A stretch of 64,000 nucleotides of DNA from Opitutia bacterium ISCC 52 (GTDB lineage Bacteria > Verrucomicrobiota > Verrucomicrobiia > Opitutales > UBA2995), in the NCBI GenBank assembly GCA_014529675.2, contig CP076040.1:248001-312000 (forward strand), written 5' to 3'. Below are positions 1 through 64,000 of this stretch, piece after piece. The notes under the pieces were generated by a model, which did not search any database, was not told the origin of the DNA, and was given only the letters and a program-made list of their open reading frames with translations. The position numbers were made by a program, and so were the translations under genes. Position 1 is the first letter of the stretch, and every line of letters begins with the position of its first letter.

Positions 1-1
1 T

Positions 2-160
2 TTTGGCAATCTGTTTGGTTTGCATGTTTATGTAGCCCCTGAATTGGCTGAGGACGAATACATTGCATTCAATGCGGGTAGTCATGCTGAGCTCATCCAG
101 ATGAGGTATGTAGATTTCGAGGATTTAGTTCAACCTCAGGAGTTGCTTTTTGCTATGTGA
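2..160 (+). CDS. C-terminal end of an unknown protein (partial)
   Basis: An open frame runs from the window edge to a TGA at 158-160 and gives 52 residues ending in PQELLFAM. The 5' part lies outside the window. The composition (acidic, with aromatic residues) looks like ordinary coding sequence, but I recognise no family. The frame is on the same strand as the lipoprotein gene downstream, 141 bases away, so the two need not be co-transcribed. Confidence 0.5.
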   Translation, partial: FGNLFGLHVYVAPELAEDEYIAFNAGSHAELIQMRYVDFEDLVQPQELLFAM

Positions 161-301
161 AGGGCTTGGTAAAGGTCTTTCCCAGTCTGGTCCGGCCAAT
201 TGAGCCATACGAGGCCGATACATCTGAATAGGGCGACGAGGGTAATTTGAAATAAATTAAGGGAAAGAACGTGGGATTGAGAATCTTTTTCTCCTTGGGC
301 A

Positions 302-1009
302 ATGGTTGGCCGGCTAGATGTCTCCTTGATCTTGAAAAAGACAAGAATCCGCATTCACTGGAGTCTCACGCGAGTTTTGGTTCTCTACTGTTTATGGCTT
401 GGAAGCTTGGTCTTGTGGATTGGCTGCGAGACAACTTCTCAGTTAGCCAAAGACGATGTAGACGCCAGCCTTCTAAAAAAGACCAACCCAGCGATGTTAC
501 TCGATGGGGACGCAGTTGAAATGCGAGGCATGGTTACGGTTGAACGGGTAGATGAGTTGGAATTGCGCGAAGCGTTTTCGTTTTTTGGTAATAAACGAAA
601 TGAGCCTATTCACGTACCAGTCGGTTCCAGGAATATCCTGCTGGAAAGCTCATTCAATCGGGATGGAAAGATTTATGTCTATCAGGCCCAGTTGAACTTC
701 GATGTAGAGCAGGGAAGTAATTATTTCCCGGTCGCAGGGTTCGAAGTAAACTCGGGGAAAGCATGGATGTGGATTAAAGATCACGATCGTAAGGTTCGTG
801 TCTCTAACCGTTCTGAAGCGACCTTTGTAAAATCATTTGCTCCGGAGGAAGAGAGCTTCCTGGATATTTGGAGCTACGAATCGATTATCGATCAGGATGT
901 GATGGCAGAACGACGCGCAGCTTGTGATCTAAGTCAGCTACCCGGGTACGAGGAAGATCTATCTCTTGTCAGAGGAGATGAGAAGTATGGTGATCGGGAT
1001 ACCGATTAG
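302..1009 (+). CDS. Predicted lipoprotein of unknown function
   Basis: The 235-residue protein starts with a basic segment and a hydrophobic stretch at residues 24-41 that ends in a lipobox-like LWIGC, with Cys42 as the likely lipidated residue. This predicts export and anchoring in a membrane. The rest is soluble, fairly charged and rich in beta-type sequence, with no motif I recognise. The ATG at 302 is used because no other methionine precedes the signal; no clear ribosome binding site is visible, so the start may be somewhat further in. The next gene starts 43 bases downstream but belongs to an unrelated sugar-acid operon. Confidence 0.6.
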   Translation: MVGRLDVSLILKKTRIRIHWSLTRVLVLYCLWLGSLVLWIGCETTSQLAKDDVDASLLKKTNPAMLLDGDAVEMRGMVTVERVDELELREAFSFFGNKRNEPIHVPVGSRNILLESSFNRDGKIYVYQAQLNFDVEQGSNYFPVAGFEVNSGKAWMWIKDHDRKVRVSNRSEATFVKSFAPEEESFLDIWSYESIIDQDVMAERRAACDLSQLPGYEEDLSLVRGDEKYGDRDTD

Positions 1010-1052
1010 GGATTGCCCTAAATAAATTCGAGTCCCTACAGTTTACACCCCT

Positions 1053-2330
1053 ATGGCCCTTTTAGGATGTATTGCAGATGATTTTACCGGAGCCACTGAT
1101 TTAGCGAATACTTTGGTTTCCGAAGGGATGCGTGTGCTTCAGGTTTTCGGTGTTCCCGATGCCGATATTGAACTGCCCAGAGCGGATGCCATCATTGTGG
1201 CTCTCAAGTCGAGGTCTATTCCTGCAGAGGACGCGGTGGCGCAATCCTTGGAGAGTTTGGAATGGCTGAAGACGCACGGAGCCCAGCATTTTTTTTTCAA
1301 ATACTGCTCGACCTTCGATTCGACTCCTGCGGGAAACATCGGCCAGGTAAGTTCGGCTTTGATGGAGGCGTTGGACACTCGCACAACGATTGCTTGCCCG
1401 GCTTTCCCGGGAGCTGGTCGGACCGTTTATCAAGGGCATTTGTTTGTGTATGATAAAATCTTGTCCGAGTCGGGAATGGAGAATCATCCGTTGAATCCCA
1501 TGACCGATGCAAATCTGGTCCGGTGGCTGAAACGGCAAACCGAAAACGCGGTTGATCTCATTCCCTTGGCTACGGTCCGAAAGGGAATGGATGCTATACG
1601 AGCCAAGCTAGAGAAGGATGATTCCAACGCCAAAATCTTTGTCGTAGATGCCATTAAAAACAAAGACTTGCGCGCAATCGGTACCGCAATTGTCAGGTAT
1701 CCGTTGGCCACCGGAGGCTCTGGGATAGCCCTTGGATTACCCAATGCTTACCGAGCTGCCGGATTATTGCCGGTCGAACAATCGAAAGCATCCTTTCCTA
1801 AAGTCGATGGCAAACAAGCCATCCTGGCTGGTAGTTGTTCTTCCATGACGCTCAAGCAAGTTGAGTATATGAAGGAGCGATGCCCGAGTTGCCAACTGTT
1901 GCTTGAGGATGTCCTAAAACGATCTGGATTAGTCGCGGAAGTTTTGGAGTGGGCGGCACCCCTATTAGAAAAAGGACCGGTCCTCATCTACAGTTCAGCT
2001 GATCCGGACTCAGTGAAGGAGGCACAAGAGCAGGGAGGCGCCCTGGATGTCGGACACAAATTCGAAGATGCTTTGGCGCGAATTGCCAAAGGCTTGGTCG
2101 CCGCAGGAGTGCGTCAGCTGGTGGTTGCGGGTGGCGAATCTGCTGGCGCGGTTGTGAATGCTCTGGGAGTAGTTGCTATTCGTATCGGTGCGCAAATTGA
2201 TCCAGGTGTCCCCTGGGTGGAGGCGGTAGGTGAAGAACCTCTGGCTCTGGCTTTGAAATCAGGTAACTTTGGCGGTGAAGACTTTTTTGAAAAATCCTTT
2301 CGCTTATTAAACGAAGCATCTCATGAGTGA
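1053..2330 (+). CDS. otnK: Four-carbon acid sugar kinase (3-oxo-tetronate kinase, OtnK family)
   Basis: The protein belongs to the DUF1537 four-carbon acid sugar kinase family (about 420 residues; this one has 425). The N-terminal domain opens with the family signature IADDFTGATDLA at residues 7-18. The C-terminal nucleotide-binding domain carries the glycine-rich GGESAGAVV around residues 358-366. Members phosphorylate 3-oxo-tetronate at C4 in the cytoplasm. The stop overlaps the start of the otnC-like gene by 8 bases, which makes translational coupling likely. The family pairing of kinase plus class II aldolase supports tetronate (erythronate or threonate type) catabolism; the exact stereoisomer cannot be read from the sequence. 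Confidence 0.9.
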   Translation: MALLGCIADDFTGATDLANTLVSEGMRVLQVFGVPDADIELPRADAIIVALKSRSIPAEDAVAQSLESLEWLKTHGAQHFFFKYCSTFDSTPAGNIGQVSSALMEALDTRTTIACPAFPGAGRTVYQGHLFVYDKILSESGMENHPLNPMTDANLVRWLKRQTENAVDLIPLATVRKGMDAIRAKLEKDDSNAKIFVVDAIKNKDLRAIGTAIVRYPLATGGSGIALGLPNAYRAAGLLPVEQSKASFPKVDGKQAILAGSCSSMTLKQVEYMKERCPSCQLLLEDVLKRSGLVAEVLEWAAPLLEKGPVLIYSSADPDSVKEAQEQGGALDVGHKFEDALARIAKGLVAAGVRQLVVAGGESAGAVVNALGVVAIRIGAQIDPGVPWVEAVGEEPLALALKSGNFGGEDFFEKSFRLLNEASHE

Positions 2331-2955
2331 AACTAAGATACGTGACGGCATGGCTGAGCTGGCCCGTTCGTTACATCAACGCGGCTATGGAGTCGGTAGT
2401 TCAGGTAAAATTTCCTGCAAACTAGACGACGGAATTCTGGTTACGCCAACCAACTCCTGCATGGGTTTTCTCGATCCTGAGCAAATCTCCAAAGTCGATT
2501 TTCAGGGAAATTATGTTTCTGGAGGAAAACCTTCGAAGGAAGCCTTTCTCCACCTGGAGATGTATCAGAGTCGACCCCAGGATACGTCTGTCGTGCACTT
2601 GCACTCCACTTATTCGGTCGCAGCATCTTGTTTAAAGAATACCGACCCAGACAACCTGCTTCCACCCATTACGGCCTACTATGTAATGAAGGTGGGGCAG
2701 TTAAAACTGATTCCTTACTATGCCCCAGGAGATCAGACACTTGCTCAGGCAGTAGGTGTTGCGGCCAAAGAAACATCCTCCGTTCTTTTGGCCAACCATG
2801 GTCCCGTAATTGCGGGTAAGACCTTGGAAAGCGCTGTTTACGCAGCCGAAGAATTGGAGGAGACTGCCAAGCTTTACTTTATTCTAGAAGGACGGGAAAC
2901 CAGCTACCTCAATGCGGCACAGATTGCAGATCTGAACACCAGTTTCCCTTCATGA
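2323..2955 (+). CDS. otnC: Class II aldolase-type 3-oxo-tetronate 4-phosphate decarboxylase (OtnC)
   Basis: A 210-residue class II aldolase/adducin protein. The phosphate-binding loop is GSSGKIS at 25-31. The catalytic glutamate region SKEAF lies at 71-75. Zinc ligands are in HLHST (His92 and His94), with a third histidine in LANHGP (His158). OtnC enzymes act on the phosphorylated product of OtnK, releasing CO2 and dihydroxyacetone phosphate. The gene overlaps otnK by 8 bases and the next gene by 4 (ATGA), so these three form one operon. The reaction is assigned from the family and from the neighbouring kinase. A fuculose-phosphate-type aldolase activity is the main alternative. Confidence 0.88.
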   Translation: MSETKIRDGMAELARSLHQRGYGVGSSGKISCKLDDGILVTPTNSCMGFLDPEQISKVDFQGNYVSGGKPSKEAFLHLEMYQSRPQDTSVVHLHSTYSVAASCLKNTDPDNLLPPITAYYVMKVGQLKLIPYYAPGDQTLAQAVGVAAKETSSVLLANHGPVIAGKTLESAVYAAEELEETAKLYFILEGRETSYLNAAQIADLNTSFPS

Positions 2956-3986
2956 ATCCTTTTAAAACGAATCGTATTGGAAAAACCGAGCTGGAAATTC
3001 CCAATTTGGGATTTGGAGGAGGTACGCTTGGGGATCCGGATGTTGTGGTTACTGAGCAGCAGTCATTCGATACGCTTGCTGAGGCCTATGATAAGGGTAT
3101 CCGCTTTTACGATACAGCCCCGTGGTACGGTATTGGGAAGAGTGAGCATCGCTTGGGATCAAGTCTAAGAGAACAGTCTCGAGCCGACTTCGTTTTAAAT
3201 ACAAAAGTCGGTCGGTATCTTACGCGTCCTGATGATGTGGATACGTTTGGTCAGGGTCGATGGGCAGGTGGTCTTTCTTTTGAAGTAAATTTTGACTATA
3301 CAGCTGCGGGACTTGAGCGGTCTTATCGAGAGAGTTTACTCAGGCTTAGTTTGAATCGAGTCGATTCTCTGATCATTCACGATTTGGATTATAAATTTCA
3401 CGGCTCCATGGAAGGCGTGGATGCGCGCTTTAAGGAACTGATTGATGGCGGCGGTTATGATTACCTTAAGTCCTTAAAGGAAAGTGGAGAGATCAAAGCC
3501 ATTGGAGTCGGTATCAACTTTTCAGATCTTATGCCCCGGTTCCTCGAATATTGTGACATTGATTTCTTTCTCGTTGCCATGCCTTACACTTTGCTCGACC
3601 AGCCAGTGCTTGAAACGTCTTTTCCGCTTTGTGAAAAGCATGGGGTTTCTGTGATCAGCGGCGCGGTTTTTGCTTCCGGGATTTTAGCGACCGGAGTGAA
3701 AAACAATCCACTGTATGGTTACCAGCCGGCGGAAGATGAGATCGTGTCCCGCGTGCGAGCCATGGAACGAGTCTGTGATCGCTACGATGTCCCACTGGGT
3801 GCAGCGGCTCTTCAATTTCCGCACGGTCATCCCCTGGTTACCAGTGTTATCCCTGGCATGAACTCTCCCGATATCGTTCGAACAAATTTGGAGTGGTTCC
3901 AACTCAACATCCCCAATGAACTCTGGGCTGAACTCAAGGAAGAGGGGCTTCTTGGAGTTGATGTGCCAACTCCGGTTAAGGATTAA
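2952..3986 (+). CDS. Aldo/keto reductase, D-threo-aldose 1-dehydrogenase-like
   Basis: A 344-residue aldo/keto reductase with the catalytic set Asp54 (in FYDTAPWYG), Tyr59 and Lys85 (NTKVGR), and a histidine in IIHDLDY near 144. The long form with NTKVGR and this insert pattern resembles the D-threo-aldose (L-fucose) 1-dehydrogenase and pyridoxal 4-dehydrogenase group, which oxidises free sugars to lactones with NAD(P). It overlaps otnC by 4 bases, so it probably feeds a sugar or sugar acid into the tetronate pathway. The substrate itself is inferred only from context. Confidence 0.85.
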   Translation: MNPFKTNRIGKTELEIPNLGFGGGTLGDPDVVVTEQQSFDTLAEAYDKGIRFYDTAPWYGIGKSEHRLGSSLREQSRADFVLNTKVGRYLTRPDDVDTFGQGRWAGGLSFEVNFDYTAAGLERSYRESLLRLSLNRVDSLIIHDLDYKFHGSMEGVDARFKELIDGGGYDYLKSLKESGEIKAIGVGINFSDLMPRFLEYCDIDFFLVAMPYTLLDQPVLETSFPLCEKHGVSVISGAVFASGILATGVKNNPLYGYQPAEDEIVSRVRAMERVCDRYDVPLGAAALQFPHGHPLVTSVIPGMNSPDIVRTNLEWFQLNIPNELWAELKEEGLLGVDVPTPVKD

Positions 3987-3993
3987 AAGCTAG

Positions 3994-4062
3994 GGCGCTA
4001 TCGCCGAGAGCGCCGATTCATTTGCTCTGGGATCCACGGTCTCACGACCGTGGCTACATTTG
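3994..4062. repeat. REP-like palindromes, module A and a second hairpin
   Basis: Two inverted repeats follow the aldo/keto reductase stop. The first pairs GGCGCT at 3994 with AGCGCC at 4009. The second, at 4034-4053, is an 8 bp perfect stem (CCACGGTC with GACCGTGG) around a TCAC loop, followed by GGCTACATTT. The second also occurs at 7947, 19443 and 57313. No run of T follows either hairpin, so they are not standard intrinsic terminators, though they sit where convergent transcripts end. Confidence 0.7.
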
Positions 4063-4193
4063 ATGTGATGCATTCATCCCCTGTTATTTGCAGTAGGAGT
4101 TTTGGGGCCCTAGGTTGAGTGGGAAATGAGGTTCTTAGAGCAGGGGTAACTCGAGAGGTATGTAGGTTGAAAAAGTAGTATTATCTTTTCCGC

Positions 4194-4215
4194 TCATCCG
4201 GTCAGAACTCCAAAA
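4194..4215. repeat. Short repeat shared with 57421-57442
   Basis: The segment starting TCATCCGGTCAG and ending in CTCCAAA recurs in the same orientation at 57421 with one or two base differences. Here it lies directly downstream (on the minus strand) of the TonB receptor stop codon. It appears to be part of another intergenic repeat family. Confidence 0.5.
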
Positions 4216-6702
4216 CTAGAAGGTATAGCGGACACTGCCCCGCCAGTACCTCCCTCGGCTTGCCAGGTCTGCGGGTCGTCCCGGATCACCAAAATAGGAG
4301 AAGGAATCTTCCTGATTCAAATTATAGACACCTACATTTCCCACCCAGCCGTTTTCGGCCCGATACTCGACCGAAAATGTGTAAGTCGTTTTGGCGTAGT
4401 AATAGGTGTCTTTGTCGGGATTGGCACCAATACGGCGAAGCATATCTGAGCGATGATCCGCACGCAGCCGAAGTAGCCAGTGGTCGTTCTGGTAGATAAA
4501 GGATGTTCGCACATCATTTTCCGGAATCGCTGTTATGGGCGTGGTATCAAACTCTGGTCCTCTAATATCGGTTTCCGTTTCATTGTAGCGGTAACGCATT
4601 TCGAGCGAGAAGCCTTCCAGGTTAAACCACAGAGGGTCCAGGCCCTGGTTCCAAATAACTTGCGCTTGATTATGGATACCAAAGCCAGCGTTTGCCCAGG
4701 TATACAGATCGTAGTCTTTAAACTGTCCGTCGGGTACCGTGGTTTGGCTTTGCACAACAATGTCTTCATTGTCTCGGCGAAGAAGCTCCAGGCTTAAGAA
4801 TCCACTGTCGTGGTATGCCCAATCTGCAGCGGCAAGAAGACTGGTGAAGACAGTAGGTTTTAGCTCTGAATTTCCAGCGCTAACATACTGAGATCGTTGG
4901 TTGATTCTCCGGAAAGGTGCCAGGTAGTAGTAACGTGGTCGTTCTATCGCTTTCGACCAGGAGGTATAGAGCGTTAGTTGATTACTAGCTGTATACACAG
5001 CTTGGATACCAGGAAAGTAGTCGGTGTATTCTCGCCCACCTTCTGTATCCAATGTTTGGGTGTAAGCTCCGGTCTCATCGAATAAGACTTCCTTGCCCGT
5101 GAATTCGTCTTCGGTCTTTTCCATCCGAATCCCAGCGAGTATTCGCCAGGTGTTCCATAGGTAATCACCCATGAGGTAGGCTGAAGAAATTGTTTCATTC
5201 ACCGTATAGTTAGCGGGGTCCGATTGGGAACGTGTGCGTGTTTCGTTGAGCGTAAAGTCATCAGGGTGTGTTAGGAAATACTCTCTGAACGCTACCGGAT
5301 CGTGAAATCCGCTCAGACTATAGTTCCAGTAGTGAATATCGTCGTTCCGCCAAGGGCTCTCAAACTGAGCGATTGTGAGTTCACCTGCCGCTTTGTCGAA
5401 TACCCGAATGTCGTCGCCACTATCAAGATCACGGTTGAGGAACTTGAGGCCGCTTTTGATTTTCAAACTCCCTTTTTCATGGATGAAAAAACGTTCTAAA
5501 TCGAAGGAGGCGATTTTATCCAAGTAAATATCCTTCGACTTATAAATGCGTACTTCATCAAACAAATAGTTTGCGGTATCCGTTGCACGTTCTTGTGAAT
5601 TGGGATGTATCGTAAAGATGGGATAGTCGGACATGGCTTCATCATAGGATGCATCCACATTTTTCATTTCAAAGAATGAATCCCAACGGTGAGGATATTG
5701 TGAGTCGGAGAGATCGTACTTGGCCTGCGCTTCCCAGCGCCACAGATCTCCCTTGTATTGAAGGCCTGCTGTTACTTCTCGGGTCTTTCTTTCGTTTCGT
5801 CTTTCTTCAATTCCTTTAAACAAAGACATGCCTTCTACCGTGGCGGAGTCTTCATCTAAACTTACAAAGTCACCATCGTCCCATTCATACTCCATGCCTC
5901 GATTGACTTCTTGTCGGTTGGTGTTGGCAAATATCCCTCGGGTAAAAATGCGTAGTTCTTTCGACAATTCGTAGTCGAGTAGTATGTTCGCGGATACGCT
6001 TCTAGACCGGAAGTCTTCTTTTTCTATTTGGACATCTTGGAAGCGCCAAATGTCTGGCCACTCTGACTTTTTCTTAAGCTCCCAATCACGGTATAGATTT
6101 TCTTCTGCTATAAAAGATTGGTAGGCCCTTGCGTTGAGCAAATAACCCCACCGATTCTCTTCCCGAAAAGATCGTCCGTCTGTGAGATATAACGATACAC
6201 CAGGTTTCTCGGCCAATTCGTATTGCGTTATATAGGCTCGCACTTGTCGAGTGGGGGACCGCTGGGCAAACGCCGGGCGAAACTTCAAATTGAGAGTGCC
6301 GCCTACGATATCCGCATCCATATCTGGAGTGGCTAGCTTCAGTGCTTCAAGCGATTCAACAGAATCGGCACGAATCGAACTAAGGTTAATCCCTGAACTC
6401 TGACCCCCGATTTGCACCGAGCTGAAGTTGATCCCTGGCTTTTTATCCAGGGCCTCTTCCAGGCTCTGTGTTCCGTCTTTGGTCGCTTCCTGAACCTGCC
6501 CGGATGTAGTATTGCTCGCATTCTCTGTTGAATTTGAATCAGGCGCAATCGTGCCAACTGATTCTTCCTGGGCTTGGCAAAATACCAAGGGACAGAGAGC
6601 CAGAAATGCGATAAGCAGACTTTTGGTAAGGGATTTCAACTTAGGATAAGGTGATAGACTGCAGGATACGATTGGGGATTTTAGAAGGGGATCAAGCCGC
6701 AA
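4216..6702 (-). CDS. TonB-dependent receptor with short plug
   Basis: The 828-residue protein has an N-terminal signal (hydrophobic core near residues 28-41, cleavage near CQAQ). A low-complexity linker follows, then a plug-like segment at 80-141 containing ADSVESLEA and TPDMDADIVGGTLNLK, typical of Caulobacter-type TonB receptors. The remainder alternates aromatic and polar residues as in a 22-strand barrel and ends in RYTF. Such receptors take up siderophores or oligosaccharides across the outer membrane. The plug lacks the roughly 40 residues that usually hold the IRG and loop region. The start is TTG, and a second TTG at 6639 would leave a more conventional signal peptide. The gene stands alone, and no ligand can be assigned. 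Confidence 0.85.
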   Translation of the reverse strand: MRLDPLLKSPIVSCSLSPYPKLKSLTKSLLIAFLALCPLVFCQAQEESVGTIAPDSNSTENASNTTSGQVQEATKDGTQSLEEALDKKPGINFSSVQIGGQSSGINLSSIRADSVESLEALKLATPDMDADIVGGTLNLKFRPAFAQRSPTRQVRAYITQYELAEKPGVSLYLTDGRSFREENRWGYLLNARAYQSFIAEENLYRDWELKKKSEWPDIWRFQDVQIEKEDFRSRSVSANILLDYELSKELRIFTRGIFANTNRQEVNRGMEYEWDDGDFVSLDEDSATVEGMSLFKGIEERRNERKTREVTAGLQYKGDLWRWEAQAKYDLSDSQYPHRWDSFFEMKNVDASYDEAMSDYPIFTIHPNSQERATDTANYLFDEVRIYKSKDIYLDKIASFDLERFFIHEKGSLKIKSGLKFLNRDLDSGDDIRVFDKAAGELTIAQFESPWRNDDIHYWNYSLSGFHDPVAFREYFLTHPDDFTLNETRTRSQSDPANYTVNETISSAYLMGDYLWNTWRILAGIRMEKTEDEFTGKEVLFDETGAYTQTLDTEGGREYTDYFPGIQAVYTASNQLTLYTSWSKAIERPRYYYLAPFRRINQRSQYVSAGNSELKPTVFTSLLAAADWAYHDSGFLSLELLRRDNEDIVVQSQTTVPDGQFKDYDLYTWANAGFGIHNQAQVIWNQGLDPLWFNLEGFSLEMRYRYNETETDIRGPEFDTTPITAIPENDVRTSFIYQNDHWLLRLRADHRSDMLRRIGANPDKDTYYYAKTTYTFSVEYRAENGWVGNVGVYNLNQEDSFSYFGDPGRPADLASRGRYWRGSVRYTF

Positions 6703-6856
6703 TATGACGTGAATAGCCCTTATTTAAGGGATTTTCACAGCTTGCATCTTCCAGCAGTTATACCACTAGCGTTCCCGAGATTTACTTTCTCAGAATCAGA
6801 CCAGCGGATCGGAATGCCAATGAACTGTATTAAAAAAGCAGCGAGGTTCTCCTCTT

Positions 6857-7230
6857 TCAATCAATCGGTTGCCAGCGTAGGAACACTCGATCGTTTTCAG
6901 TAATATCGAATCCTTCTGCCCTTGCAGTTGAAGGTCGATCAGGAAAGCCTCCTACGTCCGTTTCAAAGTTTATGAGCGAGCCGGTCCCATTCTGCCAGTC
7001 GGAGACGATTCGATCGTCAACGGGATCCGGTTCCCACGGACGGGCTCCAGCATTGGCGGCGAGGTAGGCTGGGACATCACTGGCCAGAAGCTGAATAAAG
7101 TTGTCGTTCCACACAGGTTTTTCTTCAACCTGATACTGCGGCGCAGGTTCTCCTAGTTGATTGGTCAATTCTGGAAGGGCCGGATTGAGGGTTCCCGTAT
7201 GATCGAATCGATTGCTCCAATGAGATTTTT
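6857..7230 (-). pseudogene. C-terminal fragment of a pectate lyase-like protein
   Basis: The open frame (last 103 residues from a TTG at 7168, extending without a stop to about 7230) carries AGARPW, then DPVDDRIVSDWQNGTGSL, then ETDVGGFPD. This order (DAVDxRI, NGTG, GGWP-like) matches the C-terminal end of secreted pectate or polysaccharide lyases of family PL1 type. The parallel beta-helix and signal peptide are absent. It meets another truncated gene, on the opposite strand, at 7189. The family call rests on motif recall and could be wrong; the truncation is clear. Confidence 0.5.
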
Positions 7231-7407
7231 ATCGATTACAATGGGGACGGATTTAATGAGAATCGATTCCGGCCTATCAATATGCGCTTCCATTTCAATG
7301 AGGTCGATAAATTCAATGTATTCCTTCAAGTTCGCTCCAGGCGACTGGGTGTCGATCGCGATTGGCAACACGCCTATGTTATTGGATTTGGTATTCGGTT
7401 TAATTAG
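7189..7407 (+). pseudogene. C-terminal fragment of a beta-barrel-like protein
   Basis: After an in-frame stop at 7186, the frame is open to TAG at 7405. It reads IFIDYNGDGFNENRF, then alternating hydrophobic and polar strands, ending in AYVIGFGIRFN. A terminal strand of this kind is typical of outer-membrane barrels. There is no start codon or signal, so this is the tail of a lost gene. It lies back to back with the pectate lyase-like fragment. The family cannot be named. Confidence 0.4.
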
Positions 7408-7486
7408 GGGTGCTTAACTATGGTTTTAGAGCACAATTAATGCTGGATTGAGAGCTCAGTATGGCTGATGCTTAGAGCTTACCGCT

Positions 7487-7849
7487 ATGAAAATTCTCAA
7501 TTGGATCCTGTGCTTCCTCTTTCTTCTATCTGCCGTACTTCAATACAATGACCCGGATCCTTTGCTATGGATGATTATGTGGGGAGCCGCAGGCGTGGCC
7601 TGTTTGCTTTATGGGATTGGCAAACTACCCAAGTGGTTGCCGATCTTGGTTGGTGGTGTTGGTCTCGTTTGGGGCTTGGCTCTTATTCCCGGTATTATTC
7701 GCACCGCGGGTGACATTCGCTGGAACGAAGTTTTCATGCAGGCAAGTATGAGCAACATTACGGTCGAATGGGTGCGTGAGATGGGAGGTGTCTTCATCAT
7801 CGCGCTTTGGATGGGTGTGCTGATTTTGAAGAGTCGTAAGACGACTTAG
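7487..7849 (+). CDS. TMEM220-like small membrane protein
   Basis: A 120-residue protein with four hydrophobic segments (about 5-20, 27-45, 50-68 and 98-114). The segment LQYNDPDPLLWMIMWG is the hallmark of the transmembrane 220 family (Pfam TMEM220), whose function is unknown. Length and topology agree with bacterial members. The start ATG at 7487 follows an intergenic region after the barrel fragment, and the gene appears to be monocistronic. It is predicted to lie in the inner membrane. Confidence 0.8.
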   Translation: MKILNWILCFLFLLSAVLQYNDPDPLLWMIMWGAAGVACLLYGIGKLPKWLPILVGGVGLVWGLALIPGIIRTAGDIRWNEVFMQASMSNITVEWVREMGGVFIIALWMGVLILKSRKTT

Positions 7850-7876
7850 TTTTGTGATTCTCAGAAACGCTTTAAA

Positions 7877-7972
7877 GAGTAGCACAGGCATCTTGCCTCT
7901 TTCGGCATTGCTGGAAGCAATAGCCCTACCACTTATTAGAATGTAGCCAAGGTCGTAAGACCATGGACAGTT
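7877..7972. repeat. Composite REP-like element (modules C, B and A)
   Basis: Three palindromic modules lie in a row. Module C at 7877-7902 reads GTAGCACAGGCATCTTGCC. Module B at 7904-7926 is built on ATTGCTGGAAGCAAT. Module A at 7943-7968 has arms at 7947-7954 and 7959-7966 around GTAA. Modules A and B occur in the inverse orientation and the corresponding order at 19441-19505, and C recurs at 22532. The element lies between two convergent genes. Confidence 0.75.
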
Positions 7973-7991
7973 GTCCGAACGCTTGCCGAAT

Positions 7992-9461
7992 TTATTCCAA
8001 CCCCAGTCGCTCAAACTGCTCGGGCGGCGCATCCAAGCGTTCCATTTCTCGTACTAACAGGTCTACCATACTCGACTCAGCCTCTGGATCATCTACAGGA
8101 GATTTCTGCTCATAATCGTTCTCCAAGTCGAAGAGCAGGGTTCCGAATTCGTGTTGAATCGATTGATGGACCGGACCGGAAGCGATCTTCATGGTTCGGC
8201 ATCCTTTGGTAAATGGAAAGGGTTCTTGTAGTTGAATATCCTGTAACTCATCCACGTCGAAGGTGTGGGGCAAATGAGTAGGCATCAGCGTGTATTGATA
8301 AAGGGGGGTATTGTCCGGCGTGACTGGACCTCGCATGTAAAGCCAACGACCATCGGTAATGTTGACCTGCCCGCCGAAGATGCCAAAGAGCGCCGTGTCT
8401 CGGATGGGTTGATCGTCTGCGACCGTCTTAGCGATCGATTGTCCTGTCATCGTAGACGTGGCTGGCAAGTCGAAGTACTCGAGCAAAGTCGGTGCGAAAT
8501 CAATTAACTGCACTAGCGATTGCCTGCGTTCATTCTTCTTCCCACTTCGAGGATCCCAAACCCATAAGGGGATGTGGGCAATTTCGTTATACAGCGGCAT
8601 GCGATTCTTTCCCCACCAGTCGTGTTCGCTGAGTAGGAACCCATGATCCGTGCACACGATGAGCATGGTGTCCTCCCATAGATTAAGTTCATCCATGGTA
8701 TCGAGAATACGCCCTAAGTGCTCATCACACATGCTCAAATCAGCAGCGTATTCGTATCGCACATGCTCAACCGCATCTCGATCAGCCTCATTGACCGGTC
8801 GGTACTCCGGCCAGTCGTACTCCCCGCCTTCGTATTCGTGTGGATAAAGAGACTTATGCTTCTCGTGAGTGAAGTAGGGTTCGTGGGGATCAAAGGTCTC
8901 TATCTGCAAAAACCAGTTATCTTGATCGGCGTTCGTTCGAATGAAATCAAGTCCGTGATTGAACGTGTGGTTAATGGATTGCTTTTCAGGGGTATCCATG
9001 TGTTTGCGGTTCACCCAATTCTGACGGTTCTTTTGCCGCTCAAGATCTTGATGTAATTCTGGTAGATCTGGATCTTTCACTTCCCCCTTCCAAGGATCCC
9101 ATTCCTGACCACGGATGAATTCCCAAGTGTTGTAACGGGTGTGGTAGGTAGCACCCCCTTCTTCGAAGTAGTGGTAGTGATCGGTTACTAAATGGGTGTG
9201 AACGCCGTTGTTCTTCAGTATCTCCGGGACGGAATCGTCGAAGGGTTCGATGGGTCCCCAGCTGCGATGAAGAAACCCCGGTCGTCCTGTATGCATGTCT
9301 CGTCGTGCGGGCATACATGGCATGCTGCCTACCCAGGCGTTGTCAAAGGTGACGGACTTCTCACCCAGGCGCTGGAAGTTGGGAGCATGGGTCCAATCAC
9401 AACCATAGTTTGGCAAGAAATGCCGATTCAAGGTATCAAACATTACCATGATGGCTTTCAT
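7992..9461 (-). CDS. Sulfatase (formylglycine-dependent, cytoplasmic-looking)
   Basis: A 489-residue alkaline-phosphatase-superfamily sulfatase. The active-site motif is CMPAR at residues 49-53, in which the cysteine is converted to formylglycine. Asp9 in VMFDTLN is the N-terminal metal ligand, and VCTDHGFLLSEHDWWGK supplies further metal residues. I use the ATG at 9461 because an AGAGGT ribosome binding site lies just upstream and the family normally begins at this point; an upstream frame reaches 9563. No signal peptide is visible. The substrate is probably a sulfated polysaccharide fragment. The maturase at 22.7 kb is the likely activator. Confidence 0.9.
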   Translation of the reverse strand: MKAIMVMFDTLNRHFLPNYGCDWTHAPNFQRLGEKSVTFDNAWVGSMPCMPARRDMHTGRPGFLHRSWGPIEPFDDSVPEILKNNGVHTHLVTDHYHYFEEGGATYHTRYNTWEFIRGQEWDPWKGEVKDPDLPELHQDLERQKNRQNWVNRKHMDTPEKQSINHTFNHGLDFIRTNADQDNWFLQIETFDPHEPYFTHEKHKSLYPHEYEGGEYDWPEYRPVNEADRDAVEHVRYEYAADLSMCDEHLGRILDTMDELNLWEDTMLIVCTDHGFLLSEHDWWGKNRMPLYNEIAHIPLWVWDPRSGKKNERRQSLVQLIDFAPTLLEYFDLPATSTMTGQSIAKTVADDQPIRDTALFGIFGGQVNITDGRWLYMRGPVTPDNTPLYQYTLMPTHLPHTFDVDELQDIQLQEPFPFTKGCRTMKIASGPVHQSIQHEFGTLLFDLENDYEQKSPVDDPEAESSMVDLLVREMERLDAPPEQFERLGLE

Positions 9462-9537
9462 CGGTGACCTCTCTGTTTCTGCAATTGTTGGGTGGGGTTG
9501 ATAGCCGGTTTTTAGGTTAACGTTATTCATTACGACT

Positions 9538-10188
9538 CTAGTAGCTGTACTTAAAGTTCTCAATGTCCTCCGCGTAATAAGTCGTGATCAACTCTTTCGT
9601 TTCTTGATCGAGAATATCACGGTAATCCACTTTCTGGGAGCGATTGATATGTGGCAAAGGTTCGATTGAGTTTACTAGGTCTTTGAGCTTGGAAAGGTTC
9701 TCATGAATCGACTCAACTCTGCCGAGAAAATACATTTCTACAAGTTTACCTGTATTGTCCTTCAGCCATTCACTTTGAGGGTTCCATTGGGTGTTGGGAT
9801 AGGAATGCTTGAGTGCGCCCTCATCAAGCAGGTGGGCACACTCATTGATACTGGCATCTTTCAATATCTCATAATCCTCGTGTATGCCGTATGCCGATTT
9901 CTCTGGGTTAATATTGTTGTGATGATGGCTGATATCCATCCTGGCATAATTATAGAGAGACACGAAGTGGTCCCATGGATTCCTAGTCAAAGCGATGATC
10001 TTTAGCTCTTGAAAATGCTCGGGGAGAATTTGGTTTTGGAAATCACTCAAGTATTGGTGGCTCGGCTTCTCTATTTTCAGCAATTTGCACAGACTGGTGC
10101 CGGCATTTTTGGGAATGTGAATGAACAGGAATCCCTTTCGAAAATTAGCATTTGCTGGAAGCTTTGGGTATGCATTTGAAATGCAATT
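9538..10188 (-). CDS. Sulfotransferase family protein without a clear start
   Basis: The frame contains FIHIPKNAGTSLC, the 5'-phosphosulfate loop that binds PAPS. It is followed by LTRNPWDHFVSLYNYAR, the 3'-phosphate-binding region, as in Golgi-type sulfotransferases (Sulfotransfer_2). The last 181 residues run to 9538. Upstream of the PAPS loop the frame is open to a TAA at 10189-10191 but holds no ATG, GTG or TTG, so the true start is lost, lies in another frame, or is non-standard (CTG at 10128). The gene transfers sulfate to a glycan or other acceptor if functional. It is followed by the sulfatase on the same strand. Confidence 0.75.
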   Translation of the reverse strand, partial: NCISNAYPKLPANANFRKGFLFIHIPKNAGTSLCKLLKIEKPSHQYLSDFQNQILPEHFQELKIIALTRNPWDHFVSLYNYARMDISHHHNNINPEKSAYGIHEDYEILKDASINECAHLLDEGALKHSYPNTQWNPQSEWLKDNTGKLVEMYFLGRVESIHENLSKLKDLVNSIEPLPHINRSQKVDYRDILDQETKELITTYYAEDIENFKYSY

Positions 10189-10427
10189 TTATAAACCGCT
10201 TAATCCTGCCACTCATCGACTTCTATCCAATAGGGCCGCGTATGGGTTGCAACGATATTCAAATGGGGCGTTGGGCTCCTTCCTCCCGGAGTCTATGGTC
10301 ACAGTTTGTCAGACGAGAAGCAGGTACATCTGATGATAAGTTGTTGCCCGATCGGAAATATAGAGAAAATGAAATGCTTCTATTCAGTAGTTATCCCGCC
10401 CATAATCAGACACCTTATCCCTTTTAG
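10152..10427 (+). pseudogene. Possible C-terminal gene fragment of unknown family
   Basis: The frame is open from about 10152 to TAG at 10425, six bases before the glycosyltransferase start. Its last 60 residues look like real protein sequence (SRSLWSQFVRREAGTSDD, then RENEMLLF). The first 30 overlap the 5' end of the sulfotransferase frame and look random. It may be the tail of a gene cut by rearrangement. I do not recognise the family. Confidence 0.3.
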
Positions 10428-10433
10428 GAGTTC

Positions 10434-11297
10434 ATGATCATCAGTATCATTATTTGTTGCTACAATAGCCGAGATCGAATCGCCCCAACTTTGGCGCATG
10501 TTCGAGCTCTCAAAGTCCCCGATAATGTAAGGTGTGAACTGGTGATCGTAAATAATGCCTCGACCGATGATACGGCGGAAATAGTTAAGAGCTTTCGTAA
10601 TGCCATTAGATCTGAGGTGTTAGATGTGATCATTCTAGAAGAAGCTCGGCCTGGCCTAAATCATGCGCGAGAAACCGGTATCTCATGCTCAAGCGGCGAG
10701 TATGTTGTTTTATGTGATGATGACAACTGGCTGGACCATCACTATATCACCCATGTTGTGGAGTTCTTCGGTAGCCATGAGGAAGCAGGAATTGTGGGAG
10801 GTAAAAACCACGCTGAATTCGAGTCCGAACCACCGAAGTGGTTTAATGAAGTAAGGAATAACTTTGCCGTAGGACAATTTGGCGAAGCCATTCTAGATAT
10901 AACAGATTTGAGAGGCTTTGTGTGGGGTGCCGGGATGGCGTTTAGACGAACGGTGTATGAGGATCTAAAGAAGATGGGGCATCAGATGCTTACTTCCGAT
11001 CGATCAGGGAAATCGCTAAGTTCTGGAGGAGACTCGGAATTCTGTTTTGCGGCCCGTTTATTGGGTTATAGAATTTATTACCATCCGGATCTACAACTGA
11101 AGCATTATATTTCAAAAGAGCGGTTAGCATTCTCCTACATTCAAAAGCTGAGTTTTTCCTTTGGTCGTGCAACGCCGATGCTCGATTGTTATAAAAAGAA
11201 ATACCATGAGCAGCCGGAAACCGTTCGGCCTTCTTTGTGGATTTCTGAAGTCAAACGGCAGGTGCAATTTTGGCGCATAAGAAAAAGGGACTCTTGA
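10434..11297 (+). CDS. Family 2 glycosyltransferase
   Basis: A GT-A fold glycosyltransferase of 287 residues. It opens with SIIICCYNSRDRI, followed by VIVNNASTDDTAEI and the nucleotide-sugar metal site CDDDNWL near residue 99. The acceptor region contains GGDSEFCFAARLLGYRIYY (GGDxE type). It probably builds a surface polysaccharide or glycan, and sulfotransferases nearby fit a sulfated glycan. The frame stops at 11297 in RIRKRDS, yet an overlapping frame from 11270 continues with a plausible family-like C-terminus. A frameshift near 11270-11295 is therefore suspected. Confidence 0.85.
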   Translation: MIISIIICCYNSRDRIAPTLAHVRALKVPDNVRCELVIVNNASTDDTAEIVKSFRNAIRSEVLDVIILEEARPGLNHARETGISCSSGEYVVLCDDDNWLDHHYITHVVEFFGSHEEAGIVGGKNHAEFESEPPKWFNEVRNNFAVGQFGEAILDITDLRGFVWGAGMAFRRTVYEDLKKMGHQMLTSDRSGKSLSSGGDSEFCFAARLLGYRIYYHPDLQLKHYISKERLAFSYIQKLSFSFGRATPMLDCYKKKYHEQPETVRPSLWISEVKRQVQFWRIRKRDS

Positions 11298-11476
11298 TCT
11301 ATCTCTTCACCAAGCGGGAGGATATGCGAACCATCAATGTAGCCATAAACCTTGGAAGGTTGGCTCAGTTGCTGTCTCTTCGGCGCAACTATGCCTCAAA
11401 GATAAAAGCGAGTATCCAGCTATTTTCAAAACCTCTTAGTTTCGAAGGCTCTTCTTCCAAATATTCGGACGCTTAA
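11270..11476 (+). pseudogene. Probable out-of-frame C-terminus of the family 2 glycosyltransferase
   Basis: This 68-residue frame overlaps the glycosyltransferase end by 28 bases and begins at a TTG without a ribosome binding site. It holds KKGLLIYLFTKREDM, then AINLGRLAQLLSLRRNY. That pattern resembles the helical C-terminal tail of many family 2 glycosyltransferases. The overlap contains AAGAAAAAGGGA, a typical slippage tract. The best reading is one gene with a frameshift rather than a separate small gene. About 200 bases with no recognisable feature follow. Confidence 0.4.
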
Positions 11477-11677
11477 TCCTTCCTTAGCGCCTCAGTTGTC
11501 TGGTGGTTCATCGGCGGCTCGCACAAGTGGAAGCAATGCAAGCCCTGCCTCCAACGAATGAAACCTGTTCCAGAAAATATGCTGAACCCATTTTCTGATT
11601 TTGTTTAAATTTCTTAATTGAGTGCTGAATCAGCTGGAAATGCAGCATCCCACCTCCAATAATGAGCGGTCCCTATT

Positions 11678-13258
11678 ATGATGAAACGATTCTTTTTTCT
11701 GTTTGCTACGGCCATACTTTCACAAGCCGTACTCCCTGCGGCTAGTCGCCCCAATATTCTATTTACGATCTCGGACGATCAGTCGTTTCCGCATGCGAGT
11801 GCTCATGGCACCGAGTGGGTGAATACGCCGGGTTTCGATCGGGTGGCGGAGATGGGGCTACTTTTTAACCGCGCCTACACACCGAATGCTAAGTGTGCTC
11901 CATCGCGTGCGATTATCCTTACCGGCCGATATTCTTGGGAACTAGAGGAGGCTGCGAACCACGTTCTTTTTTGGCCGGATGAGTTTAAGACTTGGATGGA
12001 AGCTATGCCCGACGCTGGATACGATACGGGGTTTACCGGCAAAGGGTGGGGGCCAGGTGATCCGGGCACTCTACACGGTAAGCCTCGGCTGCTTACGGGA
12101 CCACAGTTTGTTGGCAAAACAATGACTCCTCCGGCAAATGCCATGAGTAATAAGGACTATGCGGGAAACTTTAAAATGTTCCTTGATCAACGCGATGAGG
12201 ATAAGCCGTTTGCGTTTTGGTATGGGGGGCATGAGCCTCATCGTCGCTTCGAGTATGGCTCTGGAGTTGCCAAAGGTGGAAAGTCGTTAAGCGATATTGA
12301 TCATGTGCCGGGTTATTGGCCGGATGACGAGATTGTCCGCAATGACATGCTAGACTACGCGTTCGAGATTGAGCATTTCGATCGTCATTTGGCGCGCATG
12401 CTCGACGAGCTAGAAAAACGTGGGCTTTTGGAAAATACAGTGGTGGTAGTGACATCCGACAACGGGATGCCTTTCCCCCGGTCGAAGGGTAACAATTATG
12501 AGATCTCTCATCATATGCCGTTAGCCGTTTCCTGGCCGAAGGGTATTAAAAACCCTGGTCGCGATGTAGATAGTCTGGTGAGTTTTGTTGATCTGGCACC
12601 TACCTTTCTGGAAGTGGCGGGAGTCACTGCCCAAACTGTCGGTATGCAAGCGGTCTCCGGGAAAAGCCTGTTTCCCATTTTTAAGAACCAGGTCCAGAGT
12701 CCGGAAGATTTTCGAGATTACCTTTTGTTTGGTAAGGAGCGTCATGATGCTGGACGCCCGAACAATGCAGGTTACCCGATTCGGGGCATTCTTCAAGGGG
12801 ACTACTTGTTCTTGAGGAATTTCGAAACAAGTCGTTGGCCTTCTGGTAATCCTGAGACGGGATATATGAATACAGATGGAGGAGCGACTAAGACGTTGAT
12901 CCTCGAAGGTCGCTTTGATCCAGATCGGATCCAGTGGTGGAAAACGAACTTTGGTAAACGACCTCCTGAGGAACTCTACAATATTAAAAAAGATCCTGAC
13001 TGTATCCAAAACCTCGCGGTCCGAGGTGATCCATCTATCAAACGGGAGCTAGCGGCGAAACTGTATGCCGATCTGGCCAGGCAAGGTGACCGCCGCATGT
13101 TCGGTCGAGGTTATGAGTATGATAACTTTCGCTTTTCAGATCCCGTTCAGCAGAACTTCTACGAACGCTACATGGCGGGTGAGCCGATCGAGGCTCGATG
13201 GATCAATCAGTCCGATATCGCTGTGCCTCAGAGTGAGCTGATTGAAAGTGAAAAATAA
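11678..13258 (+). CDS. Secreted sulfatase (formylglycine-dependent, heparan N-sulfatase-like)
   Basis: A 526-residue type I sulfatase with an N-terminal signal peptide (cleavage near PAAS, residues 20-23). It has the metal-binding pair in ISDDQS (Asp33, Asp34), the modification motif CAPSR (Cys73-Arg77) followed by [10 protein letters not shown], and [16 protein letters not shown] as the C-terminal metal site. The early layout resembles N-sulfoglucosamine sulfohydrolase-type enzymes, acting outside the cytoplasm on sulfated polysaccharide. ATGs at 11678 and 11681 are both possible. An intrinsic terminator about 95 bases past the stop ends the transcript. Confidence 0.92.
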
Positions 13259-13353
13259 GCAGAGAGGCTGCGTCGAGTTGTAGAAGGGGGGGTATCCCCC
13301 GATTGCATGGAGGTCGGTCGAATGATCTGGGGATAAAGCCTACTACAGAAAAA

Positions 13354-13380
13354 GGCGACCCCATTGAGGTCGCCTTTTTT
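13354..13380 (+). terminator. Intrinsic terminator after the secreted sulfatase
   Basis: GGCGACC at 13354 pairs perfectly with GGTCGCC at 13368 around a 7-base loop, followed by six T residues. An A-run precedes the stem, so it may also stop transcription of the convergent phosphatase gene on the minus strand. Confidence 0.9.
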
Positions 13381-13422
13381 AAATTAACAAATAACAGATA
13401 ACGAATAACCAAAGTGCAGTTT

Positions 13423-15333
13423 TTAAAACTGTACCTTCAATTTCTTTGCTGTTGGCTTCAGCCCCTTCTTGGTGAAGCTGTCTGGACGATCACTTCCCGC
13501 TTTCACTGTGTATTTTCCATCTGTATACACTTTTGGAAGGAATGATTTCCCTTTGATACGAACGGTATAGAGAATCTCTTGGTTGGATTCGTCGATCACT
13601 TGGACAACGGGGTCCGGATCGTCGAACACCATTTCAGGTAAGTAGCCATGGACTTCACGTCCGTCATTTTCCTCCGTACGAATGGTGATGGGCCAACCTG
13701 GATATTGTGGTGCGTTGGGTTTGGTCACATCGCCGAAGCGTGGCCAGCACTCAAAAGTGATCGTGCGACTTGGCTTGTGGAATCGAGCGATGCCATAGCC
13801 GTCCTCGAGATTGGTTTCGCCTCCTTGGTTGGACAGCTCACGGGCCGCATTCATGTTCTTGAAGTTGGGGTTGGCGTAAGAGTGCATGGTCATGCGGTTT
13901 CCTAATCCATCCATGTAATCGCCGGTCCATTCCAGCTCGTTGTCGATGGGATCTCCACCACCTGCTTCACCGTTTTCAGGCCACCACCAGCGACCGTAGA
14001 TGGTGTTGACGATGGCAGGGCCGGTAAAGCCAAAGGGTCCATCGCGGTGTTCGTCGATTCCGTGTTGTACGACAACGGCGAGATGTTGGTCACCACAGAG
14101 GTGGGGTGCCCAGGCACGTCGGATGGCTGCAAGAGCCTTGTTGCGGCCGGTTTGTGGCCAGGCATTGCTGTCTAGATCGGCCAATAAGCGTCCGGTATCA
14201 AAATTACCATGGAGGTGAACGGCACCAGTGAATGCTGTTTGAGAGAGGACTGCTTTCATTTCCACGCCTTCCCAATCCTGAGACCACTCGTTTAGAAAGT
14301 GAATCTGACGATCCCCGAGAAGCTTGAGCCCAGGAAGATCTACCGTGTTTGGATCATATCTCTTGTCATTGATATGGTCCGGGCGTGGGCCCATTTCAGG
14401 TATCTTACCTTTGGGGCCACTTTTGAATTTGCGGTCTTCAATGACTGCGAAACTAACTCCGCCTACTTTTGCGTCTGTATAGTATACCTGAATGCCTTGT
14501 TGGATCGGGGTGGGATCAAATGGATCGGGCAGGTGCCAGTTTTGCTGATCGTGGATCATCTTGATATACTCCTTGGGAAAGTAATAGCCCCCCGAACTAC
14601 CATCGGTGGCGTCGGCGATAATTCCTCCTTCGCCCCAGAAATTTCCTTGGCCGATATCGTGGTCGTCAATGATCGTGATGGTCGGGCGGTCTTTGATCAC
14701 GTCGCGGAACAGATAGCCAAACCAAGTCCAGCCAGCTGTGAGTTCCCGATGGTCGTAGCTCTGGTCTCCGGCAAAAAAGAGGAGGTCCGGATCCTGTGCT
14801 CGGAGGTTGGCAACAATCGAGGCACGATCTCCACGATCTCGGCTGGAGTTACATGAGAGAGATCCGACTACGATTTCATGCTTATCAATGGGATCCTTAC
14901 GAATGAGGCCTTCAAATATAGCACCTCCAGAGTGGCTTACGCGATAGGGCACATCTTGGCTCCCATCCCAACCATCGATTCGAAAATGAGCATACCAGCC
15001 AGGATAATTTACCTTGGCCGTTTTGGCCGCCTTCCAGCTTCCGTTCTGCTTGAGTTCCAACGTCACTTCGCGTTCTTCCCCTGCTTGAAGAGGAAACAGT
15101 TGGGCAGTCATTTTCATGCTGCCGCCTTGTTGCGTGTAGATCGCAAAGGCAATCACATCGTCGCGCTCGACCCGGACGAACTCATCGAGAAATCCGTTTG
15201 GCTCGCGTTCCCAGATATCTTCTCTGGTCGAAGTATCGAGGTCTTTACCTCGTTCACCGGGGAAAGCGGATTTGGCGGCGACGCTGTTCCAGATGAGGAG
15301 TGCGCCAATGATCAGCATTAAGTAGTTCTTCAT
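13423..15333 (-). CDS. PhoD-like alkaline phosphatase or metallophosphatase
   Basis: A 636-residue exported protein with a signal peptide (hydrophobic 3-19, cleavage near VAAKS). An N-terminal beta domain precedes a metallophosphatase core with GSLSCNSSRDRG, FFAGDQSYDH, and TIIDDHDIGQGNFWGEGG. It ends with LCGDQHLAVVVQHG, the metal site of PhoD-type enzymes, and a C-terminal beta domain. PhoD proteins release phosphate from phosphomono- or diesters outside the cytoplasm; many relatives in Planctomycetes and Verrucomicrobia are of unknown specificity. It converges with the sulfatase gene, and the terminator between them is probably shared. Confidence 0.85.
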   Translation of the reverse strand: MKNYLMLIIGALLIWNSVAAKSAFPGERGKDLDTSTREDIWEREPNGFLDEFVRVERDDVIAFAIYTQQGGSMKMTAQLFPLQAGEEREVTLELKQNGSWKAAKTAKVNYPGWYAHFRIDGWDGSQDVPYRVSHSGGAIFEGLIRKDPIDKHEIVVGSLSCNSSRDRGDRASIVANLRAQDPDLLFFAGDQSYDHRELTAGWTWFGYLFRDVIKDRPTITIIDDHDIGQGNFWGEGGIIADATDGSSGGYYFPKEYIKMIHDQQNWHLPDPFDPTPIQQGIQVYYTDAKVGGVSFAVIEDRKFKSGPKGKIPEMGPRPDHINDKRYDPNTVDLPGLKLLGDRQIHFLNEWSQDWEGVEMKAVLSQTAFTGAVHLHGNFDTGRLLADLDSNAWPQTGRNKALAAIRRAWAPHLCGDQHLAVVVQHGIDEHRDGPFGFTGPAIVNTIYGRWWWPENGEAGGGDPIDNELEWTGDYMDGLGNRMTMHSYANPNFKNMNAARELSNQGGETNLEDGYGIARFHKPSRTITFECWPRFGDVTKPNAPQYPGWPITIRTEENDGREVHGYLPEMVFDDPDPVVQVIDESNQEILYTVRIKGKSFLPKVYTDGKYTVKAGSDRPDSFTKKGLKPTAKKLKVQF

Positions 15334-15498
15334 AGTTTTCTAGTACAGGGTAATTAGGAAGTTTAGTGCCTACAAGAGTAGGTCCTCATTCTGCAATGAT
15401 TAATATTAGCATGCCCTTTAGATTTCTCCCGGATCCTCAAGGAATTGAGATTGCGGTGTGACTAATAGAGGATGTGGTTTCGCAGGTGTCCCGGAGAA

Positions 15499-16317
15499 TC
15501 AGAATCCCCATTTCTCAACTGGGAATCCATACGAATCCTTTAAGCGTCGCATGTCTTCTGCCAACACTCCTCGTAGATAGTCTTTTTGGCTATTGCTTAA
15601 TACCGATTTCTCTCGATTCCCAAGCATGGGCAGGTTGTTGATCCCACGCCTGACAGAAGCTGGGAGTAAAGTGTTTGCCGCTTTGCGGATGAACTTGAAA
15701 CGGTAGGCTAGATCTTGAGCGCGTGTTGGAATCTCTGTCTTATGCACATATTCCCCCCGAAATTCAATCGGGGTATAGGGGACCTCCAGCTCTTTACAGA
15801 TGTCTTCAAGCATTTCATCTGAATTGGTTTTCAGGTCCTCAAAATCCAAAAGCGTAATCTTTTTATTCGGCCAAACTTTGCGGAACTCTTCCAGTTGAAC
15901 AAAATAATTTGATACGGTGTGGAAGTGTGCATCTGTGATCGTCAAGGATTGGTCGGACCAGGTTTTGCCTCTGCAAAAATTGCATTCTGACACGATTCGA
16001 TCCAATGGATTGCGGAGGATATAATATAGTTTGGGATCAATCCCGTAATCACGCATCCTTCCAGCTGTACCTTTAATCCTGGGATGCATTGTATAGGTGG
16101 TCGACGCTTCCAATGCCCAAGAATGGTTGTTGGGGTCATAGTCCCACAGATCGTCGTAATTGAACTCTCCGCATTTTAATGAAAAATAATGAGGCTCTTT
16201 GTCTCCAATCGGGGAGCAAATATTGCTGGTACGCTCCAACTTATCGAAAAGTGCTGTCGCCCCACTTTTCATTGCTCCAATGATGATTAAGAACCTGTCT
16301 CTAGGAATTTTTTCCAT
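15499..16317 (-). CDS. Sulfotransferase
   Basis: A 272-residue PAPS-dependent sulfotransferase. The 5'-phosphosulfate loop is GAMKSGATALFDKL at residues 14-27, and the 3'-phosphate site is YYILRNPLDRIVSE near 97-110. This arrangement is that of heparan-sulfate-type and bacterial capsule sulfotransferases (Sulfotransfer_1/3). It would transfer sulfate to a carbohydrate in the cytoplasm or at the membrane. The gene stands alone between the phosphatase and the tRNA-Val region. Together with the sulfotransferase at 9.5 kb and the glycosyltransferase it suggests that the organism makes sulfated glycans as well as degrading them. Confidence 0.85.
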   Translation of the reverse strand: MEKIPRDRFLIIIGAMKSGATALFDKLERTSNICSPIGDKEPHYFSLKCGEFNYDDLWDYDPNNHSWALEASTTYTMHPRIKGTAGRMRDYGIDPKLYYILRNPLDRIVSECNFCRGKTWSDQSLTITDAHFHTVSNYFVQLEEFRKVWPNKKITLLDFEDLKTNSDEMLEDICKELEVPYTPIEFRGEYVHKTEIPTRAQDLAYRFKFIRKAANTLLPASVRRGINNLPMLGNREKSVLSNSQKDYLRGVLAEDMRRLKDSYGFPVEKWGF

Positions 16318-16423
16318 TTGGTGATATTTGGACAGATCGGTTTGAAGTTTCCAACATCTTTGATCGGATTTTTTGTCAAACGGTCTAATTTAAAAGAAAT
16401 TTTAGGACTTCGTTGTATTTGCT

Positions 16424-16697
16424 TCTTCTCCGCTGCGCTCCGTCTGCCGAGCCTGGAAGGCGACATGATCACAAGAAAACAACTGCCTTCGGCAGTGATG
16501 ATGTCGGTTTTCAACCTCGGTACTCATGTGCCATGTGTGTACACAGAAAACCTCCCGGTCTTCCTAGATGTGGGAGGTTTTGGATCTTTCAAATGGTGGG
16601 AGATAGCAGATTGGCTCGCGTTGCTCGGTGCTTTGCACTCACTCCTCACGGAGTGCCCCTTCTCCGCTCCGCTCCGTCAAACAGCCTTCGGCAGTTC
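16424..16697. repeat. Two copies of a short GC-rich repeat
   Basis: CTTCTCCGCTGCGCTCCGTC at 16424-16443 recurs at 16660-16679 with one base changed. In both copies it is followed, after a variable gap, by a GCCTTCGGCAGT hairpin (near 16486 and 16685). The region holds no convincing gene; open frames across it are shadows. The second copy lies within the decayed tRNA. Confidence 0.6.
16547..16581 (-). terminator. Intrinsic terminator-like hairpin past the decayed tRNA
   Basis: AAAACCTCCC at 16547 is the reverse complement of GGGAGGTTTT at 16572. On the minus strand this gives a 10 bp stem with T at its end, at the same distance from the tRNA-like fragment as the terminator of the intact tRNA-Val. 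Confidence 0.6.
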
Positions 16698-16705
16698 GAA
16701 CCTGC
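16591..16705 (-). pseudogene. Decayed tRNA copy interrupted by a repeat
   Basis: AAATGGTGGGAGATAGCAGATT at 16591 closely matches the 3' end of the intact tRNA-Val at 16765 (CCA, acceptor strand and start of the T arm). About 75 bases later, GCAGTTCGAACCTGCT is a T-arm in the same orientation. The space between them holds a GC-rich repeat copy. With a hairpin downstream on the minus strand, this looks like a duplicated tRNA plus terminator in which the older copy was invaded and lost. Confidence 0.5.
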
Positions 16706-16719
16706 TAAAGAGTACATAG

Positions 16720-16745
16720 AAAAGCCTCAACTTGGTGGGTGAGGC
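16720..16745 (-). terminator. Intrinsic terminator of tRNA-Val
   Basis: On the minus strand GCCTCA at 16745 pairs with TGAGGC ending at 16724, followed by TTTTC. It lies 22 bases past the tRNA CCA end. Confidence 0.65.
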
Positions 16746-16767
16746 TAGTGGTCTTCGATTTTCTAAA

Positions 16768-16844
16768 TGGTGGGAGATGGCAGATTCGAACTGCCGACCC
16801 CTTGCGTGTCATGCAAGTGCTCTAACCAACTGAGCTAATCCCCC
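16768..16844 (-). tRNA. tRNA-Val (GAC)
   Basis: Read on the minus strand, the acceptor GGGGGAT pairs with ATCTCCC. The D arm is GCTCAGTTGGTTAGAGC, and the anticodon stem CTTGC/GCAAG holds the loop ATGACAC with anticodon GAC. The T arm has the loop TTCGAAT. The discriminator is A and the CCA end is encoded (16768-16770). All parts fit the standard cloverleaf. Confidence 0.95.
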
Positions 16845-16990
16845 ATAGGAAAGGGCTATGAGCGAATTCAAGATCTTCTGGTTGGCAAGTCAAAAGGATC
16901 ATTGGAATTTCCACCTGCGACCTCCTCGGGAGGAAGGCCAATATATACTTGGTTTTTTTCGGGCTTTCTCTAAAGCTCATTCAACATTTC

Positions 16991-18658
16991 ATGATCCAGT
17001 TCCTTCGTATCCAAAACCTCGCACTCATGACCGAAACGTCCTTGGATATTGATCCTGGCTTTACGGTGGTCACTGGAGAAACCGGTGCAGGCAAATCGGT
17101 TCTGTTGGGAGCCTTGAGCATGTTGGCTGGAAATCGAATCGAAAAGACCATCATCAGGCAGGGCGAAACAGGCTGTGAAGTGGAGGCTGCTTTGTATTTT
17201 CCAGACTCCGAAAAGATCAACACCTTGTTGGAAGACAATGGCTTGCCTCCCTGTGAAGAGGATGTGCTGCTCTTACGCAGATCGATCAGCCGTGCGAAAA
17301 TGGGCAAGGTGTTTATCAATGGGAAGCTGTGCACGCTCTCTCTGTTATCGATGCTGGGTAAACACTGGATCGACTTTCATGGTCCTGGTGAGCCTCAAAA
17401 GCTCTTTGACTGGCAAAATCAATTGGAGCTGCTCGATTGCTACGCTGGTTCAGCCATGGATTTAGCCGTGTACCAGGAGTTGTTTTCAGAATGGAAGTCG
17501 CTCCTTCGTCAGAAAGAAGAGATCCAAAATAAATCTCAGCTTTCTGATGACGAGTTGGCCTATTACCAGACTCAGATGGAGCAAATTGATGCGGTAGATA
17601 TTATTACCGAGGCCGCGATTGAAGCTCTGGAAAGTGATTTTAATCTAGGGAGCCAAGCGGCCGAGTTGGTTCAGTTACTTCAGCAAGTTGAAGATGGGTT
17701 GAGTGGGGATGATGGAATTATTCCCAAGTTAGGGAGGCTGGCGATGAATTCGAATCAGATTGCCAACATCGATAAACGGACTGCGGAATTGGCTAAGCGA
17801 CTCAACCAAGCCGTCGTTGAATTGGACGATATCAACGCCGAGTTCTTTCAATTACGCCGAAAAGCAGACTTCAACGAAATCGAAATTGCCGCCTTGCAAG
17901 AGCGGATGGACAAGTGGTTAGAGGTAAAACGCAAGTTTGGACCTACGGTGACGCAGGTCATGGAAAATCGCGAGCGGCTCTCCTTGAGGATAGAGATGCA
18001 AGCCGATATTGAAGGCACGATCGGCAAGCTGGATAACATGATTAAGCGCAAAGAAGAAGAACTTCTAAGAGCGGGTGCCCAGTTAACAGGTAGACGAGAG
18101 AAGGCCGCTACGAATTTGGCTAAAGAGACGGCGGTCCTGCTAGAAACGCTCGGTTTTAAGAAAGCTCGATTCGATGTGATCGTCTATCCTGAAGATGCCT
18201 TTCGTGAACACGGTAATTCGCGCTGTGAATATGTCTTTTCTGCAAATCCAGGCCAGGAAACACTGCCACTGAACAAGATTGCATCCAGTGGTGAAATTGC
18301 TCGTGTGATGTTGGCGCTGAAAACTATTTTGGCCAAGTTAGATGACACGCCTGTTCTGGTGTTTGATGAAGCCGATGCCAATGTCGGCGGAGAGATTGGC
18401 ACGGTTGTAGGTGATCGATTGGCAGAACTCTCTGGAAGTCATCAAGTATTCTGTGTGACCCACCTTCCCCAAGTGGCTGCCAAAGGTAAGCAACATTTTC
18501 TAGTGGAAAAGACCGCTACCGATGACGAGACCAAGGTCTCGATTGACGCCATCCATGAAGATGAAGCGGTTCGTTTGAAGGAGCTTGCTCGTATGTTAGG
18601 CAGCAGCCGTTCCAAGGTCGCACAAACGCACGCACGCGAGTTGCTGGGCGTGACTTGA
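16991..18658 (+). CDS. recN: DNA repair protein RecN
   Basis: An SMC-like ATPase of about 555 residues, the usual RecN length. It has Walker A GETGAGKS at residues 29-36, a central coiled coil (about 150-370), the signature SSGEIARVMLALK, and Walker B LVFDEADANVGGE followed by CVTHLPQVAAKGKQHF. RecN acts in recombinational repair of double-strand breaks in the cytoplasm. The start at 16991 (MIQFLRIQNLALM) matches the family; a TTG at 16949 would add 14 residues with no support. The gene is followed 31 bases later by a secreted protein gene on the same strand. Confidence 0.95.
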   Translation: MIQFLRIQNLALMTETSLDIDPGFTVVTGETGAGKSVLLGALSMLAGNRIEKTIIRQGETGCEVEAALYFPDSEKINTLLEDNGLPPCEEDVLLLRRSISRAKMGKVFINGKLCTLSLLSMLGKHWIDFHGPGEPQKLFDWQNQLELLDCYAGSAMDLAVYQELFSEWKSLLRQKEEIQNKSQLSDDELAYYQTQMEQIDAVDIITEAAIEALESDFNLGSQAAELVQLLQQVEDGLSGDDGIIPKLGRLAMNSNQIANIDKRTAELAKRLNQAVVELDDINAEFFQLRRKADFNEIEIAALQERMDKWLEVKRKFGPTVTQVMENRERLSLRIEMQADIEGTIGKLDNMIKRKEEELLRAGAQLTGRREKAATNLAKETAVLLETLGFKKARFDVIVYPEDAFREHGNSRCEYVFSANPGQETLPLNKIASSGEIARVMLALKTILAKLDDTPVLVFDEADANVGGEIGTVVGDRLAELSGSHQVFCVTHLPQVAAKGKQHFLVEKTATDDETKVSIDAIHEDEAVRLKELARMLGSSRSKVAQTHARELLGVT

Positions 18659-18689
18659 CCTGGTCAACTCCTCTCTCAAGGATCCTAGA

Positions 18690-19376
18690 ATGATCCGTAT
18701 CGTTTGTCTTCTTCTTTGTCTCCTCATTCTAAACCCTTTATCTGGTCAGCGCCGTAGCCGATTGCCGGCGCACATCGCGAAACCCAATATGGGGGATACG
18801 GTTAAACTCAACGTCTACGCAGACAATTGGTTTAAATTATATATTAATGGGAAGCTGATTGCGACCGACTCCATTGAGTTTATGCCTCACAATGTAGTAT
18901 CTGTTGATGTGCTACCTCAATTCCCTATGACGATTGCGGTGATGGCGCGGGACAATGCCGATGCGGTTACCGGAAAAGAATACGAGCATGTCATGATCGG
19001 AGATGGTGGTTTTATAATGAAGCTGGGTGACGATGTCGTCAGTGATGCCAGTTGGAAAGCCAAGTGCTATTTCTTCGGTCCGATGGAAGGTGAAGATCCT
19101 GTGGTTAAGCATATTCCTATTCCTGAAGATTGGATGTCTGTTGAATTTGATGACAGTGATTGGCGTTCTGTGACTATCTATGAAGAGGCGACGGTTCGCC
19201 CACCCCAGGTGTTTCGCGACTATGATTTTGAAGGAGCCGAGTTTGTTTGGACGAGCGATCTGGACCTTCACAATACGATCATTTTTCGTGCAACTATTGA
19301 GAAGCCCGGCTGGAAAGCTCGATGGAATACAGGAACGCCAGCGCTGCGGATAGAAGATTTAGAACGGGGCGAGTGA
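18690..19376 (+). CDS. Secreted protein of unknown function with galactose-binding-like fold
   Basis: A 228-residue protein with a short signal peptide (residues 1-19, cleavage near LSGQ) and a good ribosome binding site (AAGGA) before the ATG. The body is beta-rich. The stretch DWMSVEFDDSDWRSVTIYEE, with its repeated W and FDDSDW pattern, recalls galactose-binding-like domains found in sialidase- and esterase-related proteins. The segment WFKLYINGKLIATDS also fits such folds. No catalytic motif is visible. It lies 31 bases after recN but is not related to DNA repair. It may bind carbohydrate at the cell surface. Confidence 0.6.
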   Translation: MIRIVCLLLCLLILNPLSGQRRSRLPAHIAKPNMGDTVKLNVYADNWFKLYINGKLIATDSIEFMPHNVVSVDVLPQFPMTIAVMARDNADAVTGKEYEHVMIGDGGFIMKLGDDVVSDASWKAKCYFFGPMEGEDPVVKHIPIPEDWMSVEFDDSDWRSVTIYEEATVRPPQVFRDYDFEGAEFVWTSDLDLHNTIIFRATIEKPGWKARWNTGTPALRIEDLERGE

Positions 19377-19404
19377 CGAGGGGCACGGGGTGAATGTAAA
19401 TCTT

Positions 19405-19545
19405 TATCTTACTCGTCCTCGTCCTTAAAAATATTGGGACATCCACAGTCTCACGACCGTGGCTACATTTTGCAGTGAGCTAGGGCCATTGCTTCCAGCA
19501 ATGCGGTTAATTGAGTGGGAGGAGGAGAACGAGGAAGAAGAGGAT
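19405..19545. repeat. Intergenic repeat cluster: pyrimidine tract and modules A and B
   Basis: TTACTCGTCCTCGTCCTTAAA at 19411 resembles CTACTCGTCCTCCTCCTTAAA at 59920, and a purine-rich inverse version lies at 19513-19540. Between them is module A at 19443-19462 (arms CCACAGTC and GACCGTGG, with one mismatch), then module B at 19483-19505 (ATTGCTTCCAGCAAT hairpin). The cluster separates convergent genes and may help end transcription, but no proper terminator is seen. Confidence 0.6.
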
Positions 19546-19557
19546 CCTCTTTAACTC

Positions 19558-20661
19558 TTAGGTGTTAAAACGAAAGAGCGCTACATCCCCGTCTGCAAAG
19601 ATATACTCCTTGCCCTCGAGTCGGTAGCGACCGGCTTCGCGAGCCGCTTGAGTGCTTCCGGCTTTAGTCAAATCTTCGTAGGATACTACTTCAGCTTTAA
19701 TGAAACCTTTCTCGAAATCGGTGTGGATGGCTGCTGCAGCTTGAGGAGCTTTTGTATTTTCCGTAATCGTCCATGCGCGGACTTCCTGTTCACCGGCTGT
19801 GAAGTAAGTCATGAGACCGAGCAGGGAGTAGGCTGATTTAATTAATCCGGATACACCCGAATCGCTGACTCCAAAGTCGGCCAGGAATTCTTTGGCCTCC
19901 TCTTCGCTCAAGTCGATGAGCTCGGATTCTAACCGCGCACTTATACATACACACTCTGCACCGTGATGTTCAGCTGCGTATTGCTTTACTTGGCCCACAT
20001 AGGGATTGGCTTCTGGATCAAGCAAATCGTCTTCTGCAACATTGGCAGCAAATAGTGTAGGCTTGGAGGAAAGTAGGAAGAAGTTCCTCAGGAGGGCCTT
20101 TTCGTCATCCGTCATTTCCAGGGTCAGGGCGGGCTTTCCTTCGTTGAGGTGAGGGAGTAGCTTGTCGATCAATTCCACTTCGGCGGCGGCTTCTTTGTCA
20201 CCTCCCCGGGCTAGCTTTACTGACTTGTGGTGTTTCCGCTCCAAAGAAGCCATATCGGCCAGAATGAGTTCAGAATTGATGACTTCAATATCCCGAATGG
20301 GATCCACACTACCCATATTGTGGATGATATCATCATCATCAAAACAGCGCACCACTTGAATAATGGCGTCGCACTCGCGGATGTTAGCCAGGAACTGATT
20401 TCCCAGGCCTTCTCCTTCGCTGGCTCCTTTTACCAAGCCGGCAATATCCTTAAATTCGATAGCTGCAGGTATAATAACCTTCGTTTTCGCAATCTCGGAG
20501 AGGGGTTGGAGTCGTTCATCCGGGACCTGCACAACTCCCACATTGGGTTCTATTGTACAGAAGGGATAATTGGCTGATTCCGCCTTGCGGGTCCGGGTCA
20601 CAGCGTTGAATAAGGTGGATTTACCTACGTTGGGTAGTCCTACGATTCCTGCCTGAAGCAT
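19558..20661 (-). CDS. ychF: Redox-regulated ATPase YchF
   Basis: A 367-residue Obg-family P-loop protein. It has [12 protein letters not shown] at residues 8-19, [20 protein letters not shown] as G3 and switch II, and a C-terminal TGS domain that ends in [15 protein letters not shown]. The NxxE-type G4 is consistent with ATP preference in YchF/OLA1. It binds ribosomes and is nearly universal. It is transcribed divergently from the rpsP operon, 154 bases away. Confidence 0.95.
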
Positions 20662-20750
20662 GATATGGGCGTTTTTTAGGTGAAAATGGCTCTAAAATGA
20701 AGCCGATCAGCAAGAAAGCGACCTAGGCTAAAGACAATCACAAAGTTGTA

Positions 20751-20779
20751 TTGACAAGCATTGATGCGGCCATTGTTTT
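20751..20779 (+). promoter_or_regulatory. Possible promoter of the rpsP-trmD-rplS operon
   Basis: A perfect -35 box TTGACA at 20751-20756 is followed, after 17 bases, by the weak -10 candidate TGTTTT at 20774-20779. It lies 37 bases before the rpsP start. The position and the -35 match are good; the -10 is poor. Confidence 0.35.
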
Positions 20780-20815
20780 CTTTCCTCTTTTGTTTAAACC
20801 TATTTCAGAAAACAC

Positions 20816-21376
20816 ATGGCACTTCGCATAAAACTAGCCCGTGGCGGCTCTGCCCACAACCCTGTCTACCGCATCGTGGTAGGGGAAGCGCGCACCAAGC
20901 GTGATGGCAAATTTGTAGAGTGGATTGGAACCTATTCACCTAAAGCGGCCCGCGGCCAGTTGAAAGTTAAGCTGGATCGTGTGGATTATTGGGTGGGCGT
21001 TGGTGCAAAACCAACGGATACCGTTCGCTCTCTTATTAATAAAGCACGTCGTACTCCGGCAGAAGAATTGGACGCTCCTGAAGCAAAAGAAGAAACTCCA
21101 GCTCCAGTAGTCGAAGAGACTCCTGCTGCTGAAGAAGCCCCTGCTGCTGAAGAAGCACCCGCCGCTGAAGAAGCTGCACCGGTAGAAGAAGCACCAGCTG
21201 AAGAAGTAGCCGAAGCCGAAGAAGCTCCTGCTGCTGAAGCTGAAGAGGCTCCTGTTGCGGAGGAAGAAGCTCCTGCTGCTGAAGAGGAAGCCGAAAAGGC
21301 ACCCGAGGCCGCTGCTGAAGAAGAAGCACCTGCTGAAGAATCCGACGACGAGGAAGAAAAGAAAAAGGACGTCTAA
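20816..21376 (+). CDS. rpsP: 30S ribosomal protein S16 with a long acidic tail
   Basis: The first 83 or so residues are a standard S16 (starting with ALRIKLARGGSAHNPVYRIVV, then WIGTYSPKA). S16 binds 16S rRNA in early small-subunit assembly. The protein then continues for about 100 residues made almost only of Ala, Glu and Pro in imperfect units such as AAEEAP, ending in DDEEEKKKDV. At 186 residues it is about twice the usual size. The tail is strongly acidic, unlike ribosomal proteins, and probably disordered. The gene heads an operon with trmD and rplS. Confidence 0.95.
   Translation: MALRIKLARGGSAHNPVYRIVVGEARTKRDGKFVEWIGTYSPKAARGQLKVKLDRVDYWVGVGAKPTDTVRSLINKARRTPAEELDAPEAKEETPAPVVEETPAAEEAPAAEEAPAAEEAAPVEEAPAEEVAEAEEAPAAEAEEAPVAEEEAPAAEEEAEKAPEAAAEEEAPAEESDDEEEKKKDV
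21110..21340 (+). repeat. Imperfect tandem repeat coding for the acidic S16 tail
   Basis: Units of about 18-21 bases built on GCTGCTGAAGAAGC recur through this stretch of rpsP and encode AAEEAP-type hexapeptides. The repeats are diverged at silent positions. The opposite strand shows long but meaningless open frames because of the low complexity. Confidence 0.75.
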
Positions 21377-21420
21377 CTTTAGGCACCCTTTAGGATTCAC
21401 CTCGCCGAATCCACGGCACC

Positions 21421-22128
21421 ATGGACGCAGCGCTCGAAATTGATTTACTGACGCTGTTTCCAGGAATGGCTACAGGCTATCTCGAAGAGAGTATGCTTGG
21501 TCGCGCCCAAAAGCATGGTTTGCTGTCGGTCAATGTACACGACATTCGCAAATGGGCTGAAGGGAAGCACAAGGTCACCGATGATCGTCCGTTTGGTGGT
21601 GGAGCTGGTATGGTAATGAAGCCTGAGCCACTCTTCGGAGTCATTGAATCGGTAAAGAGGGAAGAGACACAGGTTATATACATGGCGCCCGATGGTGAAA
21701 AACTCACCCAACCCTTGGCCAAGGAATTGAGCCAGGCTAAGCACCTGGTTTTTCTAAGTGGCCACTATGAAGGAATCGACCAACGAGTGCGTGATTGTTT
21801 AGTCGATCGAGAGGTCAGTATTGGCGATTATGTAATCACAAATGGCACCATTGCAGCCTGTGTTGTAATCGACGCTTTAGCCCGCTATATTCCGGGTGTT
21901 TTAGGAGAAGAAAAATCATTGACGCAAGATTCCTTCACAGCCAGTCTCCTCACCTTTCCTCAATTTACGCGCCCTGCGGAGTTCCGTGGGATGCGAGTCC
22001 CAGAGGTTTTACTCTCCGGAAATCACGCGGAAATTGACGCCTGGCGACTCGCCCAGCGAAAGGAAAATACTAAGTCAAAAAGACCCGATATAATTTCACC
22101 CGATCCAGAAGATGAATCTAGTCATTAA
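21421..22128 (+). CDS. trmD: tRNA (guanine-N1)-methyltransferase TrmD
   Basis: A 235-residue SPOUT-class enzyme that methylates G37 of tRNAs reading CNN codons. The N-terminal part has LTLFPGM and the RPFGGGAGMVMKPEP loop. The trefoil knot region has LSGHYEGIDQRVRD and then SIGDYVITNGTIAA, which replaces the more common LTGGELPA; this is a local difference in an otherwise complete protein. It starts 44 bases after rpsP. The end overlaps rplS by 17 bases. RimM, commonly encoded between rpsP and trmD, is not here. Confidence 0.95.
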   Translation: MDAALEIDLLTLFPGMATGYLEESMLGRAQKHGLLSVNVHDIRKWAEGKHKVTDDRPFGGGAGMVMKPEPLFGVIESVKREETQVIYMAPDGEKLTQPLAKELSQAKHLVFLSGHYEGIDQRVRDCLVDREVSIGDYVITNGTIAACVVIDALARYIPGVLGEEKSLTQDSFTASLLTFPQFTRPAEFRGMRVPEVLLSGNHAEIDAWRLAQRKENTKSKRPDIISPDPEDESSH

Positions 22129-22477
22129 CGAAATCACCAAAGACGCAATCCGCACTGACCTCACCAATTTTAAGGTAGGCGATGGTGTGCGTGTGCACCT
22201 CAAAATTCAGGAAGCAGGAAAAGAGCGTATCCAGGTATTTGGCGGAATCGTCATTGCTCGCAAGGGTAGTGGAGTCCACGAGACCTTTACTGTACGCCGT
22301 ATCTCCTTCGGTGAAGGTGTTGAGAAGGTATTCCCTGTGAATGCTCCCACCATCGACAAGATCGAAGTCGACCGCGAAAGTATCACTCGCCGTGCTCGCC
22401 TCTATTATATCCGTGATCGGATTGGCAAGGAAGCGACCAAGGTGAAAGAGCGCCGCCTCATGGAAGGTCGCCGCTAA
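22112..22477 (+). CDS. rplS: 50S ribosomal protein L19
   Basis: A 121-residue L19 with the typical FKVGDGVRVHLKIQEAGKERIQVFGGIVIARKG and FTVRRISFGEGVEKVFP. L19 lies at the interface of the two ribosomal subunits. It overlaps trmD by 17 bases, so translation is coupled. A strong intrinsic terminator follows 26 bases after the stop and closes the operon. Confidence 0.96.
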   Translation: MNLVINEITKDAIRTDLTNFKVGDGVRVHLKIQEAGKERIQVFGGIVIARKGSGVHETFTVRRISFGEGVEKVFPVNAPTIDKIEVDRESITRRARLYYIRDRIGKEATKVKERRLMEGRR

Positions 22478-22502
22478 GGTCGATCCATACAAATTTTCAA
22501 AA

Positions 22503-22529
22503 GCCCGTACGGAAGTGCGGGCTTTTTTT
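22503..22529 (+). terminator. Intrinsic terminator of the rpsP operon
   Basis: An 8 bp stem (GCCCGTAC with GTGCGGGC, including one G-T pair) with a GGAA tetraloop is followed by seven T residues. Confidence 0.92.
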
Positions 22530-22531
22530 AT

Positions 22532-22692
22532 AGAGTAGAACAGGCATCTTGCCTGTTCATTGGAACAAGGAGTGCTCATCATTCTGAGTACTTAGACCTA
22601 TCACGTCCCCAGATAATTTTCCCGTCACTGAGCAAAGACAGGCTGGGAAGCCTGCGCTATTTTTCTGCGTTGGATCCACCGCGGCTACTTCA
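22532..22692. repeat. REP-like modules C, D and a degenerate A
   Basis: Module C at 22532-22558 (GTAGAACAGGCATCTTGCC) matches the copy at 7879. Module D at 22637-22660 is a CAGGCT/AGCCTG hairpin followed by CGCTATT. A worn module A lies around 22671-22690 (GGATCCACCGCGGCTAC). The stretch between the rpsP terminator and the maturase gene holds no open frame of note. Confidence 0.6.
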
Positions 22693-22746
22693 TCAAAGGC
22701 GATTTTTGTTTTCAAAACTGATGCAGCCCTATTGTCTCACTAGCTT

Positions 22747-23994
22747 ATGGCCAACGCCTCCGTACAATCCAAAGCGCCATTCCACGTTATGACCAAGCCC
22801 ATCGGGGCTATTTGCAACCTGGATTGCTCCTATTGCTTTTACTTGGAGAAAGACCAACTGTTTAAGCCCGGTGACTCTCGTAAGATGCAGCCCGATGTGT
22901 TGGAAACTTACATCCGCGACTACATCCAATCTCAGCCCAATGATTTTGTATCATTTGCGTGGCAGGGTGGGGAACCCACACTGCTCGGTGTCGACTACTT
23001 CCGTCAGGTAGTGGAGTTTCAGAATAAGTTTGCCAACGGGAAAAAGATTGAGAATGCCTTCCAAACCAATGGTACCTTGCTCGACGATGAATGGTGTCAG
23101 TTCTTTAAGCAGAACGATTTCCTGATTGGACTTAGTATAGACGGTCCTCGAGATGTTCACGATGCCTATCGGATCACGAAGAAACGTCGACCCACCTTCG
23201 ACGACGTGATGAAGGGGATTCGTTGTCTGCAGAAAAACAACGTGCGCTTTAACACGCTGACCTGTGTAAACCGTAAGAATATGAAGTCGGGTAAGGAGGT
23301 CTACCAGTTCCTTAAGTCGATTGGCTCCGATTTCTTACAGTTTATTCCCATTGTGGAACGGCAGCCAGGCAAGGAAGAGGAGGAAATCGGATTTTGGTTG
23401 GCTGAGCCTCCCTCGGATACGATGGAGGAAGAGGATGATCTTCCAGTTACTCCTTGGAGTGTTCGACCCCAATACTATGGGCAGTTCCTCTGCGACATTT
23501 TTGATGAATGGATCAAGGAAGACGTAGGGAAGGTTTACGTGCAGATGTTTGATACTGTGCTTGGTAAGTGGCTAGGAGTTCCCGGTGGGCTTTGTATTTT
23601 CAGCGAAACTTGCGGCTCTGCCATGGCGATTGAGCACACTGGAGACGTGTATTCATGTGATCATTACGTCTACGATAAACACAAAGTGGGCAATATCATG
23701 GAGCAGTCGCTGGGTGAAATTGTCGAATCTCCCAAGCAAAAGAAGTTTGGAGATGATAAGCGTGATGCGCTTCCCAAAATGTGTCGGGAGTGTGAATACA
23801 AGTTTGCCTGTAATGGGGGCTGCCCCAAACAACGTTTTATGAAAACGCCTGAGGGTGAAGCAGGGCTAAACTACCTTTGTCAGGGGTATATGAAGTTCTA
23901 TGAGCACAGTAAGGGAGCGATGCAGGCCATGGCGCACCTTTACCGCATGGGTCGTCCGCCTGCTGAGATTATGAATATGCGCCAAAAGAAGTAG
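22747..23994 (+). CDS. Anaerobic sulfatase-maturating radical SAM enzyme
   Basis: A 415-residue radical SAM/SPASM protein. The CxxxCxxC cluster site is CNLDCSYC at residues 23-30, preceded by FHVMTKPIGAI as in the anSME family. The C-terminal SPASM domain has CGSAMAIEHTGDVYSCDHYV and MCRECEYKFACNGGCPKQRF for two auxiliary 4Fe-4S clusters. The enzyme oxidises the active-site Cys (or Ser) of sulfatases to formylglycine in the cytoplasm before export. Both sulfatases in this window have the Cys-type motif and are likely substrates. It does not sit beside them and appears to be transcribed alone. Confidence 0.93.
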   Translation: MANASVQSKAPFHVMTKPIGAICNLDCSYCFYLEKDQLFKPGDSRKMQPDVLETYIRDYIQSQPNDFVSFAWQGGEPTLLGVDYFRQVVEFQNKFANGKKIENAFQTNGTLLDDEWCQFFKQNDFLIGLSIDGPRDVHDAYRITKKRRPTFDDVMKGIRCLQKNNVRFNTLTCVNRKNMKSGKEVYQFLKSIGSDFLQFIPIVERQPGKEEEEIGFWLAEPPSDTMEEEDDLPVTPWSVRPQYYGQFLCDIFDEWIKEDVGKVYVQMFDTVLGKWLGVPGGLCIFSETCGSAMAIEHTGDVYSCDHYVYDKHKVGNIMEQSLGEIVESPKQKKFGDDKRDALPKMCRECEYKFACNGGCPKQRFMKTPEGEAGLNYLCQGYMKFYEHSKGAMQAMAHLYRMGRPPAEIMNMRQKK

Positions 23995-24465
23995 TCACAG
24001 CTTCATATTTGGAAACTTTCTTTGAACCTGATCCATAAGAAAGTCTCGTTCTTTCTCCATACCCTGGCTGTCGTATTCTTTGGCTAGGTTGGCCAGTTCG
24101 CGGGCGCTTTGAACGTCGGAACCCATATAGATACGGATCAAAGAGCTGGCGGACGGAAAGTTCCCACTTTCGAGGTAGTAGCGGATATGAATGAGATCAA
24201 AGCTCTGACGATCCCTGTTCAACCAGGCAGGTGAAGCTCTTAGAACTTTCTGAATCATTGCTTCTGCAGCCTCCCAATCTTTTGCCGCTATGTTTGATTC
24301 CAGTGTTTCGAATACGATCGATTTATTTACGACGTTTGCATCCTCATCTTGCGTCGCATCAGAATCTGGAGTGGGGCTACTACTTGGATCATCTCCCAGT
24401 TCCCTTAGGAGATCGCGCGCTTCTTGATTACCTGGGTTTAGGCGAGATACTTGTTGGGCCAGCAT
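23995..24465 (-). pseudogene. TPR-like protein, probably a C-terminal fragment
   Basis: The 156-residue frame begins with AQQVSRLNPGNQEARDLLREL, a typical tail of a tetratricopeptide helix pair. A low-complexity linker and further helical repeats follow. It has no signal or natural N-terminal cap and no good ribosome binding site. Nine bases upstream is the stop of an EF-G-like N-terminal fragment on the same strand. The arrangement suggests the 5' part of this gene was removed by a deletion. It could still be translated. Confidence 0.5.
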
Positions 24466-24474
24466 GAGTGACTG

Positions 24475-24543
24475 TTACGTTTTCCCCGCACCCTGGTGTC
24501 CCACCAAGGCAAAGTTTCTGATGTGTTCAGCTGTATAACTCAT
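24475..24543 (-). pseudogene. N-terminal 22-codon remnant of an EF-G-like GTPase
   Basis: On the minus strand an ATG at 24543 opens MSYTAEHIRNFALVGHQGAGKT followed at once by TAA. This is the start and P-loop (G1, GHxGxGKT) of elongation factor G-like translational GTPases. Everything after the P-loop lysine and threonine is missing. It is too specific to be chance. The TPR-like fragment begins 9 bases downstream, so one deletion could explain both. This and the next 200 bases form a 290-base stretch without an intact gene. Confidence 0.7.
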
Positions 24544-24755
24544 AGTGATTCCGGTTGGTGTTAAACTGTATAAACGCTTACGACCTCTAAGGTTACATGC
24601 ACAACCAGGATTTGCCAAGCTGTTTAGGGGAATAATCCACTATATTCTCCACTTTTTCGGTTACATTTAAGCATTCTGTAACCGGCTGAATCAGTACTAG
24701 GTTTCAACCCTCCTTAGCGCTAAGAGGATTGATAATATATCCTTACGATTTACCC

Positions 24756-25610
24756 CTAAAGGATCTGAGTGAGCTGTGTTAGCTCTGTCAGAATCACATC
24801 CGGTTCTAGGCCTTGGCATCGGTCGTCTGTTTCACGGAGACGCAGGGATCGTTCATCACCAGCAAACAATGCGGTCATTAATCCAGCTTGATTGGCCGTC
24901 CAGATATCATTGAGCATGTCATTGCCCACGTAGAGTGCCTGGTCCGGTCGAATCCCTCGTGAGCTTAGAGATTGCTTGAGCTTTTCAAACAGTTCAACTG
25001 ATGGTTTCCCCAAATGTTCCTTAAAAGACCAAACGGAGAGGTCGTCCTCAAATCCAAGATCTTCAAGTGCCCTGCCCGTAAAACTTTGCAACATGATGGG
25101 CGTGTAAAATTGAGCATTCGAAACAATTCCTAGGAGTAACTCTTTTTTATGAATGGACTGGAGAACCGATTCTAAGCCAGGCATTGGCCACACCGGGTTT
25201 ACCGCGCATTCGAATCGGATGGCCATGAACTTCAGCGTTTCTTCATCCGGAGGATTTCGTCGTAGCTTTGTTATGAGTCGCTTCCAAATCTCAAGGATGT
25301 CGACTTCAGGATAAAGAGCACCTCTAGCCTTGGAAACTTCGCGGTCCTCCTTAATTACGCCGTAGAAAGCGTCGCTCACTGAAAAGTCGAGTGGGATCTT
25401 CGAGCCGGTTGCATTTAAGAAGCTTCTTAGGACTTCCTCTCGATCCACTTTCTCAGCGATGCTGATGTCTCCAGTTCCAGAGATGACCAGGGTTCCATAA
25501 ATATCGAAAATAACGGCTCGAGTATCTTTTAATCGTGGGAGCTTGGCCTCTAACTCCGTCGGGATGGGTTCCAACGGTGAGTTCAGCTCTTTAAATAGAT
25601 TGCTTTGCAT
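24756..25610 (-). CDS. HAD-family hydrolase, possible solute phosphatase
   Basis: A 284-residue haloacid dehalogenase-like protein. It has nucleophile Asp36 in VIFDIYGT, motif II in VSNAQ, the lysine in GKPSVELF, and acidic motif IV in GNDMLNDIWTA. The residue two after the nucleophile is Tyr38 rather than Asp, as in dehalogenase-type members, so phosphatase activity is not certain. It is the last of four tightly packed genes and starts 3 bases after the glycosyltransferase. A phosphatase is needed to turn glucosyl-3-phosphoglycerate into glucosylglycerate, and this is the obvious local candidate. Confidence 0.75.
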   Translation of the reverse strand: MQSNLFKELNSPLEPIPTELEAKLPRLKDTRAVIFDIYGTLVISGTGDISIAEKVDREEVLRSFLNATGSKIPLDFSVSDAFYGVIKEDREVSKARGALYPEVDILEIWKRLITKLRRNPPDEETLKFMAIRFECAVNPVWPMPGLESVLQSIHKKELLLGIVSNAQFYTPIMLQSFTGRALEDLGFEDDLSVWSFKEHLGKPSVELFEKLKQSLSSRGIRPDQALYVGNDMLNDIWTANQAGLMTALFAGDERSLRLRETDDRCQGLEPDVILTELTQLTQIL

Positions 25611-25613
25611 GAG

Positions 25614-27068
25614 TCATGTTCGCAGGAGATTAAAGCGCCTGGGGTCGAGGAAACAATTGAGAACGGTTGTCGTATTCAGGAAGTCGGTTTGGGAGACATT
25701 TGATTCCACCAAGCCTTTGTATGTTGAAAGCAATCGCTCGCCATACACCTGGGGATTAAAGTGTTTCATGATCGCCTCGCGGTTTGAGTCTATGACGCGG
25801 TCACTCAGAAAGCAGTCGAGTTTCTCTGGGTTGAAGTCCAATCGCAGCGATGGGTTCTTTGAGACCATCTCGATAATGGATGCTTGCATGCCTTCGTCCA
25901 GATATCCGAAGTCTACGGTATCTCCTTGGATTATGGAATCGAGCGCCTCTTCGGTCATCGATTTCTGGAACGGTTGCCGATAACGTTGGTAGTAGCGGAA
26001 GAGGCTATCATGCACAGATTTCCGCAACCTTTCTTTACCCACCCAGGCTATCGGCACGTCTAGTCTTGGATAGAGTCCATCGAGTCTAATTCCCGTATTT
26101 GCAAAATCGCTGGTAATATCTGGAAGGTCGCGACCCACCAGCTGAGACCCAATCAAGTAGGGCTCCAAGTAGGCCAGGCCAAATCCTTCTGCGATGCTCG
26201 TTGTAATGAGAGCATGGGAGGACTTGAGCAAAGCGTCGAACCGATGCTGTTCTCCCAACCCGAACCTGACCGGTAGGTCTAAACGATCGGCTAGGCGCAC
26301 CCAGTCTTTGTAGATAGGCAATGCCGTAGGGTTAGCCGGTGCCATGGTTGAGCCAAAAATGACATCCTCTTCCGCCGCTGCCGACCAGAGCAGGAACTCT
26401 CCCATATTCTTTCGCCGAATAGATCGAGTGGGGTAGAGGAAAAGACGCTTTCCTTCTATAGTTGGATCATTGAGCTGAGCTTCCTCATCAATCTCTAACC
26501 ATACTGGGTTTGCCAGTAGGTGACATCTCTCTTCTTCGATTCCGGCTAGAGTAAAAAAGGATCGGTCACGGCCGTTGATAAACGCGTAGGAGACATGTTC
26601 TCCCACGGGGTACAAAAGTTTACTTAGCTTGTTAGGATCCTTGCCTGCTAAGGTCACCAATAGTGCCTTGTAGTTTCCAGGTCGGCCGTCCTCAGCGAAA
26701 TCATGAATTTGCAGCAGTAGCTTTTGTCCCTCCTGCGCCCACTTGGAGACAACGGCTGGGAGTTCAAGGTTTTTGGCCAAGCTGTGATTATGGACGTGCC
26801 AAAGGTCGGGTAAGCTGCCCCATTCATTTAGACATGCATTCTCCAAATCGCTCTTTAGTCGATCCGCGTTTTCTTCTGTGAAAGTATCATTGTACGCCAG
26901 TCCTGGGACAATACGAACATTGTCAAAGGGATAGGCTTTGTCGTCGGGCTGTTCGGAACAGAAGACTAGCGTTTCTACGCCTACCTTTAATAGCTCACGT
27001 ACTGTATTTTCAATAACGCGTGTGACTCCCCCTGGCTTGAGGTGGTAGTGCAGAATGGCTACGCGCAT
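25614..27068 (-). CDS. Family 4-like glycosyltransferase of the solute cluster
   Basis: A 484-residue GT-B protein. It begins ILHYHLKPGGVTRVIE, a normal start for a GT4 acceptor domain with a glycine-rich loop. The donor domain has LFLYPTRSIRRKN, then ITTSIAEGFGLAYLEPYLIG, with the E-x7-E motif of retaining GT4 enzymes. It lies 18 bases after gpgS and 3 bases before the HAD gene. It may add a second sugar (for example mannose) to glucosylglycerate or its phosphate, as in mannosylglucosylglycerate synthesis. That role is inferred from context alone. Confidence 0.8.
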   Translation of the reverse strand: MRVAILHYHLKPGGVTRVIENTVRELLKVGVETLVFCSEQPDDKAYPFDNVRIVPGLAYNDTFTEENADRLKSDLENACLNEWGSLPDLWHVHNHSLAKNLELPAVVSKWAQEGQKLLLQIHDFAEDGRPGNYKALLVTLAGKDPNKLSKLLYPVGEHVSYAFINGRDRSFFTLAGIEEERCHLLANPVWLEIDEEAQLNDPTIEGKRLFLYPTRSIRRKNMGEFLLWSAAAEEDVIFGSTMAPANPTALPIYKDWVRLADRLDLPVRFGLGEQHRFDALLKSSHALITTSIAEGFGLAYLEPYLIGSQLVGRDLPDITSDFANTGIRLDGLYPRLDVPIAWVGKERLRKSVHDSLFRYYQRYRQPFQKSMTEEALDSIIQGDTVDFGYLDEGMQASIIEMVSKNPSLRLDFNPEKLDCFLSDRVIDSNREAIMKHFNPQVYGERLLSTYKGLVESNVSQTDFLNTTTVLNCFLDPRRFNLLRT

Positions 27069-27086
27069 GGTCCTGGCAAGCTGCTG

Positions 27087-28073
27087 TTATTTATCTAGCC
27101 CAAACTTCTTACGATACTCGGGTATCGTTGACATCGGTGGCCGCTCTTCTTCTTTAATCTCTTGTTCTACAAGCTGATACTGTTGGTCCTGTGCCTGGAA
27201 GTGCTTATAGATCTGATTCATGTCAGGAAGCTTCTCGATGCCACCATACTTCTGCATGCGGTTGAAGAAGCTCTGCAGAATACCGAAGGACATCTTTCCT
27301 AGAGAAATTGTGGTCTGGTTGCGATGGACTCGTTGATCCAGATCCGTTTGTCCGAATGCTTGCATCCCCCATTTGTGGTAAACATCCAGAATGTGCGAAG
27401 TCTCTACACCATACCCGATCGGGAAAGGAAGGTCCTGAAGCACCTCGCGCCTTACAGCATACTCACCAGAGAGAGGTTGAATGATGCCAGTCAGCTCTGG
27501 GTAGAACATCGCAAATAAGGGGCGTATCAAAATTTCTGTGACGCGTCCACCTCCGGAAGGGCGAATGCCCTGCGAAAAAGCCAACGGACGGTCGTAGAAG
27601 GCTTTTACATACTGAATCTTCTTATGATAGATCAGCGGTGCCACGAGACCATAAACAAAGCGTGGGTGAATGTTTTTAATATCTGCATCTACGTAGACGA
27701 TGATATCCCCATTCAGTTGATGAATGGCTTTCCATAGGTTTTCCCCTTTGCCGGGCTTAAAGCCTTGCTTGGGTAAGATATCGGCCGAGAGGTAAGTGTC
27801 TGCTCCAAAGGACGCTGCAATCTCAAGCGTCTTGTCAGTTGAGCCGGAATCAATAACCGCAATTTCATCGAGTAGAGGATAGCGGTTCATTAACTCGGAC
27901 TTGAAGATGATTATCTCTTTTCCGATCGTTTTTTCTTCATTCAGCGTCGGAATACAGAGTGAGATTTTCAGTCCTTGTTTTTCTTTTTCCTCAATCAGGT
28001 GAAGGAGGTTCCAAAATTCTGAGTGATGAAAGGTATTGGTATCCAACCAGGTCTTCTTCTTTTTCTTACTCAT
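27087..28073 (-). CDS. gpgS: Glucosyl-3-phosphoglycerate synthase
   Basis: A 328-residue GT-A enzyme of family GT81. Motifs in order are CIPTLNEEKTIG, the donor site VDADIKNIHP, YVKAFYDRP, SGGGRVTEILIRPL, QPLSGEYAVRR, GYGVE and DLDQRVHRNQ. All are diagnostic of GpgS, which transfers glucose from NDP-glucose to 3-phosphoglycerate, the first step to the compatible solute glucosylglycerate. It overlaps the M20-like gene by 8 bases, and the GT4 and HAD genes follow closely. The solute protects against salt stress or nitrogen limitation in known producers. Confidence 0.93.
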   Translation of the reverse strand: MSKKKKKTWLDTNTFHHSEFWNLLHLIEEKEKQGLKISLCIPTLNEEKTIGKEIIIFKSELMNRYPLLDEIAVIDSGSTDKTLEIAASFGADTYLSADILPKQGFKPGKGENLWKAIHQLNGDIIVYVDADIKNIHPRFVYGLVAPLIYHKKIQYVKAFYDRPLAFSQGIRPSGGGRVTEILIRPLFAMFYPELTGIIQPLSGEYAVRREVLQDLPFPIGYGVETSHILDVYHKWGMQAFGQTDLDQRVHRNQTTISLGKMSFGILQSFFNRMQKYGGIEKLPDMNQIYKHFQAQDQQYQLVEQEIKEEERPPMSTIPEYRKKFGLDK

Positions 28074-29241
28074 CGCAAAATCCTCCGTCCATGGCCTGAA
28101 TGATGCCCACCATTTGAGCTAACCCACTGAAAACCGGTTCTATAGCTATATTTTCTTTAAAACTATGCATTTGGGAAGCAGAGGTAATGCCAATTGTGAT
28201 ACCCGGCACTTCTTTGTCGATCAGGGCGGACAGTTCTCCAACGCTCGGCTGAATTTTTGGGGTCACGCCCAGGCTCTCCTGGATACGTTTAGAGACTTTG
28301 GTCAGTGGGTGTGAAAAATCGATGCCTCCTGGTCGGCGGCGTGCGATGACTTCCAATCGAACTTCGGTTTGGGAGTTGGAGGCCACTTCGTCGGTTATTT
28401 CTTCCAGCCGGTTTTGAAGTTCTCCAACCATTCCCGCTTGTTCTGAACGGATTTCAAAATGCAGAGAACCACTCGTGGGCACCGTATTGTAGGAGTTGCC
28501 CGAATTGACTGAGCCGAAGGTGATCGTGGTCTTGGGCTTGGTGGGTAGAGGAATGGCCAACATCTTGGTGATCACTTCATTCAGAATGTTGATCGCTCCC
28601 GAGCTCTCAAAGAGTGTCCAGTCGTATTCGTCAGGGATGGTGCATTGAATCTCTCCGCGAAGCATACCCATGGATGAGTAGCTGAGGCGTCCGAGTTGAG
28701 CGCCTTCCACAAATAAACCATAGTCGATGGGTACTTTGCAGTTGTTTAGAAAAAAACGGATACCCGCCAGATCACCCCGTCCTAGACTTCGGGTGATTCC
28801 CATGAGCAGCAGGTTGTGTCTTGGTACGATCTCAAGGTGTTCCAAAATTTTCGGGATAGAAGCGACCGCAGCACAGCCAAGCGAATTGTCTGCGACGCCG
28901 GCGCCAAAGATCCGTTTAGATTCCACCCGTACGGTATGATCGACCGACGAGTTGAATACGGTGTCCGTGTGAGCAGCTACGAGAATCGTTTTCTCTCCTT
29001 CGCTCCCGCGAACAAATCCCAGGGCGTTGCCTACTTCGTCAGTGGAGATACTATCCAGGCCGTCCTCTGTAAATCGGTCCAAAATAAACCGAATGCGTGC
29101 TTCTTCGCCAAAAGTAGGTGAGGGGACTTCGCCAATCATCACGAGGTTTGCGAGGAGGATTTCCCGTAAATCTTTTACCTGATCCCGTATCGAGATGACC
29201 CCGTTGAGGAGGTCGTTAATAGTCTTGGGCGGTGTTGCCAT
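28066..29241 (-). CDS. M20-family peptidase-like protein lacking the catalytic glutamates
   Basis: A 391-residue protein of the M20 di-zinc aminoacylase/carboxypeptidase fold. Metal ligands remain: His91 in VAAHTDTVF, the bridging Asp118 in GAGVADNS, Glu179 in FVEGAQLG, and a histidine near the C-terminus in MHSFKEN. Where the family has the adjacent glutamates (general base and zinc ligand, usually GEEGLGDLRG), this protein reads TRSLGRGDLAG at 150-160. It may therefore be inactive as a peptidase or have a new role. It is the first gene of the gpgS operon, overlapping gpgS by 8 bases, and faces the divergent GT gene 128 bases away. Confidence 0.8.
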   Translation of the reverse strand: MATPPKTINDLLNGVISIRDQVKDLREILLANLVMIGEVPSPTFGEEARIRFILDRFTEDGLDSISTDEVGNALGFVRGSEGEKTILVAAHTDTVFNSSVDHTVRVESKRIFGAGVADNSLGCAAVASIPKILEHLEIVPRHNLLLMGITRSLGRGDLAGIRFFLNNCKVPIDYGLFVEGAQLGRLSYSSMGMLRGEIQCTIPDEYDWTLFESSGAINILNEVITKMLAIPLPTKPKTTITFGSVNSGNSYNTVPTSGSLHFEIRSEQAGMVGELQNRLEEITDEVASNSQTEVRLEVIARRRPGGIDFSHPLTKVSKRIQESLGVTPKIQPSVGELSALIDKEVPGITIGITSASQMHSFKENIAIEPVFSGLAQMVGIIQAMDGGFCDE

Positions 29242-29369
29242 AATGTATATAGAAGGTTAAAGAACCTTAGGCATGATTTTAGCTTGTGACGGGTATGTCA
29301 TTGCAAGTCACTAATGGTTGCTTATTCAGGTTTTTCTCCTTCTCTATCTTTTTCTAGGGTATTCCAACT

Positions 29370-30674
29370 GTGAAGTTTCAGAAGTCGCCAAATCCTATTT
29401 CCTATAATAGCGCCAAAAATATTGGGTTTATCTCTACCCGTTTTGCCGGCACAGATGGAGTGACGCTTGAGTCAGCCAAATGGGCTCAAGTGCTCTGGGA
29501 TGATAAAAATGTCAGCTACTGGTATGCAGGGCGACTGGATCGGCATCCGGACATCAGCATGTGCGTGCCAGAAGCATTTTTTGGGCATTCCGAAAATCAG
29601 TGGATCAACGAACGTCTCTGGGGAACGACTTATCGTAGTCGCTTGGTTTCTGAACGCATTCAGGAGGTGGCAAAGTATCTGAAGGAGACGCTCTACGATT
29701 TTGTGGACAAGTTTCACATCGATATCATCGTCCCGCAAAACGTGCTGACCATACCGATGCACCTACCGTTGGGTGTGGCACTGACAGAGTTTATAAACGA
29801 GACGCAGATTCCTACGATCGCCCACCACCATGACTTTTATTGGGAGCGTGACCGCTTTGCGGTGACCTGTGTGAAAGATTACCTCGATATGGCTTTCCCT
29901 TGTAAGGGAGACAATATTCGACATGTGGTGATCAATCAAGCGGCTCAAGAGCAGCTTTCACTGCGAAAGGGTGCTTCTTCATTACTCATTCCCAATGTCT
30001 TTGATTTTGATAATCCACCGCTGGAAATGGATGAGTACGCGAAAGACTTCCGGGAAGAAGTGGGACTGGCGGAAGATGATATTTTTATTCTACAACCTAC
30101 ACGGATTGTTCCGCGAAAGGGAATTGAGCATGCCATCAAATTGGTCGGCCTTCTCAATGATCCTCGTTGCAAACTGGTCATCTCGCATGATGCAGGAGAT
30201 GAAGGTTTCGAGTATCAGCATATGCTGGAGGAACTAGCTCACGAAGACGGTGTGGAATTGCGGTTTATCGCGGACCGAGTCGCAGACATCCGTCAGTTGA
30301 ACAAAGACGGAAAAAAGATGTACACCCTTTGGGATCTATATCCCCATGCCGACCTGGTCACTTATCCCAGCATCTATGAAGGATTCGGGAATGCACTGCT
30401 TGAAGCTCTATACTTTCGCGTTCCGGTAGTTGTGAATCGCTATTCGATATTTATCCAGGACATCGAGCCCAAGGGCTTTCGTTTGCCAGTGATGGACGGC
30501 TTTGTTAACAGCAGTGTATTGAAGCAGGTCCAACGTATATTGTCTGACCACGAATACCGTCAGGAAATGGTCGATCACAATTATAACTTGGCGCGCAAAT
30601 TTTACAGCTACTCTGCTTTGCGTCGTAGCCTGCGAACCATCATTACTAGCCTGACCGGTCTTAGCCCCACTTAA
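29370..30674 (+). CDS. Family 4-like glycosyltransferase, MggA-like candidate
   Basis: A 434-residue GT-B protein with [15 protein letters not shown] as the acceptor loop, [14 protein letters not shown] in the donor domain, and [25 protein letters not shown] as the E-x7-E region. Proteins of this type occur next to gpgS and the GH13_18 phosphorylase gene. One described role is mannosylglucosyl-3-phosphoglycerate synthesis (MggA), which I propose but cannot prove. It is divergent from the M20-like gene and starts an operon: the phosphorylase gene begins 9 bases after its stop. Confidence 0.8.
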
Positions 30675-30683
30675 TTTCATTTC

Positions 30684-32423
30684 ATGTCCCACGTCGTCGA
30701 CAAATCCCAGTTGGATCAAATCAAACGCCGTTTCTTTCATCTATATGGAGATCAGGCCGAGCGTTGCATTGATCGCTTACTGATGATGGTGGGGGCTTAT
30801 GGAGTGGGATTGAATCCTTACCCCTCTGATGAGCTTTGGAATGAAAACGATGTCGTCCTTATCACCTATGGCGATAGTGTAAGAAAGAAAGACGAAGTTC
30901 CTATTCAGACATTGCGAGACTTTTGTCATCGGCGGCTCAAGGGTGCCGTTAAAGTGGTGCACATTCTCCCTTTCTATCCCTGGACTTCCGACGATGGATT
31001 CTCGGTTAAGGACTACCGAGAAGTTGATCCAGCTCTAGGTGAATGGAAAGATGTAGACCAGTTTTCTGATGATTTCCATTTGATGTTCGATCTGGTAGCC
31101 AATCACTGTTCGAGCAAAAGCAGTTGGTTTAAGGAATACATCGGCGGCATCCTCCCATTTAATACCTACTTTAAAGAGGGAGATCCAGAGGATGATCTTT
31201 CAGACGTTGTTCGGCCGCGCACCTCGCCACTGTTAACCAAATTGGAAACGCGGGATGGTTCGCGTTATGTGTGGACAACTTTCAGTGCCGATCAGGTGGA
31301 TCTCAATTGGGAGAATCCCGACGTCTTTTTCGAATTCCTGGATATTCTGATGTTTTACATTTCCCAAGGAGCGCGCATCGTTCGTTTGGATGCGATCGCT
31401 TTTCTGTGGAAAACAGTGGGCACTAGTTGTCTCCACTTGAAGGAAACCCATGAAATCGTGAAGCTGTTTCGCGATATTCTTTCGCTGCTGGCGCCTCAGG
31501 TAATTCTCCTTACCGAAACGAATGTGCCGCATGAAGAGAATATCAGCTACCTAGGAAGGGGAGACGAGGCGCACATGGTCTATCAATTTAGTCTCCCCCC
31601 ATTGTTACTTCATGGTCTCTTGTCGGAAAATCCAGAATATCTCAGCACCTGGGCAAACTCATTGGGTGAAATTCAAGAGGGTTGTACCTTCTTCAATTTC
31701 ACTTCCTCGCATGATGGCGTCGGTGTTCGACCGCTTCAGGGCCTATTGCCTGATGCAGAGATTAACAATCTGGTGGATGAAGTTAAACGACGTGACGGCC
31801 ATGTCAGTATGAAGACCAACTCCGACGGAAGTCAGAGTCCATACGAGTTGAACATAACTTACTTTGAAGCACTATCCAATCCGGGGGTGCCTGATGACCC
31901 CATTGGTGTGCAGCGATTTCTGACCTCGCAATATGTGGCCGCAGCTTTTCGCGGTGTTCCGGCCGTTTATATTCATTGCCTGACAGCCTGTTTAAATGAT
32001 CACGCTGGCGTCAAAGAGTCGGACATCCCTCGCAGAATCAATCGACACAAATGGGATGTGGATCAGTTGGAATCATTGCTGGACGATGAAGAATCCATCC
32101 ACAGCAAGGTGTTTAACGATTATACACTTATTTTGCGCCGCCGGGCATCCTATCCCGCCTTTCATCCTGATGCTCCGCAAGAGATTCTCGATGGCGGAGA
32201 AGGGATCTTTGTCCTGAAGCGCACCTCGACGTTGGGAGAGCAGCGGATTTTCTCAATCAGTAATTTTACTTCGAAGAATAAAACCGTTCGCAACATGGAC
32301 AAACTTCTGGATGACTCAACGTTGACTAAGGTGAAGGATATCATCAGCGGCAAAAACAAATCAGTAGCGAAGGGGAATATGCGATTGAAACCCTTTCAAA
32401 CGGTTTGGTTGGTCTTGACCTGA
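30684..32423 (+). CDS. GH13_18 sugar phosphorylase, probably glucosylglycerate phosphorylase
   Basis: A 579-residue sucrose-phosphorylase-like enzyme. It has nucleophile Asp236 in RIVRLDAIAFLWK, acid/base Glu278 in LLTETNVPH, and the transition-state Asp344 in SSHDG. The segment FLWKTVGTSCLHL after the nucleophile differs from true sucrose phosphorylases and resembles glucosylglycerate phosphorylases of subfamily GH13_18. Such enzymes split glucosylglycerate with phosphate to glucose 1-phosphate and glycerate. Beside gpgS this would give the cell both synthesis and recycling of the solute. It follows the GT gene by 9 bases. Confidence 0.85.
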   Translation: MSHVVDKSQLDQIKRRFFHLYGDQAERCIDRLLMMVGAYGVGLNPYPSDELWNENDVVLITYGDSVRKKDEVPIQTLRDFCHRRLKGAVKVVHILPFYPWTSDDGFSVKDYREVDPALGEWKDVDQFSDDFHLMFDLVANHCSSKSSWFKEYIGGILPFNTYFKEGDPEDDLSDVVRPRTSPLLTKLETRDGSRYVWTTFSADQVDLNWENPDVFFEFLDILMFYISQGARIVRLDAIAFLWKTVGTSCLHLKETHEIVKLFRDILSLLAPQVILLTETNVPHEENISYLGRGDEAHMVYQFSLPPLLLHGLLSENPEYLSTWANSLGEIQEGCTFFNFTSSHDGVGVRPLQGLLPDAEINNLVDEVKRRDGHVSMKTNSDGSQSPYELNITYFEALSNPGVPDDPIGVQRFLTSQYVAAAFRGVPAVYIHCLTACLNDHAGVKESDIPRRINRHKWDVDQLESLLDDEESIHSKVFNDYTLILRRRASYPAFHPDAPQEILDGGEGIFVLKRTSTLGEQRIFSISNFTSKNKTVRNMDKLLDDSTLTKVKDIISGKNKSVAKGNMRLKPFQTVWLVLT

Positions 32424-32495
32424 GTTGGTTGTTTGCAAAAAGATTCTACAGAGTCCGGCATCTGCCCGGCTTTTCTTCTTTAAAGTTAGATTCAT

Positions 32496-34667
32496 TTGAT
32501 AGCCAAGTTACTAGTCTGGATTCTTTATCGCGTCCGTGTAGAGGGTAGGGAGCATGTACCGAAAGACGGTGGTGCCATTATTATAAGTAATCACGTTACC
32601 TTTTTGGACGTGGTATTCCTAACCATCGCGACGGGCCGACGAATACGTTTCATCGCTTCAGATACTTTGCACAAAACAAACCGCATGCGGTGGTTGCTAA
32701 AGTTGTCTGCTGTTGAATTGATTCCACCTTCCAAGGCGCGTTCTTCTTTTGATAATAACATTGAGTTTCTGAAGCATGGTGGGCTTCTAGGAATTTTTGT
32801 GGAAGGCCAGGTATCTCGGACTGGAAGTTTGATGGCTGTGAAAAGTGGTTTCGATGCGATCGCCCGAGAAAGTGGCGTCCCGGTGGTTCCCGTATTCATG
32901 GATAACCTTTGGCAAACTCGCTTCTCCTTTTTTGAACCAGATGGTATGAAGCTCAAGCCCAGGCCCTTTCGGATGGCCATTAATATTGGTATCGGAAGTC
33001 CTCTGCCGCACAACCAGCTTACTTTGTCTGATGTGAGACAGGTCTTACTCGATTTATCAGAAGAGTGCTTCCAAAGGCGTGAGGAGTTGGAGGGCAATAT
33101 TGCAGATTTTTGTTTCCGTGGATTGGCGAGTCGTCCGTTTTTTGAGCAACTGGTCGACTATACGGCAGGTCGTAAGCCGTTGAAGTCTGGGATTCTTTTG
33201 GCCCTCAGTCTCTTGATGGCAAAGTGGTTCCGGAAAGAGATTGATGGTAAACGCGTGGGGGTGGTCCTTCCACCTGGAATTGGAGTAACAGTGACCAACC
33301 TCGGGCTACTTTTTGCAGGAAAGATCCCTGTGAATCTCAATTTCACCGCGGGAAGAGCTGCGATCGAATCTTCTTACCGTAAGGGAGAAATTGATACGGT
33401 AATTACAGCAGAGGCATTGAAAAAGAAGATTCCTCAATTTCCCTGGCCTGATCATATGATTGATATCGTTCCGCTGCTTCAAGGCGCGGATAAGAAAGCT
33501 ATCATTCTGCGTTATCTAATGATCATTATTTTCCCAGCACGCCTTCTAGCTCGAATGATGGGTATCCCCAAGTATGGGAATGACGAAGAGGTTGGGTTGC
33601 TCTTTACGAGTGGAAGCTCTGGTGAGCCCAAGGGGGTTCCATTGTCGCATCGAAACATTCTCTCCAATGTTTTGCAGATTAATGAAATCGCGCTCCTGAG
33701 CAAAGACGATACCACTCTCATGTGCTGTCTCCCGATTTTCCACAGCTTTGGATACACGGTTACGCTTTGGTACCCGTTGATTCGTAGTTTGAAGATGATC
33801 ACCATCCCTTCACCGCTGGAACAAAAGAAGATCGCGGAGGCCATCGAAAAGGAAAAGGTCACCGTATTCATTGGTACGCGTACTTTTTTCAAGCCCTACA
33901 TAAAACGGGTTCCTGCCGAGAAAATGGTCTCTTTAGATCTCGTGGTCGCTGGTGCAGAGAAAGTGACTCCCGAATTTTTCGATTTGTGGAAAGACAAATT
34001 TGGAACTGACATCAATGAGGGATACGGGCTTACCGAAACATCGCCCGTTGCGAGTGTGAATTTGAAAAACCCAGGCCAGCCGGATAAGCAAGCTGCGCCT
34101 CAGGAAGCCTATCGCCGGGGATCTGCCGGACGCCTGGTGCCGGGGATAACTGCTCGTATTAAAGATCCGGATACTGGAGAGCCTCGAAGTCTTTTTGAGC
34201 CGGGCATGCTCTACTTAAAGGGAGGCAACATATTCGGCGGATATTTGGACGATCCCGAACGCAATGCTGAAATCCTGGAGGACGGTTGGTTTAAAACCGG
34301 AGACCTTGCTCGTTTCGATGAAGATGGGTTTCTCCATATTGAAGGTCGGCAATCTCGTTTCTCCAAAATTGGAGGGGAGATGGTTCCTCATGAAACCATC
34401 GAAACAAAGATCATCGAAGTGCTCGACCTCAAGGAAGCCGAAATGGTCCCCATCGTGGTCAGTGCCAGACCTGATGATGCCAAAGGAGAGGCGCTGGTTC
34501 TTCTTTCAACTATCGACATTGAAGAGAACGACTTGAAGCAGAAGCTAACCGAGGAAGGGTTGCCCAATCTTTGGATTCCGAAGATAATCAAACGTGTTGA
34601 AGAGATACCGATTCTGGCCACAGGGAAGTTAGATCTCAAGGGCTGTCAGGCGCTTGCTTCTGACTAG
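32496..34667 (+). CDS. Bifunctional acyltransferase / AMP-dependent acyl ligase (Aas-like)
   Basis: The 723-residue protein joins a PlsC-type acyltransferase (NHVTFLD near residue 31, EGQVSRTG near 102) to an acyl-adenylating ligase with TSGSSGEPKGVPLSHRN, YGLTETSP and GWFKTGDLARFDEDGFLHIEGR. In E. coli Aas such a fusion re-acylates lysophospholipid. The N-terminal transporter domain found in some homologues is absent. No ATG is available at the 5' end: a stop at 32487-32489 leaves TTG at 32496 (or ATT at 32490). It lies 72 bases after the phosphorylase gene and is probably independent of it. Confidence 0.85.
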   Translation: MIAKLLVWILYRVRVEGREHVPKDGGAIIISNHVTFLDVVFLTIATGRRIRFIASDTLHKTNRMRWLLKLSAVELIPPSKARSSFDNNIEFLKHGGLLGIFVEGQVSRTGSLMAVKSGFDAIARESGVPVVPVFMDNLWQTRFSFFEPDGMKLKPRPFRMAINIGIGSPLPHNQLTLSDVRQVLLDLSEECFQRREELEGNIADFCFRGLASRPFFEQLVDYTAGRKPLKSGILLALSLLMAKWFRKEIDGKRVGVVLPPGIGVTVTNLGLLFAGKIPVNLNFTAGRAAIESSYRKGEIDTVITAEALKKKIPQFPWPDHMIDIVPLLQGADKKAIILRYLMIIIFPARLLARMMGIPKYGNDEEVGLLFTSGSSGEPKGVPLSHRNILSNVLQINEIALLSKDDTTLMCCLPIFHSFGYTVTLWYPLIRSLKMITIPSPLEQKKIAEAIEKEKVTVFIGTRTFFKPYIKRVPAEKMVSLDLVVAGAEKVTPEFFDLWKDKFGTDINEGYGLTETSPVASVNLKNPGQPDKQAAPQEAYRRGSAGRLVPGITARIKDPDTGEPRSLFEPGMLYLKGGNIFGGYLDDPERNAEILEDGWFKTGDLARFDEDGFLHIEGRQSRFSKIGGEMVPHETIETKIIEVLDLKEAEMVPIVVSARPDDAKGEALVLLSTIDIEENDLKQKLTEEGLPNLWIPKIIKRVEEIPILATGKLDLKGCQALASD

Positions 34668-34670
34668 GCC

Positions 34671-35129
34671 TTACTGTTCTGGATAAATAGTCAGTGTCTG
34701 TTTAGGCTCCCCAGGCAGGAATGGCAGATACTCCTCTGTTGACCATACTTTATGGAGATCCCTGTAGTGCGGAGAAAGTGGATGCCCGCTTTGACCACAA
34801 CCCATTTGGAAAATACTGTCCTCGAGCTTGCCTAGACTTATGACCATTCTCACACCGTTGGCCAAACTGTAGCTCAAGACCTTTGGGCAATAGTGATCGC
34901 CGCTAAGGCCAATCTTTGGCATGTTGAGTAGTCTGGATAGGAAGGGAACTCCATAGGTGATGGGGTGACTGTAATCGGACTGATTCCTGTTTCCCCACTT
35001 GAAGGCTTCCCACCCACGGTCCTGGCTGCTTTTCACGATTTCATCTACTACGTAGCTAAACTGATTGCGGCTCTCGATGGATGTCTCCATCTTAACCGTC
35101 GGTACCAAAAGCTTCGCCAAAGTCCTCAT
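34671..35129 (-). pseudogene. C-terminal fragment of a penicillin acylase-family protein
   Basis: The frame contains GWEAFKWGNRNQSDYSHP, then SGDHYC, SLANGVRMVISLG, and GQSGHPLSPHYRDLHKVW near its end. This series is the C-terminal part of the Ntn-hydrolase beta subunit of penicillin acylases. The catalytic Ser, the spacer, the alpha subunit and the signal (over 500 residues) are missing. At about 35110-35130 the sequence runs straight into a truncated adenylate cyclase fragment on the opposite strand. It is a dead remnant. Confidence 0.85.
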
Positions 35130-35381
35130 TTTACGGAGGGAAAACCCGACTCACTTGGAGTAGGAATTTCTATCGGACTAGGTAGTAAGCTACCTTTCGA
35201 TGGTGATTACATCGGTCGCCCTATCAACGTGGCCACACGCCTCTGCGGTGTTTGCCCAGGCGGTAAAGTCTTTGTCGACCAAGCGGTTCCTAATCTCGAT
35301 CCGAATGTCGAGAAACGGGAAACGACCGTAGAGGTGAAAACATATGGAAAGTACTATCTCTGGTCGATCGCGGCTGCCTGA
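35130..35381 (+). pseudogene. C-terminal fragment of a class III adenylate/guanylate cyclase domain
   Basis: The frame reads SLGVGISIGLG, then DYIGRPINVATRLCGVCPGGKVFVDQ, the second half of the class III nucleotide cyclase catalytic domain (metal-binding and ATP-contact strands), and ends in TYGKYYLWSIAAA. The N-terminal sensor and first half of the catalytic domain are absent. The frame stays open to 34965 only over the antisense of the penicillin acylase fragment, so the upstream part is spurious. Confidence 0.8.
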
Positions 35382-35516
35382 TTCAGCTGCTTTCGTTCCA
35401 TCCCTAGAAGTTGCTTGAGCGCCGCAATCTCCGGTGCTTTCAAACCTACGGTTTTATTTGAGGATTAGATCTCATGGCTATTGACCCAATAGATGTGAGT
35501 AGAAGAATGGCTCTCT

Positions 35517-35957
35517 ATGTTAGATCCCTCAAACCAACAGCTGGTGATTCAGCTGCACCTCTTTGCTACACTCCTTATGACTGGTGTGGTTTGGTTTGTG
35601 CAGTTGGTGCATTATCCTAGCTTTCGTTTTGTGGCTGATGATAAGGGGAGCGAAGCTGCGCGGATCCATCAGCGCAATACGAGCATGCTTGTCATCCCAT
35701 TGGTGCTGGTAGAAATGGGAACGGGCATTCTTCTTATGTTCAGCTCCTGGATTACACAGTATGGGAACTACCTTTTGATCAATCTGGCCCTTCTCTTTCT
35801 TGTTTGGGGTGTGACTTTCCTGAGGATGTTTCCCATTTACCGTCGTCTTAACGAAAACATGAACGAGGAATCCATTTCCTCACTCATATCGACAAATTGG
35901 ATACGGACACTGTTATGGACTGCGAGGGCAGGACTGCTGCTTAGTTTTTTGGGCTAG
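35517..35957 (+). CDS. Four-helix membrane protein of unknown function
   Basis: A 146-residue protein with four predicted membrane helices (about 10-32, 57-76, 84-104 and 124-145). The second loop holds VHYPSFRFV and a charged segment DKGSEAARIHQRN. It resembles small uncharacterised integral membrane proteins (DUF1772-like topology), but no catalytic motif is evident. The stop overlaps the end of polA on the other strand by 4 bases. The gene lies directly after the gene-remnant scar at 35.1 kb. Confidence 0.65.
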   Translation: MLDPSNQQLVIQLHLFATLLMTGVVWFVQLVHYPSFRFVADDKGSEAARIHQRNTSMLVIPLVLVEMGTGILLMFSSWITQYGNYLLINLALLFLVWGVTFLRMFPIYRRLNENMNEESISSLISTNWIRTLLWTARAGLLLSFLG

Positions 35958-38737
35958 TGCGCTTCCAACCAATTCGAACCCGTTCCCAATTCTACGACTA
36001 TGGGTATTTCCAATGGTAACGCTCCTTCCATGCACTCGGCAATTTTTTGAGGGAGCGTGTCGGCTTCGTCGTTGTGGAGGTCAAAGACAAGTTCGTCATG
36101 TATTTGAAGAAGCATACGCGTCTGAGTCTTCTCCTTTTCAAGAAGATCTTGAACTTTATACATGGCGATTTTGATCATATCGGCTGCTGTGCCCTGAATG
36201 GGTGTGTTGACGGCTACACGTTCGGCTCCAGCGCGAACGGTTCCGTTCGCGGAGTTGATGTTGCGTAAGGGGCGACGACGACCCAGTAGGGTCTCGACGT
36301 AGCCTTTCTCTCGTGCCGTCACGATGGTCGACTCCATAAGCTCTTTGATCTTCGGATACTGATTGAAGTACTCTGCGATGATTTCGGCGGATTCACCGCG
36401 AGGGATGCCCAAGCGTTGAGCCAGGCCATGAGCACTGATTCCGTAGATGATTCCAAAGTTTACCATTTTGGCCGTCCGGCGCATGTCGGCAGTGACGTCT
36501 TCAAACTCCGTGCCATAAACCCGTGCAGCTGTTGCTGTATGGATATCTTTGCCTTCGATAAAGGCCTCCATCATTGCCTCCTCCTTGCTTAAGGCGGCAC
36601 AGATACGCAGTTCGATTTGCGAGTAGTCGGCCGCTAGTAGCGTGTAGTCTTTTCCCCCGGCGATAAATGCTTCTCGAATGCGTCGCCCCTTGTCCGTCCG
36701 GATGGGAATATTCTGGAGATTTGGATTGGTCGAGTTGAGGCGCCCCGTGGCTGTGATCGTCTGATTGTAAGTTGTGTGGATTCGGCCTGTACTTTCGGCG
36801 ATGAATTCGGGGAGTGTGTCTACGTAGGTGTTCTTGAGTTTGTTAGCTCCTCGATGATCCAATATACACTGAACGATCTCGTGTTTGGGAGCCAGGCGGG
36901 TTAACACTTGTTCGTTGGTCGCGTATTGGCCGGTCTTAGTCTTCTTGGCCTTGGGATCGAGTTTTAGGACATCAAAGAGGATTTGCCCGAGTTGTTTGGG
37001 TGAGTTCAGATTAAAGTCAGTCCCGGCGAGTTCATGGATACGGTCAGAAAGTGCGTTGATCTCGATTTCCAGTTCCCCAGAGAATTTCCTTAATGTGTCA
37101 GGATCAATGCGTACGCCTGTGGCTTCCATTTTTGCCAGCACTGAAATGATAGGGGCTTCTACCTCATAGTAAACCCTCTCCTGCTTGGACTCCTTGAGGA
37201 GGGGCTCGAGTATGGTTTTGAGTTGAAAGGTAATGTCAGCGTCCTCGGCTGCATAGTTGAATACTTGGTCGACTGGAATGTCGGCCATGGACTTTTGATC
37301 TTTCCCTTTTTCCCCTATCAGGGAGGTGATGGAGATTGGCTTGTATCCCAACATCGATTGAGCGAGGAAATCCATGTTGTGACGTTGGTCGGGATCTACC
37401 AGAGTGTGCACGATCATGGTATCAAACAACGGCCCTTGCACTTCGATGCCCTGTTGTCGCATGACGCTATAATCAAACTTCAGATTGTGGCCAATCTTCT
37501 TAATGTCCGGGTCTTTGAATACAGGGATAAGAGCATCGAGAAAGTCCTGCTTCAATTTAGAATCTTTTGGAACGGCCACATAGTAGCCGGTCTTTGCCTT
37601 ATATGAAAAAGCGATACCGAGCAGGTCAGTTGTGTGGGCATCCAGGCCCGTAGTCTCTGTATCAAAGCAAAAGGTCTTTTGCTTTGCTAATTGTGTAGCG
37701 AGCGATTGAACAGCCTTCAGGCTATCAACCAGCTGGTAGTCGGGCTTTTCTGTTTCGAAGGTCTTTAAACTGATCTCTGCATCCTCGGGGGCGGTCGATT
37801 CTCCATCCCCATCCATCAGGAGATCCATTTGAGCCCCTTGCCCACGACCGGCGATAAAGTTGTCACCGAAGAGTCGTTTTCCCAGAGCATTAAACTCAAG
37901 CTCGACCAGGAGAGGTTTTAGTGTTTCTGCGTTCGGCTTTTGAATCAGCAGTTCTTCTTCGCTTACCTCGATCGGTGAGTCGGTCCAAATAGTGGCAAGC
38001 TTCCGTGATATACGGGCCTGTTCGGCGAAGTTTTCCAAGTTCTCTTTTTGTTTACCCTTTAATTGGTCGGTGTTGGCTAAAATCTGCTCAATGGATCCAA
38101 ATTGCTGGAGTAATTTTGCACCGGTCTTTTGTCCAATACCAGGGACGCCAGGAATGTTGTCCGCGCTGTCTCCCCAAAGTCCCAGGAGGTCGATGACTTG
38201 TTCAGGTGAATCAAGTCCGTATTTTTCTTTCACTTCCTCAACGCCCATGATTTCGGCGTCGGAGCCCTGACGGCCTGGCTTATAAAGAAAAATGCCTGGC
38301 TCAACCAGCTGTGCGAAATCTTTGTCTGGAGTCACCATGTAGACGTCGAATCCCTCTTTCACATAGCGCTTGGCTATGGTGCCGATAAGGTCGTCTGCCT
38401 CATAGCCATCTTTTTTCAAGGCGGGAATGTTGAGTGCTGCGGTCATTTCATAGACCGATGGAATCGCTGCGCGCAGGTCCTCTGGCATCTCTTCTCGCTG
38501 GGCTTTATACGGAGGGTAATCGATATGCCGTTGCGTAGGTGCTGAAGTGTCGAATGCAACGGCTATGTGCGTTGGATTGCGATTTTTTATGAGATCGAGA
38601 ACCGTGTTCACATATCCGAAAGCGGCGCTGGTGTTTACACCTTTGGAGTTTACGATCGGGTTGCGAATAAAAGCAAAGTGCGCTCGGTAAATGAGCGCCA
38701 TGCCGTCGAGGAGATAGAGCGTTTTTTCGGAGGCCAT
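35954..38737 (-). CDS. polA: DNA polymerase I
   Basis: The 927-residue protein has all three parts. The N-terminal 5'-3' exonuclease opens LLDGMALIYRAHFAF and has DNIPGVPGIG. The 3'-5' exonuclease keeps FDTETTGLD, IGHNLKFDYSVM and YAAEDADITF, so proofreading is likely intact. The polymerase domain carries DYSQIELRI (motif A), RRTAKMVNFGIIYG (motif B) and IHDELVFD (motif C). It fills gaps in repair and removes RNA primers. Length is normal. It appears to be a single-gene unit. Confidence 0.97.
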   Translation of the reverse strand: MASEKTLYLLDGMALIYRAHFAFIRNPIVNSKGVNTSAAFGYVNTVLDLIKNRNPTHIAVAFDTSAPTQRHIDYPPYKAQREEMPEDLRAAIPSVYEMTAALNIPALKKDGYEADDLIGTIAKRYVKEGFDVYMVTPDKDFAQLVEPGIFLYKPGRQGSDAEIMGVEEVKEKYGLDSPEQVIDLLGLWGDSADNIPGVPGIGQKTGAKLLQQFGSIEQILANTDQLKGKQKENLENFAEQARISRKLATIWTDSPIEVSEEELLIQKPNAETLKPLLVELEFNALGKRLFGDNFIAGRGQGAQMDLLMDGDGESTAPEDAEISLKTFETEKPDYQLVDSLKAVQSLATQLAKQKTFCFDTETTGLDAHTTDLLGIAFSYKAKTGYYVAVPKDSKLKQDFLDALIPVFKDPDIKKIGHNLKFDYSVMRQQGIEVQGPLFDTMIVHTLVDPDQRHNMDFLAQSMLGYKPISITSLIGEKGKDQKSMADIPVDQVFNYAAEDADITFQLKTILEPLLKESKQERVYYEVEAPIISVLAKMEATGVRIDPDTLRKFSGELEIEINALSDRIHELAGTDFNLNSPKQLGQILFDVLKLDPKAKKTKTGQYATNEQVLTRLAPKHEIVQCILDHRGANKLKNTYVDTLPEFIAESTGRIHTTYNQTITATGRLNSTNPNLQNIPIRTDKGRRIREAFIAGGKDYTLLAADYSQIELRICAALSKEEAMMEAFIEGKDIHTATAARVYGTEFEDVTADMRRTAKMVNFGIIYGISAHGLAQRLGIPRGESAEIIAEYFNQYPKIKELMESTIVTAREKGYVETLLGRRRPLRNINSANGTVRAGAERVAVNTPIQGTAADMIKIAMYKVQDLLEKEKTQTRMLLQIHDELVFDLHNDEADTLPQKIAECMEGALPLEIPIVVELGTGSNWLEAH

Positions 38738-38871
38738 GAATGAGTATTTTGGACAAGCCTAGCAGCGCCCATAGAGAGTTAAAGCGGAATCACTGTGTGG
38801 CCGCCTAATGTTACAAATTGGTTTCGGTATGCGTATTTAAGTTTACGGTCTGCAAACTGCTCTGATAAGGC

Positions 38872-39645
38872 ATGAGCACAATGAAGGAGGAATTATACAG
38901 CGGGCTCGATGCCGAATTTTATGATGAGCTACTGGAAGGGGAGCTGGAAGACCTCCCATTTTGGAGAAAGCTGATGGAGGTGAATTCCGAGCCGGCCCTG
39001 GAGGTGGGTTGTGGTACCGGCCGGATCATGCTGCCTCTCATTCAAGAGGGTCATCCTATCGATGGCATGGACAGTTCGAAACGTATGGTGGATCTGCTTC
39101 TTAAGAAAGCGGATCAACTTAATCTGACTGTCGATGCTCGGGTTCAGGTGATGGAAGATCTGAATATGGGGAAATCCTATGACCTGGTATTCATTCCCGG
39201 ATTCTCATTACAGATGGTCGAGTCTCGCGAGTTGCTAAAGCAGTCATTGAAGCAATTCCACAACCACCTGAATCCAGGTGGTAAGTTGGCAGTCTCTCTC
39301 TTTTTCCCATGGGAAGAGCTCGAAGAAGACGAACCCGGAGAGTGGCGATTGCGAAAGAAAATCAAGCGGCCGGATGGCACTCGACTGGTGTGCCACCAGT
39401 CCACGGTGATCAACTACGAGGACCAAAGCCTGGTGGTAGAGAATCGTTACACGCTTCTGGACAACGATCGAAATCAGCTCAGTGAAGAGCTGCGTGATAT
39501 CCGTTTGCTCTGGTTTTATCCACATGAGTTTCATTTGCTGCTTGAAGAATGTGGCTTTGAACTGTTGGACACATACTCTGATTTTCAGGATGAGCCGATG
39601 GATGAGCAGACCCCTCATGCCGTTTTTCTCGCCCGGAATTCTTGA
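38872..39645 (+). CDS. Class I SAM-dependent methyltransferase
   Basis: A 257-residue Rossmann-fold methyltransferase. Motif I is ALEVGCGTGRIMLPL near residues 43-57, the acidic loop is DGMDSSKRMVDLL, and a later strand has LVFIPGFSLQMV. The C-terminal part is beta-rich (GGKLAVSLFFPW, then a domain with YTLLDNDRN). The substrate cannot be read. The ABC-F gene starts only 5 bases after its stop, so the two are probably co-transcribed. Confidence 0.85.
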   Translation: MSTMKEELYSGLDAEFYDELLEGELEDLPFWRKLMEVNSEPALEVGCGTGRIMLPLIQEGHPIDGMDSSKRMVDLLLKKADQLNLTVDARVQVMEDLNMGKSYDLVFIPGFSLQMVESRELLKQSLKQFHNHLNPGGKLAVSLFFPWEELEEDEPGEWRLRKKIKRPDGTRLVCHQSTVINYEDQSLVVENRYTLLDNDRNQLSEELRDIRLLWFYPHEFHLLLEECGFELLDTYSDFQDEPMDEQTPHAVFLARNS

Positions 39646-39650
39646 GATGA

Positions 39651-41597
39651 ATGATAGAGCTTGAACAGATTTCTTTACGGTATGGTCCCAAAGTCATTTT
39701 TAATGAAATTGGAGTGGTCATCAATGCACGAGACCGAATCGGCTTAGTTGGATCCAATGGAGCAGGAAAAACGACTTTCATAAAAGCGCTGCTGGGCCTG
39801 GCTGAGGTAGATGAAGGTCGTATCGATAAAGCCAAGTTTGTGACTCTGGGCTATTTGCCGCAGGATGGAGTTTCGACTTCAGGCCAACCGTTGCTACAGG
39901 AAGTTGAAGAGGCCTTCGAATCCGTCATCGAGCTCCGACAACGGATTGATGAAGCCAACAGCAAGTTGGATAAGTTGTCTGCCGAGTCTGAGGAATACCA
40001 CGAGCTGCTCGAGTTAATGGGTGCTTGGGAGCACGAGCTCGACATGCATGAAGCGCACAAAGTGAAAAGTAAGGTTGAGACGGTGCTGCTGGGATTGGGT
40101 TTTCAAATGTCCGATATGGAGCGATCGACCAATGAGTTTAGTGGTGGTTGGAAGATGCGCATCGCCTTGGCCAAACTCTTGCTCAAGCAGCCTTCATTAC
40201 TCTTGTTGGATGAGCCGACCAACCACCTGGACATTGAATCGCTTCAATGGCTCGAGGGATATCTAAAATCCTACGAGGGTGCATTGCTGATTGTGTCTCA
40301 CGACCGAGCCTTTCTCGATATTCTGTGCACCAAGGTTTTTGCGCTCTCAATGGGGCGGCTCGATGTCTACGCGGGCAACTACAGTTATTTTGAAGAAGAA
40401 AGTGCAGTGCGGTTGGACCTGTTGTCTAAAGCTCAGGCGAATCAACAACGTAAGCTGGAGAAGACGGAGCGTTTCATAGAACGCTTTCGATATAAGAATA
40501 CCAAAGCTAAACAAGTCCAGAGTCGTATCAAGGCTTTGGAGAAAGTGGATCGCATTGAGCTGGAGTCCTCGGAAAAGGAAATCGATTTCTCCTTTCTACC
40601 TCCACCGCGCTCAGGCCAGAAGGTACTCGAAGTGCAGGGCGTTCACAAAAGCTACGATGATTTGAAGGTGTTAGCCGGAATTGATTTTAGCTTGGAGCGG
40701 GGCGACCGCATTGCCGTCGTGGGTGTGAATGGCGCAGGCAAGTCGACCTTGGCGCGTATCATTGCCGGAGAAGAGCCTTACCAGGAAGGTGAGGTAACAA
40801 TTGGTCATAATGTGGTGCCTGCTTACTTTGCCCAGCATCAAGCTGATATATTGGATGTAGAAGACACTGCTCTCAGTGTGGTTGAACGAGCATCGCCTGT
40901 CGGGGAGGTGGGGCGTGCCCGCAGTATTTTGGGCTCATTTCTCTTTGAAGGAGATGATGTATTTAAAAAGGTCGGTGTATTGTCAGGCGGAGAACGCAAT
41001 CGACTGGCGCTCGCCAAAATTCTGTTGGCTCGTTCGAATTTTCTCATTCTCGATGAGCCGACCAATCACTTGGATATGCGTTCCAAGGATCAACTTCAAA
41101 ACGCGCTGCTGGATTATACGGGTTCTCTACTCATCGTTTCTCACGATCGAGATTTCTTGGAACCCTTGGTTACACGAGTGCTGGAAGTGAGCCAGAATTC
41201 GATCCGGTGGTATTACGGGAGTCTCTCGCACTATATTGCGAAAAAAGAAGAGGAAGCCCTAGAGGCTCAGGCGGTAGCAGCCCCCAAAGAGGTATCGAAC
41301 AGCTCTAATATGAGTTCAAAGGAACGGCGGCAGCATAACGCCCGAGTCCGCGAACAGTTGAAGCCCTTAAAAAAGAAGCTGACCACCTGCGAGGAGCGCA
41401 TTGCCAAATACGAAGCCCGGTTCGCGGAATGGGAGGACAAAATGAAGGATCCTGAGTTTTTCAAGCAAGGCGAACAAACGCAGGTGGGTATGCAGGAGTA
41501 TGACTCCATCAAACGCAAGGTGGACCGATTATACGAAGAGTGGGAGGAAGCGACCCAAGCCTACACTGACTTAGAGGCAGAATTGAAAAATTCCTAG
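39651..41597 (+). CDS. ABC-F family ATP-binding protein (Uup/YheS-like)
   Basis: A 648-residue soluble protein with two ABC domains and no membrane part. The first has GSNGAGKTT, SGGWKMRIALAKLL and LLLLDEPTNHLD. The second has GVNGAGKST, SGGERNRLALAKILL and LILDEPTNHLD. A linker rich in charged residues (about 235-310) joins them, and the C-terminal 90 residues form a coiled coil. ABC-F proteins bind the ribosomal E site and relieve stalled translation; some give antibiotic resistance. The subgroup is uncertain, but the C-terminal coiled coil fits Uup or YheS-like housekeeping types. Confidence 0.92.
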   Translation: MIELEQISLRYGPKVIFNEIGVVINARDRIGLVGSNGAGKTTFIKALLGLAEVDEGRIDKAKFVTLGYLPQDGVSTSGQPLLQEVEEAFESVIELRQRIDEANSKLDKLSAESEEYHELLELMGAWEHELDMHEAHKVKSKVETVLLGLGFQMSDMERSTNEFSGGWKMRIALAKLLLKQPSLLLLDEPTNHLDIESLQWLEGYLKSYEGALLIVSHDRAFLDILCTKVFALSMGRLDVYAGNYSYFEEESAVRLDLLSKAQANQQRKLEKTERFIERFRYKNTKAKQVQSRIKALEKVDRIELESSEKEIDFSFLPPPRSGQKVLEVQGVHKSYDDLKVLAGIDFSLERGDRIAVVGVNGAGKSTLARIIAGEEPYQEGEVTIGHNVVPAYFAQHQADILDVEDTALSVVERASPVGEVGRARSILGSFLFEGDDVFKKVGVLSGGERNRLALAKILLARSNFLILDEPTNHLDMRSKDQLQNALLDYTGSLLIVSHDRDFLEPLVTRVLEVSQNSIRWYYGSLSHYIAKKEEEALEAQAVAAPKEVSNSSNMSSKERRQHNARVREQLKPLKKKLTTCEERIAKYEARFAEWEDKMKDPEFFKQGEQTQVGMQEYDSIKRKVDRLYEEWEEATQAYTDLEAELKNS

Positions 41598-41721
41598 GAA
41601 AACCAGGGTGTTCCGAGATTTCGGCCATTCCGCTTCATTTTGCTAAAATAAGCCAGTGTGAAACCTGCTTGTATTTCTGCGGTCAATCCCCATTCTATGC
41701 CTTTTCACAAAATTTCAGGCT

Positions 41722-42273
41722 ATGAAACTATCTAAATTATTATCTCTATTTGCTCTATTCGCATCACTTACTCTTGGGGCTCAAGCCCAGCAAAAAGTTG
41801 GTTATGTCAACACCGAGGCAGTCATTGCGCTGCTTCCCGTTACCAAGAAAGCCAATGAAGAGTTGGCAGAGATGCAGACCAAGTTCTTGGCTCAAGGCCA
41901 GAGCATCCAAGAAGAAATGAAGGCCAAATACGATGATTTGTTGGCTAAGAATGAAGCCGGTCAGCTTTCTGACAACTTACGCCAGCTAGGTCAGCAGGAA
42001 ATGGGTCAACTTCAGCAAGACCTCGCAGATTACAATCAACAGTCTCAGGATGCCTTGGTGAAACGCCGTTCAGTCCTGTTCAAGCCCATCCTGAAACAGG
42101 TCAATGAAACCATTCAGGAAGTCTCCAAGTCTCAGAATTATAGTCTGGTCTTTGATGTTCAAGAAGCCGGTGTTGTTTATGGCGACGTTGATATCAATCT
42201 TACCAAGGCTGTTCTCCTTGCATTGGGTGTGGACCAAGCCACGATTGATGCGGCTTCTGGTGGGCAACAGTAG
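41722..42273 (+). CDS. OmpH/Skp-family periplasmic chaperone
   Basis: A 183-residue exported protein. The signal peptide ends near AQAQ (residues 20-23), followed by KVGYVNTEAVIALLP, the family start. A long charged, glutamine-rich helical hairpin (about 45-125) follows, then LVFDVQEAGVVYGDVDINLT, the end strand of the body domain. Skp trimers hold unfolded outer-membrane proteins in the periplasm, in line with the barrel proteins in this window. It is not next to bamA or lpx genes as in many genomes. A strong terminator follows. Confidence 0.9.
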   Translation: MKLSKLLSLFALFASLTLGAQAQQKVGYVNTEAVIALLPVTKKANEELAEMQTKFLAQGQSIQEEMKAKYDDLLAKNEAGQLSDNLRQLGQQEMGQLQQDLADYNQQSQDALVKRRSVLFKPILKQVNETIQEVSKSQNYSLVFDVQEAGVVYGDVDINLTKAVLLALGVDQATIDAASGGQQ

Positions 42274-42296
42274 TTTCTCTACTTTATCACTTTCCA

Positions 42297-42338
42297 TACA
42301 GGCTGAGAGCGTTCGCGCTCTCGGCCTGTATTGTTTAT
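42297..42338 (+). terminator. Intrinsic terminator after ompH
   Basis: A 15 bp stem (arms 42297-42311 and 42316-42330, one G-T pair) closes on a TTCG tetraloop and is followed by TTGTTTAT. Confidence 0.85.
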
Positions 42339-42365
42339 AGCTGCTATCTCGTTTCAAATATTTTT

Positions 42366-42845
42366 ATGAACCAGCCAGATTTGGTAGTCTTTGATCTGGA
42401 TTTCACCCTGTGGGATGGTGGCGGTACATGGTGCGATTGCTTGACTCCGCCGTTTTCAGGAGAGGCTGAAGGCGTCTATGATGCCCACGGTCGGCATGTT
42501 CAGCTTTACAAAGACGTGCTCCTTATTCTCGACACATTGGATGCCATGCACATTCCCATGGCACTTGCTTCACGGACGCAGAGACCTGATTGGGCAAGGC
42601 AGCTATTAGGCCGTCTGGGAATTCGCGGTCGTTTTCAATTTGAGGAAATCTTTCCGGGATCGAAAGTGACTCATCTGAATAAGCTCTGCAACTCGAGCGG
42701 TGTTAGTCTCGACGAGATATTGTTCTTTGATGATGAAATGAGGAATCTACATGACCTGCAGCCTCTTGGGATTCAGTGCATCTTTGTTCCTGATGGATTG
42801 AACCATAGCCTTTTCAAGCAAGGCCTGGAGTTGTTTAGAAGCTAG
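42366..42845 (+). CDS. Magnesium-dependent phosphatase-1-like HAD protein
   Basis: A 159-residue minimal HAD phosphatase. The nucleophile motif is VFDLDFTLWDGG (Asp10, Asp12), which is characteristic of the MDP-1 family. Motif II lies in ALASRTQRP, the lysine in FPGSKVTHL and motif IV in LFFDDEMRN. Eukaryotic MDP-1 acts on sugar phosphates and protein phosphotyrosine; bacterial roles are not established. It follows the ompH terminator by 27 bases and converges with the GntR-cyclase gene, overlapping its stop by 4 bases. Confidence 0.88.
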   Translation: MNQPDLVVFDLDFTLWDGGGTWCDCLTPPFSGEAEGVYDAHGRHVQLYKDVLLILDTLDAMHIPMALASRTQRPDWARQLLGRLGIRGRFQFEEIFPGSKVTHLNKLCNSSGVSLDEILFFDDEMRNLHDLQPLGIQCIFVPDGLNHSLFKQGLELFRS

Positions 42846-44158
42846 ACGATCGCCAAAGCTCTTACCGGACTACCATCTCCATCTTTGAGTTTCAGGGGCA
42901 GGGCAATGAATTCAACCTGATCTTGCTTGATGAGGTGGAGGTTTTTCAGGCTCTCAACAATAGTGATGTTTGCTCCGAGCAGTATTTGGTGAATTTCAGT
43001 TACCTCCAACAAGTCGTTGACGTCAGCTACTGAGGGAGGCTCAACGCCTATTAAGCTGACGCCTTTTTCTACAAACCATTCAGCCAATTCCTTGCTGATT
43101 CTAGGCAATCCATCTCTGAATTCGTCGGAGCCAAAAGTTCGCTCCCAGCCTGTTTTTAAAAGGATGCGATCCCCTTTCTGAATCTTTTCAGCATAGGCTC
43201 CCAAATCTTCTACCGTGTGAAGCTGACGAGCTTCCACCATGCCGAGGTCGATGACCCAGGCCAATCCAATGCAAACCTCCAAGGGGGTATTGTCGATCGT
43301 GTTGCCCTCATTGAAGAAATGCTTGGGCGCATCCATGTGAGTATTCGAATGGGAATACAGGTGCCAGGTGCGAGCATTCCATCCATCTCGATCGACCAAG
43401 TGGCTATCCTCAAATTCGATGCCGCGATCTCCAGGGGTTACAGAATGGGTAAGGTCAATTATGGTCGCCATGGCTAAAGTGTAATGAGTTTTGAATACGC
43501 CTAGATGATCGCGGGCCAATTGCCTGGCTGCTCGTGCGTCACCTGCTTCAATAGCTTCAAATAGATCTTTGTTTTTTTTTAAGATGAGCCGTCGTTGTTC
43601 CTCCGCGTTGGCATGCAATTTCATTACAGATTCCAGTTGATCACGGATCACGGCGTGCATTTGGTTGAAAAAACGATTCCTAGCGGCATCGGCAATTCGT
43701 TCATGGAATTCGAGGTCAAGTGAACCAAATGTGTCTTCCTCATTGAGAGCCAATTCCGCTGCATGTAAATTTGAGCGTAAGCCTTCCAGGTCTTTTTCGG
43801 TGTGTCTTTGTGCAGCCAAGCCGGCGATCTCAGTTTCCAACACAACTCTGGCTTCATCAAGGTCACCCCTGGATTGGGTGTCGCTTTTGGCCTGCATGGG
43901 AAGGAACACATTCTTCAGAGAGTCCATGTTCACTTGTTGGGAAACCCTTGTCGTTTTACCATGGTGAGTGTCGATGGCTCCAATCGCATTGAGTCGGGCT
44001 AGACCTTCGCGAAGGCTGAAGCGGCTGACGCCCAGTTTTTTCTGGAGAGTTCGCTCGCTGGGTAGAGGGTCACCGGGCTTAAGTTCACCACTTTTGATTT
44101 TTTCTCTAAAGTAATGGAAGATCACTTCCGAGGCAGAGACTTTGGATTCTTCAGGCAT
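42842..44158 (-). CDS. GntR/FadR-type regulator fused to a cyclase-family hydrolase
   Basis: The 438-residue frame holds two complete proteins. Residues 1-75 are a GntR winged helix (LKPGDPLPSERTLQKKLGVSRFSLREGLARL). Residues 95-228 are an FCD effector domain with metal-site residues in LDLEFHERIADAARN and ARDHLGVF. Residues 230-438 start MATIIDLTHSVTPGDRG and carry SNTHMDAPKHF, the zinc motif of the cyclase (kynurenine formamidase-like) family. The junction coincides with what would be the native start methionine of the cyclase. Such a fusion could couple sensing of a metabolite to its hydrolysis. It starts 5 bases after the oxidoreductase gene. A frameshift joining two genes is the alternative. 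Confidence 0.85.
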   Translation of the reverse strand: MPEESKVSASEVIFHYFREKIKSGELKPGDPLPSERTLQKKLGVSRFSLREGLARLNAIGAIDTHHGKTTRVSQQVNMDSLKNVFLPMQAKSDTQSRGDLDEARVVLETEIAGLAAQRHTEKDLEGLRSNLHAAELALNEEDTFGSLDLEFHERIADAARNRFFNQMHAVIRDQLESVMKLHANAEEQRRLILKKNKDLFEAIEAGDARAARQLARDHLGVFKTHYTLAMATIIDLTHSVTPGDRGIEFEDSHLVDRDGWNARTWHLYSHSNTHMDAPKHFFNEGNTIDNTPLEVCIGLAWVIDLGMVEARQLHTVEDLGAYAEKIQKGDRILLKTGWERTFGSDEFRDGLPRISKELAEWFVEKGVSLIGVEPPSVADVNDLLEVTEIHQILLGANITIVESLKNLHLIKQDQVEFIALPLKLKDGDGSPVRALAIV

Positions 44159-44163
44159 AGTTA

Positions 44164-45201
44164 TTACAGGGTTACCGCTTGTCCCGTGGAGGCTGATTCA
44201 TAACAGGCCTCTACAAGTCTTAGCGTTTTCAAATAATCTTCAGCTTCGGAATCGAAAGGCTGATTGGCTAAAAGTTGATCTACAAAATGTCTTTGCAGGT
44301 GATAACAACAGTCACCAGCAAAGTTGAGTCGCGGATGCTCGTACTCAATTTCATGCGGATCTTTACCCAGAGGCTTGAATAGGAGATTCCCATTCAAGTC
44401 CATCTGAAGGTGCCCATTGGATCCATCAAGGCGAAGCGTGCCGAATGTGAAGCGAGAATCATTGGTAAGAGCTTCATTGTATCGATTTGCATCGAGGGTG
44501 GCGGTTGCTCCATTTTGAAAGTTACAAATGATAAGGCCAGAGTCCTCACCGGCAATGACCGGGTTGCGTTTGTCCAGCTTTGCATAGATCGACTCTATTT
44601 CGCCTCCTAGATAGCGGTAAGTATCGAGCCAGTGAACTGCGGTTTCAAACACCAGTAGTTTGGGGTAGTCGCGAAAGTAGGGTTGGCGGTCGAGGTAAGC
44701 GTCTTCACCCCAGCCATCTCCCATTCGGGCAAGGAAGTAAATGCTGAAGAGGTCTCCCACAGTACAATCCTCTAGGAGCTCTTTGATCTTTCGATACCAA
44801 GGCTGCCATCTGAAATTTTCGTGCACCATAAATCGGGCCTCAGTCGATGAAGCGATCCGTGCGATGGCCACACTCTCTTCAAAGGTAGGGGCCAAAGGCT
44901 TTTGGCAGATCATGTGGATATTTCGCTCTGCCAGGTATTCGCATATCTCAAGGTGCGTTTCAGGAGGCGTAATAATATCCACGAAATCCGGTTTTTCCTG
45001 ATCGATCATCTCCTTCCAGTCGCTGTATGCGTTGGGAATCTGGTAGGCAGCACATTTTTCTTCCGCACGAGAGACGGTTCGGTTGCTAGCGGCTACGATC
45101 TTTACCTCAGGAATTCGAGTCCATGCTTCGTACTGGAATTGGGAAAAGTATCCTGCGCCAATAATGGCTCCGGTCAGTGGGGTGCTAGGAAAAGGTGACA
45201 T
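44164..45201 (-). CDS. Gfo/Idh/MocA-family oxidoreductase
   Basis: A 345-residue NAD(P)-dependent dehydrogenase. The Rossmann loop GAIIGAGYFSQFQYEAW is at residues 11-27. The family EKP-like motif appears as MICQKPLAPTFEESV, and the C-terminal half is the alpha/beta domain that holds substrate. Such enzymes oxidise sugars, inositols or sugar acids. It is the first gene of a two-gene operon with the GntR-cyclase fusion 5 bases downstream, so its product or substrate may be the signal for that regulator. The glutamate of EKP is replaced by glutamine here. Confidence 0.88.
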   Translation of the reverse strand: MSPFPSTPLTGAIIGAGYFSQFQYEAWTRIPEVKIVAASNRTVSRAEEKCAAYQIPNAYSDWKEMIDQEKPDFVDIITPPETHLEICEYLAERNIHMICQKPLAPTFEESVAIARIASSTEARFMVHENFRWQPWYRKIKELLEDCTVGDLFSIYFLARMGDGWGEDAYLDRQPYFRDYPKLLVFETAVHWLDTYRYLGGEIESIYAKLDKRNPVIAGEDSGLIICNFQNGATATLDANRYNEALTNDSRFTFGTLRLDGSNGHLQMDLNGNLLFKPLGKDPHEIEYEHPRLNFAGDCCYHLQRHFVDQLLANQPFDSEAEDYLKTLRLVEACYESASTGQAVTL

Positions 45202-45483
45202 CTGGTATCTATCTTAGAACCTGGGAATCTTCGACTGGTCAGACCAGTGTGTCAACCGCTATAATTTTATGACCTGTTTCACTTAGGCTGTCCATCCGAT
45301 TGTCGTTTGGGGGGCCATATTGGGGGGCAGGATCTGGCTCCATTGTTTCATGAAAATCACTGAATTCAGCCTATTTTCGATAAATCTAAGTTTTTTTTGA
45401 AAAATTTTGAACGAATCCATGAACGGCCCGTCTATGTAATCAAAACAAGTTCATAGTTCAGTCTCGTTTGTAGTTTGTTGTTG

Positions 45484-45518
45484 CGGCGTCCGGAGAAGTC
45501 CGGGCGCCGTTTCTTTTT
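45484..45518 (+). terminator. Strong intrinsic terminator in a gene-free interval
   Basis: An 11 bp stem (45484-45494 with 45499-45509, one G-T pair) has a GAAG loop and is followed by TTTCTTTTT. No gene precedes it on the plus strand for over 280 bases, so it ends either a small RNA or a leader of the gene at 45720. Confidence 0.8.
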
Positions 45519-45597
45519 GCCGAATTAGTCCGCCCGCAGTGGGTCGGGGGCCCTTGGGAGGACCCCTGAACCTTTTAGAGGTGGTTGTTTTTCGACT

Positions 45598-45656
45598 CAG
45601 TCCTCCGATAGGAGGAATTAGAACAAATTGGAGTTGAACTTGTAGGCTCAAGCCTA
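45598..45656 (+). promoter_or_regulatory. Leader hairpins before the isopropylmalate dehydrogenase-like gene
   Basis: Two further hairpins lie between the terminator and the gene: TCCTCC/GGAGGA around GATA at 45601-45616, and TAGGCT/AGCCTA around CA at 45643-45656. A GGGTC/GACCC pairing is possible at 45541-45565. The interval 45202-45719 holds no gene I can support. The hairpins may form a regulatory leader, but I recognise no known riboswitch. Confidence 0.35.
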
Positions 45657-45719
45657 TCCTCTATTTAAAACTGGTAAGAGCAGTGCCCCGGATCGATCTA
45701 CTCTTCCATTCTTTCTTGT

Positions 45720-46790
45720 ATGAAGCATTTTCGTATAGCATTACTTCCTGGCGATGGTATCGGCGCCGAAATTACCGATGAGGCTGTCAAGGTCCTGGAA
45801 AAAGTAGCGGAGCTTTCCTGCTTTTCCTTCACTGGAGAGACTTATTCAGTTGGGGCGAACGAATTTCTGGAAAACGGCGATGCACTGCCGCCAGAGACTT
45901 TGGAGAAGTGTGCAGCATGTGATGCTATTCTTCTCGGCGCAATGGGGCTTCCTGATGTTCGAGGACCAGGAGGGGTAGAATTAACTCCTCAACTTGATAT
46001 TCGTGAACAATTGGATCTCTACAATGGGCTACGCCCTGTGAGGTTGTTCCATGAATCAGATACTCCTTTGAAAGGTTATGGAGCTGGGGATATCGACATC
46101 ATGCTCGTTCGGGAAAATACCGAAGGTTTGTTCTATGGTCGGAAGAATTTGGCTGATATGGAAGCGGAAGCAGCGGAAGACTTGATGCGGATAACCGCCA
46201 AGGGCGCAGAAAGAATTTGTCGGGCCGCTTTTGAGCAGGCCATGAAACGGCGCAAGCATGTGACCTTGGTCGACAAGTCAAACGTGCTGCCCTCCATGGC
46301 TTATTTCCGAAATATCTTTGATCGGGTGGCCAAAGATTTCCCCGAGGTGGCAACCGAAAGGCAGTATATCGATGCGATGGCCTTGTTCCTGGTACAGCGT
46401 CCGAGTGATTTCGACGTGGTTGTAACCGAGAACATGTTTGGAGATATTCTTTCAGATCTCCTGGCGGGTATTGTTGGTGGTATGGGCATGGCGCCTTCGG
46501 CGGATATCGGAGACAAGTATGCGGTTTTCCAGCCTTCGCATGGCACGGCACCAAGTATTGCGGGTCAAAACATAGCCAACCCGATTGCCACGATCCTATC
46601 TGCCGCTATGATGCTGGAATGGTTGGATACAGATGAAACCAGGCAAGGGGCGGACCTCATATACGGTGCAGTTGAAAATGTATTCAAAGTTTCCGAGAAT
46701 CGCACTTCCGACATGGGCGGATCACTGACCACAACCTTGATGGGTGCTCTTATTATTGAGGCACTGGAAATGTTAGCCGAGGCGAGCTGA
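45720..46790 (+). CDS. Isocitrate/isopropylmalate dehydrogenase-family protein
   Basis: A 356-residue beta-decarboxylating dehydrogenase. It has LLPGDGIGAEI at the N-terminus, LLGAMGLPDVR, VRENTEGLFYGRKN, the catalytic lysine in LVDKSNVLPS, the metal site in VVVTENMFGDILSDL, and the NAD loop QPSHGTAPSIAGQNIANP. The family covers isopropylmalate (LeuB), isocitrate, tartrate and D-malate dehydrogenases. The GLFYGRKN form and the sugar-acid catabolic neighbours make a tartrate- or D-malate-type enzyme at least as likely as LeuB; no other leu genes are nearby. The stop is 4 bases from the end of the AraC-like gene on the opposite strand. Confidence 0.85.
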   Translation: MKHFRIALLPGDGIGAEITDEAVKVLEKVAELSCFSFTGETYSVGANEFLENGDALPPETLEKCAACDAILLGAMGLPDVRGPGGVELTPQLDIREQLDLYNGLRPVRLFHESDTPLKGYGAGDIDIMLVRENTEGLFYGRKNLADMEAEAAEDLMRITAKGAERICRAAFEQAMKRRKHVTLVDKSNVLPSMAYFRNIFDRVAKDFPEVATERQYIDAMALFLVQRPSDFDVVVTENMFGDILSDLLAGIVGGMGMAPSADIGDKYAVFQPSHGTAPSIAGQNIANPIATILSAAMMLEWLDTDETRQGADLIYGAVENVFKVSENRTSDMGGSLTTTLMGALIIEALEMLAEAS

Positions 46791-46794
46791 TTAA

Positions 46795-47067
46795 TCAGCG
46801 CTCGATTTTAAACTTCTGCCGATACTGATTCAGGGTCATGCCGTTATTTTTCTTAAACACGACGGACATGTATTCGGGGTGTTCAAATCCCGTCAGAGAC
46901 GCAATGTGGGCCAGTGTATAATTGGTTTCCAGTAGTAGCTGTTTGACTTTTTGAATCTGCACTCCCCGGATGTCCACTTGAAGTGTTTTGCCGAGGTACT
47001 TTCTGAACCGTCGTTCCAGGCCACTGTCGTTCTCATTGATCTCATTGGTTGGCGGCATTATAATCAC
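46795..47067 (-). CDS. AraC-family DNA-binding domain only (probable regulator remnant)
   Basis: A 90-residue protein made up of two helix-turn-helix units. It contains LERRFRKYLGKTLQVDIRGVQIQKVKQLL, then LAHIASLTGFEHPEYMSVVFKKNNGMTLNQYR. This is the C-terminal domain of XylR-type AraC regulators, which normally carry about 280 residues of sugar-binding domain before it. Nothing of that domain is visible upstream, where the divergent mannonate dehydratase gene begins 77 bases away. It may be a remnant or a free-standing DNA-binding protein. The family suggests an ancestral role in sugar or uronate control. Confidence 0.7.
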   Translation of the reverse strand: MIIMPPTNEINENDSGLERRFRKYLGKTLQVDIRGVQIQKVKQLLLETNYTLAHIASLTGFEHPEYMSVVFKKNNGMTLNQYRQKFKIER

Positions 47068-47144
47068 CCTGATTAAAAGACCGAGATGAAAGAGGCTTGG
47101 AAGCTATTGTTTCCCTCTGATAATTCTATTTTATCGATTCTAAT

Positions 47145-48215
47145 ATGAAACTAGGTCTGGGATTGTACCGTCACATGTTGACGCCTGAGCACTTCCGCTT
47201 TGCTAAGCAGGCGGGAGCCACTCATATTGTAGCTCACTACACAGATTACTTTAACAGTGGCACCCTCAACAGTCGGGAAGACCAACCGACCGGTTCCAAT
47301 CAGGGATGGGGACTGGCAGGTGATCCAAATCAAGTATGGTCCTATGAGGAGTTAAAGGCTCTACGAAAGGCGGTTGAAGCTGAGGGATTGGTCTTGGAAG
47401 CCTTGGAAAATTTCGATCCAGCTCATTGGCACGATGTGTTGCTGGATGGCCCTAAAAAAGCGGAGCAAATGGAGAATGTGAAAACCATTATCCGGAATGT
47501 GGGGCGAGCAGGGATCCCTGTCTTTGGCTACAACTTCAGTCTGGCAGGAGTGGCTGGTCGTACGAAGGGACCCTATGCCAGGGGAGGAGCGGAGTCCGTT
47601 GGCATGGAGGGACCGGAGGATACCCCTATGCCCAATGGCATGGTTTGGAATATGATTTACGATCCGGATGCTCCGGAAGGGAATGTCCCGCCTGCCACTC
47701 ATGAAGAGCTTTGGCAGCGTCTTGAGTATTTCCTGGAGGAAATTTTACCGGTTGCTGAGGAATCCGGTGTTAAAATGGCCGCACACCCGGATGACCCGCC
47801 TTGTGAATATGTAAGGGGGCAACCGCGTCTTGTTTATCAGCCACATCTTTATCAGAAACTACTCGATCTGAAACCACATGCAGCAAATACCCTGGAGTTT
47901 TGTATTGGTAGTCTCGCCGAAATGACGGAAGGGGACATTTATGAGTCAGTACAGCAGTATAGCGCGCAGCAGAAGATTGCCTATGTGCACTTTCGTAATG
48001 TGCGGGGGAAAGTTCCCGATTATAAGGAAACCTTTATCGATGAAGGGGACGTAGACATGGTCAAAGTCCTACAAATATTAAAGCGAAATCAGTATGAAGG
48101 GGTATTGATCCCCGACCATACTCCTCAAATGAGTTGTGAGGCTCCGTGGCATGCCGGAATGGCCTATGCCCTTGGTTACCTCAAAGCAGCGATCCGCCTG
48201 CTCGAAGCAGAATAG
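47145..48215 (+). CDS. uxuA: Mannonate dehydratase (UxuA family)
   Basis: A 356-residue TIM-barrel metalloenzyme of the UxuA family. The metal-binding region is in KMAAHPDDPPCEYVRGQPRL, with FCIGSLAEM, VHFRNVRGKVPDYKETFIDEGDVDM and LIPDHTPQM. These include the His, Cys and Asp ligands of mannonate dehydratases. The reaction converts D-mannonate to 2-keto-3-deoxygluconate in glucuronate breakdown, which fits a xylan- and uronate-degrading region. The N-terminal half is shorter than in E. coli UxuA (394 residues). The 268 bases that follow hold nothing I can identify. Confidence 0.88.
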   Translation: MKLGLGLYRHMLTPEHFRFAKQAGATHIVAHYTDYFNSGTLNSREDQPTGSNQGWGLAGDPNQVWSYEELKALRKAVEAEGLVLEALENFDPAHWHDVLLDGPKKAEQMENVKTIIRNVGRAGIPVFGYNFSLAGVAGRTKGPYARGGAESVGMEGPEDTPMPNGMVWNMIYDPDAPEGNVPPATHEELWQRLEYFLEEILPVAEESGVKMAAHPDDPPCEYVRGQPRLVYQPHLYQKLLDLKPHAANTLEFCIGSLAEMTEGDIYESVQQYSAQQKIAYVHFRNVRGKVPDYKETFIDEGDVDMVKVLQILKRNQYEGVLIPDHTPQMSCEAPWHAGMAYALGYLKAAIRLLEAE

Positions 48216-48483
48216 TGGAGGATTGATTGCAAGAGCAGAATGAGTGGAAACCTTCTGCGTTTTACCGGTCTACCTAAGAAATCTATGAAACTGGTATACT
48301 TGCTATTCTCCTGGCTGTAATTGCAAAGAGTCTGAGCGCAGCTTGTGAAATCTTTAGAAGCTTATTGATAGTCGAATTTGATGAGCTTGCTCTTTTTATG
48401 AGGTACTTGGTTGCCGGAACAACCTGCACATTTGAAGGCGTTTGAAACGTTTGGGGTTTCATTACTGCTGGTCTGAGCGTGGA

Positions 48484-50580
48484 CTATCCTTCGTTGGGAA
48501 GTGCCTGGTAACTCATTTGTGAAAGAGAAATCGCACCGCCCACCTCAACTGAGAAAGGAGTCAGTCCAGCTTGAGGTTGAGACCCGAAGTTTACGGTGAT
48601 AGATACCTCTCCCTCTGGTGTCAAAAAAGTGCTTCTTTGAATGAGTCGATCATCACTCAAGTATTCAAAGTCTATAAGCGGAGCCGGGGCTAGCTTTCGA
48701 TGAAGTGGAGACCAGAATGTGTAATGCTTAAGGATCTTTTCTTTCCGCGTCTCCCAAATAGCACGATTGAGATGGTACATGGGTGGAACCATGTAGAGGA
48801 TTTCGATTAATTCACGTGTGTGCTCGATATCTGCAAACTTAAGGGAATCAAAATTCCAGTGATGAGTGGTAACGAGCTCATCCCCGACCGCGGCCTGATA
48901 TAGTGGGATCCGATTTACAGGATCAAAATAAGGGGCATTCAAGCCAGGTGGAACCGGAATGGGTTTGAAATACATTTCGGGCTGATGAGGAGGCCAATGC
49001 CTCCCTAAAAAATGAGGACTCTGTTTGTCCTTAAATGCTGGAGAAAGATGGCCAATGTAGGGTGTGTTTACTCCATGGCCGTAATGAATTACATCAGCAA
49101 AAACTATTGAACCACCTTCGCTTCCCACGACCATGCCCTTACTGGATTCAATCCAGTTTAGCCGGTGACGTCTCAGTTGTGAATCATCCATGCGATTAGC
49201 CGAGTGTAATGCATGATAGTCATCGAAACATTCTCCGGTGGCATCGCAGTCGATGAACCAGGTCGAATAGTTTGTTTGGCTAACGATACCGTTCACACGG
49301 TCTTGCACATACGGCCATGCTGCTTGCGGGGAAAAATGATAGCCGATTCCCTTGAAGCCTCCGTGGCCTGAACCATCGAAATTAATAACACGACCTACTT
49401 CAAATGCGTCCTTGTCGAATTGTGCGGTTTCCCAGGTGTCGTCGGGTTCGGCCTCTGGCGAGTGAACGGAATGATAGGAATCATAGGGGCCTATAAGGAA
49501 GCCCAGCTCTTTGGCGTAGGCCGCCACATCAGGTTTTGCGGAATATCCGTAAAGATCACTGAGGACTAGGTTTGCTCGATCAATTCCTGCTTCGCTTATC
49601 GCATCGAGGAGTGGCTTTGAAAATCCATCTCCCCATTGATCTGTGGGTTTTAGGAAGTGAGGGAACTGAGATTTAAAGGCCGCTTTGTTTTGTCCTGAAA
49701 CTTCAGTCGGGTGAGCAGTCTCGTTGAGTCCAAGCAAGCTTGAGTCGGTAAGAGCCGCATTGATGGTGTCGGCGACTCCTTGAGTTAGATAGGCGGCAGG
49801 CCAGTCTGACTGAGAAAGTTCTTTAAGCTGCTCCCTTTGTTCAGGAGCAAAAAGCTGTGTGAGCTTGTCTCCAAAACTGGAAGAGGGGGAGTTGTTTAAG
49901 GCTTTTGCAAATCCCACCCATTTGTTTCTTGGGACATCATGATCGCTGAATAGTGCAGATCCCCATAGGTAAAAATGGGGGGCTCCCAATAGTCTTTCAA
50001 CCTTCGGAAGGTCGCTTATCTTTTGTCCCAAAGTTCTTACTGGTGGGATGGCCCCTAATTCCTTGGCTGACTTCCTCCAATCCCGAAAAGCGTGTGCAGC
50101 CGCTAACGGAGTTGCTGGTCGCCTGACCGTTACGATCTCTACTGGGCTTGCATCTAGTCTGCCAGGGGGTAATTCTATGCGAATACCTAGTGATTTACCT
50201 GCCACTATTTTCCCATAGTGTGGCCAAGGTGCGATTATGATTAAGGTTTGATCTCCGTAGTTAGCGCCGAGAACAGGTAGCTCCATGAGCGACCAAGAGC
50301 GGCTTTCGAGAAGCCACTTTATTTGTGCTGGATTTTTTGGATCAACTTCAACGCCAGCTGCGATGGGTAATTTGAAAGAGGTAGCTCCTTCAGGGAACCA
50401 CCACGTAACCATTTCGGTGCTATCTGTAGCTTGGAGTTGGATCGTAAAGTCGGTCGAGAAATCGGAGGATTCGAGTTGAATCTCCGAGCCTGCTAATACC
50501 AATGAAATGCCTTGGGTGAGGAATAGAAAGCTCAGGCAATAGTGGTTAATTTTAAAGGGTGGGAGGGTCAATGGCAGCAT
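48484..50580 (-). CDS. Exported glycoside hydrolase-like protein (GH101/GH129-related)
   Basis: A 698-residue protein with a long N-terminal signal (hydrophobic 13-30, cleavage after VLAG). A beta domain follows, then a large barrel region with NLVLSDLYGYSAKPDVAAYAKELGFLIGPYDSYH, TWFIDCDATGECFDDYHA and GMVVGSEGG, and a C-terminal beta domain. The acidic residues in FIDCDA and VVGSEGG lie where nucleophile and acid/base sit in families related to endo-alpha-N-acetylgalactosaminidase (GH101, GH129). The family call comes from motif resemblance and is tentative. It probably acts outside the cytoplasm on a glycan. It has no close operon partner. Confidence 0.6.
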   Translation of the reverse strand: MLPLTLPPFKINHYCLSFLFLTQGISLVLAGSEIQLESSDFSTDFTIQLQATDSTEMVTWWFPEGATSFKLPIAAGVEVDPKNPAQIKWLLESRSWSLMELPVLGANYGDQTLIIIAPWPHYGKIVAGKSLGIRIELPPGRLDASPVEIVTVRRPATPLAAAHAFRDWRKSAKELGAIPPVRTLGQKISDLPKVERLLGAPHFYLWGSALFSDHDVPRNKWVGFAKALNNSPSSSFGDKLTQLFAPEQREQLKELSQSDWPAAYLTQGVADTINAALTDSSLLGLNETAHPTEVSGQNKAAFKSQFPHFLKPTDQWGDGFSKPLLDAISEAGIDRANLVLSDLYGYSAKPDVAAYAKELGFLIGPYDSYHSVHSPEAEPDDTWETAQFDKDAFEVGRVINFDGSGHGGFKGIGYHFSPQAAWPYVQDRVNGIVSQTNYSTWFIDCDATGECFDDYHALHSANRMDDSQLRRHRLNWIESSKGMVVGSEGGSIVFADVIHYGHGVNTPYIGHLSPAFKDKQSPHFLGRHWPPHQPEMYFKPIPVPPGLNAPYFDPVNRIPLYQAAVGDELVTTHHWNFDSLKFADIEHTRELIEILYMVPPMYHLNRAIWETRKEKILKHYTFWSPLHRKLAPAPLIDFEYLSDDRLIQRSTFLTPEGEVSITVNFGSQPQAGLTPFSVEVGGAISLSQMSYQALPNEG

Positions 50581-50671
50581 GAAAAAAGTAGGATGGTTTT
50601 AGAGATAATATTCGATCGGAATAGTTCCCTTTTCCCTTAGTGACCTGCAACACGCAATAGGAATTGGGTAC

Positions 50672-50703
50672 AAAAAAGCGCCCCTGGTTTCCCAGAGGTG
50701 CTT
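50672..50703 (-). terminator. Intrinsic terminator of a truncated minus-strand gene
   Basis: On the minus strand an imperfect 12 bp stem (AAGCACCTCTGG with CCAGGGGCGCTT, one mismatch and one G-T pair) has a GAAA loop and ends in six T residues. It lies 21 bases past the stop of the minus-strand remnant at 50724. Confidence 0.75.
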
Positions 50704-50723
50704 AAATGGGTTAGGCACTTAGC

Positions 50724-50819
50724 TTAGAAAGTAAACATATTGGAGATTTCCCACTCTTGCCCTGGACGGATCCGCCAATCGTTAACAGCATTTACCATCC
50801 AGAGTATTCTTCGAGCCAT
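50724..50819 (-). pseudogene. C-terminal remnant, possibly of an outer-membrane receptor
   Basis: A 31-residue minus-strand frame ends in DWRIRPGQEWEISNMFTF and is followed by its own intrinsic terminator. The terminal strand with alternating hydrophobic residues and a final Phe looks like the last barrel strand of a TonB-type receptor. Everything upstream is replaced by the GH5 fragment on the opposite strand. The family is uncertain; the presence of a gene tail is supported by the terminator. Confidence 0.45.
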
Positions 50820-51361
50820 TAAATGAACCGAATAACAAGCCAATACCCGAAAAGCGGAATGCTTTGATCCCCCAGGTAGTGGACGTTATCCGAACAACGA
50901 ATCGAGGACGTCCTCTGGTGCTGGGAGTTGCACATTGGAGTAATGTAGAATATCTGCCTCAGCTGATTTTGCCCTCAGATCCCCATCTTATATTGAGCTC
51001 TCATTATTATAGCCCTCATGAGTTTACCCATCAAGGGACTCCTTGGTCTCAGCCCAAGTATCGGGATGCAAAGGGTATTCGATGGATGGGTACGGAAGAA
51101 GAAAAACAAAGAATTACACGCGATTTTATGATTGCTGTGGAGTACGCCCGGGAGAAAGAGGTCCCCATTTATCTGGGTGAGTCCGGGGCCTATCAGGCGG
51201 CTGATATGGAATCGCGGATTCGCTGGACTGAATTTGTTGCCGACGAAGCACGTCGTCTCGGTATGTCTGTGGCTTGCTGGGAATTCATTGCGAACTTCGG
51301 GCTTTATGACGGTGCTAGAGATGAGTGGAGATTGGGGCTAAGGGACGCGGTTTTGCCCTGA
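50786..51361 (+). pseudogene. C-terminal half of a GH5-family glycoside hydrolase
   Basis: From a stop at 50783 the frame is open to TGA at 51359. It contains RVFFEPLNEPNNK with the acid/base glutamate of GH5 (NEP), then LVLGVAHWSNVEYLPQLILP, SHYYSPHEFTHQG, IYLGESGAY with the nucleophile glutamate, and CWEFIANFGLYD. These are the second-half motifs of secreted endoglucanase-like GH5 enzymes. The first half of the barrel and the signal peptide are gone. The only start is a TTG at 50864, past the acid/base residue. It is a remnant. Confidence 0.85.
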
Positions 51362-51442
51362 ATGGGAAGCGATATCTTTTTATTAAGAGATTGAGCTTTC
51401 CGCCATTCGAAAATGAGGCATATTGTCTAATCTATTCGTCTC

Positions 51443-52459
51443 ATGGATAAAAAATCAGTTTCTTTTCTTGCTCTGGGCCTTGTCATAGGTGCCGTGCTCA
51501 CAACGGGCATCTTCTCGCTCATTACCGGTGGAGGGGGTTCCGAGGGAGGCCAACAAAAGGTGGTCCTTAAATTAGCTCACGTTCTCCCAGCTTCCGCACC
51601 GGTTCACAAAGCCATGGTTCGCATGTCGGAACTTGCAGCTGAGAAATCCGCTGGACTCGTAGACATACAGGTATTTCCCAATGGCCAACTCGGTGGTGAA
51701 ACCGAGACGATTGAGCAAATGCAGCGTGGAGCGTTAGCGATGGTGAAGGCATCGACCGCACCTATGGAAGGGTTCATACCCGAGATGGCTGTGTTTAGCG
51801 TGCCGTATCTCTTCCGCGACGAGGATCACTATTGGAAGGTGCTCAATGGTGATATCGGGCAAGGCGTTTTGCGAAAAGGTGCGGAGGTTGGGATTCGAGG
51901 TTTGTGTTACTATGATAGTGGCGCTCGAAGTTTCTACACGGTCGATAAACCAGTGCTTACTCCGGCGGATCTGCAGGGTATGAAAATCCGAGTGATGAAC
52001 AGCAAGACAGCCATGGATATGGTCGACACCTTGGGCGGGTCACCCACGCCCATTCCGTTTGGTGAACTCTATACGGCTTTGCAGCAGAGTATGGTTGATG
52101 GCGCTGAAAATAATCCACCCAGCATGTATGATACCCGTCACTGGGAAGTAGCAAAGCACTACAGTATGGATGAGCATGCACGCATTCCAGATATCGTTTT
52201 ATTCAGTCAAAAGATTTGGGAATCTCTCTCTCCTCAAGTGAAACAGTGGGTACAGGAGGCTGCGGACGAGTCAGTGGTCTATCAAAGGCAAATTTGGAGT
52301 GAGTATGTAGAAGAATGCTTAACAAACCTGGAAGCAGAAGGCGTCAAGATATACCGCCCCTCCAAAGAACCGTTTCAAGAAATGGCGAAGGGGATGTATA
52401 GTAATTTCGATGGAACGCCCGTTCGGTCATTGATCGAGCAAATTCAATCAATCAAATAA
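51443..52459 (+). CDS. TRAP transporter solute-binding protein (DctP family)
   Basis: A 338-residue periplasmic binding protein with an N-terminal membrane segment (residues 7-29) and a glycine-rich linker. KLAHVLPASAPVHKAM, FPNGQLGGETETIEQMQRG and the ligand arginine region GMKIRVMNSKTAMDMVDTLGGSPTPIPFGELYTALQQSMVDGAENN follow. This is the standard DctP layout, in which Arg binds the carboxylate of an organic or sugar acid. The small permease gene starts 13 bases later. With the mannonate dehydratase and xylanase nearby, a uronate or aldonate is a reasonable guess for the substrate. Confidence 0.93.
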   Translation: MDKKSVSFLALGLVIGAVLTTGIFSLITGGGGSEGGQQKVVLKLAHVLPASAPVHKAMVRMSELAAEKSAGLVDIQVFPNGQLGGETETIEQMQRGALAMVKASTAPMEGFIPEMAVFSVPYLFRDEDHYWKVLNGDIGQGVLRKGAEVGIRGLCYYDSGARSFYTVDKPVLTPADLQGMKIRVMNSKTAMDMVDTLGGSPTPIPFGELYTALQQSMVDGAENNPPSMYDTRHWEVAKHYSMDEHARIPDIVLFSQKIWESLSPQVKQWVQEAADESVVYQRQIWSEYVEECLTNLEAEGVKIYRPSKEPFQEMAKGMYSNFDGTPVRSLIEQIQSIK

Positions 52460-52472
52460 AGGACTCGTACCC

Positions 52473-52988
52473 ATGAAATCCTTACGAGATATCCTGGTCA
52501 AATTCCTTGAGTGGTTTCTGATCTTCGCTTTCGCAGTTTTAACACTGGATGTTCTTTGGGGCGTTTTCTCCAGGTATGTCCTGGGTGCTCAATCTGTTTG
52601 GACGGAGGAGTTGGCTATCAATTTGTTGATCTGGGTATCTCTCTTGGGTGCGGCTCTCACTTATGAGGAGAAGGGACACCTGGGCGTGGACTACTTTGTC
52701 GGTAAGCTGCATCCGGAAGCCCGAAAGCTGGGTGCGGTATTTGTAGAGCTGATGGTGCTTTTCTTTGCCGGATTCGGTCTTTTATACGGTGGTTGGTTGT
52801 CGGTGAGCGAAACGCTCGCCGCAGGACAAGTGACTCCCGCACTGGGTTGGCAAAAGGGGTATCTATACACCGCTGCGCCTATTTCCGGTCTGTTTTTCAT
52901 AATCTTCAGTATCGAACATTTGATTCAGCTATTTACCGGCTACACAACTCAGGTTGATTCAGTCTCGGAGGAAGGAGGAGACCTCTAA
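52473..52988 (+). CDS. TRAP transporter small permease (DctQ family)
   Basis: A 171-residue protein with four membrane helices (about 13-35, 50-66, 85-110 and 125-150). It has VFSRYVLGAQSVWTEELAINLLIWVSLLGAALTYEEKGHLGVDYFV, the DctQ signature. It forms the inner-membrane transporter with the large subunit. It lies 13 bases after the DctP gene, and its stop overlaps the start of the DctM gene (TAATG), so the three genes are one operon. Confidence 0.93.
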   Translation: MKSLRDILVKFLEWFLIFAFAVLTLDVLWGVFSRYVLGAQSVWTEELAINLLIWVSLLGAALTYEEKGHLGVDYFVGKLHPEARKLGAVFVELMVLFFAGFGLLYGGWLSVSETLAAGQVTPALGWQKGYLYTAAPISGLFFIIFSIEHLIQLFTGYTTQVDSVSEEGGDL

Positions 52989-54280
52989 TGGATCCACAAG
53001 TTTTAATCCTCGTTGTTGTTTTCTTTGGGTTGCTAATCCTTCACGTGCCAATCGCCGTGTGTATTGCGGTGGCCACGATCGTTACCATTTTGTCTTTGGG
53101 TGACGTACCCACCGGCTATATCGTTGCCCAGAAGATGTCAGCTGGAATTGCCAGTTTCCCGCTACTCGCCATTCCTTTCTTTGTATTGTCAGGCGTTTTG
53201 ATGGGGGAGGGTGGCATGGCTCGGAGACTGATGGATTTTGCCAATGCGGTTGTCGGTCGTTTTCATGGAGGGCTTGCCTACGTGAATACCATGACCTGCA
53301 TGATGTTTGGCGCCATTTCGGGCTCAGCAGCTGCTGCGGTATCATCGATTGGTGGCTTTATGATTCCCGAGATGGAGCGAAAAAACTATGGCCGCGAATT
53401 CAGTGTCGCTCTGACTACCACCTCTGCAACGACTGGGCTTTTAATTCCGCCTAGTAACATCATGATCGTTTACGCGGTCGTGGCTGGGAACGTATCCGTT
53501 GCCGGCCTTTTCCTTGGGGGCATTGTACCTGGTGTAATCATGGGTCTGTTAATTATGGGCGCCTGTTTCCTTATGAATCGGTCACAGGAAGTCGGGTCCG
53601 GTGAGGTGGCCTCCGTTAAGCAGGTATTCGTGAGTTTCTGGCAGGCATTCCCCAGTTTATTTTTAGTATTTATTGTTATAGGAGGAATTCTTGGAGGTGT
53701 CTTCTCTGCAACGGAGGCCTCTGCTGTCGCTGTTCTTTACGCCGTTATCCTTGGAGTAGTTATTTACCGTGAGGTAAGCGTGAGTGATCTTCCGCGAATA
53801 TTGTTACGGGCTGCAAAAACCACTTCTGTGGTTATGATCTTGGTGGGTGCCAGCCAAGCAATGGGCTGGGTGCTCGCGTATGAGCAAATTCCTCAAACCG
53901 TCAGTTCCGCCTTGCTCGCAATATCGGAAAACAAGTTCGTCATTCTGCTCATCATCAATCTGCTGCTGTTGATTGTTGGTACATTTATGGACATGACTCC
54001 GGCGGTCTTGATTTTTACACCCATCCTCTGGCCGGTTGTTGAAAAACTGGGAATTGAACCGGTCCACTTTGGCATCTTTATGATAGCCAATCTCTGTATA
54101 GGCCTTTGTACCCCTCCAGTGGGTACGTGTTTATTCATTGGTTGTGGTGTTGGAAAAACCAGCATTGCCAAAGTTGTAAAACCTTTGATCCCGATCTTTG
54201 TGGCTATGGTCATAGGCTTGTTGCTGATTACTTATGTCCCCGCGCTTTCGACCTGGTTGCCAGGTGTGTTTGGGCTGTAG
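52988..54280 (+). CDS. TRAP transporter large permease (DctM family)
   Basis: A 430-residue integral membrane protein of the DctM family with about 12 hydrophobic segments. It has IASFPLLAIPFFVLSGVLMGEGGMARRLMDFANAVVG, the MMFGAISGSAAAAVSSIGGFMIPEM loop, and FMDMTPAVLIFTPILWPV. This is the sodium-coupled transport channel driven with DctP and DctQ. Its start overlaps the stop of dctQ by one base. It is the last gene of the operon. Confidence 0.94.
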   Translation: MDPQVLILVVVFFGLLILHVPIAVCIAVATIVTILSLGDVPTGYIVAQKMSAGIASFPLLAIPFFVLSGVLMGEGGMARRLMDFANAVVGRFHGGLAYVNTMTCMMFGAISGSAAAAVSSIGGFMIPEMERKNYGREFSVALTTTSATTGLLIPPSNIMIVYAVVAGNVSVAGLFLGGIVPGVIMGLLIMGACFLMNRSQEVGSGEVASVKQVFVSFWQAFPSLFLVFIVIGGILGGVFSATEASAVAVLYAVILGVVIYREVSVSDLPRILLRAAKTTSVVMILVGASQAMGWVLAYEQIPQTVSSALLAISENKFVILLIINLLLLIVGTFMDMTPAVLIFTPILWPVVEKLGIEPVHFGIFMIANLCIGLCTPPVGTCLFIGCGVGKTSIAKVVKPLIPIFVAMVIGLLLITYVPALSTWLPGVFGL

Positions 54281-54299
54281 TAGACATGTTCCATTTATG

Positions 54300-54380
54300 T
54301 CCCACGAGGGTAGGGCGACCTCGCCGACTGTGTCGGGTCGAAGCCTCGCGCGAAGCCTGAGGGCGCCGTTCGTCGTTGTA
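54300..54380. repeat. GC-rich intergenic hairpin element
   Basis: GGCGA at 54314 pairs with TCGCC at 54321, inside GTAGGGCGACCTCGCCG, followed by GC-rich sequence with CGCGCGAAGCC. It separates convergent genes (the TRAP operon and the xylanase). It looks like another small repeat family, but only this copy is seen in the window. Confidence 0.35.
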
Positions 54381-54431
54381 AGCAGACAGTGCTGGTGTCG
54401 TTACCTCGCTCCTCGAAACGGCGATCTGTCC

Positions 54432-56486
54432 CTACCTTTCCTTCAATCGGTAAAATTTCGTCTCACCCGAAAAGCTCTCATCTACGTAAGGAAACTGACC
54501 TTCAAGGTCGAGATCCTCAAATATGCCTTCGCTTGTCCAGACTTCCAAGTCGGTGGAAATTTCCAATTCATAAGTGCTGTCGTCGGCCGCCGATAGATTA
54601 AGGCTGACTTTATCACCTTTCACTTCCGCTTGAATGCTTGGTGGCGAGTACGGCACGAGCACAATATTATCCAGCATCACAAAAGTGTAGTTGTTCTCAC
54701 CACTTCCATTATTGCTCAGTGTGAATCGAATGCGGAGTGTGTCTCCTCGAAAATCACTCAGGCTAACTCTTCGTCTTTGAATCCCGGAATCTGGGCTTAT
54801 GGCGCTTGAACTAGGGTGGTAAATTGCTAGGGGAGTCATTACTGGATCTCCGTTTTCTCTTTCAATGTGCAGGTCAAACGGGGTTCCGCTAAATGCACCC
54901 AACAATTGGGCAGAGCCTCGATAATCAAACGATAGGTTTATATTCTCAATGTTCGGAACTTGAATTAATTGTGCCACTTCAATGGTGCCCACTTCCTGGC
55001 CTCTTAGTCCAAGCGTTAGGGCTGCATTTCCAACCGTCGGTTCGATCGGAAAACAGGAACCGGCACCTCGGAATTCAACATTGGGAGCGAGCTCGAACTC
55101 GTCGACTGCCGTGATGGTCCAGCCTTCCGTGCCCCCAGTTTCAAAGTTTCCATTTTGTATAGGGACTTCATCTGTTTGTGCATTGGAGAGCATGAGCGTG
55201 AAGGAGCTTTCCTGGTTTTTTATCAGGCTAAAATCAGTTGAGCTTTCGATACCGTCTAATTTGGCAGAAACATGGTAGTCTCCAAAGAATCCCCTTTCAG
55301 AGAAACTCCCACTTGTATGGGTCCTTCCATTGAAATCATTCCACCAATCTCCGAAAACTAACGCTTCATAAGCCAGGCCATTGGGCTTTGGGCTCCAATC
55401 ATTCCTGAATAAGGCAGAATTGGTTTTGTTGATTTGGCTTTCCCAAAAACCCCACAGCTGAATGCCAACCGTTTTCGGATGACTGAAGATCAGGGTGTGG
55501 AAATCCCTCAGGTAATCGGCCTGCATTGCTTCATCTTCGGTATCAATAGTAAACTCAGTGACACGAATATCCAACTCCGGAAATTTAGCGGTATAGCGCT
55601 GAAGAACATCCCAAAGAATTGGAATGCGAGTAGGTGAGTTGTTGAAGTGACCCTGCATGCCCATGGCGTCGATGGGGGCATTGTTGTCTAATAGGAATTG
55701 AATATGGTCTTCGTAGTTTTGCTGGTGAGTCGCGTTGCGACCTCTACCCGATAAAATGCTATAGTCGTTCAGGTAGAGTGCTTGAGTAGGAAGTACGGCG
55801 CGCGCTGCATTGAACCAGTCCACCATCACTTCGTTACCAAAGGCGTCCATGAGATCGTGATTGTCAAAGGTTTCATTGATGACGTCCCACTCATCGATGA
55901 ATGGCGCGGATTGTGTCCCAACATCGGCGATATGATCCAAGACTGCTTTTTTCGCTGCGGGATCTGTGTTTGCCGGATCCCCATCCGGGATGTAGGCTTT
56001 CATGAAGTTCGGCAAGTGGCGTTCCGACGGCCAAACCATAACATGGGCTCGTGCATAGAGTCCGTTTTCTTTCATCCATTGCGCAGCTGCCAAGGCCTCC
56101 TCAGGCCCCCCTCCCCAGTCACCAGCCCAGGGAGGCCACTTAAAGGCATTGAAAGGTCCGGCTTGATTAAACAATTCCAAAACCTTTGCACGGTACTGAT
56201 CATTCTCGGCGCTGTCGTCCACGATTCGTCCTGCCGATACGGCCGTTCCAAAGTGGTATGCATGTCGTTGAAATTCAAGGGAAACATCTGCGTTTGAGAC
56301 CGGGTTTCCATTGGCGTCGAATACGTGCAACCGAATCGGCCCCTTTCTGTACTGCTCAATTCGTTCTGCCGCTTCCGATCGCCAAGCAGCATCTGGATCT
56401 CTGCCTAAATAGCTGGGTTTGGTCTTTGGCAGGTCTTCGACAGTAAGACTATTTTTGTAGTTCAGAAACTCAACACCGCCTAACTC
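54432..56486 (-). pseudogene. GH10 endo-xylanase, catalytic part after an in-frame stop
   Basis: This is the catalytic portion of a family 10 xylanase. The frame continues directly after a TAA with ELGGVEFLNY, GRDPDAAWRSEAAERIEQYRKGPIRLHVFD, and the (beta/alpha)8 barrel. The acid/base glutamate is in WDVINETFDN and the nucleophile in RVTEFTID, so the active site is intact. A C-terminal beta domain resembling a carbohydrate-binding module follows. The only start inside is a TTG at 56330, which would cut into conserved GH10 sequence. The true start is upstream of the stop (57035). Xylan-degrading activity depends on readthrough or on re-initiation, which is doubtful. Confidence 0.85.
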
Positions 56487-57035
56487 TTAAGATTGAGGAT
56501 GCGCTCCTCCGCCAATACCAAATAGGAGGGCAAGATCACCTGCCGGTTGCTCCTCAGTCATCTGGAATGGAAACAGAAATTCCTGCCATCCATCTTCCTT
56601 GAATGCTGAGACCTCCCTTACGAGATACTTAGTAAAGTTTGGTGCTGGGCTCTGTGGGTAAACGGTTGTGAAGGAGGTTCCGGTTTCGTCCTCCGGTGAG
56701 ATGGATCTAAAGAAGAAGCGCAGCATCATCACATCACCGTTTTCGGTATCCTCAATGGATGAAAAAGAAACCTGACCATTGAAGAAAGCCCCATTGGGAT
56801 TGGTCACCGTTACCCGGATGGCTTGATCGAAGTCTGGATGGTCCGCTTCCACGACCTCGCGGGAACCGACCGGCCCATCATTGTTGCCGTTCCAGAATCC
56901 ATGAGCCGCAATGGGGTCGGCTGCGATCATAGATACGCCGCCCTCAGGCAGGTTTGTGGCAGCCTGGCTAGAAAATGTGACGCCGGTGATCCAGGTCACT
57001 AGCATCCAAAAGCATTTTCTCGGGTAATCTTTCAT
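56487..57035 (-). pseudogene. GH10 endo-xylanase, N-terminal signal and CBM-like part
   Basis: The upstream segment of the same gene and in the same frame. The ATG at 57035 has GAGG about 12 bases before it. It encodes a signal peptide (CFWMLVTWITGVTFSSQAA) and a beta-sandwich, then ends in LLFGIGGGAHPQS before TAA at 56487-56489. In other long GH10 proteins this HPQ segment runs straight into the sequence that here follows the stop (ELGGVEFLN). A TTG at 57053 could add six residues. On its own this product would be a 182-residue secreted domain without catalysis. Confidence 0.75.
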
Positions 57036-57304
57036 GTTATTAATTTTCCTCAAGAGAGGCTAGTGAGTAACTGGGGATTTTGGAACGAGATGATAAGATG
57101 AGATTTGGTAATCAAAATATAGCTCAAAAATGAGGTGAATCGAGATTCATCGAGTTTACAGCACTGAATTTTGGATAACAAAGATCGCTCGTCATCGACA
57201 TGAGTAAATTTCCAGACACCCACTTTCGTTAGGCAAGGTATTCCTCTCTGAAGTTTTTGCAAACCCACGTCAAGATCCTGAGATTGATTGCAGGTTTATA
57301 CAAA

Positions 57305-57442
57305 TTATATAGCCATGGTCGTGAGACCATGGATGTTAACGTGGAATTCGTTTCGGCAGTAAGCTACGTCCTGCAACAAAGCATCGAAACTCAATTGTAG
57401 GAGGTAGCTTGCTGCCGATTTCATCCGGTCAGGACCTCCAAA
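57305..57442. repeat. REP-like module A and a second repeat in a gene-free interval
   Basis: Module A at 57313-57332 is a perfect stem (CCATGGTC with GACCATGG) around GTGA. Compared with the copy at 4034 both arms have changed together. The element TCATCCGGTCAGGACCTCCAAA at 57421 matches 4194 and is preceded by a TAGCTTGCTGCCG stretch. The whole interval 57036-57609 holds no gene I can support. Confidence 0.65.
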
Positions 57443-57609
57443 CTCCCAACGTCCCAGCTCCGCCGTAAATCCGCCTGAGAAAAGGTATAGCAGGGCCACT
57501 GCATTGCTACCTGTTACATGTATCGGCTAATAGGAAGCAACCTATCCTTGAACCCACTCGAATTCCTGATCTACTCCTTTTCATTACCGAATTCCCACCA
57601 CTATTGAAC

Positions 57610-58656
57610 ATGAGCTCCATGAAAGCCCTTGAGTTAATTGAGTACGAAAAATTTGAATATAAAGAAGTTCCCTTGCCGGAAATCGCACCCAATGAAGTGC
57701 TGGTCCGAGTAGCCGCCTGCGGGATTTGCGGAAGTGATGTGCACGGTATGGATGGCTCCAGTGGACGCCGTATACCACCTATCATCATGGGGCACGAGGC
57801 TGCCGGTACGATTACCAAGCTGGGGTCTTCCGTGGACGCTTCCAAATGGAGTGAAGGCGACCGCGTAACCTTCGACTCCATGATCTATTGCGGCAACTGC
57901 TACCACTGCAATCGTGGGGAAACAAACCTCTGCGACGATCGTATGGTCCTTGGCGTATCCTGTGGCGACTACCGTCGACACGGTGCATTTGCAGAGTATG
58001 TAACCATTCCGGATCACATTCTTTACGCACTACCAGATGGAATTTCTTTCGAGCAAGCCGCTATGGTCGAGGCTGTATCCGTGGCTGTGCATGCTGTGGC
58101 TCGCACCCCGGTCGAGCTGAACGACTCGGTTGTTGTCGTGGGTGCTGGTATGATTGGTCTGCTTTGTCTCCAATCGATTAAGGCTGCCGGTTGCGGAAAA
58201 ACCTTTGTAGTCGATCTTGATGAATCGCGCCTGGCAGTGGCCAAACAATTTGGGGCCGACTTTTGTCTCAATCCATCCGAAGTCGATGTCATCGAAACCG
58301 TGGTGAAAGAAACCCACGGTCGAGGTGCTGATCTCTCTATGGAAGCGGTTGGAATCACCGCTGCAACCCAAACGGCGATACGCACGCTCAGAAAAGGGGG
58401 CAGCTGCACGCTGGTCGGTAACATTGCCCAGACAGTAGAGATGCCTCTCCAGGAAGTCGTGACCCGTCAGATTAATCTGATTGGTAGCTGCGCTTCATCC
58501 GGAGAGTACCCGGCCTGCCTCGACCTGATCGCCAGCGGCAAGATCGATGTGGGCCCACTCATCAGTCAGGTACGTCCACTAGAAGAAGGTGGCGATTGGT
58601 TTTCTCGTCTGCACAAAGGCGAAGCCGGCCTGACTAAAGTTATTCTAAATCCCTAA
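57610..58656 (+). CDS. Zinc-dependent sugar/polyol dehydrogenase (MDR family)
   Basis: A medium-chain dehydrogenase of about 349 residues. Catalytic zinc ligands are Cys37 in AACGICGSDVHG and His62-Glu63 in GHEAAG. Structural zinc cysteines are in YCGNCYHCNRGETNLC, and the NAD loop is VVGAGMIGLLCLQ with the acidic residue in VVDLDESRL. It resembles sorbitol/L-threonine/galactitol-phosphate dehydrogenase-type enzymes that oxidise polyols or sugars. ATGs at 57610 and 57619 are both possible; a TTG at 57604 is less likely. The Gfo/Idh/MocA gene follows 115 bases later on the same strand. Confidence 0.88.
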   Translation: MSSMKALELIEYEKFEYKEVPLPEIAPNEVLVRVAACGICGSDVHGMDGSSGRRIPPIIMGHEAAGTITKLGSSVDASKWSEGDRVTFDSMIYCGNCYHCNRGETNLCDDRMVLGVSCGDYRRHGAFAEYVTIPDHILYALPDGISFEQAAMVEAVSVAVHAVARTPVELNDSVVVVGAGMIGLLCLQSIKAAGCGKTFVVDLDESRLAVAKQFGADFCLNPSEVDVIETVVKETHGRGADLSMEAVGITAATQTAIRTLRKGGSCTLVGNIAQTVEMPLQEVVTRQINLIGSCASSGEYPACLDLIASGKIDVGPLISQVRPLEEGGDWFSRLHKGEAGLTKVILNP

Positions 58657-58771
58657 TAGGTAAGGCCACCGAGGCGAATGCTGACACGTCAACAAACGAA
58701 GTGCAGAGTAACATTCCGTCCCCGCAATGCCGTCTTTCATCTTTTAGCTCCCATCTCCTAACTTCATTTTC

Positions 58772-59896
58772 ATGATCTCCACCGGTATCATCGGAACAGG
58801 TAAAGTGGCTCATTTACATGCAGCGGCTCTTGCTAAAAACCCTAACAGCAACTTTACAGCCGTCCTCGGTCGTTCTCCTGAGCGGACCCAGTTCTTCGCT
58901 GACCAGTACGGCGTCAAAGCCTACACTGATCTCGAAGCCTACATAGCCGATTCTGGCGTTCAGGCCTCTACCATTTGCACGCCCCATCCAGCCCATGTCG
59001 ATTCAGCCGTCGCGGCGGCGGAAGCAGGTATGCATCTCTGCATTGAAAAACCGTTGGCGTCCTCGTTGGAGCACTGCGACGCCATGTTGGCTGCAGCTGA
59101 GAAAGGGAACGCCAAGATGGGGATGGTTTGCCAGCGACGCTTTTATGAGCCAGTGGTTCGTGTGAAAGAAGCCGTCGATTCCGGTAAGATCGGAAAGCCC
59201 ATTTTGGGTATGGTTACGATGCTTGGTTGGCGCGATCAGGACTACTACGATTCCGATCCCTGGCGCGGGACTTGGAGCGAAGAGGGTGGAGGCGTTCTTG
59301 TAAATCAGGCAGTGCATCAGTTGGACCTGCTGCTCTGGTATATGGGCGAGGTCGATGAACTCGTCGGCATGTGGGATAACCTCAATCACCCCGGTATTGA
59401 AGTTGAGGATACAGCGGTTGCTTCGCTGCGTTTCAAAAACGGAGCTATGGGGCACATCCTCGTGAGCAACTCTTTTAATCCTGCATTGTTCGGAAAGGTC
59501 AGTGTTCTCGGATCGACCGGTGCCAAGGTCGGTGTGCAAACGGATGGCGGCCAGATGTTCATTCCCGGAATGGCAGCCATCACCGAGCCACCGCTCAATG
59601 ACTATTGGACCGTACCCGGTGAAGAGCAACTGCTCGAACAGTTCCGTGCGGAAGACAACGAACGCTTTCAATCCATCAATCCCGAGGAGCATTATCATCA
59701 ACTGCAGATTGACGACTTCATCGAAGCAGTAATCGAAGACCGTGAACCCAGCACCACCGGTCTGGAAGGCCGCAACGCGGTTGAGCTCTTTGCCGCAATC
59801 TATCGCAGCGGACGTGATGGCAAGGCCATCAAGTTTCCATTAGCTCCTGAGGCTGACCGCGATGACTTTGATGGACGGTTGAAAGCAGATAGCTAA
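58772..59896 (+). CDS. Gfo/Idh/MocA-family oxidoreductase
   Basis: A 374-residue NAD(P)-dependent dehydrogenase. The nucleotide loop is GIIGTGKVAHLHAAAL, the conserved lysine is in CIEKPLASSLEHCD, and the catalytic region has VLVNQAVHQLDLLLWYMGEVDE. Both the EKP motif and the H-x2-D segment are intact. Substrates in the family include inositol, glucose and other sugars. It lies downstream of the zinc dehydrogenase and may share its transcript. The 3' flank carries a pyrimidine-rich repeat (59906-59943) like that at 19411. Confidence 0.9.
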   Translation: MISTGIIGTGKVAHLHAAALAKNPNSNFTAVLGRSPERTQFFADQYGVKAYTDLEAYIADSGVQASTICTPHPAHVDSAVAAAEAGMHLCIEKPLASSLEHCDAMLAAAEKGNAKMGMVCQRRFYEPVVRVKEAVDSGKIGKPILGMVTMLGWRDQDYYDSDPWRGTWSEEGGGVLVNQAVHQLDLLLWYMGEVDELVGMWDNLNHPGIEVEDTAVASLRFKNGAMGHILVSNSFNPALFGKVSVLGSTGAKVGVQTDGGQMFIPGMAAITEPPLNDYWTVPGEEQLLEQFRAEDNERFQSINPEEHYHQLQIDDFIEAVIEDREPSTTGLEGRNAVELFAAIYRSGRDGKAIKFPLAPEADRDDFDGRLKADS

Positions 59897-59905
59897 AAGC
59901 GGAAA

Positions 59906-59943
59906 ATCGTCCTCTTCCTTCTACTCGTCCTCCTCCTTAAATT
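59906..59943. repeat. Pyrimidine-rich intergenic repeat
   Basis: CTACTCGTCCTCCTCCTTAAA near 59920 resembles TTACTCGTCCTCGTCCTTAAA at 19411, both just downstream of plus-strand genes. A short CGTCCTCTTCCTT precedes it. Confidence 0.45.
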
Positions 59944-59977
59944 TGGCCGAAGACGCGGTTTCGATTTTCGTTCTCAT

Positions 59978-60409
59978 CTAGAGATCGGCTACCAGTACAT
60001 CGTAAAATCGTTTGTCTGAACTGGTCGAGCCGATGGTGTGCTCCAGAACCAGGAATTCGCCTGTTCCCATCACCGGATCGCCCAATAATTGCCAGTCACC
60101 AGACTTCAGTGTTTCACTATAACGGAGTTGATAGCTTTTACCGACGGAGGATTTCAAAACGAAGGTGATCACCTCTCCCGTAATAGCCACTTCGGTAATG
60201 TTTAGGGCTGGATCGATGACCAGGGTCGGGACATCTTCACTATCAATAATCCCGTTATTGTCTGAATCGGGATCCAATAAATTGATCACCTCATCGCCAT
60301 CCGGATCCGCATTCCATTGGGATCCCCAGTAGGCCGCTTCGACTTGGTGCATGATCGAAAGGCATCCTACTGCGATTGTGAGGAGAGCGTAGGTTGGGTT
60401 CCTTTTCAT
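59978..60409 (-). CDS. Secreted protein with a calcium-binding repeat (TSP3-like)
   Basis: A protein of about 143 residues. A signal peptide (hydrophobic to residue 20, cleavage near VEAAYW) is followed by DPDGDEVINLLDPDSDNNGIIDSED, a run of Asp/Asn-rich calcium loops of the thrombospondin type 3 kind. The rest is a beta domain with SYQLRYSETLKSGDWQLLGDP, a pattern seen in many Verrucomicrobial secreted proteins. The ATG at 60409 has the ribosome binding site AAAGGTAG; an upstream frame to 60478 lacks one. Probably an extracellular or surface protein; function unknown. Confidence 0.7.
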   Translation of the reverse strand: MKRNPTYALLTIAVGCLSIMHQVEAAYWGSQWNADPDGDEVINLLDPDSDNNGIIDSEDVPTLVIDPALNITEVAITGEVITFVLKSSVGKSYQLRYSETLKSGDWQLLGDPVMGTGEFLVLEHTIGSTSSDKRFYDVLVADL

Positions 60410-60676
60410 AGAGCTACCTTTCGTGGGTAAATTCAAAGAGAATAGATAGGCGTTTTTAAACAGCTTAATGATAACCAAATAAGTTGAATCGTCGATTCAT
60501 TGAAGGGTCTATCTGGCAGTTAATGGCTCTCCTTATCTGCTTAATTAGCAAATAGTCAGTGACATAAAACTGGTAATAGATTCGGTTGTTTTCCACTTTT
60601 AGGAATGACTTCAGCGAAATAAGCCATCAGGTTGTTGGTGATCTCTCTTCCGCGGCTTCGCCGGAGATCTCTTTCC

Positions 60677-62914
60677 ATGTCTACCTGCCTCCCAAGAATC
60701 CTTATCCTAACCTTTGCCTTTTGCCTCGGCTTGTCAGCTTGGGAGGCTCCCATTCCCGAAACGCAGGAAGTGCCTGAGCACCGTATGGAAAAGGGATTTA
60801 AGCCGGAAATCATAGCGACGCGAGTGGATACGCCTCCGAAGATTGACGGCTTCCTGGATGAGGAAGTTTGGCGAACGGCACCATCCAGCGGACCTTTAAT
60901 TCAAAATTCACCTTACTCTGGTGAGCCGATGCTTCAGCCGTCTGAGTTCAGGGTCGCTTACGATGATAACTTCATTTACGTGGCCTTATGGCATTGGGAT
61001 TCGGAGCCGGACAAGATTGTAGCGCGCTTGATGCGGCGGGATGACTCTCTGAGACCAGATGACTACTCGATTGTAGTATTGGATACCTTTAACGATGAGC
61101 GCAACAGCTACTGGTTTCGTATCAACCCCAATGGTACGCGTCAGGACGGTATTACCAGTAACAACCGAAACATTAATACCCAGTGGGATGGTATTTGGGA
61201 TGCTAAGACTCAAGTGACCGAATACGGTTGGTTCGCTGAGTTGGCTTTTCCGCTGACCACGTTCAGTTTTGATCCTCAGTCGGACACTTGGGGCTTAAAC
61301 GTAACTCGGAACATCAAGCGCAATGATCAGCGCGGCATCTGGTCATCACCACGTAGATCCATGCGGTCCTACTATGTGTCGGAGGCAGGGAAGCTCAAAG
61401 GTTTGTCGGGGTTGAAGCAGGGGCTTGGGTTGGAGTTCAATCCTTACATTCTCGGCAAATATTCCGATGACAAGGTCCTGGGAAAAGACGACTTCGAATT
61501 TGATTGGGGTGGAGACTTCCGTTATCGGATCACGCCCAAGATGAGTGCCACGGTCAGTTACAATACCGACTTTGCCGCCGCCGAAACCGATGCGCGCCAG
61601 GTGAACCTCACGCGCTTCTCTTTGTTCTTTCCGGAAAAGCGACGCTTCTTTTTAGAAGATAGTGGAGTGTTCAACTTTGGGGGGCTGGGCGGCCGCTTTC
61701 GCCGTCGCTCGAGAACCACGCCGGTATTCCTTCCTTACTTCAGTCGACGCATTGGATTAAGTAGCAAGGGACAGGTTGTTCCCTTGGTCGGCGCGGCCAA
61801 ACTGACGGGTAGGGTCGGGGAGTTCGACATCGGGATCATCGATGCTGTTCTGGATAATACGGATACACTCGATTCTAATAATGCATTTGTGGGTCGGGTA
61901 TCCCGGCAGGTGCTTGAGCAATCCTCTTTGGGAGTCCTCGCAACGCACGGAGATCCAAATTCTGAGTACGACAACCTATTGCTCGGTTCGGACTTTCGTT
62001 TCCTGACTAATAATTTCCTTTCCCGATATCGACTGGAGGCAAATGTCTTTGTGCTCGGTACCAAGTCAGATGATCCAAGGTTCAGTGATAGTCTTTCGCC
62101 CAGCTTCGGTGGCAATGTCGTTATTCCGACTGACAACTTCGAAGTCGAGGGAGCCTTTCTGCAGATCGATGATGATTTCAACCCGGCCCTGGGGTTTGCT
62201 CCTCGGCGCGGCATCCGGCGCTTCTTTACCAATGCGACCTATCAGCCTCAACCGCAGTCGATCCCCTGGTTGCGACGCTATTATCTGTCCTACGAAGGGG
62301 AAGTCGTAACCGACCTGTCTGGTAATTTGCAGTCGGAGACCCATACCCTGACGCCGGCTGGGCTACTTTTTGAGAGTGCCGAGTATTTGGAGTTTAGTTT
62401 GGAGCACTCGTCCGATGTGCCGAGCGAAGAGTTTGAAATATCAGAAGGCGTGGTCATTCCTGCGGACGACTATTCCTGGACACGCGGTGTAGTGGTACTC
62501 GAAACGGCAACCAAGCGTTCCGTCAGCTTCACCCATGAACTGTCATTCGGGGACTTTTACGACGGGACTCGAGTTGAAAACTCCTCGGAGATTACCTGGG
62601 CCCCATCCAAGCACTTTGCATCGATTGTCGGTCATACCAAACAAAGCGTCGAACTGCCCCAAGGTGACTTCGATATCAAGCTGGCCTCGCTTACGGCTCT
62701 GATCAATTTTACCCCCGACTTCACCTGGTCGAATCTGGTTCAGTACGACAACATCTCCGACAGCATGGGCATCAACAGTCGCCTGATCTGGGAATACAAA
62801 CCCGGCGCCAAAGTCTTTCTCGTACTCAACCAAAGTTATCTGGATGAAACGACCGGTTTCGTCCGCCAGCAATCTGATACCACCATAAAACTGAGCTCAA
62901 TCTTTCGGTTTTAA
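60677..62914 (+). CDS. CBM9-domain outer-membrane barrel protein (DUF5916 type)
   Basis: A protein of about 745 residues. A signal peptide (ILILTFAFCLGLSA) is followed by a family 9-like carbohydrate-binding domain (PPKIDGFLDEEVWRTA, then FRVAYDDNFIYVALWHWDSEPDKI and WDGIWDAKTQVTEYGWFAELAFPLTTF). A long barrel-like region rich in alternating hydrophobic residues then runs to a C-terminal FRF. This is the layout of DUF5916 proteins. They are thought to be surface proteins, with no proven activity. The ATG at 60677 has GGAGAT upstream; a TTG at 60632 is less likely. It starts its own unit. Confidence 0.85.
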   Translation: MSTCLPRILILTFAFCLGLSAWEAPIPETQEVPEHRMEKGFKPEIIATRVDTPPKIDGFLDEEVWRTAPSSGPLIQNSPYSGEPMLQPSEFRVAYDDNFIYVALWHWDSEPDKIVARLMRRDDSLRPDDYSIVVLDTFNDERNSYWFRINPNGTRQDGITSNNRNINTQWDGIWDAKTQVTEYGWFAELAFPLTTFSFDPQSDTWGLNVTRNIKRNDQRGIWSSPRRSMRSYYVSEAGKLKGLSGLKQGLGLEFNPYILGKYSDDKVLGKDDFEFDWGGDFRYRITPKMSATVSYNTDFAAAETDARQVNLTRFSLFFPEKRRFFLEDSGVFNFGGLGGRFRRRSRTTPVFLPYFSRRIGLSSKGQVVPLVGAAKLTGRVGEFDIGIIDAVLDNTDTLDSNNAFVGRVSRQVLEQSSLGVLATHGDPNSEYDNLLLGSDFRFLTNNFLSRYRLEANVFVLGTKSDDPRFSDSLSPSFGGNVVIPTDNFEVEGAFLQIDDDFNPALGFAPRRGIRRFFTNATYQPQPQSIPWLRRYYLSYEGEVVTDLSGNLQSETHTLTPAGLLFESAEYLEFSLEHSSDVPSEEFEISEGVVIPADDYSWTRGVVVLETATKRSVSFTHELSFGDFYDGTRVENSSEITWAPSKHFASIVGHTKQSVELPQGDFDIKLASLTALINFTPDFTWSNLVQYDNISDSMGINSRLIWEYKPGAKVFLVLNQSYLDETTGFVRQQSDTTIKLSSIFRF

Positions 62915-63091
62915 GGCAAAGAGTTTTATTCTCCCGTCATTCGTTCAGCATCCTGAGTCAAATTATTCGCCAGATTCCATTAAGAGGTAGCGTTTCTAGA
63001 TTCGGTCTAGACGACTTTGATTCCTGTTCAGAATTCATAGAGCCGTAAGGATATATCTGACTGCTTTATAAGCGTTTAAGGAGCGCCTGTT

Positions 63092-63418
63092 TTATAAATC
63101 TGAGTCCGAGTTGGCTTTGCTCTTTTGGTAGGCCTCTATCTTCATGTCGTTAGCGATGATCGCCATCAGGTCCTGATAGTATTTAATCCACGCGGCATGT
63201 TGGGGTGAGTCGGGTGCCAGGTCTGGGAGATTTAGTTTCTTACTGGCTTTTCGCAAAACCACTTTTAGGCGTTTCCCTTGGGAATACTGATCCAGCACGT
63301 AATCATCGCGAACCAGCTCCTCTTCCGTTCGGTTATCCAGTTGATAACGGAAGCTCAGCGTCTCCTGGTAGTACTTTTCAACGGCGGCTGTGAACTGTTC
63401 GTCTGAGTTTGGTTCCAT
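63092..63418 (-). CDS. Small hypothetical protein
   Basis: A 108-residue, charged, mostly helical protein (YYQETLSFRYQL, RLKVVLRKASKKLNLPDL, WIKYYQDLMAIIAND) with no signal peptide, membrane segment or known motif. It ends in KSKANSDSDL. The 290 bases to the tRNA genes on its 5' side hold no gene I can support. Confidence 0.55.
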   Translation of the reverse strand: MEPNSDEQFTAAVEKYYQETLSFRYQLDNRTEEELVRDDYVLDQYSQGKRLKVVLRKASKKLNLPDLAPDSPQHAAWIKYYQDLMAIIANDMKIEAYQKSKANSDSDL

Positions 63419-63708
63419 GGAAACTTTTGTAAGCGATGGTGATTGAATTGAAGGAGCGCAGAGTGGCTATGGCACCGGTGGATTCCTTCATTTGGTATCC
63501 TGAGCGAAGCATACTTTTGGGTCCAGAGAGAAACGCTGCGCTCTGTCGGGACGAGGGAGTTGGTTCTGACCCTGGAAGATCCCTATCGCTCCGCATTGGA
63601 AAAGAGCCTCGGATCTGGTTGCTAAAGGTATTGGTAAAGGAGTCTAAATATCGGGCCAATAATGTTTGACATTATCGGAAATCCTTGGAGCTTTGTCCGC
63701 TCTTAAGT

Positions 63709-63784
<76 letters not shown>

Positions 63785-63786
63785 AG

Positions 63787-63862
63787 GCCGGTGTAGCTCA
63801 ATTGGTAGAGCAACTGATTTGTAATCAGTAGGTTGCGGGTTCAAGTCCCATCGCCGGCTCCA
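63787..63862 (+). tRNA. tRNA-Thr (TGT)
   Basis: Acceptor GCCGGTG pairs with CGCCGGC. The D arm is the same as in the tRNA-Lys. The anticodon stem ACTGA/TCAGT holds the loop TTTGTAA with anticodon TGT, and the T arm has TTCAAGT. Discriminator T and CCA are encoded. It is probably co-transcribed with tRNA-Lys. Confidence 0.95.
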
Positions 63863-63975
63863 TTTAAAACACTGTTTTAGAGGGAGTTGTGAATGTTAAG
63901 GCAATTTCCATTGTATTTCATTGTAGGCAGATTTAGCTTGTTTTCAGCCGTTTTAGGGGCAATATAAGGGCAGTA

Positions 63976-64000
63976 ATGCCAAGGACAACAAAGCTGAAGC
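63976..64000 (+). CDS. Start of a gene cut by the window edge, possibly an integrase
   Basis: An ATG at 63976 preceded by AAGG opens MPRTTKLK before the window ends. Short basic starts like this, just after a tRNA gene, are common in tyrosine recombinases. With 8 residues this is only a guess. The 113 bases between the tRNA-Thr and this ATG hold an AAAACA/TGTTTT inverted repeat at 63867-63878 but nothing else I can name. Confidence 0.25.

Follow-up and report, generated by a model that had tools for sequence, protein, structure and literature searches.

What does a single in-frame TAA mean in the GH10 xylanase gene of a marine Opitutales bacterium: a young pseudogene, a sequencing error, or a case of stop readthrough? 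The original prediction for the window (the whole 64,000-nucleotide stretch of DNA that was analysed) left the choice among these three, of which the pseudogene is now the best supported and readthrough appears unlikely. The gene probably encoded a secreted GH10 xylanase and became a nonsense pseudogene recently, an ordinary case that calls for no new way of reading genes. The predicted TAA does split the gene, at 56487-56489, and lies on the minus strand, which the prediction had not stated. The elements of the locus are:

54432-57035, minus strand: interrupted GH10 gene, starting with ATG at 57035 and ending in TAG at 54434-54432; 867 codons including one internal TAA
56487-56489, minus strand: the internal in-frame TAA, codon 183 (TTA in plus-strand letters)
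56490-57035, minus strand: upstream half, with a signal-peptide-like start and a CBM4/22-like beta-sandwich that lacks most of its last strand; 182-residue product
54435-56486, minus strand: downstream half, with the end of the beta-sandwich, the GH10 domain and a C-terminal region; 684 codons with no further stop
55365-56267, minus strand: GH10 catalytic domain, matching PF00331
55872-55874, minus strand: acid/base Glu, codon 388, intact
55869-55871, minus strand: codon 389, Thr where homologues have a near-invariant Pro (NEP to NET)
55554-55556, minus strand: nucleophile Glu, codon 494, intact
51443-54280, plus strand: TRAP transporter genes dctP, dctQ and dctM; dctM abuts the xylanase gene, as it also does in the congeners G007 and G006

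The downstream half matches PF00331 at E = 8e-36 and 124 bits, against a curated cut-off of 22.1, and this match together with the 684 open codons indicates that the frame is not due to chance. Both catalytic glutamates after the stop are intact, as had been predicted, and Glu388 and Glu494 fall on invariant Glu columns of the homologue alignment. Judged from its sequence, the interrupted protein would belong to the GH10 xylanase family, of the secreted type, with predicted xylanase activity. For the upstream ORF, and with it the N-terminal module, no Pfam match exceeds the cut-off, and the secretion signal and the GH10 domain do not share one continuous frame, being separated by the TAA at codon 183. 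The downstream frame had been described as showing no other damage, which holds for stops and frameshifts, of which there are none, but not for two other features: (i) the residue after the acid/base Glu, which is Pro or rarely Ser or Ile in homologues, and (ii) a position near codon 310, where the interrupted gene lacks three residues that both intact congeners have. The Pro389Thr change beside Glu388 stands out as suspicious.

In G007 (77% identity) and G006 (59%), which are of the same genus, the homologue is one uninterrupted ORF. Homologues align across the stop without a gap, and the two halves of the interrupted gene are in the same frame, as originally proposed. The order is represented by 273 genomes, of which 34 besides this one carry a homologue at E <= 1e-30, and not one of the 34 is interrupted; no homologue in this order-wide set has a stop at the codon-183 column. 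The sole homologue from a contig scan (L010) is the same protein as that of G007 and provides no independent copy. Because all homologues are single ORFs, a two-protein arrangement is not ancestral, and the possibility, raised with the original prediction, that homologues are normally two separate proteins was not borne out. Beyond the xylanase gene and dctM, G007 also has two dehydrogenase genes and a DUF5916 gene in the same order as in the window. Conservation varies along the locus: the flanking dehydrogenases and dctM are at 95-99% identity and the N-terminal module at 90%, whereas the GH10 and C-terminal parts (window 54432-56486 against L003) are 75% identical to G007 and have evolved faster in both lineages.

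The structural consequences of the stop were assessed with a confident AlphaFold2 model of the uninterrupted protein of G007 (pLDDT 92.6; 90.8 for the N-terminal module alone), in which the N-terminal module resembles CBM4 and CBM22 structures. In the model the stop falls on residue 164, third in the 12-residue strand (162-173) that ends the module; it removes most of this closing strand and precedes the entire catalytic domain. The first ATG, GTG or TTG after the stop is a TTG at codon 236, and no start codon of these three kinds downstream of the stop retains the signal peptide. With the last strand mostly lost and no signal peptide downstream, neither half looks functional alone. A beta-sandwich followed by a GH10 domain with both glutamates is also the arrangement of GH10 xylanases that carry CBM22 or CBM4 (C. 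thermocellum Xyn10B, PDB 2w5f; R. marinus CBM4-2, PDB 1k42), but here a TAA lies in the module's last strand, NEP has become NET, and the module is without a Pfam match. The best sequence match among solved structures, GH10 XynA (PDB 7d88), shares the GH10 domain, whereas the family of the query has an extra N-terminal module and the window copy is interrupted.

The identity of the stop codon itself bears on its origin. An alignment of 31 sequences has Trp at the stop column, always encoded by TGG, in all six of the closest homologues (G007, G006 and L043-L046), and Leu, Ile or Val in the remaining homologues. Two substitutions therefore separate TAA from the codon of the relatives, and either shortest route from TGG to TAA runs via another stop codon. 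At the largest divergence that the data allow, a neutral model has only 1-2% of TGG-derived stops reading TAA, making passage through an earlier stop improbable in so short a time. More probably, therefore, the ancestral codon was a sense codon other than TGG, or a single event altered both bases. It had been suggested that one base change would restore the gene; such a change does reopen the frame, but with TGG two substitutions away the premise is doubtful.

Amino acid changes were assigned to branches with G006 as the outgroup. Before the stop, in the module, there are two changes in this genome and four in G007; after it there are 41 and 46, respectively. The interrupted gene thus has no excess of amino acid change over the intact G007 gene, which argues for a young stop, one that would be recent relative to the split from G007. 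Allowing a neutral phase on this genome's branch did not fit significantly better, and its upper limit of about 0.18 substitutions per codon is about the same on the interrupted and G007 branches (codon model, interpolated). A decay signal of d = 0.12 on this branch, seen in the first neutral-phase fit, was discarded; it faded once site variation was included and was no larger than that of the intact G007 branch. With synonymous sites saturated between the congeners (2-3 neutral substitutions per codon per branch), tests of omega (branch dN/dS) have little power. A recently disabled gene and one that remains functional would look alike in the rate comparison.

The frequency of broken genes was gauged from family samples (sulfatases and ABC ATPase domains). 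Of 150 sulfatase matches in this genome, four are each interrupted by one in-frame stop, TAA in three and TGA in the fourth:

G000:C1 3417775-3418785: sulfatase L077, one in-frame TGA, frame otherwise open
G000:C1 3210410-3211345: sulfatase L078, one in-frame TAA, frame otherwise open
G000:C1 2150181-2151233: sulfatase L079, one in-frame TAA, frame otherwise open
G000:C1 1894223-1895287: sulfatase L080, one in-frame TAA, frame otherwise open

Stops were also found in two of about 150 sulfatases of the congener G005 (TGA and TAG; single-genome run). None of 49 ABC-transporter ATPase domains in this genome contains a stop, a sample too small for strong contrast. The orthologue of L079 in G005 (L084, on G005:C99) is interrupted by TGA at another codon, inside the conserved GKWHQG motif (GK*HQG), and that in G007 is intact; by sequence comparison, the stops in L079 and L084 appear to be independent nonsense events. 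The chosen cut-off yielded no orthologues of L078. Programmed stops in the sulfatases were considered and rejected, because the one orthologous pair examined has its stops at different codons. Independent nonsense loss of degradative enzymes thus looks commonplace in this genus. A published survey reports in-frame stops to be widespread among bacteria, mostly short-lived, and frequent in carbohydrate-metabolism genes (Belinky et al. 2021, PMC7918605). The stop described here resembles those of that survey in being one stop inside a gene that is otherwise conserved; it is present in one genome, whereas the survey centres on stops that several genomes share. The sulfatase complement is itself very large, with at least 150 PF00884 matches in 4.8 Mb (150 of 312 candidates scored), and congeners are similar.

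Other explanations were weighed against this evidence. An error of sequencing or assembly would mean that the organism itself has a sense codon at this position and an intact enzyme; we rank this explanation second, at a low probability. An error would be consistent with a remaining frame as conserved as that of the intact sister and with the further isolated stops in sulfatases of the same assembly, but a single miscalled base would not suffice to turn the relatives' codon into TAA unless the ancestor had already changed. The stop-free, if small, sample of ABC ATPase domains also speaks against error, as do the similar sulfatase stops of a separately assembled congener, and we infer that the stop is biologically real. 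If instead the TAA were decoded at some level, little full-length enzyme would be made. Constraint after the stop that equals that of the intact sister would agree with such readthrough, and many in-frame stops keep dN/dS below 1, with readthrough proposed for some (PMC7918605); however, a young stop predicts equally conserved constraint. The stop is common to no homologue, the genome has two full-length release-factor genes, and none of 37 tRNA genes has a suppressor anticodon (UAA, UAG or UGA), in a list that must be incomplete because tRNA-Ile is missing from it. Readthrough is thus unlikely, distinctly more so than error. A version in which the TAA is old and tolerated via low-level readthrough, the small amount of xylanase serves as expression control, and purifying selection stems from continued use, is more doubtful again. 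If readthrough were true, a genome that decodes TAA efficiently while using the standard code would be unusual; nothing here requires it.

We consider least probable of all, to the point of being hardly credible, a split of the gene into two working proteins, namely a carbohydrate-binding protein and a GH10 enzyme with a translation start of its own. The internal TTG at codon 236 follows a purine-rich AGAAAGGGG stretch, as might suit separate initiation, but this stretch encodes RKGP, which is also present in the intact homologues; residues common to intact homologues imply that the stretch is not an evolved ribosome site. Moreover, the upstream product would lack most of the module's last beta-strand, the downstream product would have no signal peptide, and there are no split homologues.

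A young nonsense pseudogene is favoured because orthologues are intact and syntenic, no suppressor tRNA was found among the listed genes, two release factors are present, and similar stops occur in other degradative genes. The stop has both marks of this class: it is a disabling stop absent from intact orthologues, and the truncation, from the third residue of the strand onwards and including the whole catalytic domain, takes out needed structure. We propose that an ancestral intact gene, at the same locus that congeners still have, gained a stop in the last beta-strand of the N-terminal module. The native start would then give a secreted fragment of 182 residues, probably unable to fold, while the GH10 part would either not be made or be weakly re-initiated at the internal TTG and kept in the cell for want of a signal peptide. 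Within the genome, a single contig of 4.8 Mb, the interrupted gene is the one match to PF00331; with its sole GH10 gene so affected, the strain has probably lost GH10 activity, a loss of function suggested by the gene's sequence. The locus would then offer a clean example in which one stop removes a genome's only GH10 enzyme and leaves the neighbouring TRAP transporter intact, and one in which annotation pipelines may call the halves as separate genes, or as one working xylanase.

A further remnant lies a few kb from the broken xylanase. The C-terminal half of a GH5 enzyme is encoded at 50864-51361 on the plus strand, matching PF00150 profile positions 149-268 of 272; its frame is open from about 50780 and also encodes an NEP motif (FFEPLNEPN) immediately before the match. 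No N-terminal half is present between there and a GH129-like gene, which starts at 50580 on the opposite strand, and the GH5 remnant looks like a 5′-truncated pseudogene.
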